A stretch of 41,064 nucleotides of DNA from assembly GCA_002710725.1 (NCBI GenBank), contig PAKT01000065.1, positions 1-41,064 on the forward strand, in the 5' to 3' direction. Position numbers and translations under genes: made by a program. The DNA is from Spongiibacteraceae bacterium. Lineage in GTDB: Bacteria; Pseudomonadota; Gammaproteobacteria; Pseudomonadales; Spongiibacteraceae. Shown here piece by piece: positions 1-41,064 of the stretch (the stretch's first letter is position 1; every line of letters begins with the position of its first letter). The notes under the pieces are model-generated. The model did no database searches and was not told where the DNA came from. It saw only the letters and a list, made by a program, of their open reading frames with translations.

Positions 1-2048
1 AGCGAGCAGCGATAGCGGTTGGCCTTGCGGGTAATCGGTGCAGGCAACGGGCCGAGAAACTGATTGCCGTTACCGGGCATGCCGGTGCCGCGGCGCACCG
101 CATGCAGAAATCTATCGCAGGCGTCCAGCGAATTGGCTTCGGCGCGAATAACGGCGCTGTAGCTGGAGGGAGGCAGGCCCAGCTGCCGGCGCTCTGCCAA
201 AAGGCGCTCGGCGAAGGGACTGTAATCCTGACGTAACAGGGTTGCCAGTATCGGGTGATCCGGCGCGTGGGTTTGAATCAGGACTGTGCCCGGGCGCTCG
301 GCGCGGCCGGCGCGGCCGGCAACCTGGGTGAGTAACTGACCGGCGCGCTCGGCGCCTCGAAAATCCGGGCTGAACAGGCCGCCGTCGATATCCAGCATCA
401 CCACCAGCGTGACCAGCGGGAAGTGGTGGCCCTTGGCCAGCATCTGGGTGCCAACCAATACGCAGGGCTTGCCTTCGTTGACGGTGCTGACCATCTCGCT
501 CATGGCGCTTTTGCCGCCGGTGGTGTCGCGATCGATGCGAATGACCTGTGTATCCGGAAAGGCGCCCTTGAGGGTTTGTTCCAGCCTTTCCGTGCCCGGC
601 CCCTTGAAGGTCAGGCTGTCGTTTTCGCAGTCGGGACAGACCTCGGGCAGGGGCTTGTAGGCATCGCAGTGGTGGCAGCGCAGCTGGCGGCGACCAAAGT
701 GAACGGTCAGGCTGACATCGCAGTGATCGCACTGGCCCAGCCAGCCGCAGGCATGGCATTGCAGTAGCGGAGAAAAACCGCGCCGGTTGAGAAAGACCAG
801 CGCCTGCTCGCCCCTGGCCAGCGTGTCGCCAATGGCAGCGAGGCTTTGCGGCGCCAGGCCGTTGTTAAGTTCGCAGTTGCGAATATCCATCAGTTTGATG
901 GTCGGTGGCTGGGCGCCGCCGGCCCGCTCGTTAAGCAGCAGATGACGGTATTTGCCCTGCTGCACATTGTGCAGGCTTTCCAGACTCGGCGTGGCGCTGC
1001 CCAGGATCACCGGGCAGCTGTGGTCCGCGGCGCGCTTTACCGCAATATCCCGGGCTGAGTAGCGAAAGCCGTCCTGCTGTTTGTAGGAGGGGTCGTGCTC
1101 CTCGTCGATGATTATCAGCCCCAGTTCTTTGAAGGGGGTAAACACCGCCGAACGGGTGCCGATCACCACCGCGCAGTCACCGCGCCCGGCGCGCTGCCAG
1201 TCTGACAGGCGCTCGCCGTCGGCCAGCCCCGAGTGCAAGACACAGATCTGGCCGGGGAATCGCGCTTCAAAACGGCGCAGAGTCTGGGGCGTAAGGCCAA
1301 TCTCGGGCACCAGTACCAACGCCTGCTTGCCCTGTTTTGCACAGCGCTCAATGGCTTGGAGATAGACCTCGGTTTTACCGCTGCCGGTTACGCCCTGCAG
1401 CAGAAAGGGCTGAAAGTTGCCGGCCTGAGCATCGATGCTGGACACCGCATGCTGTTGTTCGGGGTTAAGGGTTTTGCCTTCGGCGATGGCAACCGGGCGC
1501 GGTGGGGCGCTTCCCCTTTCCAGAAAACCCTTGTCCAGCAGGGCTTTGATCTGGGGATACTCGAAGCCGTTTTGTTTCAAGGTGTTGCGGCTTGCGGTCT
1601 GCTGGTGGCTGAGCCAGTCGAGCAGTTCGGCCTGCCTGGGGGCCCGCGACAGGCTGTTTGCGGCGAGGGCCTCGCGACCGGCGTCGGTCACCCGATAGTA
1701 GGGTTCGGCCTGATCGCGTGCGGGGTTTTCCTTGCGCAGGCGCACCGGCAACATCTGCTGCAGGACTTCGCCGATGGGGTGATGGTAATAAGCCGCGGCC
1801 CATTGGGCGAGGGCGAGCAGATCTGAACCGAGGGTAGGCTGGCTGTCGAGGATGTCGACGGCGGCCTTGAGCTTGGCCGGGTCTACCTGTGAGGTGTTTT
1901 TACAGGACAGCACCACCGCCACCAGACGGCGGTTACCAAAGGGCACGAGCACGCGCGTGCCGGGCTCAACCGACTGCACTCCATCGGGAGGCAGATAGTC
2001 AAAACTGCGGCGCAGGGGGCAGGGAACGGCGACATCAAGAATCAGCAT
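1..2048 (-). CDS. priA: Primosomal protein N' (replication restart helicase PriA), 3' end cut by window edge
   Basis: PriA is the superfamily-2 DNA helicase that recognises stalled forks and reloads the replisome. About 682 residues are visible, starting MLILDVAVPCPLRRSFDYLP; the last few dozen residues lie outside the window. Reading the minus strand I see the N-terminal DNA-binding region, a Walker A motif GVTGSGKTEVY near residue 217, a DEEHD Walker B box near 315, the GSATPSLES helicase motif, and a zinc-binding insertion near 430-475 with paired cysteines (CHACG, CDHC, CHHC, CPDC). Then come the motif V/VI segments GTQMLAKGHHFP and QVAGRAGRAERPG. The start is the first ATG after the gap that separates it from divergent rpmE. 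The family and order of motifs are unambiguous. Confidence 0.97.
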   Translation of the reverse strand, partial: MLILDVAVPCPLRRSFDYLPPDGVQSVEPGTRVLVPFGNRRLVAVVLSCKNTSQVDPAKLKAAVDILDSQPTLGSDLLALAQWAAAYYHHPIGEVLQQMLPVRLRKENPARDQAEPYYRVTDAGREALAANSLSRAPRQAELLDWLSHQQTASRNTLKQNGFEYPQIKALLDKGFLERGSAPPRPVAIAEGKTLNPEQQHAVSSIDAQAGNFQPFLLQGVTGSGKTEVYLQAIERCAKQGKQALVLVPEIGLTPQTLRRFEARFPGQICVLHSGLADGERLSDWQRAGRGDCAVVIGTRSAVFTPFKELGLIIIDEEHDPSYKQQDGFRYSARDIAVKRAADHSCPVILGSATPSLESLHNVQQGKYRHLLLNERAGGAQPPTIKLMDIRNCELNNGLAPQSLAAIGDTLARGEQALVFLNRRGFSPLLQCHACGWLGQCDHCDVSLTVHFGRRQLRCHHCDAYKPLPEVCPDCENDSLTFKGPGTERLEQTLKGAFPDTQVIRIDRDTTGGKSAMSEMVSTVNEGKPCVLVGTQMLAKGHHFPLVTLVVMLDIDGGLFSPDFRGAERAGQLLTQVAGRAGRAERPGTVLIQTHAPDHPILATLLRQDYSPFAERLLAERRQLGLPPSSYSAVIRAEANSLDACDRFLHAVRRGTGMPGNGNQFLGPLPAPITRKANRYRCS

Positions 2049-2100
2049 CGGCGAATTATATAGAAAGCGCGGGCAAAATCAGTAAAGACGGGCCTTCCGG

Positions 2101-2128
2101 TTGATTATTGGTCAACTTCTGGTAAGAT
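2101..2128 (+). promoter_or_regulatory. Candidate sigma-70 promoter for rpmE
   Basis: TTGATT (2101-2106) and TAAGAT (2123-2128) are separated by 16 bases, each matching four of six consensus positions. They lie about 110 bases upstream of the rpmE start in the 188-base gap between divergent priA and rpmE. The long leader would leave room for leader-based control, but I see no clear structure. Confidence 0.4.
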
Positions 2129-2236
2129 TCGCCGCCTGTTTCGTCCCCGGTCAATTGCCGGGGCCGGTTTTAATGACTGATGACCTGCGCGGTGCCTGGC
2201 AAGAGATCAGGTGGCGGTGCACAAGAGGATTCCATC

Positions 2237-2458
2237 ATGCGTGCGGATATTCATCCCAAGTACGAAGAAATCACAGCAACCTGCAGCTGTGGCAATGTGA
2301 TCAAAACCCGTTCGACCATGTGTCAGGATACTCACCTGGACGTATGTTCGGCGTGCCACCCGTTCTACACCGGCACCCAGAAGATGATGGATACCGGCGG
2401 CCGTGTTGACCGCTTCCGCAAGCGTTTCGGCTCTCGCGGTGGTGCTAAAAAAGCCTGA
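2237..2458 (+). CDS. rpmE: 50S ribosomal protein L31, zinc-binding form
   Basis: A 73-residue protein of the large ribosomal subunit, starting [12 protein letters not shown]. It carries four cysteines at residues 16, 18, 37 and 40 (CSC and CSAC), the zinc-ribbon arrangement of the C+ paralogue of L31. A C+ form normally serves as the zinc-replete version and as a zinc store; no C- paralogue is present in this window. The ATG at 2237 follows the purine-rich AGAGGA at 2224-2229. The frame stays open upstream to 2180, but that extension does not resemble L31. The tail [15 protein letters not shown] is basic as expected for rRNA contact. A stem-loop follows immediately. Confidence 0.97.
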
Positions 2459-2473
2459 TCTTATCAGGGTTTT
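2454..2473 (+). terminator. Rho-independent terminator after rpmE
   Basis: CCTGAT (2454-2459), loop CTT, then ATCAGG (2463-2468) form a perfect 6-bp stem followed by GTTTT. It overlaps the rpmE stop region and ends 5 bases before the next start codon, so it may attenuate rather than fully stop transcription. A-rich sequence before the stem makes it roughly bidirectional. Confidence 0.55.
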
Positions 2474-2477
2474 CAGC

Positions 2478-3275
2478 ATGAATAGCAAAGCGCCCGGCCA
2501 GTTTTGGCTGGGCGTTTTCGTTTTCGTATTTTGTCTGGCGCTGGCCCTCCCGGTCCACGCCCTGTGTCTCCCTCCCCAAAATCTGCAAGCGGCCAGGCTC
2601 GACAGTGTTGTCGATGGCGATACCCTGCGCCTGACGGATGGCCGCTTGGTGCGCCTGATCGGCGTAAATACCCCGGAAATTGGCCGCGATGGTCGGCTCG
2701 ATGAGCCCTTTGCCGTTGCGGCGTCACAGGCTGTAGAGCGCTTTCTCGGCAGGGAGCTGTTGCTGGCCGAGGGCCTTGAGGCCAGGGATCGCCACGGTCG
2801 AACGCTGGCGGCGGTCTATAGAGCCGGCGATCGCGCCCACCTGGGCGAGTATCTTCTGACAAAGGGCCTGGGCTGGCATATTGTCGTGCCGCCCAACCTG
2901 CAGGATCTGGATTGCCTGCAAAAAGCCGAGGCCGAAGCGAGAAAATATCGCCGCGGTGTCTGGAATACGCCAGCAGCCCCGGTGCGAGCGAGGGATTTGG
3001 ACAAGCGCCATGCTGGCTTTATGCGCGTAAGCGGTGAGGTCAGCCGGGTTGCTGCGAGCCGCAAGGCGATCTGGCTGGAAATTGATCAGAATCTGTCACT
3101 GAGGCTCGACAAGCGGGATTTGCCCTACTTTTCTGGTATCGATCTGGACGCTCTTGAAGGACAGATGTTGACGGTGCGTGGATGGTTGATTTATAGAGGT
3201 GGACAGAACTCGCGCTATCCGGCGCATAAAATGTCGCTGCGTCATCCGGCGATGCTGGAATTGGAAAAGGATTAG
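2478..3275 (+). CDS. Exported staphylococcal-nuclease-like (thermonuclease) protein
   Basis: A 265-residue SNase-fold protein. Residues 1-28 form a signal peptide with a long hydrophobic run ending near PVHA. The nuclease core shows VVDGDTLRL (calcium-ligand Asp), RLIGVNTPE (active-site Arg and Glu) and DRHGRTLAAVY (second active-site Arg). Compared with S. aureus nuclease the Asp in VDTPE is Asn here, a change common in bacterial homologues. The C-terminal 80 residues (about 185-265) look like a small extra beta-rich domain of OB type, which I cannot name. It probably degrades nucleic acid in the periplasm or outside the cell. The start at 2478 lies just after the rpmE terminator and places the signal peptide at the N-terminus. 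The next gene begins 2 bases after the stop, so they are probably co-transcribed. Confidence 0.88.
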   Translation: MNSKAPGQFWLGVFVFVFCLALALPVHALCLPPQNLQAARLDSVVDGDTLRLTDGRLVRLIGVNTPEIGRDGRLDEPFAVAASQAVERFLGRELLLAEGLEARDRHGRTLAAVYRAGDRAHLGEYLLTKGLGWHIVVPPNLQDLDCLQKAEAEARKYRRGVWNTPAAPVRARDLDKRHAGFMRVSGEVSRVAASRKAIWLEIDQNLSLRLDKRDLPYFSGIDLDALEGQMLTVRGWLIYRGGQNSRYPAHKMSLRHPAMLELEKD

Positions 3276-3277
3276 TT

Positions 3278-4609
3278 ATGGTAGCCAGTAAGATCATCGC
3301 CAGTAAAAAGAAGTTGCTGCAGGCGGCGGAGCGCAAAGTATTTCGTGGCTTTGAAGTGCCCGAGGACCTGGCGCCGCTAACTGACATCGACCCGAACGAG
3401 TCAAAGGCCAGTGCCAAAAGTGGCGTTGCGCCGGAAGCGGTGGCGGATATCTGGTCTGCCATAGAGAGTTTTTACCGGCGCGGGGCTCATCCCTTTGTGT
3501 CGGTCTGTATTCGCCGTCACGGCGAGATGATCCTGAATCGCTCGCTGGGCTACGTCAAAGGCGCCATGGGCGAGTGCGAGCCTGTTATCGGTAGTCTCGA
3601 TACGCCGATCTGCCTGTTTTCATCCTCGAAAGCGGTATCGGCCATGCTGATCCACAAGCTGGCCGAAGAGGGCCATATCGACCTGCTGACGCCGGTAAGC
3701 TACTACATTCCCGAATTTGCGGCAGGCGGCAAGGCAAACATTACCGTTCACGATCTGCTCAGCCACCGCGCCGGGGTGCCGGGCATCGCGCCGGATGTGC
3801 CGCGCGATGTGCTCTACGACCCGGAAGAGGCGCTGCGCCATATCTGCGCCATGGAAACTCTGCACAGTGATGGCCGGGTATCGGCCTACCACGCGATTAC
3901 CGGCGGTTTTGTGATGGCCAAACTGGTGGAAGTCACCACCGGCATGAGCATTCAGCAGTATCTGGACGCGGTATTCCGCCAGCCTCTCGGTATGAAGTAT
4001 TTCACTTACGGCATCGATAAAACGCTGCAGCCCTCGGTTGCCCATCACTACGAAACGGGGCTGAAAAACCCGAAACTGATCGAGAATGTGCTGACCAATG
4101 TGCTGGGCGCGACGGTGGCCGAAGCCATCGAGATCTCCAATACCCCTGAATTCATGTCGTCGGTGATTCCCTCGGGCAATATTTACTCAACCGCTGAAGA
4201 GGCCTGCCGCTTCTTCCAGATGATGCTGCAGCGCGGTGAGTGGCAGGGCCAGCGCGTGCTCGACCCGGTGACGGTGCTGCGGGGCACCCGGGAAGTGGGC
4301 GGCGCCAGGCTGGATAAATCGCTGATGCTGCCTATGCGTTACAGTGCCGGCATGATGCTCGGCGGCAAGCCGGCAGGTTTGTACGGGGTCGACACCCACC
4401 ACGCCTTCGGTCATCTGGGCTTCAGTAATATTCTCTGCTGGGCCGACCCGCAGCGGGATCTGGCGGTGTCCATCGTCAGCAGCGGCAAGCCGGTAATCAG
4501 TACCCATATCGTGCCGCTGCTGTTCAGTGTATTGAACAGGATCAATAAAGCCTGTGAGCCCTGTGTGGACGGCCTGTACGAGTTGCCGCAATACCGTCCG
4601 GCAGGTTGA
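3278..4609 (+). CDS. Serine hydrolase of the class C beta-lactamase / EstB esterase family
   Basis: A 443-residue cytoplasmic-looking protein (no signal peptide). The catalytic S-x-x-K is S115-S-S-K118. The second motif is Y204-H-A in place of the Y-x-N of true AmpC enzymes, and H379-L-G occupies the place of the K-T-G box. This pattern fits the EstB/lipolytic subgroup, which hydrolyses esters rather than beta-lactams. The substrate is unknown. The first 45 residues are Lys/Ala-rich and lie outside the enzyme fold. It is tightly linked (2-base gap) to the exported nuclease. An equivalent uncharacterised gene often lies between nuclease and malic enzyme in related genomes, which I state from memory. 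Confidence 0.85.
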   Translation: MVASKIIASKKKLLQAAERKVFRGFEVPEDLAPLTDIDPNESKASAKSGVAPEAVADIWSAIESFYRRGAHPFVSVCIRRHGEMILNRSLGYVKGAMGECEPVIGSLDTPICLFSSSKAVSAMLIHKLAEEGHIDLLTPVSYYIPEFAAGGKANITVHDLLSHRAGVPGIAPDVPRDVLYDPEEALRHICAMETLHSDGRVSAYHAITGGFVMAKLVEVTTGMSIQQYLDAVFRQPLGMKYFTYGIDKTLQPSVAHHYETGLKNPKLIENVLTNVLGATVAEAIEISNTPEFMSSVIPSGNIYSTAEEACRFFQMMLQRGEWQGQRVLDPVTVLRGTREVGGARLDKSLMLPMRYSAGMMLGGKPAGLYGVDTHHAFGHLGFSNILCWADPQRDLAVSIVSSGKPVISTHIVPLLFSVLNRINKACEPCVDGLYELPQYRPAG

Positions 4610-4702
4610 CCTTGCAGCTTTTGTCTCGCGTTTGTGCTGTGGGCAAAAGTATTCATGGTAAACACTCTGAATATGCCGAAGAGGGCATGAAATACGGCCA
4701 CT

Positions 4703-4728
4703 GGCGCCCTTGAGGCGCCCTTCGCTTT
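4703..4728 (+). terminator. Likely terminator downstream of the serine hydrolase
   Basis: GGCGCC (4703-4708), loop CTTGA, GGCGCC (4714-4719) form a 6-bp all-GC stem followed within 5 bases by CTTTT. It lies in the 172-base gap between the hydrolase and malic enzyme genes. No other clear element is visible in that gap. Confidence 0.5.
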
Positions 4729-4781
4729 TCTATATGCTTCAGCGCCTCATTATCGGTATTACTGCATCCGGACCCACGTAA

Positions 4782-6026
4782 ATGTCTGAGGAATTCAAGC
4801 GCGCTGCGCTGGCGTATCACGCCGAACCGACACCGGGGAAGATCGGTGTTCACCTGACCAAACCTGCGGAAACCCAGCGGGATCTCGCCCTCGCGTACAG
4901 CCCCGGCGTCGCCGAGCCGGTGCGAGAGATCGCCCGCGACCCTCAATTGGCTTACAAGTACACCTCTAAAGGTAATCTGGTTGCAGTCATCTCCGACGGC
5001 AGCGCCATCCTCGGTCTGGGCGATCTCGGCCCCCTGGCCAGCAAACCGGTTATGGAAGGCAAAGCTCTGCTGTTCAAGCGCTTCGCCAATGTCGATTCCA
5101 TTGATATCGAGGTGAATGCGGAAGATTCCCAGGCGTTTATCGACACCGTTGTGCGTATTGCGGACACCTTTGGCGGCATCAACCTTGAAGATATCAAGGC
5201 ACCTGAGTGCTTCGAGATCGAGCGCATTCTGAAAGAGCAGTGCAATATTCCTGTGTTTCACGACGATCAGCACGGCACGGCTATTGTCACTGCGGCGGGC
5301 ATGCTGAACGCGCTGGAAATTCAGGGTAAAACCATTGAAGAGGCAAAAATTGTCTGTCTGGGAGCTGGTTCTGCTGCCATCGCCTGCATGAAGCTGCTGG
5401 TCAGTCTGGGTGCTCAATACCAGAATATTTTCATGATTGATCGGCGCGGTGTGATTTATCCAGGCCGCGAAGGCATGAATGAGTACAAGCAGGAATTTCA
5501 AAACAGCACTGATGCGCGAACTCTGGCGGACGCTATGGTCGATGCCGATGTATTCGTCGGCCTGTCCGGCCCGGATCTGGTCAGCGAAGAGATGCTGTTG
5601 TCGATGGCGCCCAAGCCCATTATCTTCGCCTGCTCCAACCCGGATCCGGAAATCAAACCGGAGCTGGCCCACTCCCTGCGCGACGACCTGATCGTGGCGA
5701 CAGGGCGTTCAGACTACCCGAACCAGGTTAACAACGTACTGGGCTTCCCTTTTATTTTCCGCGGTGCGCTGGATGTTCGGTCTCGCGCCATCAATGAGGA
5801 AATGAAGATCGCAGCGGTGCACGCCATTCGCGAACTGGCGAAAGAGCCGGTGCCCGAAAAGGTGATTGAGGCCTGTGGCTGCGGCCCGCTGGAATTTGGC
5901 CCCAACTATATTATTCCCAAGCCTGTGGACGCGCGCCTGCTGAGTCGGGTGCCGGCGGCGGTGGCTCAGGCGGCGGTGGATACCGGCGTGGCGCAGTTAC
6001 CTTATCCGGCACACTATCCGCTTTAG
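4782..6026 (+). CDS. maeB: Malic enzyme, short form without phosphotransacetylase domain
   Basis: A 414-residue enzyme that oxidatively decarboxylates malate to pyruvate with NAD(P)+ as acceptor, supplying pyruvate and NAD(P)H. The N-terminal malic domain carries KIGVHLTKP, AYSPGVAEP, YTSKGNLVAVISDG and GLGDLGPLASKPVMEGKA. The divalent-metal site appears as DIEVNAEDSQ ... NLEDIKAPECF ... VFHDDQHGTA. The NAD(P)-binding domain has the Rossmann GAGSAAIAC near residue 197. It ends after about 414 residues and so lacks the C-terminal PTA-like domain of E. coli MaeB, matching the short Pseudomonas form. Co-factor preference cannot be decided from sequence by eye. Confidence 0.95.
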   Translation: MSEEFKRAALAYHAEPTPGKIGVHLTKPAETQRDLALAYSPGVAEPVREIARDPQLAYKYTSKGNLVAVISDGSAILGLGDLGPLASKPVMEGKALLFKRFANVDSIDIEVNAEDSQAFIDTVVRIADTFGGINLEDIKAPECFEIERILKEQCNIPVFHDDQHGTAIVTAAGMLNALEIQGKTIEEAKIVCLGAGSAAIACMKLLVSLGAQYQNIFMIDRRGVIYPGREGMNEYKQEFQNSTDARTLADAMVDADVFVGLSGPDLVSEEMLLSMAPKPIIFACSNPDPEIKPELAHSLRDDLIVATGRSDYPNQVNNVLGFPFIFRGALDVRSRAINEEMKIAAVHAIRELAKEPVPEKVIEACGCGPLEFGPNYIIPKPVDARLLSRVPAAVAQAAVDTGVAQLPYPAHYPL

Positions 6027-6056
6027 TCTATTCTTACCCGGGTATTTGAAATGCTG

Positions 6057-6080
6057 TCTCAGAGCGCTTGCGCTCTGAGA
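6057..6080. other. Perfect 10-bp stem-loop between convergent genes
   Basis: TCTCAGAGCG (6057-6066), loop CTTG, CGCTCTGAGA (6071-6080). It includes the stop codon of the minus-strand PAS gene and lies about 30 bases after the malic enzyme stop. There is no T-run on either side, so it may act as an mRNA 3'-end stabiliser or a bidirectional pause site rather than a classical terminator. Confidence 0.6.
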
Positions 6081-7042
6081 TAGCTGTCGGTTCGCTCTGC
6101 ATCTTTGCGGTCGCTGATATCGATATTGGCGCCAATCACGCTAATGGTCTGGTCTTGCGGGTTTTCAATCACCGTGGCCGGCGACAGCATCCAGCGATAA
6201 TTGCCGTCGGCGTGTTGGAGGCGGTATTCGATGTTGTGATGGCCGCGCGGGTTTTTCTCTATCTTCTTTTTCAGGGTCATCACACTGTCGAGATCGTCAG
6301 GGTGGATAAGAAACTGAAAAAACTCCGCAGTATGCGGAAAGCTTTTATTCGCCAGGCCGAGCTGTCGCTGCCACTGCTCGGAAAATCGCATGCTGTTGTC
6401 ATGGATATTCCAGCTCCAGAAACCAATATTGGCGCCCTCTACGGCTAGACGCAGATTGATATCTTTCTCGCGCAAGGCGATTTCACCCAGCTTGCGTTCA
6501 TGAATATCGATAATGGTGCCGATCCACTCGCTGATTTCATCCTTTCCATCAACGATCGGAATGCCCTGAGACTCAAAATGGCGATAGCTGCCGTCCGCCA
6601 TCCGCATTCTGAAATCCGTCAGGAAAGGGCGCCCTCGCTCCATCGCGTCGCCCCAGAGTTGCTGCGCCTGCTGCCGGTCGTCGGGATGAATCACGTCGAT
6701 CCAGTCATTGATATTGGCACTGGCGGGAGACTTGCCTGTAAGCCGGCCAAAGGCCCCGCTCAAATTCAGCAGACCATTTTGGGTGTTGGTACGCCAGACG
6801 ATATGGGGCAGAGCATCCAGCCGCTGGCTGAAATCCCGCTCTCGGTTGCGCCGCTGGCGTTTACGGAGAAAAAGCAGGGCAATCCCAATGCCGATAACAA
6901 TAAGCGCAATGGATTCGAGGAAATTGATAATCCCCGCAGGGGTGATAAGCGGGTGTGCCATAAGCGGGCGAGGCAGTAGCAGGCAGCCATAACAAACCCA
7001 GAGGCGGTAGCGGGCGATCGTGTAAGGCACGGATTTCTCCAT
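6059..7042 (-). CDS. Membrane-anchored protein with two PAS/PAC domains and no output domain
   Basis: A protein of about 327 residues. From the ATG at 7042 it begins MEKSVPYTIARYRLWVC, with a hydrophobic N-terminus and a clear membrane segment (IALIVIGIGIALLFL) followed by the basic KRQRRNRE. Two PAS domains with PAC tails follow: the first around INDWIDVIHPDDR ... IIDIHERK, the second around IGFWSWN ... FLIHPDDLDSV ... NIDISDRK. The chain stops soon after the second PAC. No GGDEF, EAL, kinase or methyl-accepting domain is present in frame, so output would need a partner. The frame is open to an upstream ATG at 7198, but the extra 52 residues look non-biological and would leave only 30 bases to the divergent gene. 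I therefore prefer 7042. Confidence 0.75.
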   Translation of the reverse strand: MEKSVPYTIARYRLWVCYGCLLLPRPLMAHPLITPAGIINFLESIALIVIGIGIALLFLRKRQRRNRERDFSQRLDALPHIVWRTNTQNGLLNLSGAFGRLTGKSPASANINDWIDVIHPDDRQQAQQLWGDAMERGRPFLTDFRMRMADGSYRHFESQGIPIVDGKDEISEWIGTIIDIHERKLGEIALREKDINLRLAVEGANIGFWSWNIHDNSMRFSEQWQRQLGLANKSFPHTAEFFQFLIHPDDLDSVMTLKKKIEKNPRGHHNIEYRLQHADGNYRWMLSPATVIENPQDQTISVIGANIDISDRKDAERTDSYLRAQAL

Positions 7043-7228
7043 CCATAAAAGCTCTGCGGAAGCGGGCAGGCCTTGTCGCTTGGCTGACGCAAGTATCGGT
7101 GTCCAGTATAGCCGATAAGCAAATCGCGACCAGATGCCGGCATCAGGGGCCCAGGGCAGCGGACCTTTGCCATGTCGAAGGCGAGGCAGTAGCATCAAAG
7201 CCCACGCGAGGGAAAAGAGGAAAGCGTC

Positions 7229-8110
7229 ATGTCACTGGGGAAACTGGGCGTTTGGGCCTGGGTTGATAACGCGGGTTTTGAAGGGGCGGCTGATTTTGCT
7301 CAGCAGATTGAAAGTCTTGGTTATTCGGCCCTGTGGGTTCCGGAGGCTGTTGGTTGCGACCCCTTTGTCACGCTGGCCTTGCTGGCCCAGCGCACGACCA
7401 CCCTGAAGCTTGCCACAGGTATTGCCAATATTTACGCCCGCGATGCCATGGCCATGCAGTCGGTGCGCAAAACCCTGGATGGGTTGAGCGGTGGCCGACT
7501 GATACTGGGCTTGGGGGTTTCTCACCCGGAAATGGTCAGCACCTTCAGGCAGCACGATTACGGCAAGCCGGTGTCGACCATGCGGCGCTATCTGGATGCG
7601 ATGGAGGGCGCACTGTATGCCGGCCCCCAGCCTGAGCGGCAAGGTTTGCTGATGCTGGCGGCGCTGCGTAAAAACATGCTCGGCCTGGCAGCAGAAAAAG
7701 CCGATGGCGCCCACCCCTACTTTGTTCCGGTGGAGCACACTGCCCGCGCCCGCGAGATTCTCGGCCCCGATAAGCTGTTGGCGCCGGAGCAGATGGTGCT
7801 GCTGGAAACCGATCCGGGCGAGGCCCGCCGCATTGCCCGTGGTTATATGGCGACCTATATCGGCCTGCAAAATTATCGCAATAACCTGCTGACACTGGGC
7901 TTTGACGAGAGCGACTTTGACAACGGCGGTTCCGACCGGCTGGTCGATGCCATTGTCGCTTGGGGTGATGAAGAGGCATTGGCCGAGCGGGTTCGCCAGC
8001 ACTGGCAGGCGGGTGCCGACCACGTGTGCATACAGGCTTTGCGCAAAGACGGCGAAAATGGTTTCGACCTTGAGACCGTAAAAAAACTGGCACCGCTGAC
8101 GAGCGAATAG
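7229..8110 (+). CDS. Luciferase-like (LLM class) F420-dependent oxidoreductase, TIGR03620-like
   Basis: A 293-residue TIM-barrel flavin/F420-type oxidoreductase. Typical LLM segments are GKLGVWAWVDN at the N-terminus, LWVPEAVGCDPF, LATGIANIYARDAMAM, SGGRLILGLGVSH and AEKADGAHPYFVPVEHT. The start ATG follows GAGGAAA with good spacing. Members of this group are often annotated F420-dependent, but proteobacteria usually use FMN or have no proven cofactor. I therefore call the fold, not the substrate. It is 15 bases upstream of the sirtuin gene on the same strand, suggesting co-transcription. The 186 bases upstream (7043-7228) are shared with the divergent PAS gene and should hold both promoters; I cannot pick out a strong one. 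Confidence 0.85.
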   Translation: MSLGKLGVWAWVDNAGFEGAADFAQQIESLGYSALWVPEAVGCDPFVTLALLAQRTTTLKLATGIANIYARDAMAMQSVRKTLDGLSGGRLILGLGVSHPEMVSTFRQHDYGKPVSTMRRYLDAMEGALYAGPQPERQGLLMLAALRKNMLGLAAEKADGAHPYFVPVEHTARAREILGPDKLLAPEQMVLLETDPGEARRIARGYMATYIGLQNYRNNLLTLGFDESDFDNGGSDRLVDAIVAWGDEEALAERVRQHWQAGADHVCIQALRKDGENGFDLETVKKLAPLTSE

Positions 8111-8125
8111 CAAGGGCCAACCGGC

Positions 8126-8803
8126 ATGAGCAAAGTAGTGGTTTTCAGTGGCGCCGGCATCAGCGCCGAAAGCGGCTTGCCGACCTTTCGCGACAACGGC
8201 GGCCTGTGGCACAACCATTCGGTATACGACGTGGCGACGCCAGAAGCCTGGGCGCGCGACCCGCAGCTGGTGCTCGACTTTTACAACGCGCGGCGACAGG
8301 GCCTGCGCGAGGTTAAACCGAATGCAGCGCACTGCGCGCTGGCCGAACTCGAGCGGCACTGCGAGGTGGTGGTCGTAACCCAGAATGTGGACGATCTGCA
8401 CGAGCGCGCCGGTTCCAGCCGGGTGATTCATTTGCACGGTGAGCTGACCAAGGCCCGCTCATCGGAGCGAGAATCATTGGTCTATGATCTGGGCGAGCGC
8501 GATATTGCCCTGGGTGATGTCTGCGAGCTGGGTTCGCAGCTCCGCCCCCATGTGGTGTGGTTTGGGGAGATGGTGCACAACACCGACGAAGTCTGCGCCG
8601 CCATTGCCAGTGCGGACAAGCTGCTGGTGGTGGGCACCTCGCTCTCGGTATATCCGGCAGCGGGCTTTATAGAGTTGGCGCCTCCCGGCGCCGAGCGAGT
8701 TGTCGTGGCGCCGGAACTGGAGCGCGTGCCGGCGGGCTTTGAATGGCAGCGCGGCAGTGCTACAGAGTTTGTACCGCTTTTGTGCAACCGCTGGTCTCGG
8801 TAG
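8126..8803 (+). CDS. cobB: SIR2-family NAD-dependent protein deacylase (CobB-like) lacking the zinc tetrad
   Basis: A 225-residue sirtuin that removes acyl groups from lysines using NAD+. The NAD-binding segments GAGISAESGLPTFRDNGGLW and TQNVDDLHERAG and the catalytic His in HLHGEL are present. FYNARRQG supplies the Tyr-x-x-Arg pair that in CobB/SIRT5 favours succinyl and malonyl substrates. The small domain lacks the usual two Cys pairs: between LTKARSS and LRPHVVWFGEM only one cysteine remains (GDVCELGSQ). It therefore belongs to the zinc-independent branch, unless another metal site forms. VVGTSLSVYPAAGF closes the Rossmann domain. The symbol is given by family, not proven orthology. It lies 15 bases after the LLM gene. 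Confidence 0.88.
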   Translation: MSKVVVFSGAGISAESGLPTFRDNGGLWHNHSVYDVATPEAWARDPQLVLDFYNARRQGLREVKPNAAHCALAELERHCEVVVVTQNVDDLHERAGSSRVIHLHGELTKARSSERESLVYDLGERDIALGDVCELGSQLRPHVVWFGEMVHNTDEVCAAIASADKLLVVGTSLSVYPAAGFIELAPPGAERVVVAPELERVPAGFEWQRGSATEFVPLLCNRWSR

Positions 8804-8891
8804 TGGCCGGTTCTCAGGAGCTGGTTTGAGGCCCCTTTCACAGCCCACGACTTTTTCATCATCCAATCGCTGTCTTCCTTCGTAGCACGAT

Positions 8892-8909
8892 ATGGCGCAT
8901 TGGCGCCAT
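8892..8909 (+). other. Stem-loop in the leader of the outer-membrane barrel gene
   Basis: ATGGCGC (8892-8898), loop ATTG, GCGCCAT (8903-8909), a perfect 7-bp stem 33 bases before the OMP start. It may terminate the upstream sirtuin transcript or structure the leader of the OMP message. There is no T-run, so I do not call it a terminator. Confidence 0.4.
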
Positions 8910-8941
8910 TCCATTCACAGATTGCGCAAGGAAGAGTCTCT

Positions 8942-9721
8942 ATGAATAAACAACTCCCTCTTTTTGGAGCGCTGGTGCTGGCCAGTTCTTCGGTTCTGGC
9001 TCATCAGCAGTGGCAGGGTTACTACCTCGGTGCGAGCGCGGGTTTTGGTTTTAACCCCGCTGACAACGGCGAGCTGGAGTTCCGCCGGGTTGATGGCAGC
9101 GACAACAGTCAGGCGATCGAGAATGCCTTTGGCGACAATTTCGAGGGCAAATTCAATGCCGGGTCGCTGATTGGTCTGCAGGCGGGCTACGACTTTCAGA
9201 ATGGGCGCTATGTCTATGGTGTTGAGCTGTCGGTGAGCGCCGCCGACCTGTCTCAGGAGCAGAATGCGTTCTCTGCGACTCCCGCAACCTACATCGAGCG
9301 CCGCGAAGTGGATGTGCTTACCACCTTGACCGGCCGGCTTGGTTTTGCGAGTGAGCACGCCTTCCTGCCCTATATCAAGGCCGGGCTTGCCTATGGCGAT
9401 GTGGACTACAGCTGGGAGGGAAACTCCGGTGCCTTTCGCGGCGAAGCCGACGATGATGATGGCAGTGGGCTGGGTTATACCGTGGGCATTGGTATGGAAG
9501 TGCGGCTGGAAAAGAACCTGACCCTGTCGTTTGAGTATCAGTACGTGGACCTCGGTGACGCCGACTTCGCGACCAACTTCAGCGGTGAGCAGAGTATTGG
9601 CGGCAGCAACGGTGCGTTCAATGCCTTTGGTGATGCAGCTTCAGGCGGCACCAATGCCGAGGGTAGTGACGACGATTTTGACTTTCAGGTGGTGCACACC
9701 CAGTTGAAGTATCGCTTTTAG
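8942..9721 (+). CDS. Outer-membrane beta-barrel protein (OmpA/Opa-like barrel)
   Basis: A 259-residue exported protein with signal peptide MNKQLPLFGALVLASSSVLA. The start ATG at 8942 follows AAGGAAGAG and is preferred over an upstream in-frame ATG at 8900. The mature part begins with WQGYYLGASAGFGF, a classic first barrel strand, and continues with alternating aromatic/hydrophobic strands such as ATYIERREVDVLTTLTGRLGFAS, LPYIKAGLAYGDVDYSW, YTVGIGMEVRLEKNLTLSFEYQYVDLGD. It ends ...VVHTQLKYRF, the C-terminal Phe signature recognised by the BAM complex. An acidic loop (EADDDDGSG) and a Gly/Asn-rich loop near the end are probably surface exposed. The function (adhesin, porin or structural) is not deducible. 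Confidence 0.85.
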   Translation: MNKQLPLFGALVLASSSVLAHQQWQGYYLGASAGFGFNPADNGELEFRRVDGSDNSQAIENAFGDNFEGKFNAGSLIGLQAGYDFQNGRYVYGVELSVSAADLSQEQNAFSATPATYIERREVDVLTTLTGRLGFASEHAFLPYIKAGLAYGDVDYSWEGNSGAFRGEADDDDGSGLGYTVGIGMEVRLEKNLTLSFEYQYVDLGDADFATNFSGEQSIGGSNGAFNAFGDAASGGTNAEGSDDDFDFQVVHTQLKYRF

Positions 9722-9743
9722 TTTAGTTGCCTAAGTCCAGCGC

Positions 9744-9830
9744 CCCTCACCCTAACCCTCTCCCAATGGGAGAGGGAATCCACCGCTAGTTTGTGCCCCC
9801 TCTCCCTCTGGGAGAGGGCTGGGGTGAGGG
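9744..9830. repeat. Palindromic GC-rich intergenic repeat, copy A
   Basis: The element opens with CCCTCACCCTAACCCTCTCC and closes with the near-complement ending GGGTGAGGG, giving terminal inverted repeats of about 21 bases with two mismatches. Each arm is itself a hairpin: CCCTCTCCC-AAT-GGGAGAGGG (9756-9776) and CCCTCTCCC-TCT-GGGAGAGGG (9798-9818). It lies between convergent genes, 22 bases after the OMP stop and 8 bases beyond the SDR stop. The shape is that of a REP/BIME or small MITE-like element. Copies B and C are listed separately. Confidence 0.85.
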
Positions 9831-9838
9831 TGTGCCCT

Positions 9839-10609
9839 TTACACATAACGCACAGCGCCACCATCGACCCGGATATTCTGGCCATTGATAAACCCGGCGC
9901 GCTCACTGCACAGAAACGCCACCAGTTCCGCCACTTCTTCACGCGTCGCCAGACGCTCGCAGGCATTGGGAAATTCGGTTTCCACAATCTTGCGCTCAAT
10001 CTCAGCCCAGTCGTCACCCCAGCCCTTTTTCTCTGCTTTCAGGCGAAAGCCGGCCTCCAGTTCCGGCGTACGAATATAGCCCGGTGACACGGTGTTGACC
10101 GTAATACCGCTGCCGCTGAGTTCTTTGGTCAGGCTGACGCCGAGTGTGGCAAGAGCGCCCTTGGCGGCGTAGTAGTGGGGCATGATGCTGTTTGGCTGGT
10201 GACTGCCGATGGTGCCGAGATTGACGATGCGCCCCCAGCCCTCCTGTTTCATCCCGGGTATCACGGCTTCGCAAAGGCGGGCAACCGACAGGACGTTCTT
10301 CTGGTACATGTCGAGCCAGTCTGCTTCAGAGCTTTTTCCCCACCGGCCGGCACTGGCTGTGCCGTAGTTGTTGACCAGAATATGAACATGAGCATTCATT
10401 GCCTCGAGTTGTTCTACAAGCTGCGTGCAACCCGCGGTGGTGGCAATATCACCCCACACGCTCGGACCTTTGCCGGTGATGTCCTCTTCCTTCAGACCGT
10501 GCCAGATCACCTCAACACCTTCGGCTGCCAGGGTGTTGGCAATGATTTCGCCGGTGCCGCGGTGGCTGCCGGTGACCAGTGCTGTTTTTCCAGCTATTCC
10601 AAGATCCAT
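9839..10609 (-). CDS. Short-chain dehydrogenase/reductase (SDR)
   Basis: A 256-residue classical SDR. The N-terminal cofactor loop is TGSHRGTGEII; the usual TGxxxGxG reads T-G-S-H-R-G-T-G. NNYGTAS stands in for the NNAG motif. The catalytic segment is GTIGSHQPN ... YYAAKGALA with the YxxxK pair. PGYIRTPE follows and the C-terminus reads FINGQNIRVDGG, typical of the family. The start at 10609 has AGGAAG seven bases upstream and gives a standard N-terminus (MDLGIAGKTALVTGS); the frame is open to 10678. The substrate is unknown. It is divergent from the Nudix gene across 104 bases. Confidence 0.9.
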   Translation of the reverse strand: MDLGIAGKTALVTGSHRGTGEIIANTLAAEGVEVIWHGLKEEDITGKGPSVWGDIATTAGCTQLVEQLEAMNAHVHILVNNYGTASAGRWGKSSEADWLDMYQKNVLSVARLCEAVIPGMKQEGWGRIVNLGTIGSHQPNSIMPHYYAAKGALATLGVSLTKELSGSGITVNTVSPGYIRTPELEAGFRLKAEKKGWGDDWAEIERKIVETEFPNACERLATREEVAELVAFLCSERAGFINGQNIRVDGGAVRYV

Positions 10610-10713
10610 AAATACTTCCTGTTTTGTTCGGGGCGCAATGGAAAACGAAAATAGTCTCATGATCCTGCTCTGTGGCAAAATTACCGGCTACGCATAGAAC
10701 ATAAGAGGTCTCC

Positions 10714-11196
10714 ATGAATTACTGCCCCCAATGTGCCAGCCCGATGGGTGAAGTCCTGATCAACAATGAAATCCGCAAGGGCTGCCCCGACAGTGCCTGT
10801 GGCTTTGTGTTGTGGAACAATCCAACGCCGGTGGTGGCGATGATTGTAGAAGTCGAGGGCGGTGTTGTGCTGGCTCACAACGTGAACTGGCCGAAAAGTT
10901 TCTATTCGATCATTACCGGCTTTCTGGAGGCGGGTGAAGACCCCCTGGAATGTGCCAAGCGCGAGACCATGGAAGAGCTCAATCTGCACACGCTGGAATC
11001 TTCACTGGTGGGTGTCTACGCTTTTCCCCAGCAAAATCAGGTAATTATTGCCTACCACATCAAGGCGGCCGGGGAAGTGAAGCTGAATCACGAGCTGGAT
11101 GACTACAAGATTGTGCCGGTCAACGAATTGAAAGGCTGGGATATGGGCACGGGGCTTGCCATTAACGACTGGCTGGCAGCTCAGCGGGCATCCTGA
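10714..11196 (+). CDS. Nudix hydrolase with N-terminal zinc ribbon
   Basis: A 160-residue protein. Residues 1-30 form a zinc ribbon (CPQC ... CPDSAC), as in NudC-like and other nucleotide-processing Nudix proteins. The Nudix box is GFLEAGEDPLECAKRETMEE: G-x5-E-x7-RE-x2-EE is intact, but the usual glycine near the end is Asn (ELNL). It hydrolyses nucleoside diphosphates linked to another moiety. It is shorter than NudC (about 260 residues) and lacks the NudC N-terminal domain, so NADH/NAD-cap hydrolysis is not implied. AAGAGG lies upstream of the start. Its last 16 bases overlap the 3' end of the convergent MFS gene. Confidence 0.88.
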   Translation: MNYCPQCASPMGEVLINNEIRKGCPDSACGFVLWNNPTPVVAMIVEVEGGVVLAHNVNWPKSFYSIITGFLEAGEDPLECAKRETMEELNLHTLESSLVGVYAFPQQNQVIIAYHIKAAGEVKLNHELDDYKIVPVNELKGWDMGTGLAINDWLAAQRAS

Positions 11197-12527
11197 TCAG
11201 CGCTTGCGGGCGCTTCTTCAGCCTGGGAATCGCCCTCTTCGTTTTCGTTCTCCTTTGGATCAAAAAATAGATCGTCCAAGGTCCTGTCGTCTTCATCGTA
11301 GTCCTCGTTGCGAGGGTCGATCTCGGCCATAACCGGAAAGACATCGGGCGACACCGCAACAAAGTCTTCCTGCTCTTCCGGTGATATGGCGGGAACGCGC
11401 TGCATATCGCGCAGAATAAGAATCAGCAGCACTCCAAGCAGCAAACTATTGGCGAGGAAGAAACCGTTTGCACCGACTGCATCCATGATGCTGGCGTTGA
11501 GCAATGGGCCGACCAGATTACCGATACCGTAGGCGGTAAGCAGGGTGGCACTGGCAGCCACAATCTGGTTCTGGGTCATTCGATCGTTGGTAATGGCGAC
11601 GGCGATAGAGTAGATCGAGGCGGATAGCCCGAAGAAGACGGCGGTAAATGCACAGATCCACAGGAAGCTGAGGTTGCCCAGCAAAAATATGACAGCCCCC
11701 GCGAGGCTGGAGATCAGGGTGACAACCAGCATGACCCGAGCCCGATCATGTCGGTCACAGAAGTAGCCGATAGGGCCCGCAATAATCATGGCTGAGAAAA
11801 TTGCGACAGACATGAATACCGAGATCTGTCCGACATCAAGCCCGGTGCTGGTGGCGTACACGGGCGCCATCGCGTAGAAGCCGCTCATAATCACGCCGTT
11901 GAGGAGAGAAGCGATAACGCCCAGGGGCGCTTCCCGGTACACCTCCAGCATGGGCAGAGCCTCAACAGCCTCGATATTCGGGGAGTGCATATGGCTCATG
12001 GCGAGGGGGATCAACGAGCCGACCAGTAGGATCGCTGCCAGGCTGAAGGGGATTGCGGACTCAGGAGGTGCAACCTGCAGCAGTAACTGACCGCCGGCAA
12101 CGGCAGAATAGAAAAAGATCTGGTACATGGAGAACAATCGCGCCCGGTTGCCCGCGGTTGCGACGCAACTGAACCAGCTTTCTACAGTGATAATCAGACC
12201 GGCTGCCGCAACGCCACTGGCAAAGCGCATTACCCCCCACAGCCACATCGATTCGGACATCGGATAGACCAGCGCCGCGATGGCGGCAGCCGCTGAAAAT
12301 ACGGCGAAGGCACGAATATGGCCCACGCGCTGAATGATACCCGGGCAAATCCGGGAGCCGATGACAAAACCCAGCGCAAAGAAAAACAACACGATGCCAA
12401 TGGTCATCGGTTCTATGCCACTGAGACTCATGCGGACGCCAAGCAGTGAATTTACAAACGCATTACCGCTGGCGAAAAGGACAACGCTGATAATCAGGGC
12501 TGATAGGGCAACTACAATCTGGGTCAT
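11181..12527 (-). CDS. MFS transporter of the YcaD/UMF2 type with acidic cytoplasmic tail
   Basis: A 448-residue protein with about 12 membrane segments, beginning MTQIVVALSALIISVVLF. MFS features include an N-half RFASGVAAAGLIITVESWF, typical of the YcaD-like subgroup (sugar/drug-like carriers of unknown substrate). The loop GYFCDRHDRARV follows the second-half equivalent of motif A. The last 75 residues form an unusually acidic tail (DPRNEDYDEDDRTLDDLFF ... NENEEGDSQAEE) that should be cytoplasmic and could bind a partner or sense ions. Its start codon overlaps the stop of the P-loop kinase gene by 4 bases, so the two are translationally coupled. Confidence 0.88.
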   Translation of the reverse strand: MTQIVVALSALIISVVLFASGNAFVNSLLGVRMSLSGIEPMTIGIVLFFFALGFVIGSRICPGIIQRVGHIRAFAVFSAAAAIAALVYPMSESMWLWGVMRFASGVAAAGLIITVESWFSCVATAGNRARLFSMYQIFFYSAVAGGQLLLQVAPPESAIPFSLAAILLVGSLIPLAMSHMHSPNIEAVEALPMLEVYREAPLGVIASLLNGVIMSGFYAMAPVYATSTGLDVGQISVFMSVAIFSAMIIAGPIGYFCDRHDRARVMLVVTLISSLAGAVIFLLGNLSFLWICAFTAVFFGLSASIYSIAVAITNDRMTQNQIVAASATLLTAYGIGNLVGPLLNASIMDAVGANGFFLANSLLLGVLLILILRDMQRVPAISPEEQEDFVAVSPDVFPVMAEIDPRNEDYDEDDRTLDDLFFDPKENENEEGDSQAEEAPASADQDAR

Positions 12528-13399
12528 GAATACTGGGCGCGGTCTATTCCGTGTTGATGATTAAGCTCAAGGATAACATCGGCGTGTGAGGGCAGGGTTA
12601 TCAGGTTGGCTTCAGTCAGGCGCTGATAGTGCTGGATAAAGCGTGCAATCTCTTCGGCGCTCATGACGCCGCTGCCATCGGGCCTGAGAGCGGCGAGTTT
12701 CTGTTCCTGCTCCAGCCGCCAACGATAAACACAGCTGAAATCCGGGGCTTTCAGCATCACCATTGTATGCAATCGCTCGAAGAGTTGCTGGTAATTTTTC
12801 AGACTGTCGTTTACGAATTGCCGCCAGCGACCGTCGCTGTCCTCGTTTTCTTCCAGTGCATTGATGGGGGTAGTCAGCTCATTCGCGCTTTGAGGTCTGG
12901 AGCCGACACACCAGCCTTCCAGAATGACCATATCGACAGGGCCATCAATTGTGGGCCACTGTGACTGCGGTGCGCGGTCATCACAGCTTTTATCGAAGCG
13001 TGGAAGTTGGATGGTATCGCCGGGGCTGAGGCTTAATAAGCTGTCTACTGTTTGTAGCGCCAGCGCCAGATCGTGGGTGCCGGGCACGCCCCGAGTTTGC
13101 AGCAACGGGTGAACGCTGTGCGCCAGCTGCTTTCTTTCGCGGCGGGTGAGATAGAAGTCGTCGATCGACAGCACTGCGACCCTGCGCCCGCGCATTGCCT
13201 GAACGGCCGCAATAAAGTCCGCGAGAGTGGATTTGCCGGATCCCTGGCAGCCGTTAATGCCGATAAACAGCGGGTTCTCAATTTTTTTGTCGAGCCAGTC
13301 TATCAGGGGGAGATAGACGTCCCGGGCGATATCGCGAAAGGAGTCCGGCAGTCTGTGGTGGCGGATAAAGGCCCGGAGCGTGTCCTCTGTGTTCGACAA
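12524..13399 (-). CDS. P-loop kinase, D-glycerate 3-kinase (GLYK)-like
   Basis: A 291-residue kinase with P-loop GINGCQGSGKSTLADF near residue 48. The SIDDFYLTRRERKQLA segment and HPLLQTRGVPGTHD are hallmarks of the plant/yeast-type glycerate kinase family (GLYK, yeast YGR205W), which phosphorylates D-glycerate to 3-phosphoglycerate. ILEGWCVGSRP is the next conserved block, and the C-terminus has FIQHYQRLTEAN. The substrate is inferred from family resemblance only. The MFS carrier overlaps it by 4 bases downstream, so an uptake-plus-phosphorylation pair is possible but unproven. The start at 13399 is the first ATG of the frame. Confidence 0.82.
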   Translation of the reverse strand: MSNTEDTLRAFIRHHRLPDSFRDIARDVYLPLIDWLDKKIENPLFIGINGCQGSGKSTLADFIAAVQAMRGRRVAVLSIDDFYLTRRERKQLAHSVHPLLQTRGVPGTHDLALALQTVDSLLSLSPGDTIQLPRFDKSCDDRAPQSQWPTIDGPVDMVILEGWCVGSRPQSANELTTPINALEENEDSDGRWRQFVNDSLKNYQQLFERLHTMVMLKAPDFSCVYRWRLEQEQKLAALRPDGSGVMSAEEIARFIQHYQRLTEANLITLPSHADVILELNHQHGIDRAQYS

Positions 13400-13410
13400 G
13401 TCAGGATTCC

Positions 13411-13842
13411 TTACTTGCCAAACAGCTCTCGGTCGTTATCGCTGGCCGCTTCACGGCATTCGCCGGTGACGGTGGATTGACGAAAGCCGATGGCCTTTTC
13501 AACGACCACGTACCCTTCGCGGCAGTAGCCCGTGTTATCGAGCTTTTTCTCAAGCAAGGCCATCACCCGGGCTTCGATAGCGGCTTTTTCGTCGTCAGCG
13601 GAATAGGCAGACATCTCCGGCGGCTCGTTCATATCCGTGGGCTCGTTGGCGTCAAAGACCAGCGTGGGTTTTACACTGCCGTCAGAGGGCGAATCGAGGC
13701 GATAGTCGAACAGCTTGCTGCCGTTCTCGAGTATGCGTGGGCTAAAGGTTTCGGTCTCGTTGTTCTGGAGCTGTGCGCCGCTGCAGGCCGCCAAAAGAAA
13801 GCAGAGCAGGCTCGTGCCGGTGAGCTTGGTGTACTGCATCAT
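13411..13842 (-). CDS. Small lipoprotein, paralogue of the upstream neighbour
   Basis: A protein of 143 residues with lipoprotein signal MMQYTKLTGTSLLCFLLAAC-S (lipobox LAAC). The ATG at 13842 is preceded by AAGGAGG at good spacing; the frame runs further upstream without support. The mature part shows FSPRILENGSKLFDYRL, NTGYCREGYVVVE and TGECREAASDNDRELFGK. The same layout occurs in the adjacent lipoprotein (FTPQILDNGTKMFRYEF, NGYCREGYYTL, RGECKEAATAEDRERFGK), so the two arose by tandem duplication. The two Cys in YCREGY and GECREA/GECKEA are conserved and may form a disulphide. I do not recognise a function. Confidence 0.85.
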   Translation of the reverse strand: MMQYTKLTGTSLLCFLLAACSGAQLQNNETETFSPRILENGSKLFDYRLDSPSDGSVKPTLVFDANEPTDMNEPPEMSAYSADDEKAAIEARVMALLEKKLDNTGYCREGYVVVEKAIGFRQSTVTGECREAASDNDRELFGK

Positions 13843-13856
13843 GAAACCCTCCTTGA

Positions 13857-14276
13857 TCACTGAGTGGGCGAACTTTTGCCAAAGCGCTCGCGGTCTTCTG
13901 CTGTGGCGGCTTCCTTGCACTCGCCGCGCAGGCTACCGTTGCCGTAGCTGATAAGCGTGTCGAGTGTGTAATAGCCTTCGCGGCAGTAACCGTTTTCTTC
14001 CAGCAGGCGGGGCACCGCAAACTGCAGGTGGCGCTGGTTTTTTTTGCGCAGCTCTTCGGCTGAGTATATGTCGCGACCGTCACTGAAGCCGCCAGACTGG
14101 TCGTAGGCAAAAACAGGGCGCAATTTATCGCCACGGGAGAATTCATAGCGAAACATTTTTGTGCCGTTGTCGAGAATCTGCGGCGTAAACTGTTCCGTGA
14201 TACCGGTAGCAGGCGGAGTGCTCGAGCAGGCCTGCAGTAACAGACCGAGGCCTACAATAAAAAACGAATGTCGCAA
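13857..14276 (-). CDS. Small lipoprotein, paralogue of the downstream neighbour
   Basis: About 139 residues from a TTG at 14276 (RHSFFIVGLGLLLQAC-SS, lipobox LQAC). I chose this start because GAGG lies five bases upstream and the peptide is a compact lipoprotein signal. Another TTG at 14294 is in frame and would overlap the Tag-like gene by 8 bases. The mature protein has the same conserved blocks as its neighbour, including the YCREGY and GECKEA cysteines and the C-terminal DRERFGK. It differs mainly in the central linker. Both genes are on the minus strand, 14 bases apart, and presumably co-transcribed after the Tag-like gene. Function unknown. Confidence 0.8.
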   Translation of the reverse strand: MRHSFFIVGLGLLLQACSSTPPATGITEQFTPQILDNGTKMFRYEFSRGDKLRPVFAYDQSGGFSDGRDIYSAEELRKKNQRHLQFAVPRLLEENGYCREGYYTLDTLISYGNGSLRGECKEAATAEDRERFGKSSPTQ

Positions 14277-14286
14277 ACCCGCCTCG

Positions 14287-14961
14287 CTAACCAATAGATA
14301 GGGCCAGCATACGGCTTAGCTGACACAACTGCCAGCCGCTTTCCGCGCGCATTTCGTTAAAGGCTTCCTGTACCTTGCGCAGATCGCGCTGGGAGCTGGG
14401 ATTGTCTTTGTCGATGATGCCGTTGAGTTTCAGTGCCGCGCACACGTCGCGGCTGAGAATGAAAGTGTCTTTGCCCATAAAGCGCAGAAAATACTGGCCG
14501 CTGTTGCCGCCCAGACGTGAGCCGTGTTTTTTCAGGTAGAGCCACAAACCGGTGATGTCATCCTCCGGCCACTGGGCCAGAAATTTGCCGACGCCGCCGT
14601 ATTCCCGTTGTAAGTCGAGCACCAGCAGGGCGTTATCCTGCACAGCCTTCACCTTGTTCAGGTTGCGGATGATGCGGGTGTCGCTGGCCATGTCTTCTAT
14701 TTGTTCGGGCGAACGTGATGCCACCCAGATAGGCAGAAAGTTATTGAAGACCTCTTCAAAGCCGTCCCACTTGTTCTGCACCACGCGCCAGACAAAACCG
14801 GCCCGAAAGATGCAGGCCGCCATTTCGGCCAGGTAGCGATCATCGCCGATTTTGCGCAGCTGGGCCGCGGTTTTGGCCTTGGGCAGCTGTTCCTGCAGGG
14901 CTTTAACGCCGCCCTGATGGTCGAGGGCGCGTTGCTGGCAGCGTTTGAAGAGCGAGGTCAT
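14287..14961 (-). CDS. DNA-3-methyladenine glycosylase I (Tag)-like protein
   Basis: A 224-residue protein of the helix-hairpin-helix glycosylase group. The segment WRVVQNKWDGFEEVFNNF matches the Tag core, followed by IEDMASDTRIIRNLNKVKAV and LKKHGSRLGGNSGQYFLRF. It would remove alkylated adenine from DNA in the cytoplasm. It diverges from E. coli Tag: the zinc-liganding Cys/His near the N-terminus are not evident (MTSLFKRCQQRALDHQGG), so this belongs to a Tag-related branch whose activity is not proven. The ATG at 14961 is preferred over upstream in-frame codons to 15033, which encode low-quality sequence. Confidence 0.75.
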   Translation of the reverse strand: MTSLFKRCQQRALDHQGGVKALQEQLPKAKTAAQLRKIGDDRYLAEMAACIFRAGFVWRVVQNKWDGFEEVFNNFLPIWVASRSPEQIEDMASDTRIIRNLNKVKAVQDNALLVLDLQREYGGVGKFLAQWPEDDITGLWLYLKKHGSRLGGNSGQYFLRFMGKDTFILSRDVCAALKLNGIIDKDNPSSQRDLRKVQEAFNEMRAESGWQLCQLSRMLALSIG

Positions 14962-15027
14962 GAGAAGGTTCCGAAAGAGCGCGAAGGGCGAGAATAGCGG
15001 GGCCGCCAGGGGCCGGCAAGAGCCTGC

Positions 15028-15056
15028 TTGCATAACAGGTATGCATTCTTTATATT
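15028..15056 (+). promoter_or_regulatory. Sigma-70 promoter of the acyl-CoA mutase cluster
   Basis: TTGCAT (15028-15033), 17-base spacer, TATATT (15051-15056). The match to consensus is the best on the plus strand between 14.9 and 15.1 kb. The expected start of transcription is near 15063, about 27 bases before the mutase ATG. Two palindromes overlie it (see next entries), so it is probably repressible. Confidence 0.6.
15029..15045. promoter_or_regulatory. Palindrome TGCATAACAGGTATGCA overlapping the -35 region
   Basis: TGCATA-ACAGG-TATGCA is a perfect 6+6 inverted repeat covering the -35 hexamer and half the spacer. Its size and position suit a dimeric winged-helix or TetR-type repressor. 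The regulator encoded at 19641 is a candidate binder, by inference only. Confidence 0.45.
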
Positions 15057-15062
15057 AAAGAA
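15046..15062. promoter_or_regulatory. Palindrome TTCTTTATATTAAAGAA overlapping the -10 region
   Basis: A perfect 7+7 inverted repeat with a 3-base centre, covering the -10 hexamer and the expected transcription start. A/T-rich palindromes of this length are typical MarR operators. It directly abuts the first palindrome, so two dimers or one two-headed regulator could bind side by side. Confidence 0.5.
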
Positions 15063-15089
15063 GGTTTACTATATAGCGGCAGGTGTGTC

Positions 15090-16799
15090 ATGAGTCGATC
15101 GACAGAAAAACTGGAAGCACTTGAGTCAGGGGGTGAAACCCTGTGGCGTACCCAATACTACGAACCGGCGATTGCCGAGCAGGGTGAGCGCAAAACCCGC
15201 TTTCAGACCCAGAGCCTGCGCTGGGATATCAAACCGCTGTACACCCAGGCGGATCTGGATGCCATTGGTTTTGACCCGGACAAGGATCTCGGTTTGCCCG
15301 GCACCTACCCCTATACCCGCGAGACCCGGCCGGCGGGTTATCGGGGTGATTTGTGGGCCATGACCCAGGTCAGCGGTTTTGGCTGCGCCGAAGATTCTGC
15401 CAAGCGCTGGGAGTACATGGTCAATCAGGGGCTGGATTCCATCATCGTCGAGTACGACCTGCCCACCACCAATGGTTACGATTCCGACAACCCCTTGTGC
15501 CGGGGTGAGGTAGGCCGCGCGGGCATGGCGCTGGATACGCTGCAGGATATGGAAGACGCCCTGAACTTTCCGCTGGAAAAACTCAAGAACATTACCTCAG
15601 TGTGTAATGCGCCGCAGCCGGTGAATCTGGCGATGCTGATCAAGGCCCTGCAGCGCAAAGGCAAAAAGCTCGAAGACATTCGCCTGATGATGCCCAATAC
15701 CATTCTGGTGGAATACACCTGTGTTGGCCGTTATATCTACCCGCCCAAGCACGGTCTGCGATTGGCTTGCGACGTTATTGAATACTGCATGACCCACCAC
15801 AAAAACTGGATGCCGCTCAATATTGTCGGCGCCCAGATTTATGCGGCGCGCGGCAACCCGGTACAGGAGATCGCCTACTCTTTTGCTATGGCGCGGGCCT
15901 ATATCGACGAATTGCTGACGCGCGGTCATGATATCAATGACGTGGCACCGATGGTGAGCTTTATCACCGGCATCGATATGGATTTCTTTGAAGCCATCGG
16001 CAAACTGCGGGCCTACCGCAAGGTGTGGGCGCGCTTGATGAAAGAAACCTATGGCGCCACCGCTGAAGAAGCACTGAAACTGCGCCTGATGAGCTCGCCC
16101 GGCACCATGTCCATGGCCTTGCAGCAGCCGTTGAACAACATCGCCCGGCTCGGCATTGAAATGCTGGCCTGTGCCCTCGGCGGCGGTGCTCACACCATCA
16201 ATACACCGCTCTACGATGAAGCTCACGCCCTGCCCAGTGAAGATGCCATTACCATTGGTGCCAACATTCATCACATTGTCGCGCAGGAGACGGGGGTGGC
16301 CGATACCATCGACCCCCTCGCCGGCTCCTATTATGTGGAGTACATGACCAAGCGCCTGGAAGATGCGGTGTTTGAAGAGATGGCAAAAATCGAAGCCATG
16401 GGCGGCGCATTGGGTGCGCTGGAAGCCGGTTATTTCCAGAGCGAGCTGGCGGAAGAACAGATCGCCATGAACAGCGATTTTCACAGCGGCGAGCGCAAGT
16501 TTGTCGGTGTGAACTATCTGGTGAAAAAGGACGAAAAGCGCGAGATCGAGATTTTCCGTCACGACGAAGAATCGGAGGCGCGCCAGATCGAACGGCTCAA
16601 TCGCATCAAAAGTCAGCGCGACAACGCCGCCGTTGAGCGTGTGCTGGAGAAAGTGCGTGAGGCTGCTCGCGGCAATACCAATATGGTTGAACCCATGCTG
16701 GAAGCGGTGGAGCTTTATGCCACTCACGGTGAACTGTGTGACGCGATGCGGGATGTGTTTGGGGAGTATGACCCGAATGCGTTAACGCCTACGCTTTAA
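15090..16799 (+). CDS. B12-dependent acyl-CoA mutase, large subunit (methylmalonyl-CoA mutase family, divergent active site)
   Basis: A 569-residue TIM-barrel subunit that should carry out a carbon-skeleton rearrangement of a CoA ester with the small B12 subunit encoded downstream. Family blocks are clear: GTYPYTRETRPAGYRG, YDLPTTNGYDSDNP, GEVGRAGMALDT, YIYPPKHGLRLACD, LNNIARLGIEMLAC, DEAHALPSED, DPLAGSYYVE. Aligned with Propionibacterium MutB from memory, without gaps in these blocks, Tyr89 becomes V94, Arg207 becomes V212, Tyr243 becomes A248 and His244 becomes Q249. Gln197 becomes P202 and Gln330 becomes Ser. These residues hold the carboxylate and thioester carbonyl of methylmalonyl-CoA. 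The Glu of the corrin-contacting Asp-Glu-Ala is kept. Substrate therefore unknown; neither MCM nor isobutyryl-CoA mutase residues fit. First gene of the cluster. Confidence 0.9.
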   Translation: MSRSTEKLEALESGGETLWRTQYYEPAIAEQGERKTRFQTQSLRWDIKPLYTQADLDAIGFDPDKDLGLPGTYPYTRETRPAGYRGDLWAMTQVSGFGCAEDSAKRWEYMVNQGLDSIIVEYDLPTTNGYDSDNPLCRGEVGRAGMALDTLQDMEDALNFPLEKLKNITSVCNAPQPVNLAMLIKALQRKGKKLEDIRLMMPNTILVEYTCVGRYIYPPKHGLRLACDVIEYCMTHHKNWMPLNIVGAQIYAARGNPVQEIAYSFAMARAYIDELLTRGHDINDVAPMVSFITGIDMDFFEAIGKLRAYRKVWARLMKETYGATAEEALKLRLMSSPGTMSMALQQPLNNIARLGIEMLACALGGGAHTINTPLYDEAHALPSEDAITIGANIHHIVAQETGVADTIDPLAGSYYVEYMTKRLEDAVFEEMAKIEAMGGALGALEAGYFQSELAEEQIAMNSDFHSGERKFVGVNYLVKKDEKREIEIFRHDEESEARQIERLNRIKSQRDNAAVERVLEKVREAARGNTNMVEPMLEAVELYATHGELCDAMRDVFGEYDPNALTPTL

Positions 16800-16804
16800 A
16801 ACCA

Positions 16805-16962
16805 CCCTCACCCCGACCCATTGACTCGCTGCGCTCGGAGCTTCGCTCCGCCGTCGCGGGCTCCGGCGCCCAAACCCTGCGGGTTTGTCCCAAAGGGAGA
16901 GGGGGCGCACGGAAGTTGCGCGGTTGATCCCCTCTCCCTCTGGGAGAGGGTTAGGGTGAGGG
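16805..16962. repeat. Palindromic GC-rich intergenic repeat, copy B (composite)
   Basis: A 158-base element filling most of the 188-base gap between the two mutase subunit genes. It starts CCCTCACCCCGACCC and ends GGGTTAGGGTGAGGG, inverted ends as in copy A. The left two thirds contain CGGAG-CTTCG-CTCCG and CAAACCC-TGC-GGGTTTG (16871-16887) hairpins and GGCTCCGGCGCC, shared with copy C. The right end, CCCTCTCCC-TCT-GGGAGAGGG, is shared with copy A. Such a structure inside an operon could stabilise or attenuate the mRNA between the two subunits. Confidence 0.85.
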
Positions 16963-16987
16963 GATACCCTATTATGCGAGACATTAC

Positions 16988-17383
16988 ATGACCCAACCCA
17001 TAAGAATACTCCTCGCCAAAATCGGCCTGGACACCCACACCATCGGCATCACGGTGCTGGCCAAAGAGCTGCGCGATCGCGGTTTTGAAGTCATTTTTTC
17101 GGGCCTCAAACAAACCCCGGAAAAAGTCGCCCACGCTGCGCTGCAGGAAGACGTGGATGTGATCGGCGTCAGTTGCCTGTCCGGCGGCCATATGACCCAC
17201 CTGAAAGTTCTGGCCGAAAAAATGAAAGAAATGGGCCTTGATGACCGTATTCTGATTGTCGGCGGTGTGGTGCCGGAAGAAGACGTCGAACCACTGAAGG
17301 CCCTCGGCGTAGACCAGGTATTTACCATGGGCGCGAATATGGATGATATCGCCGCCTTTCTGCGCAGTGCCGTCTCTGTCTGA
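16988..17383 (+). CDS. B12-binding small subunit of the acyl-CoA mutase
   Basis: A 131-residue cobalamin-binding domain of the methylmalonyl-CoA mutase C-terminal type. The base-off/His-on motif D15-T-H17-T-I-G20 supplies the lower-axial histidine. GVSCLSGGH and IVGGVVPEED are the remaining corrin-binding blocks, and LKQTPEKVAHAAL matches the family helix. The N-terminus RILLAKIGLDTH mirrors RILLAKMGQDGHD of fused mutases, so the subunit is complete. It is separate from the large subunit, like the isobutyryl-CoA mutase small chain. Its stop overlaps the MeaB start by one base (TGATG), a strong sign of coupling. Confidence 0.93.
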   Translation: MTQPIRILLAKIGLDTHTIGITVLAKELRDRGFEVIFSGLKQTPEKVAHAALQEDVDVIGVSCLSGGHMTHLKVLAEKMKEMGLDDRILIVGGVVPEEDVEPLKALGVDQVFTMGANMDDIAAFLRSAVSV

Positions 17384-18327
17384 TGCGTCGCCCGATTGTT
17401 CTCGACGACGCCTGGCGCGCGGCGATACAGTCGCGCGATATTGCGACCCTGGCGCGCACCATAACCGCCATTGAGCGCTCTCCTGAGTTTTTGCTGCAGC
17501 TTTCCAGAGAAGTCTTTTCTGTGCAGCCGGTCAGCAGTATCGGTATTACCGGGGTACCCGGTGCCGGTAAATCGACGCTTCTCAATCAATTGATTAAACA
17601 CTACCGCCAGGCCGGAAAAAATATTGCTGTGCTGGCGGTCGACCCGAGCAGTATTCAAACCGGCGGCGCGGTATTGGGCGATCGTCTGCGAATGCAGGAT
17701 CACGCGCTGGATGACGGCGTGTTTGTGCGCTCCCTGTCCACCAAAGGCCAGCTCGGGGGTGTATCCGAAACGACGTTTATCACCGCGCAACTGCTCAAGT
17801 TTGCCGGCTTTGATCGCATCTTTATTGAAACCGTTGGCATCGGTCAGAACGAGCTGGATATTGTGCGCGTGGCCGATGTCAGCGCATTGGTGTTTATTCC
17901 CGGCGGCGGGGACTACGTGCAGGGCATCAAGTCCGGCGTGATGGAAGTGGGCGATGTCTTTGCAATCAATAAAAGTGATCTCGACGGCGTGCGCGCCCTG
18001 GAAAAAGTGTTGCAGATGGAAGCCCACGACCGGGAAAACAAAACCGGTTTTGTTACCACGGTGTGTCGCACCAATGCGATTAGTGGGGATGGCGTGGCAG
18101 AGCTGAGCCATGCACTTGAAACCGCCTTGCAGTCCTCGCAGGCGCTGGCGCGTCGGGCCTCCCAGCTGCGGGCATTTTCTGAACTCCTTTTAACCATCGA
18201 ACTTCGCCAGCATTGGCTCAAGCCCTTTGTCGCCGGTGAGCGAGGAACTGCTTTTTTTGCCGATCTGGAGCGGGGTAAAACCCAACCGGCCGATATTGTC
18301 GATGCCTTTCGTGAAGCGCAGGAGTAA
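17383..18327 (+). CDS. meaB: MeaB-type G-protein chaperone of the B12 mutase
   Basis: A 314-residue SIMIBI GTPase that gates cobalamin loading of acyl-CoA mutases and protects them from inactivation. Features: P-loop GITGVPGAGKSTLLNQL near residue 54, AVDPSSIQTGGAVLGDRLRM (the family's conserved switch block), FIETVGIGQNELDIVRVAD (Walker B region with Gln), and NKSDLDG, in which Ser replaces Ala of the usual NKAD. The C-terminal helices are MeaB-like and probably dimerise. Immediate coupling to the small subunit says it serves this mutase. The older name ArgK/LAO kinase reflects a misannotation of the same family. Confidence 0.93.
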   Translation: MRRPIVLDDAWRAAIQSRDIATLARTITAIERSPEFLLQLSREVFSVQPVSSIGITGVPGAGKSTLLNQLIKHYRQAGKNIAVLAVDPSSIQTGGAVLGDRLRMQDHALDDGVFVRSLSTKGQLGGVSETTFITAQLLKFAGFDRIFIETVGIGQNELDIVRVADVSALVFIPGGGDYVQGIKSGVMEVGDVFAINKSDLDGVRALEKVLQMEAHDRENKTGFVTTVCRTNAISGDGVAELSHALETALQSSQALARRASQLRAFSELLLTIELRQHWLKPFVAGERGTAFFADLERGKTQPADIVDAFREAQE

Positions 18328-18333
18328 GTGCCG

Positions 18334-19644
18334 GTGAGCAACAGCCGCGGCTGGTATCTGGTTTTTCTGCTGTTTCTGGCCTATCTCCTGTCTTTTCTCG
18401 ATCGTCAGATCATTGCCCTGCTGGTTGACCCGATCAAGCAGGATCTCGGTATTTCCGATTTCCAGTTTGCTCTGCTGCACGGTTTGGGCTTTGGTGTTTT
18501 CTTTGCACTGTTTGGTATTCCGATTGCACTGGCTGCAGATCGCTGGCGGCGTACCCGCGTGATTGGCATCGGCATTGTGGTGTGGAGTGCCATGACCGTG
18601 GCCTGCGGTTTGGCGCGCAATTATTTTCAGCTGTTTCTCGGCCGGATCGGGGTTGGTGTGGGCGAAGCCGCATTGGCGCCGGCGGCTTATTCCCTGCTTG
18701 CGGATGTGTTTGACCGCAAGCGTCTGCCCACGGCGATGGCGGTGTTTTCCATGGGCAGCACCGTGGGCAGCGGTTTCGCCTTTTTGCTGGGGGGCCGTTT
18801 GCTGGATTGGCTGGAAGGTTGGGATCGCAGTCATATCACCTGGCTGAACGGTTTTGCTGACTGGCAGCTGGCCTTTATGTTCGCGGGTCTGCCCGGGCTT
18901 TTTCTGGCGATTCTGATTTTTCGATTTGCTGAACCCAAACGTCGGGGCTTGCTTGAAGTGGCACCCGCCGACGTGGGGCAGCAACTGCGCGCAACCTTTG
19001 CCTTTTTGATGTCACAGCGACGGCTCTACTTCGGCATTTTTCTGGCGATTGCAGCGACCACGGCGATGAGTTCAGGTTTTATTGTCTGGACGCCGGTTTA
19101 CCTGATCCGCCACTTTGAGCTAAGCCCCGCACAAGCGGCGGGCCACTTTGGCAGCATTTTTGTGGTGGCCGCCAGCCTGGGTGTGTTGGCGGGCGGTTTG
19201 CTGGCGTCGCGCTGGCAGCCGCGTTTCGGTCAGCAGGCCTACCTGCGGGTGATGGTGCTGGCCATGTCGGGCACCTTGCTCAGCCTGTTGCCGCTGGCCT
19301 TGGGGCTGACTCTGCCGCTGACCAGTCTGTTTATTGCCTTGGCCGTCTTTTTTACCCAGTCCTTAGCCGGGGTTTCCGTGGCCTCGTTGCAGGTAGTGAC
19401 CCCGAATGAAAAAAGAGCGCAGGTGTCTTCGTATTTTTTATTGTTTGTGAATCTGCTGGGTTACGGCAGCGGTGCGCCCTTGATTGCGGCGCTCGGTGAT
19501 TTCCTGCTGCCCGAAGAGGCCCATCTTGGGTTGGCTTTGGCGCTGGCTGCCGTTGTGTTGCTGCCGCTGGCTTTGTTGGCAGTGCGAGTTGCCTGGCAAC
19601 CCTATAAAATTGCGCGCAATTTTGCCTTGGAAGAAATGCCGTGA
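18334..19644 (+). CDS. MFS transporter of the mutase cluster
   Basis: A protein of about 436 residues with 12 predicted membrane segments. Motif A reads GIPIALAADRWRRTRVIG (loop 2-3, slightly degenerate), and RIGVGVGEAALAPAAYSLLADVF is the signature of Spinster-like/organic-anion MFS carriers. The centre has a cytoplasmic loop (FRFAEPKRRGLLE). There are two GTG starts, 18328 and 18334; GGAG at 18321-18324 sits nine bases before 18334, so I prefer that one. The gene follows MeaB almost directly and overlaps the next gene by 4 bases, placing it firmly in the operon. It may import or export the mutase substrate or its parent acid. Confidence 0.85.
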   Translation: MSNSRGWYLVFLLFLAYLLSFLDRQIIALLVDPIKQDLGISDFQFALLHGLGFGVFFALFGIPIALAADRWRRTRVIGIGIVVWSAMTVACGLARNYFQLFLGRIGVGVGEAALAPAAYSLLADVFDRKRLPTAMAVFSMGSTVGSGFAFLLGGRLLDWLEGWDRSHITWLNGFADWQLAFMFAGLPGLFLAILIFRFAEPKRRGLLEVAPADVGQQLRATFAFLMSQRRLYFGIFLAIAATTAMSSGFIVWTPVYLIRHFELSPAQAAGHFGSIFVVAASLGVLAGGLLASRWQPRFGQQAYLRVMVLAMSGTLLSLLPLALGLTLPLTSLFIALAVFFTQSLAGVSVASLQVVTPNEKRAQVSSYFLLFVNLLGYGSGAPLIAALGDFLLPEEAHLGLALALAAVVLLPLALLAVRVAWQPYKIARNFALEEMP

Positions 19645-20591
19645 GTGAGCTGGCGCAGTTATTGAATAATTATCGGGAATCGGCGCTGGGTGTGGTGCTG
19701 TTCTCGCTGGTGGCTGATTACGAAGCCCGTTTTCTACAGGCCTACAGTGAGCAGGGCTTTGCCGATATCCGGCGCTCTCACGGTGCCGTGCTGCGTCATC
19801 TGGATGCCAGCGGTACAACGCTCTCTGAGCTGGCTCTAAGAGCTGGGGTGAGCAAGCAGGCAATTGGTAAGGTCGTGCGCCAGCTGGAAGCACTGGGCTA
19901 CCTGTCGGTTGTGGTCAGTGCGAGTGATAAACGTGCTCGGCTGGTGCGATTCAGTTTGCGTGGCGATCGCCTGGTCAGTGCGTCTAACCGGGTGGTGGAT
20001 GATATTCGACGGCACTATCGCCAGCAGCTGGGCAGCGAAACCTTTCAGCGCTTGTTTGAACTGCTGCAGGCTCTTACTGAGAAGCTCGGGCGCCAACCAA
20101 GCGTAACTGCGACTGGCGAAGCCCAGCGCTTTCTGCATTTTGGTCGTCTGATGGTCGAGCTGGCCGAAGATTTTGAGCAGCGACTGCTTGCTGAGCTCTC
20201 CCCGGTTGATGCAGAAAAGCTATCCCGCCCGGTGCTCAGCCAGTTTTTCTATTGCCGGGCCGGTGGTATGACCGTGACCGAACTGGCCGAGCGTCAGCCC
20301 CTGACCGTTCAGGCGGTCAGTCTGACCAGTCGGGCTATGGTCAAGAAAGGACTGCTGGTGGTACGAGAAAGCCCGCGTGACAGCCGGGCAAAGGAGCTGT
20401 CCATCAGTATTGCTGGTGAGGCCTGGCTGCAGAATATTGTTGCGGCTAACCGACGAATACAGAAAGCGTATGCGGAATTGCTGGGCTCACAAGGTTTGCA
20501 TGAGCTGGACCAGATATTCCGGCGTTTGTTGGCTGCATTGGACTCTGGTTTTTCGGCGTTTCCCGTGCAAAGGGGTGTGAACAGAAGTTAA
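19641..20591 (+). CDS. Regulator with two MarR-type winged-helix domains in one chain
   Basis: A 316-residue protein starting at a GTG that overlaps the MFS stop (GTGA), so it is translationally coupled. Residues about 10-145 form one MarR domain: HGAVLRHLDASGTTLSELAL, recognition helix SKQAIGKVVRQLEALGYL, and wing SASDKRARLVRFSLRG. Residues about 155-305 form a second: MTVTELAERQPLTVQAVS, SRAMVKKGLLVVRESPRDS, wing RAKELSISIAGE. MarR proteins normally have about 150 residues and dimerise; this looks like a covalent pseudo-dimer with two non-identical heads. It is the likely regulator of the cluster, with CoA esters as a plausible ligand (inference). Confidence 0.85.
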   Translation: MSELAQLLNNYRESALGVVLFSLVADYEARFLQAYSEQGFADIRRSHGAVLRHLDASGTTLSELALRAGVSKQAIGKVVRQLEALGYLSVVVSASDKRARLVRFSLRGDRLVSASNRVVDDIRRHYRQQLGSETFQRLFELLQALTEKLGRQPSVTATGEAQRFLHFGRLMVELAEDFEQRLLAELSPVDAEKLSRPVLSQFFYCRAGGMTVTELAERQPLTVQAVSLTSRAMVKKGLLVVRESPRDSRAKELSISIAGEAWLQNIVAANRRIQKAYAELLGSQGLHELDQIFRRLLAALDSGFSAFPVQRGVNRS

Positions 20592-20593
20592 CT

Positions 20594-20605
20594 ATACGGT
20601 CGTAT
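20594..20605. promoter_or_regulatory. Short palindrome ATACGGTCGTAT upstream of the conserved-unknown gene
   Basis: ATACG-GT-CGTAT lies three bases after the regulator stop and about 50 bases before the next start codon. Its ATACG/CGTAT arms resemble TetR-type half sites. It may mark a separate promoter for the last two genes of the cluster. I see no confident -35/-10 pair here. Confidence 0.35.
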
Positions 20606-20653
20606 TATTCTCCAATACACTCCGGGAACCGCTATTTTATGGAGGTTTCCCCC

Positions 20654-21745
20654 ATGCTCTCGCAAATGGATGACTATCCCCTACATCAGATTGCTGATGT
20701 AATTCGCTACCCCGCCACATCTGATCGCAATTTCTACGACCGTTACTATTTCAATATGCACGCCTCCAGTGATGACCTGTTTATGGTCATGGGGATGGGC
20801 CAGTACCCGACTCTGGGCGTGCAGGATGCTTTTGTGGTTGTGCGTTGTGGTGACAAGCATCACGTGGTGCGTGCATCGCGCGAGCTGGGCGACGACCGGA
20901 TGGATACCTCGGTGGGGCCTCTGCGGGTCGAGGTATTGAAGGGCCTGGAAAAAGTGCGCTTTGTGGTGGAAGACAGTCCCGAACATCCGATTGCCATGGA
21001 CGTCACTTGGGAAGGAGCTATTCCAGCTTTTTTAGAGCCGCGCCAGTATATCCGCAAGCATGGCCGCGTGTTGTTTGATTCCATGCGCTTTGCCCAGACC
21101 GGTTACTGGACCGGAACGCTGCGCGTCGGCGATAAGACTTTTGATGTCACCCCGGACAAATGGAAGGGCAGTCGCGATCGCTCCTGGGGCATTCGTCCGG
21201 TGGGCGAGCATGAACCTCAGGGTATTCATGAGGGCACGCCAATCATGGAGGGCATGTGGAATTACTGCCCCATGCAGTTCGATGATTTTTCCATTATTTA
21301 TATTCTGAACGAACACAACGATGGCAGCCGTGTGCTCGAAGAAGCGGTGCGGGTCTGGAATGATCCGGAGCGAGAGCCGGAGTGGCTGGGCCGCCCCGAG
21401 CACGAGCACAATCTGGTGGTCGCCAAGCCCTACCAGGCTTTTATTGATTCGGCGGTGATTCGTTTTCCCGAGGCACCTGAAGGCCCGCTTGAAGTGAAGG
21501 TGACGCCAATGACCCATGTGTGGGTGATGGTGGGTACCGGTTACGGGCTGGAGGCGGACTGGAAGCACGGCATGTACAAGGGCAAGAAAGTGGTTGAGAG
21601 CTTCACGCTGGATCTGGAAGCTGATAAAGACCGCATGTTTGGCCTTTGTGATAACGCCGCGCGCTTTGAGCTGGGTGATCAGGTCGGTTACGGGCTGTTT
21701 GAGTACGGCTTCTTTGGCGATTTTGATCGCTACGGTGTGAAGTAA
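20654..21745 (+). CDS. Conserved protein of unknown function (lipocalin/hydroxyneurosporene-synthase-like beta fold possible)
   Basis: A 363-residue soluble protein with no signal peptide or membrane segment. I prefer the ATG at 20654 because GGAGG lies eight bases upstream; an ATG at 20639 is in frame but badly placed. Recognisable stretches: DRNFYDRYYFNMHASSDD, MGMGQYPTLGVQDAFVVVR, SRDRSWGIRPVGEHE, MWNYCPMQFDDFSIIY, and FEYGFFGDFDRYG near the end. Similar uncharacterised proteins occur in mycobacteria and marine gammaproteobacteria beside lipid and steroid genes (from memory). SWGIRPVG resembles the core of two-domain lipocalin-like CrtC/AttH proteins. The HAD gene overlaps its stop by one base. 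Confidence 0.75.
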   Translation: MLSQMDDYPLHQIADVIRYPATSDRNFYDRYYFNMHASSDDLFMVMGMGQYPTLGVQDAFVVVRCGDKHHVVRASRELGDDRMDTSVGPLRVEVLKGLEKVRFVVEDSPEHPIAMDVTWEGAIPAFLEPRQYIRKHGRVLFDSMRFAQTGYWTGTLRVGDKTFDVTPDKWKGSRDRSWGIRPVGEHEPQGIHEGTPIMEGMWNYCPMQFDDFSIIYILNEHNDGSRVLEEAVRVWNDPEREPEWLGRPEHEHNLVVAKPYQAFIDSAVIRFPEAPEGPLEVKVTPMTHVWVMVGTGYGLEADWKHGMYKGKKVVESFTLDLEADKDRMFGLCDNAARFELGDQVGYGLFEYGFFGDFDRYGVK

Positions 21746-22386
21746 TGGCGAAGGTTGATGCAGTCCTGTTCGACTTTGGTGGGGTATTCACACTGTCGCC
21801 CTTTACCGCCTTTGATGAGGTTGGTCGAAGCCTGGGCGCACGCCCGGGCCAGATTCAGGAGATTGTGTTCGGGAACTACCACGAAGACGGCGATCACCCA
21901 TGGCATCGGCTTGAGCGTGGTGAAATGACGTTGGATGACTGCCGTACAGAGATCATGACGCGCGCTGAGCAGGATCACGGTCTTAAGCTGGATATCTATG
22001 AGGTATTCGCCGCCATGCCCCGCGACGGCGGTTTACGTACGGCCTTTGTCGACAAAGTGGCAGAGCTGAAAACGCGTGGCTTAAGACGCGCGATCATCAC
22101 CAACAACGTAAAAGAGTTTGCCGATGGCTGGCGATCGCTGATGCCAGTGGATGAGCTTTTTGAGCTGGTGGTGGATTCCTGCGTTGAAGGAATACGCAAG
22201 CCTAACCCGAAGATTTTTGAGCTGACCCTGCAACGCATGGGTATTGATGACCCGTCGCGCACAGTCTTTCTCGATGACTACCCGGCGAATATTGCCGCAG
22301 CTCAAAAGCTGGGCATGAAAACGGTACTTGTTACCGAGGAGGCGGATGTGGCGTTGTTGGAGTTGGATGGCCTGTTGAGTTCTTGA
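21745..22386 (+). CDS. HAD-superfamily hydrolase (subfamily IA) with variant motif I
   Basis: A 213-residue HAD protein. Motif I is DFGGVFT: the nucleophile Asp is present but the second Asp (acid/base in DxD) is Gly, as in the epoxide-hydrolase-N-terminal-like/ACAD10-type and YihX-like members (YihX has DLGN and is active). Motif II is ITNNVKE, motif III Lys lies in GIRKPNPKIF, and motif IV is FLDDYPANI. The cap insert between motifs I and II is of the helical C1 type. It is likely a small-molecule phosphatase, possibly for a phosphorylated acid or a CoA-pathway side product. It is coupled to the preceding gene by one-base overlap (TAATG). Confidence 0.88.
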   Translation: MAKVDAVLFDFGGVFTLSPFTAFDEVGRSLGARPGQIQEIVFGNYHEDGDHPWHRLERGEMTLDDCRTEIMTRAEQDHGLKLDIYEVFAAMPRDGGLRTAFVDKVAELKTRGLRRAIITNNVKEFADGWRSLMPVDELFELVVDSCVEGIRKPNPKIFELTLQRMGIDDPSRTVFLDDYPANIAAAQKLGMKTVLVTEEADVALLELDGLLSS

Positions 22387-22406
22387 GTTCTTGAGTTTGG
22401 CTCTCA

Positions 22407-22533
22407 CCCTCACCCCAGCCCAGTGACTCGCTGTGCTTAGCATGCCCCGCGAAGCGCAGTGGGTGCGGGGCTTTGCCCCACCGTCGCAAGCTCCGGTGCC
22501 CAAACCCTGCGGGTTTGTCCCAGAGGGAGAGGG
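22407..22533. repeat. Palindromic GC-rich intergenic repeat, copy C (one-sided)
   Basis: It begins CCCTCACCCCAGCCC and contains the shared core GCTCCGGTGCCCAAACCC and GGGTTTGTCCCAGAGG, then ends GGGAGAGGG without the second arm present in copies A and B. Internal hairpin CAAACCC-TGC-GGGTTTG lies at 22501-22517, and a larger GC-rich stem occupies 22442-22482. It lies between the convergent HAD and metal-hydrolase genes, and its right end touches the 3' end of the minus-strand gene. Confidence 0.8.
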
Positions 22534-22546
22534 AGCTGCGCGCTGC

Positions 22547-23368
22547 TCAGTTGGTTTGCAATCCCGCCACATCCGGGTAGCGCTGCTGCCAGTTTTCAAT
22601 CAGCGGCTTTTGGTCGATATCCTCGGGATGGAAGCCGCGCTTGAAGGCCTTGAGAAAGTGCGGGATGGACTCGCGCATCAGACCATCTTTTCCCCAGAAA
22701 AATTTCATTGCCTGCCACCACTCTTTTAAAGACGCACGGCGGTTGTCGGCACGCATCAGCATGCGCTGAAACGAGATAGCACGGCCGAAAAACAGCAGCA
22801 GGGTCATAAACATAACCCGCCGCCGCAGAAATTCATTGTCGACGCATTCGCGAAATACATCAAAGGCTACGGCTTTGTGTTCGATCTCTTCTACCGCATG
22901 CCAGATAATCATTTTGCGAAAGGTCGGATCCATCTGCTCCAGTAGATCGGGGTGACGCAGGGCGTGCTCGGCCATGGTTGCCGTGACATGTTCCAGCGCT
23001 ACGGTGATGGCGAGCTGGCGCTGGGGTTTGAGCCGTTTGCGGGCCAGATCGAGCAGGGCCTTGGCTTTGGCTGCTACAGTGTTGACTGGAAAGCCCTTGG
23101 CCTCCAGTGCGTTGTTGAAATCTTCATGGGCCTTGCCGTGGTGAGCCTCCTGGCCGATAAAGGCGCGGATTTCCTGTTGCAGCTTCGGATCTTTCACGTT
23201 ATTGCGATAGTGGCGCACGGTGTCGATAAAGAAGCGCTCACCGTCGGGAAAGGTGCCAGACAAAGCATAGAAGAAAGTCGATATCAGCGGATTGCCGCCA
23301 AACCAGTATTTTTCCATATCCTTGTCGATGGCAAAGTTCATGCGACGTACAGTGATGCTGTTGTCCAT
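22547..23368 (-). CDS. Predicted metal-dependent hydrolase (PF10118 family), ferritin-like helices
   Basis: A 273-residue protein. The four-helix pattern of a dinuclear metal site is visible: GERFF (Glu), GQEAHH (ExxH), LEHVTATMAE (Glu) and WHAVEEIEHKAVAFD (ExxH). This matches the uncharacterised family annotated as predicted metal-dependent hydrolase. The start at 23368 has AGGAG six bases upstream (MDNSITVRRMNFAID); the frame extends to 23410. Residues around 180-205 (RRRVMFMTLLLFFGRAI) are hydrophobic and may contact the membrane. It is transcribed divergently from an AraC regulator across a gap with three palindromes, so its expression is probably set by that regulator. Substrate unknown; relatives are common in alkane- and steroid-degrading genomes (memory). 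Confidence 0.85.
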   Translation of the reverse strand: MDNSITVRRMNFAIDKDMEKYWFGGNPLISTFFYALSGTFPDGERFFIDTVRHYRNNVKDPKLQQEIRAFIGQEAHHGKAHEDFNNALEAKGFPVNTVAAKAKALLDLARKRLKPQRQLAITVALEHVTATMAEHALRHPDLLEQMDPTFRKMIIWHAVEEIEHKAVAFDVFRECVDNEFLRRRVMFMTLLLFFGRAISFQRMLMRADNRRASLKEWWQAMKFFWGKDGLMRESIPHFLKAFKRGFHPEDIDQKPLIENWQQRYPDVAGLQTN

Positions 23369-23405
23369 GCTGGGCTCCTGTGGCCGACGGGTCCTGTCGG
23401 CATTT

Positions 23406-23447
23406 ATCAAGTATTGATTTATCGATGGTGAAAATATGCCACCATCG
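23406..23447. promoter_or_regulatory. Operator-like palindromes between metal hydrolase and AraC genes
   Basis: ATCAA-GTA-TTGAT (23406-23418) is followed by CGATGGTG - 9 bases - CACCATCG (23423-23447), a perfect 8+8 inverted repeat. A third stem, GCCGAC/GTCGGC, lies just upstream in the hydrolase leader. The 141-base gap must hold both divergent promoters, so these are good candidates for regulator sites. AraC proteins usually bind direct repeats, so another regulator is also possible. Confidence 0.45.
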
Positions 23448-23509
23448 CCGTGGCGGCGGCAGGTTAATTCGTCGCAATATCGGGTGCTTTGGGATCAAGG
23501 GAGATTTCG

Positions 23510-24547
23510 TTGAACGCAGACAGAGTGGGGCGCGGGCGCTACGGTATATCCAGCGACTACCTGATTTCGCTCAGTGAGCAGGCCTTTGAGCGCGGTATGA
23601 GCGTGGCCGACCTGCTGGAAGGTAGCGATCTGGAAGCCGGTATTCTGCTGCAGCAGGATGTCTCGGTGGGGCACGATTCTTTTCTTGCGGCAATGCGCAA
23701 CTTCTGCGAATACGACGGTAATTTCTGGACGGCGCTGGAAGGCGGTCGGCGTATGACGCTCTCCAAGCACGGTTACGTGGGTTACGCGGCGCAGCACAGC
23801 CAGACCTTGATGGATGCCGCGGAAAAGCTCTACCGCTATGTGTCGACGCGCATCGAATTTTTTGAGTTGCAGCCGGGAGAAGATCCGAACCGGGCGCAAC
23901 TTATTCTGTTGCCACTCGTTGATGACAGTGCCACCCTGCGCTATGTGGCGCTGAACTTTCTGGTCTGCCTGGAAACCCTCTGTCGACAGATCCTCGGTCG
24001 CAGTGCCAGCGAATTTCCGAGCCTTATCACCCTGACGGGTCCGCCCCCTGAAACCCCCATGCCACCCTTGCCTGCCGGCTCGCGTATCGATTTTAACAGC
24101 ACGCATTACAGCCTGAGCTGGCCGCGCAGCATTGTGGATACACGGATACCCGCGCGTGATGAAGACCTGGCGCGACTGGCTGAGGCGCGCTGTGAAAGTG
24201 ACCTGCGCAAGCACAGTGAACAGCAGAGCGTGTCGGAGCGCATTGCCCTGCAACTGCAACGCATGGAAGGCAGTTTGCCACCGCTGGAAGAAATTGCCGC
24301 GCGGCTGAATATGTCAGTTGCCACCCTGAAGCGGCGTTTGAAAGCCGAAGACAAGAGTTATCAACAACTCAAGGATGAGCAGCGCCAGCGTCAGGCGTCG
24401 CGCTGGCTGGCAGAAGGGCGCTTAACGGTGGATCAGATTGCCGACCGGCTGGGCTACAGCGATGCCAGCAATTTTTCCAAGGCCTTCAAAAGCTGGACCG
24501 GGCTGTCGCCCAGTGCTTACCGGCAATCGTTGGGCAATAGGCGTTAG
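23510..24547 (+). CDS. AraC-family transcriptional regulator (OruR/ArgR-type N-terminal domain)
   Basis: A 345-residue regulator. The N-terminal ligand domain (about 10-190) is of the Arabinose_bd type found in OruR-like regulators. The C-terminal tandem helix-turn-helix is clear: EEIAARLNMSVATLKRRL for the first helix-turn-helix and DQIADRLGYSDASNFSKAFK for the second, followed by WTGLSPSAYRQS. The first codon is a TTG at 23510 with AAGGGAG six bases upstream. A TTG at 23489 is in frame but lies before the ribosome site. Divergent from the metal-dependent hydrolase, it probably controls that gene and its own promoter in response to a small hydrophobic effector (inference). Confidence 0.88.
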   Translation: MNADRVGRGRYGISSDYLISLSEQAFERGMSVADLLEGSDLEAGILLQQDVSVGHDSFLAAMRNFCEYDGNFWTALEGGRRMTLSKHGYVGYAAQHSQTLMDAAEKLYRYVSTRIEFFELQPGEDPNRAQLILLPLVDDSATLRYVALNFLVCLETLCRQILGRSASEFPSLITLTGPPPETPMPPLPAGSRIDFNSTHYSLSWPRSIVDTRIPARDEDLARLAEARCESDLRKHSEQQSVSERIALQLQRMEGSLPPLEEIAARLNMSVATLKRRLKAEDKSYQQLKDEQRQRQASRWLAEGRLTVDQIADRLGYSDASNFSKAFKSWTGLSPSAYRQSLGNRR

Positions 24548-24555
24548 CGTTGCCG

Positions 24556-24580
24556 GGGGTCAGAAGTTGTAACTGACCCC
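24556..24580. terminator. Hairpin between convergent AraC and OMP genes
   Basis: GGGGTCAG (24556-24563), loop of nine, CTGACCCC (24573-24580): a perfect 8-bp stem overlapping the stop of the minus-strand OMP gene, 8 bases after the AraC stop. It reads the same from both sides and may end both transcripts, although no T-run follows. Confidence 0.45.
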
Positions 24581-25261
24581 GAGCTGGACGAAGGGCAGCC
24601 AACGGTATTTGTCGAGCTCGTCCTCTATTTCCCGTTCTTCCTGCTCAATCTGCTCGCGACACTGGGCATCGTCGTTGCAGGAGCCGGAAGAACTCATATC
24701 CACGCTGGCCGAGCCGATGTAAATCACGCCCAAGTCAGCGTTGACTGCAAAGCCGCTCTCAGCGCGGTGGCCCCAGCCAATGCCGAGATAGGGGGCTATC
24801 GTGTCAAAGTCGACCTTGGTGGTCACCTCGCCAAGGATGGTAGGTGAGTAAACACTGTTACCAAACTCGCAGGTGGCCAGCTGGGGGATAACGGAGTCGG
24901 CATTACAGCGGGTGACCACGGTCGCATCGCTGTTGTTGAGGAAAGTGCCACCGGAAACCCGGAATATGCCGTTCCAGGGGTGCCAGTCCGCCAGCAGGTA
25001 GGCGTTTTTCAAATCGACGTCGCTGTCGTATTCCAGTTCATCGCCTTCCACGCCGTTATTGTCCTCGGCGTCAAAATCCACATCCAGATCGCCCATCAGG
25101 TAGCCTGCGCGCACGCCCCAGGGCGAATCCCAGCGATAGCCTATCTCGCCGCCAAAGCCTATATCCGAGGCCTGAATACTGGTAGTGACTTGTGCCTGGC
25201 TAGTGGAGGCAAGGGTGAGCAGTAGCAGCGAAAGCAGGCTGCCGGTCAGTGTTTTGTGCAT
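24560..25261 (-). CDS. Outer-membrane beta-barrel protein
   Basis: A 233-residue exported protein. The signal peptide MHKTLTGSLLSLLLLTLASTSQA is cut before QVTTSIQ. Barrel strands alternate: IGFGGEIGYRWDSPWGVRAGY, KNAYLLADWHPW, GIFRVSGGTFL, TIAPYLGIGWGHRAE, GFAVNADLGVIYIG, ending ...FVQLGVSYNF with a C-terminal Phe. AYLLADWHPW and YLGIGWG are typical of OmpW/OmpA-like small barrels with a hidden cofactor-free role. There are two Cys pairs (TRCNA/ATCEF and GSCND/QCREQ) in surface loops that could form disulphides. One loop is a charged helix (EQEEREIEDELDKYR). The function is not known. Confidence 0.82.
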   Translation of the reverse strand: MHKTLTGSLLSLLLLTLASTSQAQVTTSIQASDIGFGGEIGYRWDSPWGVRAGYLMGDLDVDFDAEDNNGVEGDELEYDSDVDLKNAYLLADWHPWNGIFRVSGGTFLNNSDATVVTRCNADSVIPQLATCEFGNSVYSPTILGEVTTKVDFDTIAPYLGIGWGHRAESGFAVNADLGVIYIGSASVDMSSSGSCNDDAQCREQIEQEEREIEDELDKYRWLPFVQLGVSYNF

Positions 25262-25453
25262 CGGTTCCCCGGAGCTGGTGGTTTACGGATAAGACGACAG
25301 GGTAACGTACTTACGTACCGACTTCAGGGCCGGATTCTCGAGAATATTACCGTTGAGGCAGTTTTCGCCGAGTCAAGCCTGAAAAGTGTCTCGGTAAGCG
25401 TCTACAATGCCTGCCTTCCACAAATTACTTATGACAAGACAGGACAGTTTTCT

Positions 25454-26374
25454 ATGTGGTTCAAGAACCTGCTGATTTACCGCTTTACCAAACCCTTTGA
25501 GCTGACTCCGGAGCAGGTGGAAGAAAGACTGCGCGACCAGGCATTCAAGCCCTGTTCCAGCCAGGAGCCGAGCACCCTCGGCTGGGTCAAGCCGCTTGGC
25601 CAGCAGGGCAGTGAGCTGATTCACACCAATAACGGTTGCATCATGGTGTGCAGTCAGCGCCAGGACAAGGTGCTACCGGCGGCGGTGGTAAAGGATGCAC
25701 TGGAAGAAAAGATACTGAGCATTCGCGAAGATGAAGACCGGGTGCCGAGCCGCAAGGAGCGGGTCGACTTGAAAGAGCAGCTGGTCTTCGAAATGTTGCC
25801 CCGGGCCTTTGTGAAGTCACGCAGGCAGTATGCCTATATCGACCCGAAAAACGGCTGGCTGATCGTCGACAGCGGCAGTCACTCGCGAGCCGAGGAACTG
25901 ATTGTACTGCTGCGGGAGAGCCTGGGCTCAGTGCCGGTGATTCCAGTCGCCCCCAAAAACACGGCCTACCACACGATGACTCACTGGTTGCAGAGCACCG
26001 CGCCCAAGGGTTTTGAGCTGGGTGGTGAATGTGAGCTGATTGACTCGGCCGACGAGAGCGCTGTGATTCGCTGCAAGAACCAGAACCTTCAATCCAAGGA
26101 GATTCTTAATCACATCGACAGCGGCATGCTGGTGAAGAAGCTCGCTATGAGCTGGGCGGATAAGGTTGAGTTTCTGGTGGACGAGCAGCTCACCGTCAAA
26201 CGCCTCCGCTTCAGTGACCTGATTATGGAGCGCGCCGACGAGGTTCACACCGATACCGCAGCCGAGCAGTTCGATGTGAACTTCTCGATTATGAATGCCG
26301 AGCTGGCGAACTTTATTCCGGCGTTGCTGGAGGCTTTTGGCGGTGAAGATACCAGTGCGCTGGAAGCGGCCTGA
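25454..26374 (+). CDS. rdgC: Recombination-associated protein RdgC
   Basis: A 306-residue protein, the family's usual length. RdgC forms a ring on duplex DNA and limits RecA activity. Landmarks: MWFKNLLIYRFTKPF at the start, FKPCSSQEPSTLGWVKPLG, LKEQLVFEMLPRAF, WLIVDSGSHSRAEEL, and VKKLAMSWADKVEFLVDE ... TVKRLRFSDL. These blocks are characteristic, and the ATG at 25454 matches the family start exactly; the open frame to 25256 is spurious. The 192-base gap upstream is shared with the divergent OMP gene. It contains TACAAT at 25403-25408, a possible -10 with only a weak -35. The stop is one base from the convergent TPR gene. Confidence 0.97.
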   Translation: MWFKNLLIYRFTKPFELTPEQVEERLRDQAFKPCSSQEPSTLGWVKPLGQQGSELIHTNNGCIMVCSQRQDKVLPAAVVKDALEEKILSIREDEDRVPSRKERVDLKEQLVFEMLPRAFVKSRRQYAYIDPKNGWLIVDSGSHSRAEELIVLLRESLGSVPVIPVAPKNTAYHTMTHWLQSTAPKGFELGGECELIDSADESAVIRCKNQNLQSKEILNHIDSGMLVKKLAMSWADKVEFLVDEQLTVKRLRFSDLIMERADEVHTDTAAEQFDVNFSIMNAELANFIPALLEAFGGEDTSALEAA

Positions 26375-26375
26375 A

Positions 26376-27182
26376 TCAGCTTGCTTTCAGCTTTTCTCTC
26401 AATGCCAAAAGCTCATTCTGCAGCTGCCGGCTGACCTGTGTCTGACGGCGGCCGCTCAGCAGATTTTCGGCAATCTCGAGATGGTGTCGTGTGCTCGTCG
26501 GGTTACCATTCAGCAATTCCAGATGTGCAACCTGGCTGTGCCAGAAGGGTGAGCTTTGCATTAACGGGCTGAAAGTTTTCAGACGCGCTATCGCAGCCTG
26601 ATAGTTTTTTCGTCGCTGTTCGATAGCGATGGCAATATTTTGCAATTGCGGAATCGCCCCCAGCGTTTCCATGCGCCGATCGAGCAGAGCCAGTGCAGCG
26701 CGAGGGCCTTCAATGTCCTCGGTCAGTAGTGCGGCCTCGCGTAAGAAACCGCTTTCGATCTCTGGTTGCAGGCTGAACAGTTTTTGATAGTCAGCCAGCG
26801 CTTTTTTCTTTTCGCCCTGTGCAAGCAAAACCTCGGCTCGCAACAGGTAGGCGCGGAGGTTGTTTGGCTGCAGCCGAATCGCCCTGTCGAGTTCTGCGCG
26901 TGCCGCCGCCAGTTTTCCCTGACGGCTGAGAAAATCCCCTCGTACCAGTGCAGCCGTCGTGTGGTCACCGAGTCTGTCGATTTGATCCAGATCTGAGTAT
27001 GCCGCATCCAACATGCCGATTTCGGCCAGGGTATGGGCGCGCCGCAGATAGGGTGTCGTGCTGTCTGGATCGCGGGTGATTTGCTCTGCGAGGTAGCCCA
27101 GCAGGTTTTCCTTTGAGGGGCCTGCCTGCGCCAGACTTATACCAAGCAGTGTCAGCAGCAGTGTGCAGCGGAGAATGTGCAT
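26376..27182 (-). CDS. Exported TPR-repeat protein
   Basis: A 268-residue protein with signal peptide MHILRCTLLLTLLGISLAQA. The remainder is a solenoid of tetratricopeptide repeats: PYLRRAHTLAEIGMLDAAYSDLDQ, ALVRGDFLSRQGKLAAARAELDRA, and AYLLRAEVLLAQGEKKKALADYQK, then less regular repeats up to the Lys-rich C-terminus. Such proteins form periplasmic scaffolds. The gene follows the phosphatase-like lipoprotein by 11 bases on the same strand, so the two are probably one operon and may act as a pair. No catalytic motif is present. The stop lies next to that of convergent rdgC. Confidence 0.85.
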   Translation of the reverse strand: MHILRCTLLLTLLGISLAQAGPSKENLLGYLAEQITRDPDSTTPYLRRAHTLAEIGMLDAAYSDLDQIDRLGDHTTAALVRGDFLSRQGKLAAARAELDRAIRLQPNNLRAYLLRAEVLLAQGEKKKALADYQKLFSLQPEIESGFLREAALLTEDIEGPRAALALLDRRMETLGAIPQLQNIAIAIEQRRKNYQAAIARLKTFSPLMQSSPFWHSQVAHLELLNGNPTSTRHHLEIAENLLSGRRQTQVSRQLQNELLALREKLKAS

Positions 27183-27193
27183 TTTCCCTCTCC

Positions 27194-28690
27194 TTAACGC
27201 CGAATGATGAAATGGTCGAGTACGTCGCCGTGCTCATCGATAAAGCGGGCTGTCAGCGTTGAGGCATCCATGTCGACGACTACCGAGCCGATGTCACTGC
27301 CTGTGGAGTAGAAATTGGCCGGGTGAGGCCCGGCAGCATTCATCCCGGTCGCCTGGCCGGAGTTGCCGGCAACCGTATAAACGACCTTGTCGTCCCCGGT
27401 GGCGGTCGTTTGCCAGTAGGTTTCATCGTCTTGCCCGTTGGCGGGCTCGCCGTCGTTGGCCAGTTCAGTGTGTATTTGGGGGTCAAAGGAACTTGAAAGC
27501 CCAGTGTGGTTTTTAAGGTAGTAGGAGCGTTCATAGGAATGGCTGTGGCCGCTGTAGACAAGATCTACGCCGTATTGCTCGAAGAGCGGGTTGAACTGCT
27601 CGCGCATATCAAAGATGGGCTGATCGACACCACCCAGCGCATCGTCTGAATCGTGACTGCCCTTGGTATAGGGCGGGTGGTGAAAGATTACGATAGTCCA
27701 GTCACTGGTGTTGCTCTGCAGGTCGGCCAGCAGCCAGTCTTTCATCGCCTGCAGGTTGGCGCTGTTCCGGACACTTACCTGTGAGTCGAGGCTGATCACA
27801 TGGAGATTGCCGTAATCGAAGGAATAGTACTGTTCCGTGCCGCTGGGAACACCGCCGGCTTCGCCATTGGTGGGCAGGCTGTGGATGTTCAGGTAGGGCA
27901 TGGGTGAATCGGGCAAGAGGTCGGGGAGCCCTGTCGCCGGAATGTAAAGCGCCACCGAATCTGCTTGCGACAGGCCGGAACTGCCCATTTCATGATTGCC
28001 GATGGTGGGCCACAGGCTTGCGGTGGCAAGTGTGTCGGTGTACATCTCGAAGACAGCTGTCTGGTGCTGGGCATCGGTACCATCGAGGTAGGCATTGTCA
28101 CCCAACATCAGAAACACATCGGTCGGTTCTCCACCATTCGCTTCAAGCCATTTGCGATAGCCATCCCGACCGCGTGCCTGGCCGTCGGTGTTGTCGCCGC
28201 TATCCAGCACAGGCGAACTGGAGGTGCCGGGGTCGCCGACAATCCAGACTCGGATATTGCCGTCAGAAGGCAGGGCGCCTTTGACCGGTGCCGTGCGGAA
28301 ATGATGTTTGGGGTCGGCTGTTGGGGCGCCGCCAACTGAGTAGTAGTAGGTCGTGTCAGGTGAAAGCCCGGTCAGGACAGCTTCGCTGTGCCGTGTCTGA
28401 GTAACGGTCGCGGCAGTCTCGCTGCTGGCAGGAAGAGCATTGGGATTGGTGCCGAAGCAAATCGTAGAGGCCTCGGTCAGTGGGTTGGTGCTGCGCCATT
28501 TGATAATTACCCGGTCGTGACTGAGCTGCTGTAGAAAAAGCCGTTCGGGGCTGGCGGCTTCGCCATCGCACAATTCAACCGGGGTTTGCACTACAGGCGG
28601 GGAACCGCTGGATGAGGAGCTGTCGTTGCAGGCGCTGATCAGTGCGGTGGTTACAGCGAGTGTTCCAAAAAGCGTGAGCGAATATTTCAT
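27194..28690 (-). CDS. Purple-acid-phosphatase-like metallophosphoesterase lipoprotein
   Basis: A 498-residue exported lipoprotein (MKYSLTLFGTLAVTTALISAC, lipobox ISAC). After a Ser-rich linker there is a fibronectin-III-like domain (residues about 45-125, with TTYYYSVGG) and then the metallophosphoesterase domain. Metal motifs are in order: VGDPGTSS (GDxG), LGDNAYLDG (GDNxY), TIGNHEMG (GNHE), FHHPPYTKG and SGHSHSYERSYY (GHxHxYER). These are the purple acid phosphatase signatures. The start at 28690 places the signal peptide at the N-terminus; an upstream in-frame ATG at 28714 does not. It likely releases phosphate from organic esters in the periplasm or on the outer-membrane surface. Confidence 0.92.
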   Translation of the reverse strand: MKYSLTLFGTLAVTTALISACNDSSSSSGSPPVVQTPVELCDGEAASPERLFLQQLSHDRVIIKWRSTNPLTEASTICFGTNPNALPASSETAATVTQTRHSEAVLTGLSPDTTYYYSVGGAPTADPKHHFRTAPVKGALPSDGNIRVWIVGDPGTSSSPVLDSGDNTDGQARGRDGYRKWLEANGGEPTDVFLMLGDNAYLDGTDAQHQTAVFEMYTDTLATASLWPTIGNHEMGSSGLSQADSVALYIPATGLPDLLPDSPMPYLNIHSLPTNGEAGGVPSGTEQYYSFDYGNLHVISLDSQVSVRNSANLQAMKDWLLADLQSNTSDWTIVIFHHPPYTKGSHDSDDALGGVDQPIFDMREQFNPLFEQYGVDLVYSGHSHSYERSYYLKNHTGLSSSFDPQIHTELANDGEPANGQDDETYWQTTATGDDKVVYTVAGNSGQATGMNAAGPHPANFYSTGSDIGSVVVDMDASTLTARFIDEHGDVLDHFIIRR

Positions 28691-28751
28691 GTCTTGTTGG
28701 TTCCTGAGGGGCACCTTGTGGTGTTTTTATTGCTTTTAGTGTATGGGTTAC

Positions 28752-28769
28752 GGTTATAGCAGTATAACC
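28752..28769. promoter_or_regulatory. Palindrome GGTTATAGCAGTATAACC over the phosphatase -10
   Basis: GGTTATA-GCAG-TATAACC is a perfect 7+7 repeat that covers the -10 hexamer and part of the spacer, the position expected for a repressor site. A Pho box is not evident. Confidence 0.5.
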
Positions 28770-28781
28770 TTTGATTGTGAA
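28753..28781 (-). promoter_or_regulatory. Sigma-70 promoter of the phosphatase/TPR operon
   Basis: On the minus strand TTCACA (28781-28776), 17 bases, TATAAC (28758-28753): each hexamer matches five of six consensus positions. It lies about 65 bases upstream of the phosphatase start. A palindrome overlies the -10 (see next). Confidence 0.65.
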
Positions 28782-28848
28782 GATTTTGCGACGGGCAGGC
28801 GGCTGTGCTGAGTGCCCGTGTCTCGGCAGAATGTTCGCTAAATTGGCT

Positions 28849-28874
28849 AATTCATACGAATTCGGCTATGAATT
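28849..28874. promoter_or_regulatory. Palindrome AATTCATA - 10 - TATGAATT upstream of the charged protein
   Basis: A perfect 8+8 inverted repeat 30 bases before the start codon at 28905. TTGGCT (28843-28848) and TATGAA (28867-28872), 18 bases apart, could be a weak promoter within it. It is probably an operator for the small exported protein gene. Confidence 0.45.
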
Positions 28875-28904
28875 GAGAGCGGTATACAAACGGAAGAGCC
28901 TGTC

Positions 28905-29492
28905 ATGTTAAAAAAATACTATTCAATTGTACTGATAAGTGCGCTGCTTACTGGCTTTGTGGTGGCGGATGACGAAGAAGATCGCCGCGAAAAAGCTGAA
29001 GAGACGCGCGAAAAGTACAGAGAGCGTTATGAAGATGACCGGGATGACGACCGCGAAGAATTAGAAGAAAAGTATAAAAAAGAAAAACATAAGCACGATA
29101 AATACAGCAAAGAAGGCAAAGGCAAACACCCGGATAAGGCTAAAAAGCCCAAGGATATGCACGGCCGTGACTGGGCTGAAGAAAAAGGCAAAAAGCATGG
29201 CTGGGAAGATGGCAAGCCAGCGGACTATCGCGATCGGGATGACGAAGAGCGTGATCATGACCATTACCATGACCACGAATCGGATCATGACGATAGCAGC
29301 CCGGAGGCGCGAGACCCTGAGCACGATGTGGCCGAGCCCCAAGACCCGGAACAGACCCTGCGTGATATGGCCAAAGACACTGCAGCGCGCAAGGCTGGCG
29401 CCGAGAAGGGTAGCGCAACGGAGGCATTGATCCACATGGGCACTGATGCGGTTATTGACCGAGCCAAAGGTGACGGTGGTCAGTCCCAGTAA
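28905..29492 (+). CDS. Small exported, highly charged His/Asp/Lys-rich protein
   Basis: A 195-residue protein with a signal-like N-terminus (MLKKYYSIVLISALLTGFVVA) and an extremely charged body. Residues 22-75 are Glu/Lys/Arg/Asp-rich (EEDRREKAEETREKYRE ...), probably a single alpha-helix. Residues 108-128 are His/Asp-rich (DHDHYHDHESDHDD), a likely metal-binding cluster. The C-terminus is milder and helical (DMAKDTAARKAGAEKG). There is no conserved domain I recognise. Metal buffering in the periplasm is plausible from composition only. It is monocistronic, with a good terminator after it. Confidence 0.75.
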   Translation: MLKKYYSIVLISALLTGFVVADDEEDRREKAEETREKYRERYEDDRDDDREELEEKYKKEKHKHDKYSKEGKGKHPDKAKKPKDMHGRDWAEEKGKKHGWEDGKPADYRDRDDEERDHDHYHDHESDHDDSSPEARDPEHDVAEPQDPEQTLRDMAKDTAARKAGAEKGSATEALIHMGTDAVIDRAKGDGGQSQ

Positions 29493-29524
29493 TGTCAGGC
29501 TGGGAACGTTGGGTAAAGGATACG

Positions 29525-29547
29525 GGCGGCTGAGGCCGCCTTCTTTT
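29525..29547 (+). terminator. Rho-independent terminator after the charged-protein gene
   Basis: GGCGGC (29525-29530), loop TGAG, GCCGCC (29535-29540), then TTCTTTT. It is a textbook GC stem with T-run, 33 bases after the stop and about 50 bases before the convergent response-regulator stop. Confidence 0.85.
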
Positions 29548-29599
29548 GGCCGTCCTGGTGAGGGGTATTTCGCGGTAGTTGTATGGCAGCGGGACTCGT

Positions 29600-30502
29600 T
29601 TACCGAGTGAGGACCTTCAGCGCGGCGGCAGCTGCTGCGGTGCGGTTTTCGACGCCGAGCTTGGGAAACACAGTTTCCAGATGCTTGTTTACGGTGCGTG
29701 GGCTCATTGCCAGTATTTCTCCAATTTCCTTATTGGTTTTGCCCTGCGCGATCCAGTAGAGCACTTCCGATTCCCGCTGAGTGAGTGGCAGCACCCGACG
29801 CAGGGTGTCTGCGTCTGGTTTGCTGGCGGGATCGCTCAGTCTGAACAGGCATTCAATGTCACTGCTATCGCTCAACAGAAATACGTCGAGTGGCTTCGGT
29901 AGATTTTCCAGAGAGTAGCGCTGCCCTCGCTGGGGGCCATGTGACAGCCAGCGCACCAGTGGGGTAAAGATCAATTTTTCCTGTTCAGCTGCTGAAAGCC
30001 CGCTTAGCTTCAGCAGCGCCTGTGCTTCGCGCGTGGCCCATTGCAAGGTGCCGTTCTTGTCGAGAGTGATAAGGTACTGACCGGTGCGATCCAGCGCCTG
30101 CTGTACACTCATGGTGCGTTTTGCGTTACCCAAATGAACACGCACGCGGGCAAGCAATTCATCAGGGCTGACGGGTTTGGTCAGGTAATCGACACCACCA
30201 GCCTCCAGGCCTTCCACAACGTGTTCGGTATCCGTCAGACCGGTCATGAAGATCACCGGGATTTCCGCTAGGGCTGGGTTGGCTTTGAGCCGTCGACAGG
30301 TCTCAAAGCCATCCATGTTAGGCATGATTGCATCGAGCAAAATAATGTCAGGGATTACCTTGCTCGCGATGGTGAGTGCCTGCTGGCCGTCCAGCGCGAG
30401 CAGAACGCTGAGCCCAGCGCCCTCCAAGGCGTCGTTAAGTAGGCTAAGGGTGTCGGGAGAGTCGTCGACCACCAGGGCCACTTCATTCACGGAAAGATTC
30501 AT
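29600..30502 (-). CDS. LuxR-type response regulator with receiver, PAS-like middle and HTH
   Basis: A 300-residue protein. The receiver domain occupies residues 1-125 with acidic pocket D13-D14, phosphoacceptor D57 (LLDAIMPNMDG) and Lys in YLTKPVSPDE. The middle region (about 130-225) resembles a PAS fold (GQYLITLDKNGTLQWAT). The C-terminal 65 residues are a LuxR helix-turn-helix: LTQRESEVLYWIAQGKTNKE, IGEILAMSPRTVNKHLETVF. It starts inside the last codon of the transporter-kinase gene (4-base overlap), so it must be its cognate regulator. The likely target is the urea/urease cluster upstream or other nitrogen genes; no binding site is visible. Confidence 0.92.
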   Translation of the reverse strand: MNLSVNEVALVVDDSPDTLSLLNDALEGAGLSVLLALDGQQALTIASKVIPDIILLDAIMPNMDGFETCRRLKANPALAEIPVIFMTGLTDTEHVVEGLEAGGVDYLTKPVSPDELLARVRVHLGNAKRTMSVQQALDRTGQYLITLDKNGTLQWATREAQALLKLSGLSAAEQEKLIFTPLVRWLSHGPQRGQRYSLENLPKPLDVFLLSDSSDIECLFRLSDPASKPDADTLRRVLPLTQRESEVLYWIAQGKTNKEIGEILAMSPRTVNKHLETVFPKLGVENRTAAAAAALKVLTR

Positions 30503-33500
30503 CGACTGTGTTCTTCCAAAACGGCAATCACCTGCGAGAATTGAAACTTGCCTGCCAATTCCCGAAGTACTGTGGCAAGGGTGCCAGGCACCTGACCAAC
30601 TCGCTCCATTTCATCTAGCGCTTCCGCCAGACCTCGGGAGTAACCAATTTCCGCCAAGTGTATCAAGCGACCTGCGATAGTAGAGTCTATTTCAGTGTCG
30701 ACTAGTGACTGTGGCTCCGGTTTGGATGTGCTCTGGGGGTTTGGAGTGTTTTGCAACTGCCACTCAATTCTCAGGAGTTCGCCGAGTCTTTCCAGCAGTG
30801 TCTGCAAGCGTACTGGTTTAAGCATATAGGTGTTGTAGTTTGATTCTGGTGTTGGTTGGGTTGGGGCTTCTTCGGCGTTGGCGGAAACCATCAGTACGGG
30901 TTGCTGTAGCTCTAATTCGCGCAGCCTTGCTGCCAGTTCGTGACCACTCATGCCCGGCATGGAAACATCCAATATAAACAGGTCGGGGTTTTCATGAGCA
31001 AGCTGCGACAGGCAACTGTCCGCGTCGCGCGCCTCGCAAATATCGAAGCCCAGTGGTACCAGCATATCGACCATCAAACCGCGGTGCACCGGATCGTCGT
31101 CTACTACCATCAGTTTTTTGCGTGGGCCGGCGTAGCCAGTGATCAAAGGGGGCTCTTCCGATTCGGCGAGATTGACGACCGACGAGAGCATGAGGGTCAA
31201 GGTAAAACAGCTACCTACCCCTTCGCGGCTTTCCACATGAATATCACCGCCCATAATTTCTGTGAGTAGCCGCACGATGGTTAAGCCCAGACCGGTTCCA
31301 GCAATCAGGGGGGCGCCGGGTTTGCGCACGCGCTCGAAAGGTTTGAAGATATTCTGTAAATCAGCTGCGGAAATACCGGGGCCGGTGTCGACCACGCGAA
31401 ATTCAGCGACTTGGGAACGGTAGCGCACGTGAAAGTCTACCTGCCCGCGCTCGGTAAATTTAACTGCGTTGGAAAGCAGGTTGGTAAGTACCTGCCGCAA
31501 TCGTTTTTCGTCAGCGCGCACCAGTTTTGGCAGGGAGGTTTCGGAAACGTAGCGAAAACCTACACCTTTTGCCTGAGCTTCCGGCGCGAAAATCTGTTGC
31601 ATCTGGTTGAGTAACTCATGAAAGTTGACCAGATCCCGTCGCAATTCAATACGCCCGGCTTCTATGCGCGATATATCAAGCAGACCTTCTATAAGGTCTG
31701 CGAGGTGTTCGCCGCTGCGGTGAATAACGCTCAGAGCCTTGCGGGGTTTTTCCGGCAGTTCAGGGTCGCGTTGCAGTAGCTGGGCGTAACCCAGTATGGC
31801 TTGCAAAGGGGTTCGCAATTCGTGACTGATGCCGCCGAGGTAGCGGCTCTTGGCATAGTTTGCGGCTTCGGCCACTTCTTTGGCGCGCTGCAGCTCCTGA
31901 TCGGTGCGGCTGTGGGCTTCAATTTCCTGCACCAATCGTTGAGTCTGTCGATCCGATTCCTGTTGCGCCACGCGCCGGCTTTCATTGGCCAGAAGGAAAA
32001 GCCAGATCAAAACGCCAGTGACAATCGTGATAATGAAATAGAGGCTGGTCAGGGTTTCCGCAATAACACTGTCATTGGCACCGCCTGTGGCCATTTCGTA
32101 GTAAATGACCCAGAGGACACCGGCGTTGACCAGGTTGATCACTATAAACAGGCTGACAAACCGGCCTATTCGTGAAAACAGGGATGTAATGACAGCCTGT
32201 GGCAGCAGCCCGCTAAGGAATGTCTGCAACTGCTGGGAGAACCGCGCATCCTGTTTACACGAATCCATACAGCGCGCGTCGAGTGAACAGCATAGTGAGC
32301 AAATGGTCCCTTCATAAGCACTGCAATGAGCCACGTCTTCCCGTTCAAAATCCGATTCGCAAATAATGCAGCGGTGTATTTCTGTAGTGGGCAGTTGGTC
32401 GCGTGAGTCTCGGGCGAGGTAATAACGCCCACCGGTCCACCAGGCCAGCAGCGGTGTTGCAATCAGGCAAGCGCCAAGCGTAATGAAGTGCGCCAAAGCC
32501 TTGGCAGTGACGCCAAACAGGCCGAGGTAGGCCAGCACGCCCAACAGCGAAGCGATGGTCATCGAACCCACCCCGACCGGGTTTATATCGTAGAGGTGGG
32601 CCCGCTTGAACTCGATGTGTTTAGGGCTCAGCCCCAAGCGCTTGTTCACAGCCAGATCGACTGCGAGCGTGCCGAGCCAGGCGCAGGCAACTACCGCGAA
32701 AACGCCGAGTACGTTCTCCAGTACCCGGTAGATGCCCAGTTCCATCAGCAGGAGGGCAATGACAACATTAAAAACCACCCAGACAACGCGGCCCGGGTGG
32801 CTATGGGTTAGTCGTGAGAAAAAATTCGACCAGGCGATTGAGCCAGCGTAGGCGTTGGTGACATTAATCTTCATTTGCGAGATGACCACCATCAGGCCAG
32901 CCAGTACCAGCGCCAGTTGCGGCATGTTGCTGAAATACTGATAAACCCGCTGGTACATTTGTGTTGGGTCAGCGGCCAGCTCGGCTGAGGCTCCTTCGCT
33001 GAAAGCCAGGTAGGCGAGGAAGGAGCCCAGAAACAGTTTGATGATGCCGATAAATACCCAGCCGGGCCCAGCAAACAATACCGCCAGATCCCATTTTTTT
33101 GAGTTTTCGGTGGTGCGGTGTGGCAGAAAGCGGAGGTAGTCTACCTGCTCCCCTAACTGGGCGATCATGGCGATCAGGACTGAAGCGGCGGCACCGAACA
33201 CCAACAGGTTGAATTCGTTGGTCTGGGCCTTGCGCCCGCCGTAGTCGAGCCAGCCCGGCACCTCGGCGTAGTCATGAGTAGCTACCAGAATCAGTGCCGA
33301 TACTTGCAGGATCAGCCAGAGATACTGGGTTCCGATCTGAAAGCGGCTGATCAGTGTAATGCCGTGCGTCACGATCGGAATGACAGCCACTGCACAGACC
33401 ACGTAGCCCGCGGCCAGAGGCAAGCCGAATATCAGCTGCAATGCCATCGCCAGTATGGCGGCTTCTATCGCAAAGAAAATAAAGGTGAAGGAAGCGTACA

Positions 33501-33861
33501 CAAGCGAGGTGATCGTCGAACCGAGATAACCGAAGCCAGCGCCGCGGGTGAGAAGATCAATATCGACGCCGTAGCGTGCGGCGTAACGGCAGATGGGCAT
33601 ACCCACCAGAAAGGTTACTGCCATTACCACGACAATGGCGGCGGCCGAGTTGACAAAGCCGTATTCCAGGGTAACGGCAGCCCCCAGTGCCTCCAGCGCC
33701 AGAAAGGCAGTGGTTCCCAAGGCTGTCATGGCGACTCGAGAAATGCTCCAGCGGCGCGCTTTCTTTGCGGTAAAACGCAGCGCGTAATCTTCCAGTGTCT
33801 GGTTGGAGACCCACTGGTTGTATTGGCGCCGGATGCGGAATATTTGCTGACTGGCAGACAT
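30499..33861 (-). CDS. NCS1-transporter / Cys-rich / hybrid histidine kinase fusion
   Basis: A 1120-residue membrane protein. Residues about 40-485 form a 12-segment transporter of the purine-cytosine permease (NCS1) type, with FGAAASVLIAMIAQLGEQVDY and ISQMKINVTNAYAGSIAWSNF in family positions. Residues about 497-533 hold eight cysteines (CIIC ... HC ... CSLCC ... C ... C), probably a zinc-binding module. Two more membrane segments follow (about 555-625), then a coiled coil, HisKA with H680 in SHELRTPLQAI, and an HATPase domain (NLLSNAVKF, DTGPGIS, GTGLGLTIV). A receiver domain has phosphoacceptor D965 (LDVSMPG), and a helical C-terminus follows. It probably senses a nitrogenous solute through the transporter domain and signals to the coupled LuxR regulator. 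Confidence 0.92.
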   Translation of the reverse strand: MSASQQIFRIRRQYNQWVSNQTLEDYALRFTAKKARRWSISRVAMTALGTTAFLALEALGAAVTLEYGFVNSAAAIVVVMAVTFLVGMPICRYAARYGVDIDLLTRGAGFGYLGSTITSLVYASFTFIFFAIEAAILAMALQLIFGLPLAAGYVVCAVAVIPIVTHGITLISRFQIGTQYLWLILQVSALILVATHDYAEVPGWLDYGGRKAQTNEFNLLVFGAAASVLIAMIAQLGEQVDYLRFLPHRTTENSKKWDLAVLFAGPGWVFIGIIKLFLGSFLAYLAFSEGASAELAADPTQMYQRVYQYFSNMPQLALVLAGLMVVISQMKINVTNAYAGSIAWSNFFSRLTHSHPGRVVWVVFNVVIALLLMELGIYRVLENVLGVFAVVACAWLGTLAVDLAVNKRLGLSPKHIEFKRAHLYDINPVGVGSMTIASLLGVLAYLGLFGVTAKALAHFITLGACLIATPLLAWWTGGRYYLARDSRDQLPTTEIHRCIICESDFEREDVAHCSAYEGTICSLCCSLDARCMDSCKQDARFSQQLQTFLSGLLPQAVITSLFSRIGRFVSLFIVINLVNAGVLWVIYYEMATGGANDSVIAETLTSLYFIITIVTGVLIWLFLLANESRRVAQQESDRQTQRLVQEIEAHSRTDQELQRAKEVAEAANYAKSRYLGGISHELRTPLQAILGYAQLLQRDPELPEKPRKALSVIHRSGEHLADLIEGLLDISRIEAGRIELRRDLVNFHELLNQMQQIFAPEAQAKGVGFRYVSETSLPKLVRADEKRLRQVLTNLLSNAVKFTERGQVDFHVRYRSQVAEFRVVDTGPGISAADLQNIFKPFERVRKPGAPLIAGTGLGLTIVRLLTEIMGGDIHVESREGVGSCFTLTLMLSSVVNLAESEEPPLITGYAGPRKKLMVVDDDPVHRGLMVDMLVPLGFDICEARDADSCLSQLAHENPDLFILDVSMPGMSGHELAARLRELELQQPVLMVSANAEEAPTQPTPESNYNTYMLKPVRLQTLLERLGELLRIEWQLQNTPNPQSTSKPEPQSLVDTEIDSTIAGRLIHLAEIGYSRGLAEALDEMERVGQVPGTLATVLRELAGKFQFSQVIAVLEEHSR

Positions 33862-34029
33862 GGGCTGATCGGTCCGGTTTATGTTGCGCAGCCCGTGGGG
33901 TAAGGCTATCAGCGCACAGTTTAACCGTTAGGTCTCCTAATCGATATAGGTCAAATAACGTGCACTACGATGCGCCACCAGAGTGGGCGGCAGGCACTAA
34001 ATTGCTCCTTGCGCCTGCCAATTAGTACG

Positions 34030-34239
34030 CTAGCGTTTACCGTGTTGTGCGGACCTTCCGGCTTTAGCCCGGTGACGATTTGCACTAAGCAGAAATAGAG
34101 CCGTCCCGACCCCTGCGGCTGCGAGTGCAAATAACGCATGCTCATAGTCGTGGCCAAAGCTGGCCCAGCTGCCGTGTCCGCTATGAGCAAGGGCGTTGCC
34201 GGTGGTGAGGAGCAGAACGCAGGTCATTAATGTTTTCAT
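34030..34239 (-). CDS. Small membrane protein of the urease cluster, HupE/UreJ-like N-terminus
   Basis: A 69-residue protein downstream of ureG by 15 bases, with a strong ribosome site AAGGAG eight bases before its ATG. It has a signal peptide (MKTLMTCVLLLTTGNALA), then HSGHGSWASFGHDYEHALF and one membrane segment (ALAAAGVGTALFLLSA), ending in a basic tail. The HSGHG start and the His spaced after it recall the HupE/UreJ metal carriers that occur in urease and hydrogenase clusters, but those have six membrane segments. A role in nickel handling is likely from context, not shown. The 168 bases beyond it contain only short inverted repeats (TTAGG-TCT-CCTAA at 33928-33940). Confidence 0.75.
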   Translation of the reverse strand: MKTLMTCVLLLTTGNALAHSGHGSWASFGHDYEHALFALAAAGVGTALFLLSANRHRAKAGRSAQHGKR

Positions 34240-34254
34240 GATTTTCTCCTTGTT

Positions 34255-34887
34255 TCACGCACTTTCACTGGCAGCGGCTGGCTTGAGCATGCCTTCGGTT
34301 TCAATAAAACGGATAATATCATCGAGCCCTTCGGACTTTTTCAGGTTGCTGAATACAAAGGGGCGTTCGCCACGCATTTTTTTCGCATCGCGATCCATCA
34401 CCTCAAGTGACGCGCCAACTAACGGGGCGAGATCTGTTTTATTTATGATAAGCAGGTCTGACCGGGTAATACCGGGGCCGCCCTTGCGTGGAATCTTGTC
34501 GCCGGCGGAAACGTCGATGACGTAGATAGTTAAATCTGACAATTCCGGGCTGAAGGTGGCGCTAAGGTTATCGCCACCGCTTTCTACCAAGACAAAATCT
34601 AGCCCAGGATGCCTTTGGCAGAGCTCGTCAACGGCGGCAAGGTTCATGGAAGCATCCTCGCGAATGGCGGTATGAGGGCAGCCGCCGGTTTCGACGCCGA
34701 TAATCCGGTCTGGCGACAGGGCTTCGTTGCGGGTCAGAAACTCCGCGTCCTCCCGGGTATAGATATCATTGGTTACTACGGCAAGATTGTATTTGTCGCG
34801 CAGTTCCAGGCACAGAGCGCGCAGCAGCGCGGTTTTGCCAGAACCGACCGGGCCGCCGACGCCAATACGCAGAGTGGTTGCTTGCAT
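34255..34887 (-). CDS. ureG: Urease accessory GTPase UreG
   Basis: A 210-residue SIMIBI GTPase that delivers nickel to urease with UreE, UreF and UreD. It shows [14 protein letters not shown] (P-loop, residues 11-19), [14 protein letters not shown], the family-invariant Cys-Pro-His nickel site in [24 protein letters not shown], and NKTDLAP. The start at 34887 follows AGGAGA and matches the family's N-terminus; the frame runs open to 35055 without family similarity. It lies 25 bases after ureF. Confidence 0.98.
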
Positions 34888-34912
34888 GTGTCTCTCCTTT
34901 TTAAGAGCGTGT

Positions 34913-35584
34913 TCAGGATCGAAATAATCGGCAGTACTGGGTTTCATGCAGGGCACTGGCCATCGCCAGACCGGGCAGGGTATTGCCAATGTCGTCATCC
35001 TGCAGGGTGGCGGCACGATCAAGCACCGCCGGTATTTGTTGTTGCAACAAGCCAAGTAATTGCTGGGCTTGGGTCTGGCCGAGTGGCACCAGTTTGGTGG
35101 CTGCGGCTATTTGCGCTTCGAGCCAGCACCAGACCAGACCGATAACACACGCCTTTTCACTGATCTGCCATTGCCAGGCGGTGCTGACAAATACTGCGAG
35201 AAATGAAGGCTCCAGCTTGTTGCACGTTTCTGATAAGGCCTGTGGCAGATTGCTCAGCAGTCGCAATAAGGCATCGCCCATGGCGACATCCGCCAGCAGT
35301 AGCTCGCGGCTTTCCCGGGCCGCGAGGGCGTAGCGATTCCAGTAATGAAACGCTGTGCTGTCCTGCTCATCCAGTGCGCAGTACAGTCTGCTGGCAATTG
35401 GAATGTCGAGACTGCCAAGGCCTTCGCTCAACCCCAGTGCCAGCCATTCTTCTGTCGTTTTAAAATCAATGACCCAGCCGCATTCCACGGCATACTCGAG
35501 CCCTTGGGAAAAGCTGTAACCTCCGACGGGCAGGGCAGCGCTGCTTAATTGCAACAGTCGCAATAAGGCGGCGTCAGTGAGCAT
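34913..35584 (-). CDS. ureF: Urease accessory protein UreF
   Basis: A protein of about 223 residues, all-helical, that links UreG to the urease-UreD complex and gates its GTPase activity. [21 protein letters not shown] and [16 protein letters not shown] are the family's opening blocks; [16 protein letters not shown] and [20 protein letters not shown] follow. Two in-frame ATGs at 35593 and 35584 overlap the 3' end of ureE; I chose 35584 because it gives the family N-terminus, but 35593 is almost as good. The overlap with ureE indicates coupling. Confidence 0.95.
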
Positions 35585-36023
35585 GGGAACCATGACGCTT
35601 GCCGTAGGCGCCGGGATCGGGTTCAAACACGGCATCTTCACGCACCACCTTCAGCCCTAGACTGGATAGCAAGTCTTCGAGTACGTGGTCTGGCGTAATG
35701 CGCAGCCACCGTTCACCCAACTGCAGGCGCACGTGGCGATTCCCCAAGTGGTAGCAGGCGCGAGAGAAGGTGGCCCAGTCGTCAGTGCGGGCGGTGACTA
35801 CGGGTTCAGGAGCACCGCTTACCAGTAACTGCTTGCCACAAGCGGACAGCAGAATGTCGCCGGGAAGGAGAGGCTTGCCACGCTCAAGAATTACTCTCGC
35901 CTCCACGCCAGCTTTGGTTTGAATACGAAAGCGGCTTTTCTCACGTAGCAGGTGATCCAGTGGAATCTCGTCGGCAATGTCGACATGGTGGATATGGTCA
36001 AGGCGTTGATAGATCTCAAACAT
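35574..36023 (-). CDS. ureE: Urease accessory nickel chaperone UreE
   Basis: A 149-residue metallochaperone. The N-terminal domain leads into GVEARVILERGKPLLPGDIL, and the metal-binding domain has ACYHLGNRHVRLQL with the dimer-interface nickel His region, PDHVLEDLLSSLGLKV and EPDPGAYG. The C-terminal tail is short (KRHGSHAH, three histidines), unlike the long His tail of Klebsiella UreE, so it should bind fewer nickel ions. It lies 13 bases after ureC. Confidence 0.97.
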   Translation of the reverse strand: MFEIYQRLDHIHHVDIADEIPLDHLLREKSRFRIQTKAGVEARVILERGKPLLPGDILLSACGKQLLVSGAPEPVVTARTDDWATFSRACYHLGNRHVRLQLGERWLRITPDHVLEDLLSSLGLKVVREDAVFEPDPGAYGKRHGSHAH

Positions 36024-36036
36024 GAGCGTGCTTCTC

Positions 36037-37740
36037 TTATATCAGGTTGTAGAGTTGCGCCAGCGGGAGCACCTCGGCCGGTTCACAGGTCAGCAATTCT
36101 CCATTGGCACGTACTTCATACGTCTGTGGATCGACGGTGACTTTAGGCATCCATGCGTTGTGAATCATGTCGCTTTTGCTGATGTTGCGGGTGTCGCGGC
36201 AAGCTACGAGGCGGCGTTCCAGTCCAAAGCGTTCGGCTACCTTGTTGTCCAATGCGGCCTGACTGACCACCGTAAACGAGGTGTTGCGCGCAGCTTTACC
36301 GAAGCTGCCGAACATCGGTCGATAGTGCACCGGCTGTGGAGTGGGGATAGAGGCATTGGGGTCGCCCATAGGTGCGGCTGCAATAAAACCGCCTTTGATA
36401 ATCATGGCCGGTTTTACCCCGAAAAACGCGGGTTTCCACAACACCAAGTCAGCGAGTTTGCCGACTTCTATGCTGCCGACCTCATGGGAAATGCCATGGG
36501 TAATGGCCGGATTGATAGCGTATTTGGCGATGTAGCGTTTGGCGCGGAAATTGTCACGACGATCGTTATCTTCAGGCAGGGCACCACGCTGTACCCGCAT
36601 TTTGTGGGCAGTCTGCCAAGTGCGGGTTATAACTTCACCGACCCTGCCCATTGCCTGCGAGTCAGACGCGATCATGCTGAAGGCACCGAGGTCGTGAAAA
36701 ATATCTTCGGCGGCGATGGTTTCCTTTCGTATACGCGAATCGGCAAAGGCGACATCTTCGGGAATCGAGGGGTCGAGATGGTGGCACACCATAAGCATAT
36801 CGAGATGTTCATCGACTGTATTGCGGGTGTAGGGCCGAGTCGGATTGGTTGACGATGGCAGTACATTGGCTTCAGCGCAGGCGCGAATAATATCTGGTGC
36901 GTGACCGCCCCCTGCGCCTTCGGTGTGGTAAGTATGAATCACCCTGCCCTTGAAGGCGGCCAGCGTATCATCGACAAAGCCGGACTCATTCAGCGTGTCG
37001 GTGTGGATCGCCACTTGGATGTCGTATTTTTCTGCGACGCTCAGGCAGGTATCTATTGAGGCCGGTGTCGTGCCCCAGTCTTCGTGTAACTTCAGTCCGC
37101 AGGCGCCGGCAATGACCTGCTCTTCCAAAGCTTCCGGCAGGCTGCCGTTGCCCTTGCCGAGAAAGCCAAGATTCATCGGCATATCTTCGGTGGCCTGCAG
37201 CATTTTCCCCATATTCCATGGGCCGGGGGTGCAGGTGGTGGCGTTGGTGCCGGTCGCAGGGCCGGTGCCGCCACCAATCATGGTAGTGACGCCGGACATC
37301 AGCGCTTCCTCAATCTGTTGTGGACATATAAAGTGGATATGGGCGTCGATGGCGCCGGGAGTCAGAATCTGGCCTTCACCGGCGATGACTTCGGTGCCCG
37401 GCCCAATGATGATATCGACACCGTCCTGAATGTCGGGATTGCCGGCCTTGCCTATAGCACTGATACGCCCTTCCTTGATAGCAACGTCCGCTTTAACAAT
37501 GCCCCAGTAGTCCAGAATCAGAGCATTGGTAATTACGGTGTCAGCGGCGACTTCCGACGTGGCCTGACTCTGCCCCATGCCGTCTCGAATAACTTTGCCG
37601 CCACCGAACTTCACCTCGTCGCCGTAGGTCGTGTAATCCTTCTCCACTTCAATCCACAGGGCGGTATCGGCCAGTCGGACCCGGTCGCCAGTGGTCGGCC
37701 CAAACATTTCGGCATAAGCGCGCCGATCAATTTTGGTCAT
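36037..37740 (-). CDS. ureC: Urease alpha subunit (catalytic)
   Basis: A 567-residue dinuclear-nickel enzyme that hydrolyses urea to ammonia and carbamate. All active-site residues stand at the same numbers as in the Klebsiella enzyme: H134 and H136 (DAHIHFICP), the carbamylated K217 and H219 (GLKLHEDWG), H246 (AIHTDTL), H272 (THYH region, IHTYHTEG), the flap C319 and catalytic H320 (MVCHHLDP), and D360 ([10 protein letters not shown]). Residue length is typical. Its start overlaps the ureB stop by 4 bases. It appears fully functional. Confidence 0.99.
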
Positions 37741-38063
37741 GCTGTGTTACTCCCGTCATCCAGCGCACCCATGACATCGCCGCGAAATCCGAATACACGG
37801 CGCTTGCCCGCAAGCGCTACCAGTTCCACTTCGCGGTCTTGGCCGGGCTCGAAGCGCACAGCAGTACCTGCGGCGATATTCAGGCGATAGCCGCGCGCGG
37901 CCTCGCGATCAAAATGCAGAGCGGGGTTAACCTCGTAGAAATGGTAGTGAGAGCCCACCTGCACCGGGCGATCACCGCTGTTTTCAACTCGCACGCGCAG
38001 GGTCTGACGTCCGCTGTTCAATTCGATATCGCCGGCAAGCGTATCCAGTTCTCCGGGAATCAT
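37737..38063 (-). CDS. ureB: Urease beta subunit
   Basis: A 108-residue structural subunit of the (alpha-beta-gamma)3 urease. It shows [65 protein letters not shown] and [18 protein letters not shown]. It lies 11 bases after ureA and overlaps ureC by 4. Confidence 0.98.
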
Positions 38064-38074
38064 GGGCGCCCTCC

Positions 38075-38377
38075 TTAATTAATTGGCTCGTGAATGGTGA
38101 CCAGTTTGGTGCCGTCCGGGAACGTGGCCTCAACTTGTACTTCAGGTACCAGCGCGGGAACGCCATCCATGACCTGGCTGGCACTAAGCAGGGCTTTACC
38201 TTTACCCATTAGCTCGGCGACTGTCAGCCCTTCTCGGGCCAGTTCCACCACCATCAAACTGAGATAGGCTACGGCCTCTGGATAATTCAGTTTGAGACCC
38301 CGCTGCAGTCGGCGCTCCGCTAGCATGCCGGCGGTTACCATCAGTAGTTTGTCTTTTTCTCTAGGTAACAGATCCAT
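38075..38377 (-). CDS. ureA: Urease gamma subunit
   Basis: A 100-residue structural subunit, standard length, starting [20 protein letters not shown]. It carries [18 protein letters not shown] and [20 protein letters not shown] before VTIHEPIN. It is the first structural gene of the urease, preceded by ureD by 23 bases. Confidence 0.98.
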
Positions 38378-38400
38378 ACAATCTCCAATTAACAGCCGGG

Positions 38401-39252
38401 CTAGGTCGCCCAGATTCGGGGCGCGCAGGCTGTTCGGTTCAGTAGACGCGGGCGGCAGTGCCGCCAGCAGATCTCAAAGGCCTTACGCGCATCAAAAGCA
38501 CTGTTGCCCAAATAGCGAACCACTAGCCATTGCTCAATACGGGTGCAGGTCAGTGGTAATTCGCGGTCCCGTAGGGTATCAGTCAGCTCATCGATCGAGG
38601 TGCTGTCACTGAATGGCCCTACAATCAACAAGCCCAACACCGTGCGACCATTTAAGCCGGCCGCCTGGCTTTGCACAGGGCTGGGAGCGTTTAGAGCAAA
38701 GCGATCAATCAGGCTCAAACGACCATCCTGAAAAACGCGGGTGCGCTGACAAAATTGTCCCCGCTCAAAGGCTTGCTGACTGGCAGGCAGGCCGAGGCAA
38801 ATTACATCCCAAGCGATCAGGGAGCTGTTTGCGCTTAAATGGAAGTCGGTCTCGCTGTGCAAGTTGGCACCGGGATAGACAATGGTTTCCATGGGCAGCC
38901 ATTCGAGCGACGCGTTCTGTTCGACTGTGAACCGCTGTCGTTGGCGCTGTTGGGTTTGTGTTTCACGTGCGCGGTAGGCTCTACCGGCGCCGGGTGTGGT
39001 GATCAGTACCTGGCTGCCTTCGTTGCAATGAGCGCTAATGGCGAGCAGATCACCGGACACCAAGCCACCCGGCGGATGCAGCAAATAGCAATGGGCGAGT
39101 TCAGGGCCTTCGGGGTAGAACGGACGTTGTACGGACAGCGGGCCTTTTCGATCAGCCTTGATAAGGCGGCAACCGGAAGGTCGCTGCGTAAATTGAAGTT
39201 CCAGCGACGCGTGCCACTGGCTGACCTGAAGTGTCGGCAGTGCGCTACCCAT
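38401..39252 (-). CDS. ureD: Urease accessory protein UreD (UreH)
   Basis: A 283-residue scaffold that binds apo-urease and forms the tunnel for nickel from UreG/UreF. It shows [22 protein letters not shown] near the start, [40 protein letters not shown] and [15 protein letters not shown], all family blocks. It lies one base after the urtE stop, linking the urea transporter operon to the urease genes in a single transcription unit. It appears complete. Confidence 0.96.
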
Positions 39253-39253
39253 G

Positions 39254-39949
39254 CTATACCGCCAGGTGCTGTTGAATCAGATCATCACGTAGCTCAGGCA
39301 TGGTGCCCTGTGCGACGACTCGACCGCGTTCTATCAGGCGGAAATGATCGCCAACCTTGCGAGCAAAGGCCAGCTTCTGTTCAACTAGGATGATGGTCAT
39401 ATTGTCCTCGTTTTTCAGGCGCATCAGCACGTCACCGATCTGCTGAACGATGTTCGGCTGAATTCCCTCGTTAGGTTCGTCCAGGATCAGTACCTTGGGA
39501 TCAGTGGCCAGAGCGCGGCCGATCGCTAACTGTTGCTGTTGACCGCCGGACAGGTCACCACCGCGACGTTTCCTCATTTCCTCCAGCACTGGAAACAATT
39601 CGAATATTTTGTCCGGAATCTTTTGCGATCTGTCGGCGCGCGCCCCCAGGCCGATGCGCAAATTTTCTTCTACTGTTAGTTGCGGAAAGATATCGCGGCC
39701 TTGCGGTACATAACCTATGCCAAGATGAGCGCGCTTGTAGGCGGCCAGTTTGAGCAGGTCACGACTTTCAAAGGTGCATTCACCGACTGTGGCTGGCAGT
39801 AGCCCCATAATAACTTTCAGTAGTGTCGTCTTGCCGACGCCATTGCGGCCCATTACACAGGTGCACTCGCCTGGAGCAAAATCGAGATTCACCTTCCACA
39901 GGATCTGCGTGCCTCCATAGGCCTGATCGAGTTGCTTGATCGAAATCAT
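39254..39949 (-). CDS. urtE: Urea ABC transporter ATP-binding subunit UrtE
   Basis: A 231-residue ABC ATPase of the branched-chain-amino-acid/urea type (LivF-like). Walker A GRNGVGKTTLLKVIMG, signature LSGGQQQQLAIGRAL, Walker B VLILDEPNEGIQPNIVQQIG and an H-loop replaced by VEQKLAFA. The NEGIQPN stretch is characteristic of UrtE. Start overlaps the urtD stop by 4 bases. With UrtD it powers uptake through the membrane subunits UrtB and UrtC. Confidence 0.97.
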   Translation of the reverse strand: MISIKQLDQAYGGTQILWKVNLDFAPGECTCVMGRNGVGKTTLLKVIMGLLPATVGECTFESRDLLKLAAYKRAHLGIGYVPQGRDIFPQLTVEENLRIGLGARADRSQKIPDKIFELFPVLEEMRKRRGGDLSGGQQQQLAIGRALATDPKVLILDEPNEGIQPNIVQQIGDVLMRLKNEDNMTIILVEQKLAFARKVGDHFRLIERGRVVAQGTMPELRDDLIQQHLAV

Positions 39950-40821
39950 CCATTTCCTCCAGAGCCGGCAGCAGATCCAAAGGCACCCGCGTCTTCGCCC
40001 AGATACACCTCAATCACATCTTCATTGTTCTGGATCTCATCCATGGTGCCTTCGGCTAATAGACTGCCCTGATGAAGGACAGATACCGTCCGTGCAATCT
40101 TGCGTACAAACTCCATGTCGTGCTCTACAACAATAACCGTGTGCTTGCCGGCGAGGCTGGTTAGGAGCTCCGCAGTGCGGTCTGCCTCACTGGCTGTCAT
40201 TCCCGCCACAGGCTCGTCAATTAGCAGCAAACGCGGCTCCGCTACCAGTAGCATGCCAATTTCCAGCCACTGCTTCTGTCCATGAGACAGCGATGCGGCA
40301 TCACGGTGACGCAGGTTGCTGAGATTTATCGTTTTGAGCACTTCGTAAATTCGGTCCTGCTGACTTGACGTTAGCGTGGCGCGAAGGCTGTGCCAGATAT
40401 CTTTGTGGGTTTTTAGCGCTAGCTCCAGGTTTTCGTGTACCGTCAGCGCTTCAAACACACTGGGTTTCTGGAATTTTCGGCCAATGCCCAGCTGCGCAAT
40501 TTCAGCTTCGTCTTGCTCCAGTAGGTTAATGGTTTGGCCAAAATAAGCTGTGCCATAGTCGCAGGGGGTTTTGCCGGTGATGACGTCCATCAGTGTGGTT
40601 TTTCCGGCACCGTTGGCGCCGATCAGACAGCGTAATTCGCCGTCATCGACGTAGAGATTCAGGTTGTTCAGGGCTTTAAAACCGTCAAAGCTGACCGTGA
40701 GATCCTCAACGTAGAGAATGACCCGGTGCGAGACGTCGGGGTTAAAGGTCGGATTCTGAATCAATTGTGGCCATAACCGATCGCGCTGGCGGAATTCCTC
40801 AAGAAGTGCAGGCGCCTTCAT
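39946..40821 (-). CDS. urtD: Urea ABC transporter ATP-binding subunit UrtD
   Basis: A 291-residue ABC ATPase (LivG-like) with an N-terminal extension of about 35 residues before the ATPase fold (VEDLTVSFDGFKALNNL). Walker A GANGAGKTTLMDVITG, signature LSHGQKQWLEIGML, Walker B RLLLIDEPVAGMTASE, and H-loop VEHDMEFV. The SHGQKQWLEIG signature is typical of UrtD. The C-terminal tail is Gly/Ala-rich (GAFGSAAGSGGNG). The start overlaps the end of urtC by 23 bases. Confidence 0.97.
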   Translation of the reverse strand: MKAPALLEEFRQRDRLWPQLIQNPTFNPDVSHRVILYVEDLTVSFDGFKALNNLNLYVDDGELRCLIGANGAGKTTLMDVITGKTPCDYGTAYFGQTINLLEQDEAEIAQLGIGRKFQKPSVFEALTVHENLELALKTHKDIWHSLRATLTSSQQDRIYEVLKTINLSNLRHRDAASLSHGQKQWLEIGMLLVAEPRLLLIDEPVAGMTASEADRTAELLTSLAGKHTVIVVEHDMEFVRKIARTVSVLHQGSLLAEGTMDEIQNNEDVIEVYLGEDAGAFGSAAGSGGNG

Positions 40822-41064
40822 GCGAAGCCTCCGATTTTTTTCGATTGGCGAGAAGGCCGGTGAGGCCTTGCGGCAGAAACACGGTCACGGCGACGAACAG
40901 CGCGCCCAACGCAAACAGCCAGGCTTCCGGCATCCAGGCGGTGAAGCGGCTTTTCGCGTAGTTCACTAGCAGAGCGCCGATGATGGCGCCATATAGCGTG
41001 CCGCGCCCCCCCACAGCGACCCAGACGACGATCTCGATGCTGTTGAGGGGAGAGAATTCACCAG
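40799..41064 (-). CDS. urtC: Urea ABC transporter permease UrtC, C-terminal part (cut by window edge)
   Basis: The last 88 residues are visible; the rest lies beyond the right edge. The sequence EFSPLNSIEIVVWVAVGGRGT, LYGAIIGALLVNYAKSRF, and EAWLFALGALFVAVTVFLPQGL matches the C-terminal membrane segments of UrtC. It is followed by urtD with overlap. urtA and urtB are presumably further upstream, outside the window. Confidence 0.95.
   Translation of the reverse strand, partial: GEFSPLNSIEIVVWVAVGGRGTLYGAIIGALLVNYAKSRFTAWMPEAWLFALGALFVAVTVFLPQGLTGLLANRKKSEASHEGACTS

Follow-up and report, generated by a model that had tools for sequence, protein, structure and literature searches.

A candidate urea/short-amide transceptor: an NCS1-like permease fused to a hybrid histidine kinase beside urease and urt genes

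Results

The window, by which we mean the whole 41,064-nucleotide stretch of Spongiibacteraceae DNA analysed here, encodes on its minus strand a hybrid sensor kinase of 1120 aa, in an open reading frame that starts with an ATG at 33861 and ends at 30499 (33861-30499). From the N to the C terminus, the protein comprises an NCS1-like permease/sensor domain (aa 1-495, core about aa 15-485; 32376..33861, minus), an eight-Cys module (aa 498-535; 32257..32370, minus), two extra TM helices that lead into the dimerisation helix (aa about 563-632; 31966..32175, minus), HisKA, HATPase_c and receiver domains (aa 670-1026; 30784..31854, minus) and a tail of ~95 aa. The HisKA (670-736), HATPase_c (784-892) and receiver (918-1026) domains each pass their Pfam cut-offs. 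The phosphoacceptor H680 and the receiver residues D921, D922, D965 and K1015 are present and are invariant in the family, and the N and G boxes are intact, so that the protein carries every feature that defines a hybrid kinase of the HisKA class (H box, N/G boxes, receiver Asp/Lys). Hydropathy outlines a polytopic, 12-TM permease-like region at about 41-480 and further segments at 563-593 and 594-632, the extra helices being called from single-sequence and family-averaged profiles. No PAS or GAF domain is present in the kinase. A single-sequence AlphaFold2 model of the N-terminal 654 residues reached a pLDDT of 45 and was discarded. A preliminary description of this DNA, made from its letters, had proposed the reading frame and its permease-Cys-TM-kinase-receiver order; the coordinates proved exact, with the gene on the minus strand, and Pfam, hydropathy and individual residues agree on the order.

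The end of the kinase gene is overlapped by the ATG of a gene for a 300-aa LuxR-type response regulator (receiver-LuxR; 29600..30502, minus). On the other side lie ureG, ureF, ureE, ureC, ureB, ureA, ureD, urtE and urtD (34255..40821, minus), the presumed targets of the pair, and the contig stops short of urtC. A small membrane protein of 69 aa, encoded between the kinase and ureG (34030..34239, minus), resembles DUF6732 just below the Pfam cut-off and has a His-rich N-terminus; since related loci carry a HupE/UreJ-like gene at the same place, it may be a nickel-related mini-protein. Just past the regulator lie genes for a purple-acid-phosphatase-like metallophosphoesterase and, after it, a TPR protein (26376-28714), apparently unrelated to the urea genes.

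The window's own permease domain is too diverged for Pfam, where a search with this region alone returned zero matches, and its assignment therefore rests on its relatives; PDB sequence searches likewise returned no relative. A stand-alone homologue that is 44% identical (L106) scores 31.8 bits against PF02133, over a cut-off of 23.5, and covers nearly the whole profile, and tblastn recovers proteins annotated as 'cytosine permease' that are about 24-29% identical to the domain. By hhalign, the domain matches an NCS1 set that was partly gathered by similarity with E 3e-49, and a small, poorly assembled PF02133-only set, in which some ORFs were wrongly picked, with E 4e-4 and a probability of 34%; an SSS set was unmatched. 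Judged from these alignments, the permease domain is NCS1-like and not SSS, that is, not of the SLC5-STAC type, in line with what had been proposed for it. An invariant Lys331 in TM8 was considered as the mark of a lost sodium site and dropped, since stand-alone relatives have Arg or Lys at that position.

The eight Cys of the module (C498, C501, C513, C521, C524, C525, C531 and C535) follow the spacing C498-x2-C-x11-C-x7-C-x2-C-C-x5-C-x3-C535 and are all invariant across the first 21 homologues. In a 68-row set, losses are confined to two stand-alone permeases that lack a kinase, and every kinase-fused member examined retains all eight. The segment weakly resembles the Cys-rich protein CRIPT (E 2.3). 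The linker as a whole, eight-Cys module and two TMs, gave no significant match in Pfam, against which it was compared instead of being aligned directly with the STAC profile. The same segment also ends permeases that stand alone, with the number of Cys ranging from eight through four to none or one: the eight-Cys form belongs to sensors and to the permeases encoded alongside them, a CxxC...CxxC form in the permeases of urease operons, and a degenerate form in actinobacteria. By this comparison, the module is the C-terminal tail of the permease, stand-alone ones included. The tail, with its conserved CxxC pattern, is probably cytosolic and may well bind zinc in a zinc-ribbon-like manner. The preliminary description had seen the module as well placed for a redox or metal relay between transporter and kinase, a reading that is not supported: its presence on stand-alone permeases (eight-Cys, four-Cys and degenerate) means that no dedicated relay to the kinase is required, and such a role is only a guess.

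Strong matches to the sensor were found in about 20 of 96 genomes of the same order, nearly all of them full-length, of similar size and of the same architecture, and these homologues are 45-57% identical over their length; the closest relative (G733) is 77-83% identical. Class and phylum samples extended the full-length homologues across Pseudomonadota, with a match in 45 of 292 good genomes of the phylum sample, a few distant NCS1 permeases included. Named plasmids yielded 533 records (Klebsiella 342, Sinorhizobium 78, also Azospirillum, Paracoccus and others). Database records label the sensor merely 'ATP-binding protein' or hybrid sensor kinase. A single-protein search of genome contigs matched only an unrelated kinase, and a search of viral contigs returned no relative of the sensor. 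The same input module occurs on plain kinases (L100, L171, L172), on a PAS-PAS-kinase-receiver (L102), on a kinase-receiver-HPt (L104) and on PAS-GGDEF-EAL proteins (L101, L103), and this recurrence on different outputs is the behaviour expected of a sensory module. The PAS-GGDEF-EAL fusions (L101 6849-10520; L103 6758-10309), which combine an NCS1-like permease, the eight-Cys module and TMs, are possible solute-gated c-di-GMP enzymes; genes of the urea/amide type are absent from their neighbourhoods.

Linkage was assessed on 73 full-length loci, a set limited to records other than hand-picked plasmids, with neighbours counted within about 10 kb. An orthologue of the LuxR-type regulator adjoins the kinase in 67 of the 73, urtA/B/C genes are present in 50, amidase/formamidase genes in 37 and urease genes in 13; altogether, at least 58 of the 73 carry urt, urease or formamidase/amidase genes. 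Of the other loci, several run into contig ends, and two (L050 and L054) do have urtD/E. The neighbouring UrtA, B, C, D and E, FmdA and aliphatic amidase score over curated cut-offs. In the order sample, UrtA passes its cut-off in 18/20 sensor-bearing genomes versus 21/75 sensor-less ones (Fisher p = 6e-7), and one sensor-bearing genome (G045) is without any urt gene. The genome of the closest relative holds a full porin-urtABCDE-ure cluster, next to which the sensor pair still lies, though in the opposite orientation to ure-urt. The family thus shows the gene linkage of urea/short-amide regulatory systems, and the link to nitrogen genes that had been proposed for the window, which such a survey of other genomes could have overturned, stands. 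Inspection of annotated named loci revealed no gene for allantoinase, cytosine deaminase or uricase beside the sensors or their close stand-alone relatives. Of the solutes put forward in the preliminary description, urea is therefore supported by its urt and urease partners, whereas cytosine and allantoin are disfavoured, the partners being genes for urea and for formamide/acetamide and not for purines or pyrimidines.

The choice of partner enzyme follows the sensor. In the permease-domain tree, linkage to urease or amidase changes 5 times, against a mean of 15 (minimum 10) when labels were shuffled. The window's sensor falls in a 19-row clade (support 85) drawn from several families, in which 10 members are urease-linked and 0 amidase-linked; in the taxonomic family to which the window belongs, amidase-linked sensors prevail among the other relatives. 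That the tree tracks the partner enzymes points to urea for the window's protein, whose effector is likely urea by this placement, and to the urea/short-amide class for the family. Residues of the permease core are nearly the same in urease- and amidase-linked sensors, the columns that differ look peripheral, and a search for specificity-switch residues between the two groups brought none to light. The ligand could thus be something common to both settings and not urea itself.

Between the divergent sensor and urtA genes lies a predicted operator, ATACGTCA-NN-TGACGTAT, a palindrome that is previously unreported. Its dyad TACG-N8-CGTA occurs in 22 of 38 sensor-urtA intergenic regions (0.3 expected), and five more have it with one mismatch. 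The palindrome is also found upstream of urtA in urease-type clusters whose kinase is distant (G066, G026, G031), between the sensor and a stand-alone permease (L095, L290 and L292, and with one mismatch L291) and upstream of an amidase in Methylovirgula. In sensor-less genomes, it is present in 1 of 20 urtA upstream regions (Fisher p = 6e-5). The window has a degenerate copy, ATAGGTCAAATAACGTGC (33946..33963, no strand assigned), 85 nt upstream of the kinase start, with a score of 10.2, the second best in the window, and p = 0.005 when the upstream region was shuffled.

Kinase-less genes for the permease with its Cys tail come after ureG in Klebsiella and in genomes of one gammaproteobacterial genus, before ureE on an Acinetobacter plasmid, and next to fmdA or amiE in Moraxella, Tsukamurella and Arthrobacter. 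At five loci (L095, L290-L292 and the rearranged L283), a permease beside the HK-RR pair and fmdA/amiE occupies the usual place of urtABCDE. Their position in urease or formamidase/amidase operons identifies the likely cargo; two stand-alone permeases, from Streptomyces (L281) and Arthrobacter (L284), have no neighbours of the urease, formamidase or amidase type. In the urease operon on the K. pneumoniae chromosome, ureG is immediately followed by a gene for a 'cytosine permease' (L278 7971-9578), which has a CxxC...CxxC tail and, as a stand-alone relative of the sensor's permease domain, is a candidate urea permease. A distant NCS1 'cytosine permease' by hydantoinase genes on plasmid IV of Paracoccus aminovorans (L085 7923-9551) has a CxxC...CxxC-like tail, suggesting that the tail may predate the urea/amide branch.

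Discussion

We know of no receptor that tells bacteria of external urea or simple amides. The domain order of the sensor, its conservation, its genetic linkage, the urease/amidase split of its tree and the palindrome can be read directly from the sequences compared here, and we consider it quite probable that the protein is a transceptor for urea and short amides, which would induce the genes for their uptake and hydrolysis via the adjacent LuxR-type regulator. According to this model, urea or a related small carboxamide, for example formamide or acetamide, would be bound by the NCS1-family domain, which may transport it as well. Whether by occupancy or by alternation, the permease would signal through the Cys tail and the linker of two TMs and signalling helix to the DHp/CA kinase, which would phosphorylate the regulator, with the fused receiver possibly tuning the flow. 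The regulator would then bind the ATACGTCA-NN-TGACGTAT palindrome at urt and permease promoters, and uptake and hydrolysis genes would be induced. The ligand, the metal, the direction of regulation and the binding of DNA by the regulator are what we infer in this scheme.

One alternative is that the Cys module is the true input, responding to redox state, zinc or the nickel supply for urease, and that the permease is a scaffold. The eight Cys that are invariant in every kinase-fused member, the requirement of urease for nickel and the faint likeness to CRIPT would fit such a role, but stand-alone permeases share the tail with a varying number of Cys, formamidase/amidase-linked sensors without a nearby urease retain the module, and the permease core is conserved at least as much as the tail; we therefore regard this reading as unlikely. 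It is very unlikely, in our judgement, that the permease domain is only an importer fused by chance and that the kinase answers to another cue, for instance the nitrogen status inside the cell. Permeases of this kind do occur on their own and have the appearance of functional transporters, yet loci that need a transporter also carry UrtABCDE or a separate permease, the kinase lacks a PAS or GAF domain, and the input module is found on varied outputs, GGDEF-EAL included. Finally, we find it highly improbable that the protein detects a ureide or nucleobase (allantoin, hydantoin, cytosine, uracil) and that urease completes a ureide pathway. The NCS1 homology, the annotation of some stand-alone relatives as 'allantoin permease' or 'cytosine permease' and the distant Paracoccus relative by hydantoinase genes would favour this reading, but the constant partners across the named, annotated loci that were inspected are urtABCDE, urease, FmdA and AmiE, the permease annotations are transfers by homology, and NCS1 proteins can accept acyclic ligands, MetT transporting metformin (PMC13390362).

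The proposed urea/short-amide transceptor has parallels among known systems. CbrA of Pseudomonas, an SLC5-STAC histidine kinase and histidine transceptor (PMC13022988, PMC7096432), likewise joins a transporter domain through a cytosolic linker to a histidine kinase and has been proposed to pass transporter motion to it. The CbrA-like organisation noted in the preliminary description is thus borne out, transporter domain and histidine kinase sharing one chain, though with NCS1 in place of SSS: CbrA has an SLC5/SSS domain, a four-helix STAC linker and a PAS domain, whereas the window's sensor has an NCS1 domain, the Cys module with two TMs, a fused receiver and a LuxR-type regulator. It has neither the SLC5/SSS transporter domain that characterises SLC5-STAC proteins (SSS profile unmatched) nor, as judged by Pfam only, their STAC linker. 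CrbS/CrbR (MxtR/ErdR), the acetate switch (PMC5715377, PMC5436829), and RpuS/RpuR (PMC9100948) offer a second comparison. In CrbS too, a transporter domain is part of a hybrid kinase, and the partner of this kinase is a LuxR-type regulator that activates substrate-use genes via an inverted repeat; however, CrbS and RpuS have an SLC5-STAC input, an acetate or pyruvate signal, a different repeat (ACTU motif) and no Cys module. The Amt-histidine kinase of anammox bacteria (PMC5764959) is also a fusion of a nitrogen-compound transporter to a histidine kinase, but it has the Amt/Rh fold, ammonium as its ligand and no Cys module. The NCS1 permeases Mhp1, CodB (PMC9379551), PucI and MetT (PMC13390362), which stand alone and carry nucleobases, hydantoins, allantoin or metformin, share the fold family of the sensor's N-terminal domain, and the papers searched report no kinase fusion for them. 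AmiC/AmiR controls amidase and amide uptake genes in response to small amides (PMC13209695) by means of a periplasmic-type binding protein and an RNA-binding antiterminator, proteins unrelated to the sensor-regulator pair. No report of an NCS1-based sensor kinase or of its LuxR-type regulator was found in the papers searched, which were those available without subscription.

We also lean, if only slightly, towards a broader view in which the NCS1 permease, Cys tail and two TMs would form a new portable module, placed on hybrid kinases, kinase-HPt and GGDEF-EAL proteins, that is a dedicated urea/short-amide receptor with its own operator, the same lineage supplying importers in urease/formamidase operons, including the chromosomal urease operon of K. 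pneumoniae. With this family, transceptor kinases would come to include NCS1 proteins, and the ways in which different transporter folds act on a kinase could be compared. It also offers a candidate receptor for external urea or amides, together with a partner regulator and a predicted operator, and its stand-alone permeases and urease-/amidase-linked paralogues could serve as controls. The sensor is widespread, and on Klebsiella plasmids it adjoins a urea/amide uptake operon that is discussed as a urinary-fitness trait. Papers on this operon describe UrtABC/AmiF, and searching them turned up no mention of the kinase. At the locus on the K. pneumoniae plasmid pKPN3-307_typeB (L082, 5909-15381), UrtA is 74-83% identical to amidase/formamidase-linked UrtA and 39-46% identical to urease-linked UrtA, and the plasmid's 'high-affinity urea transport system', with its AmiF neighbour, may serve the uptake of amide and not of urea.
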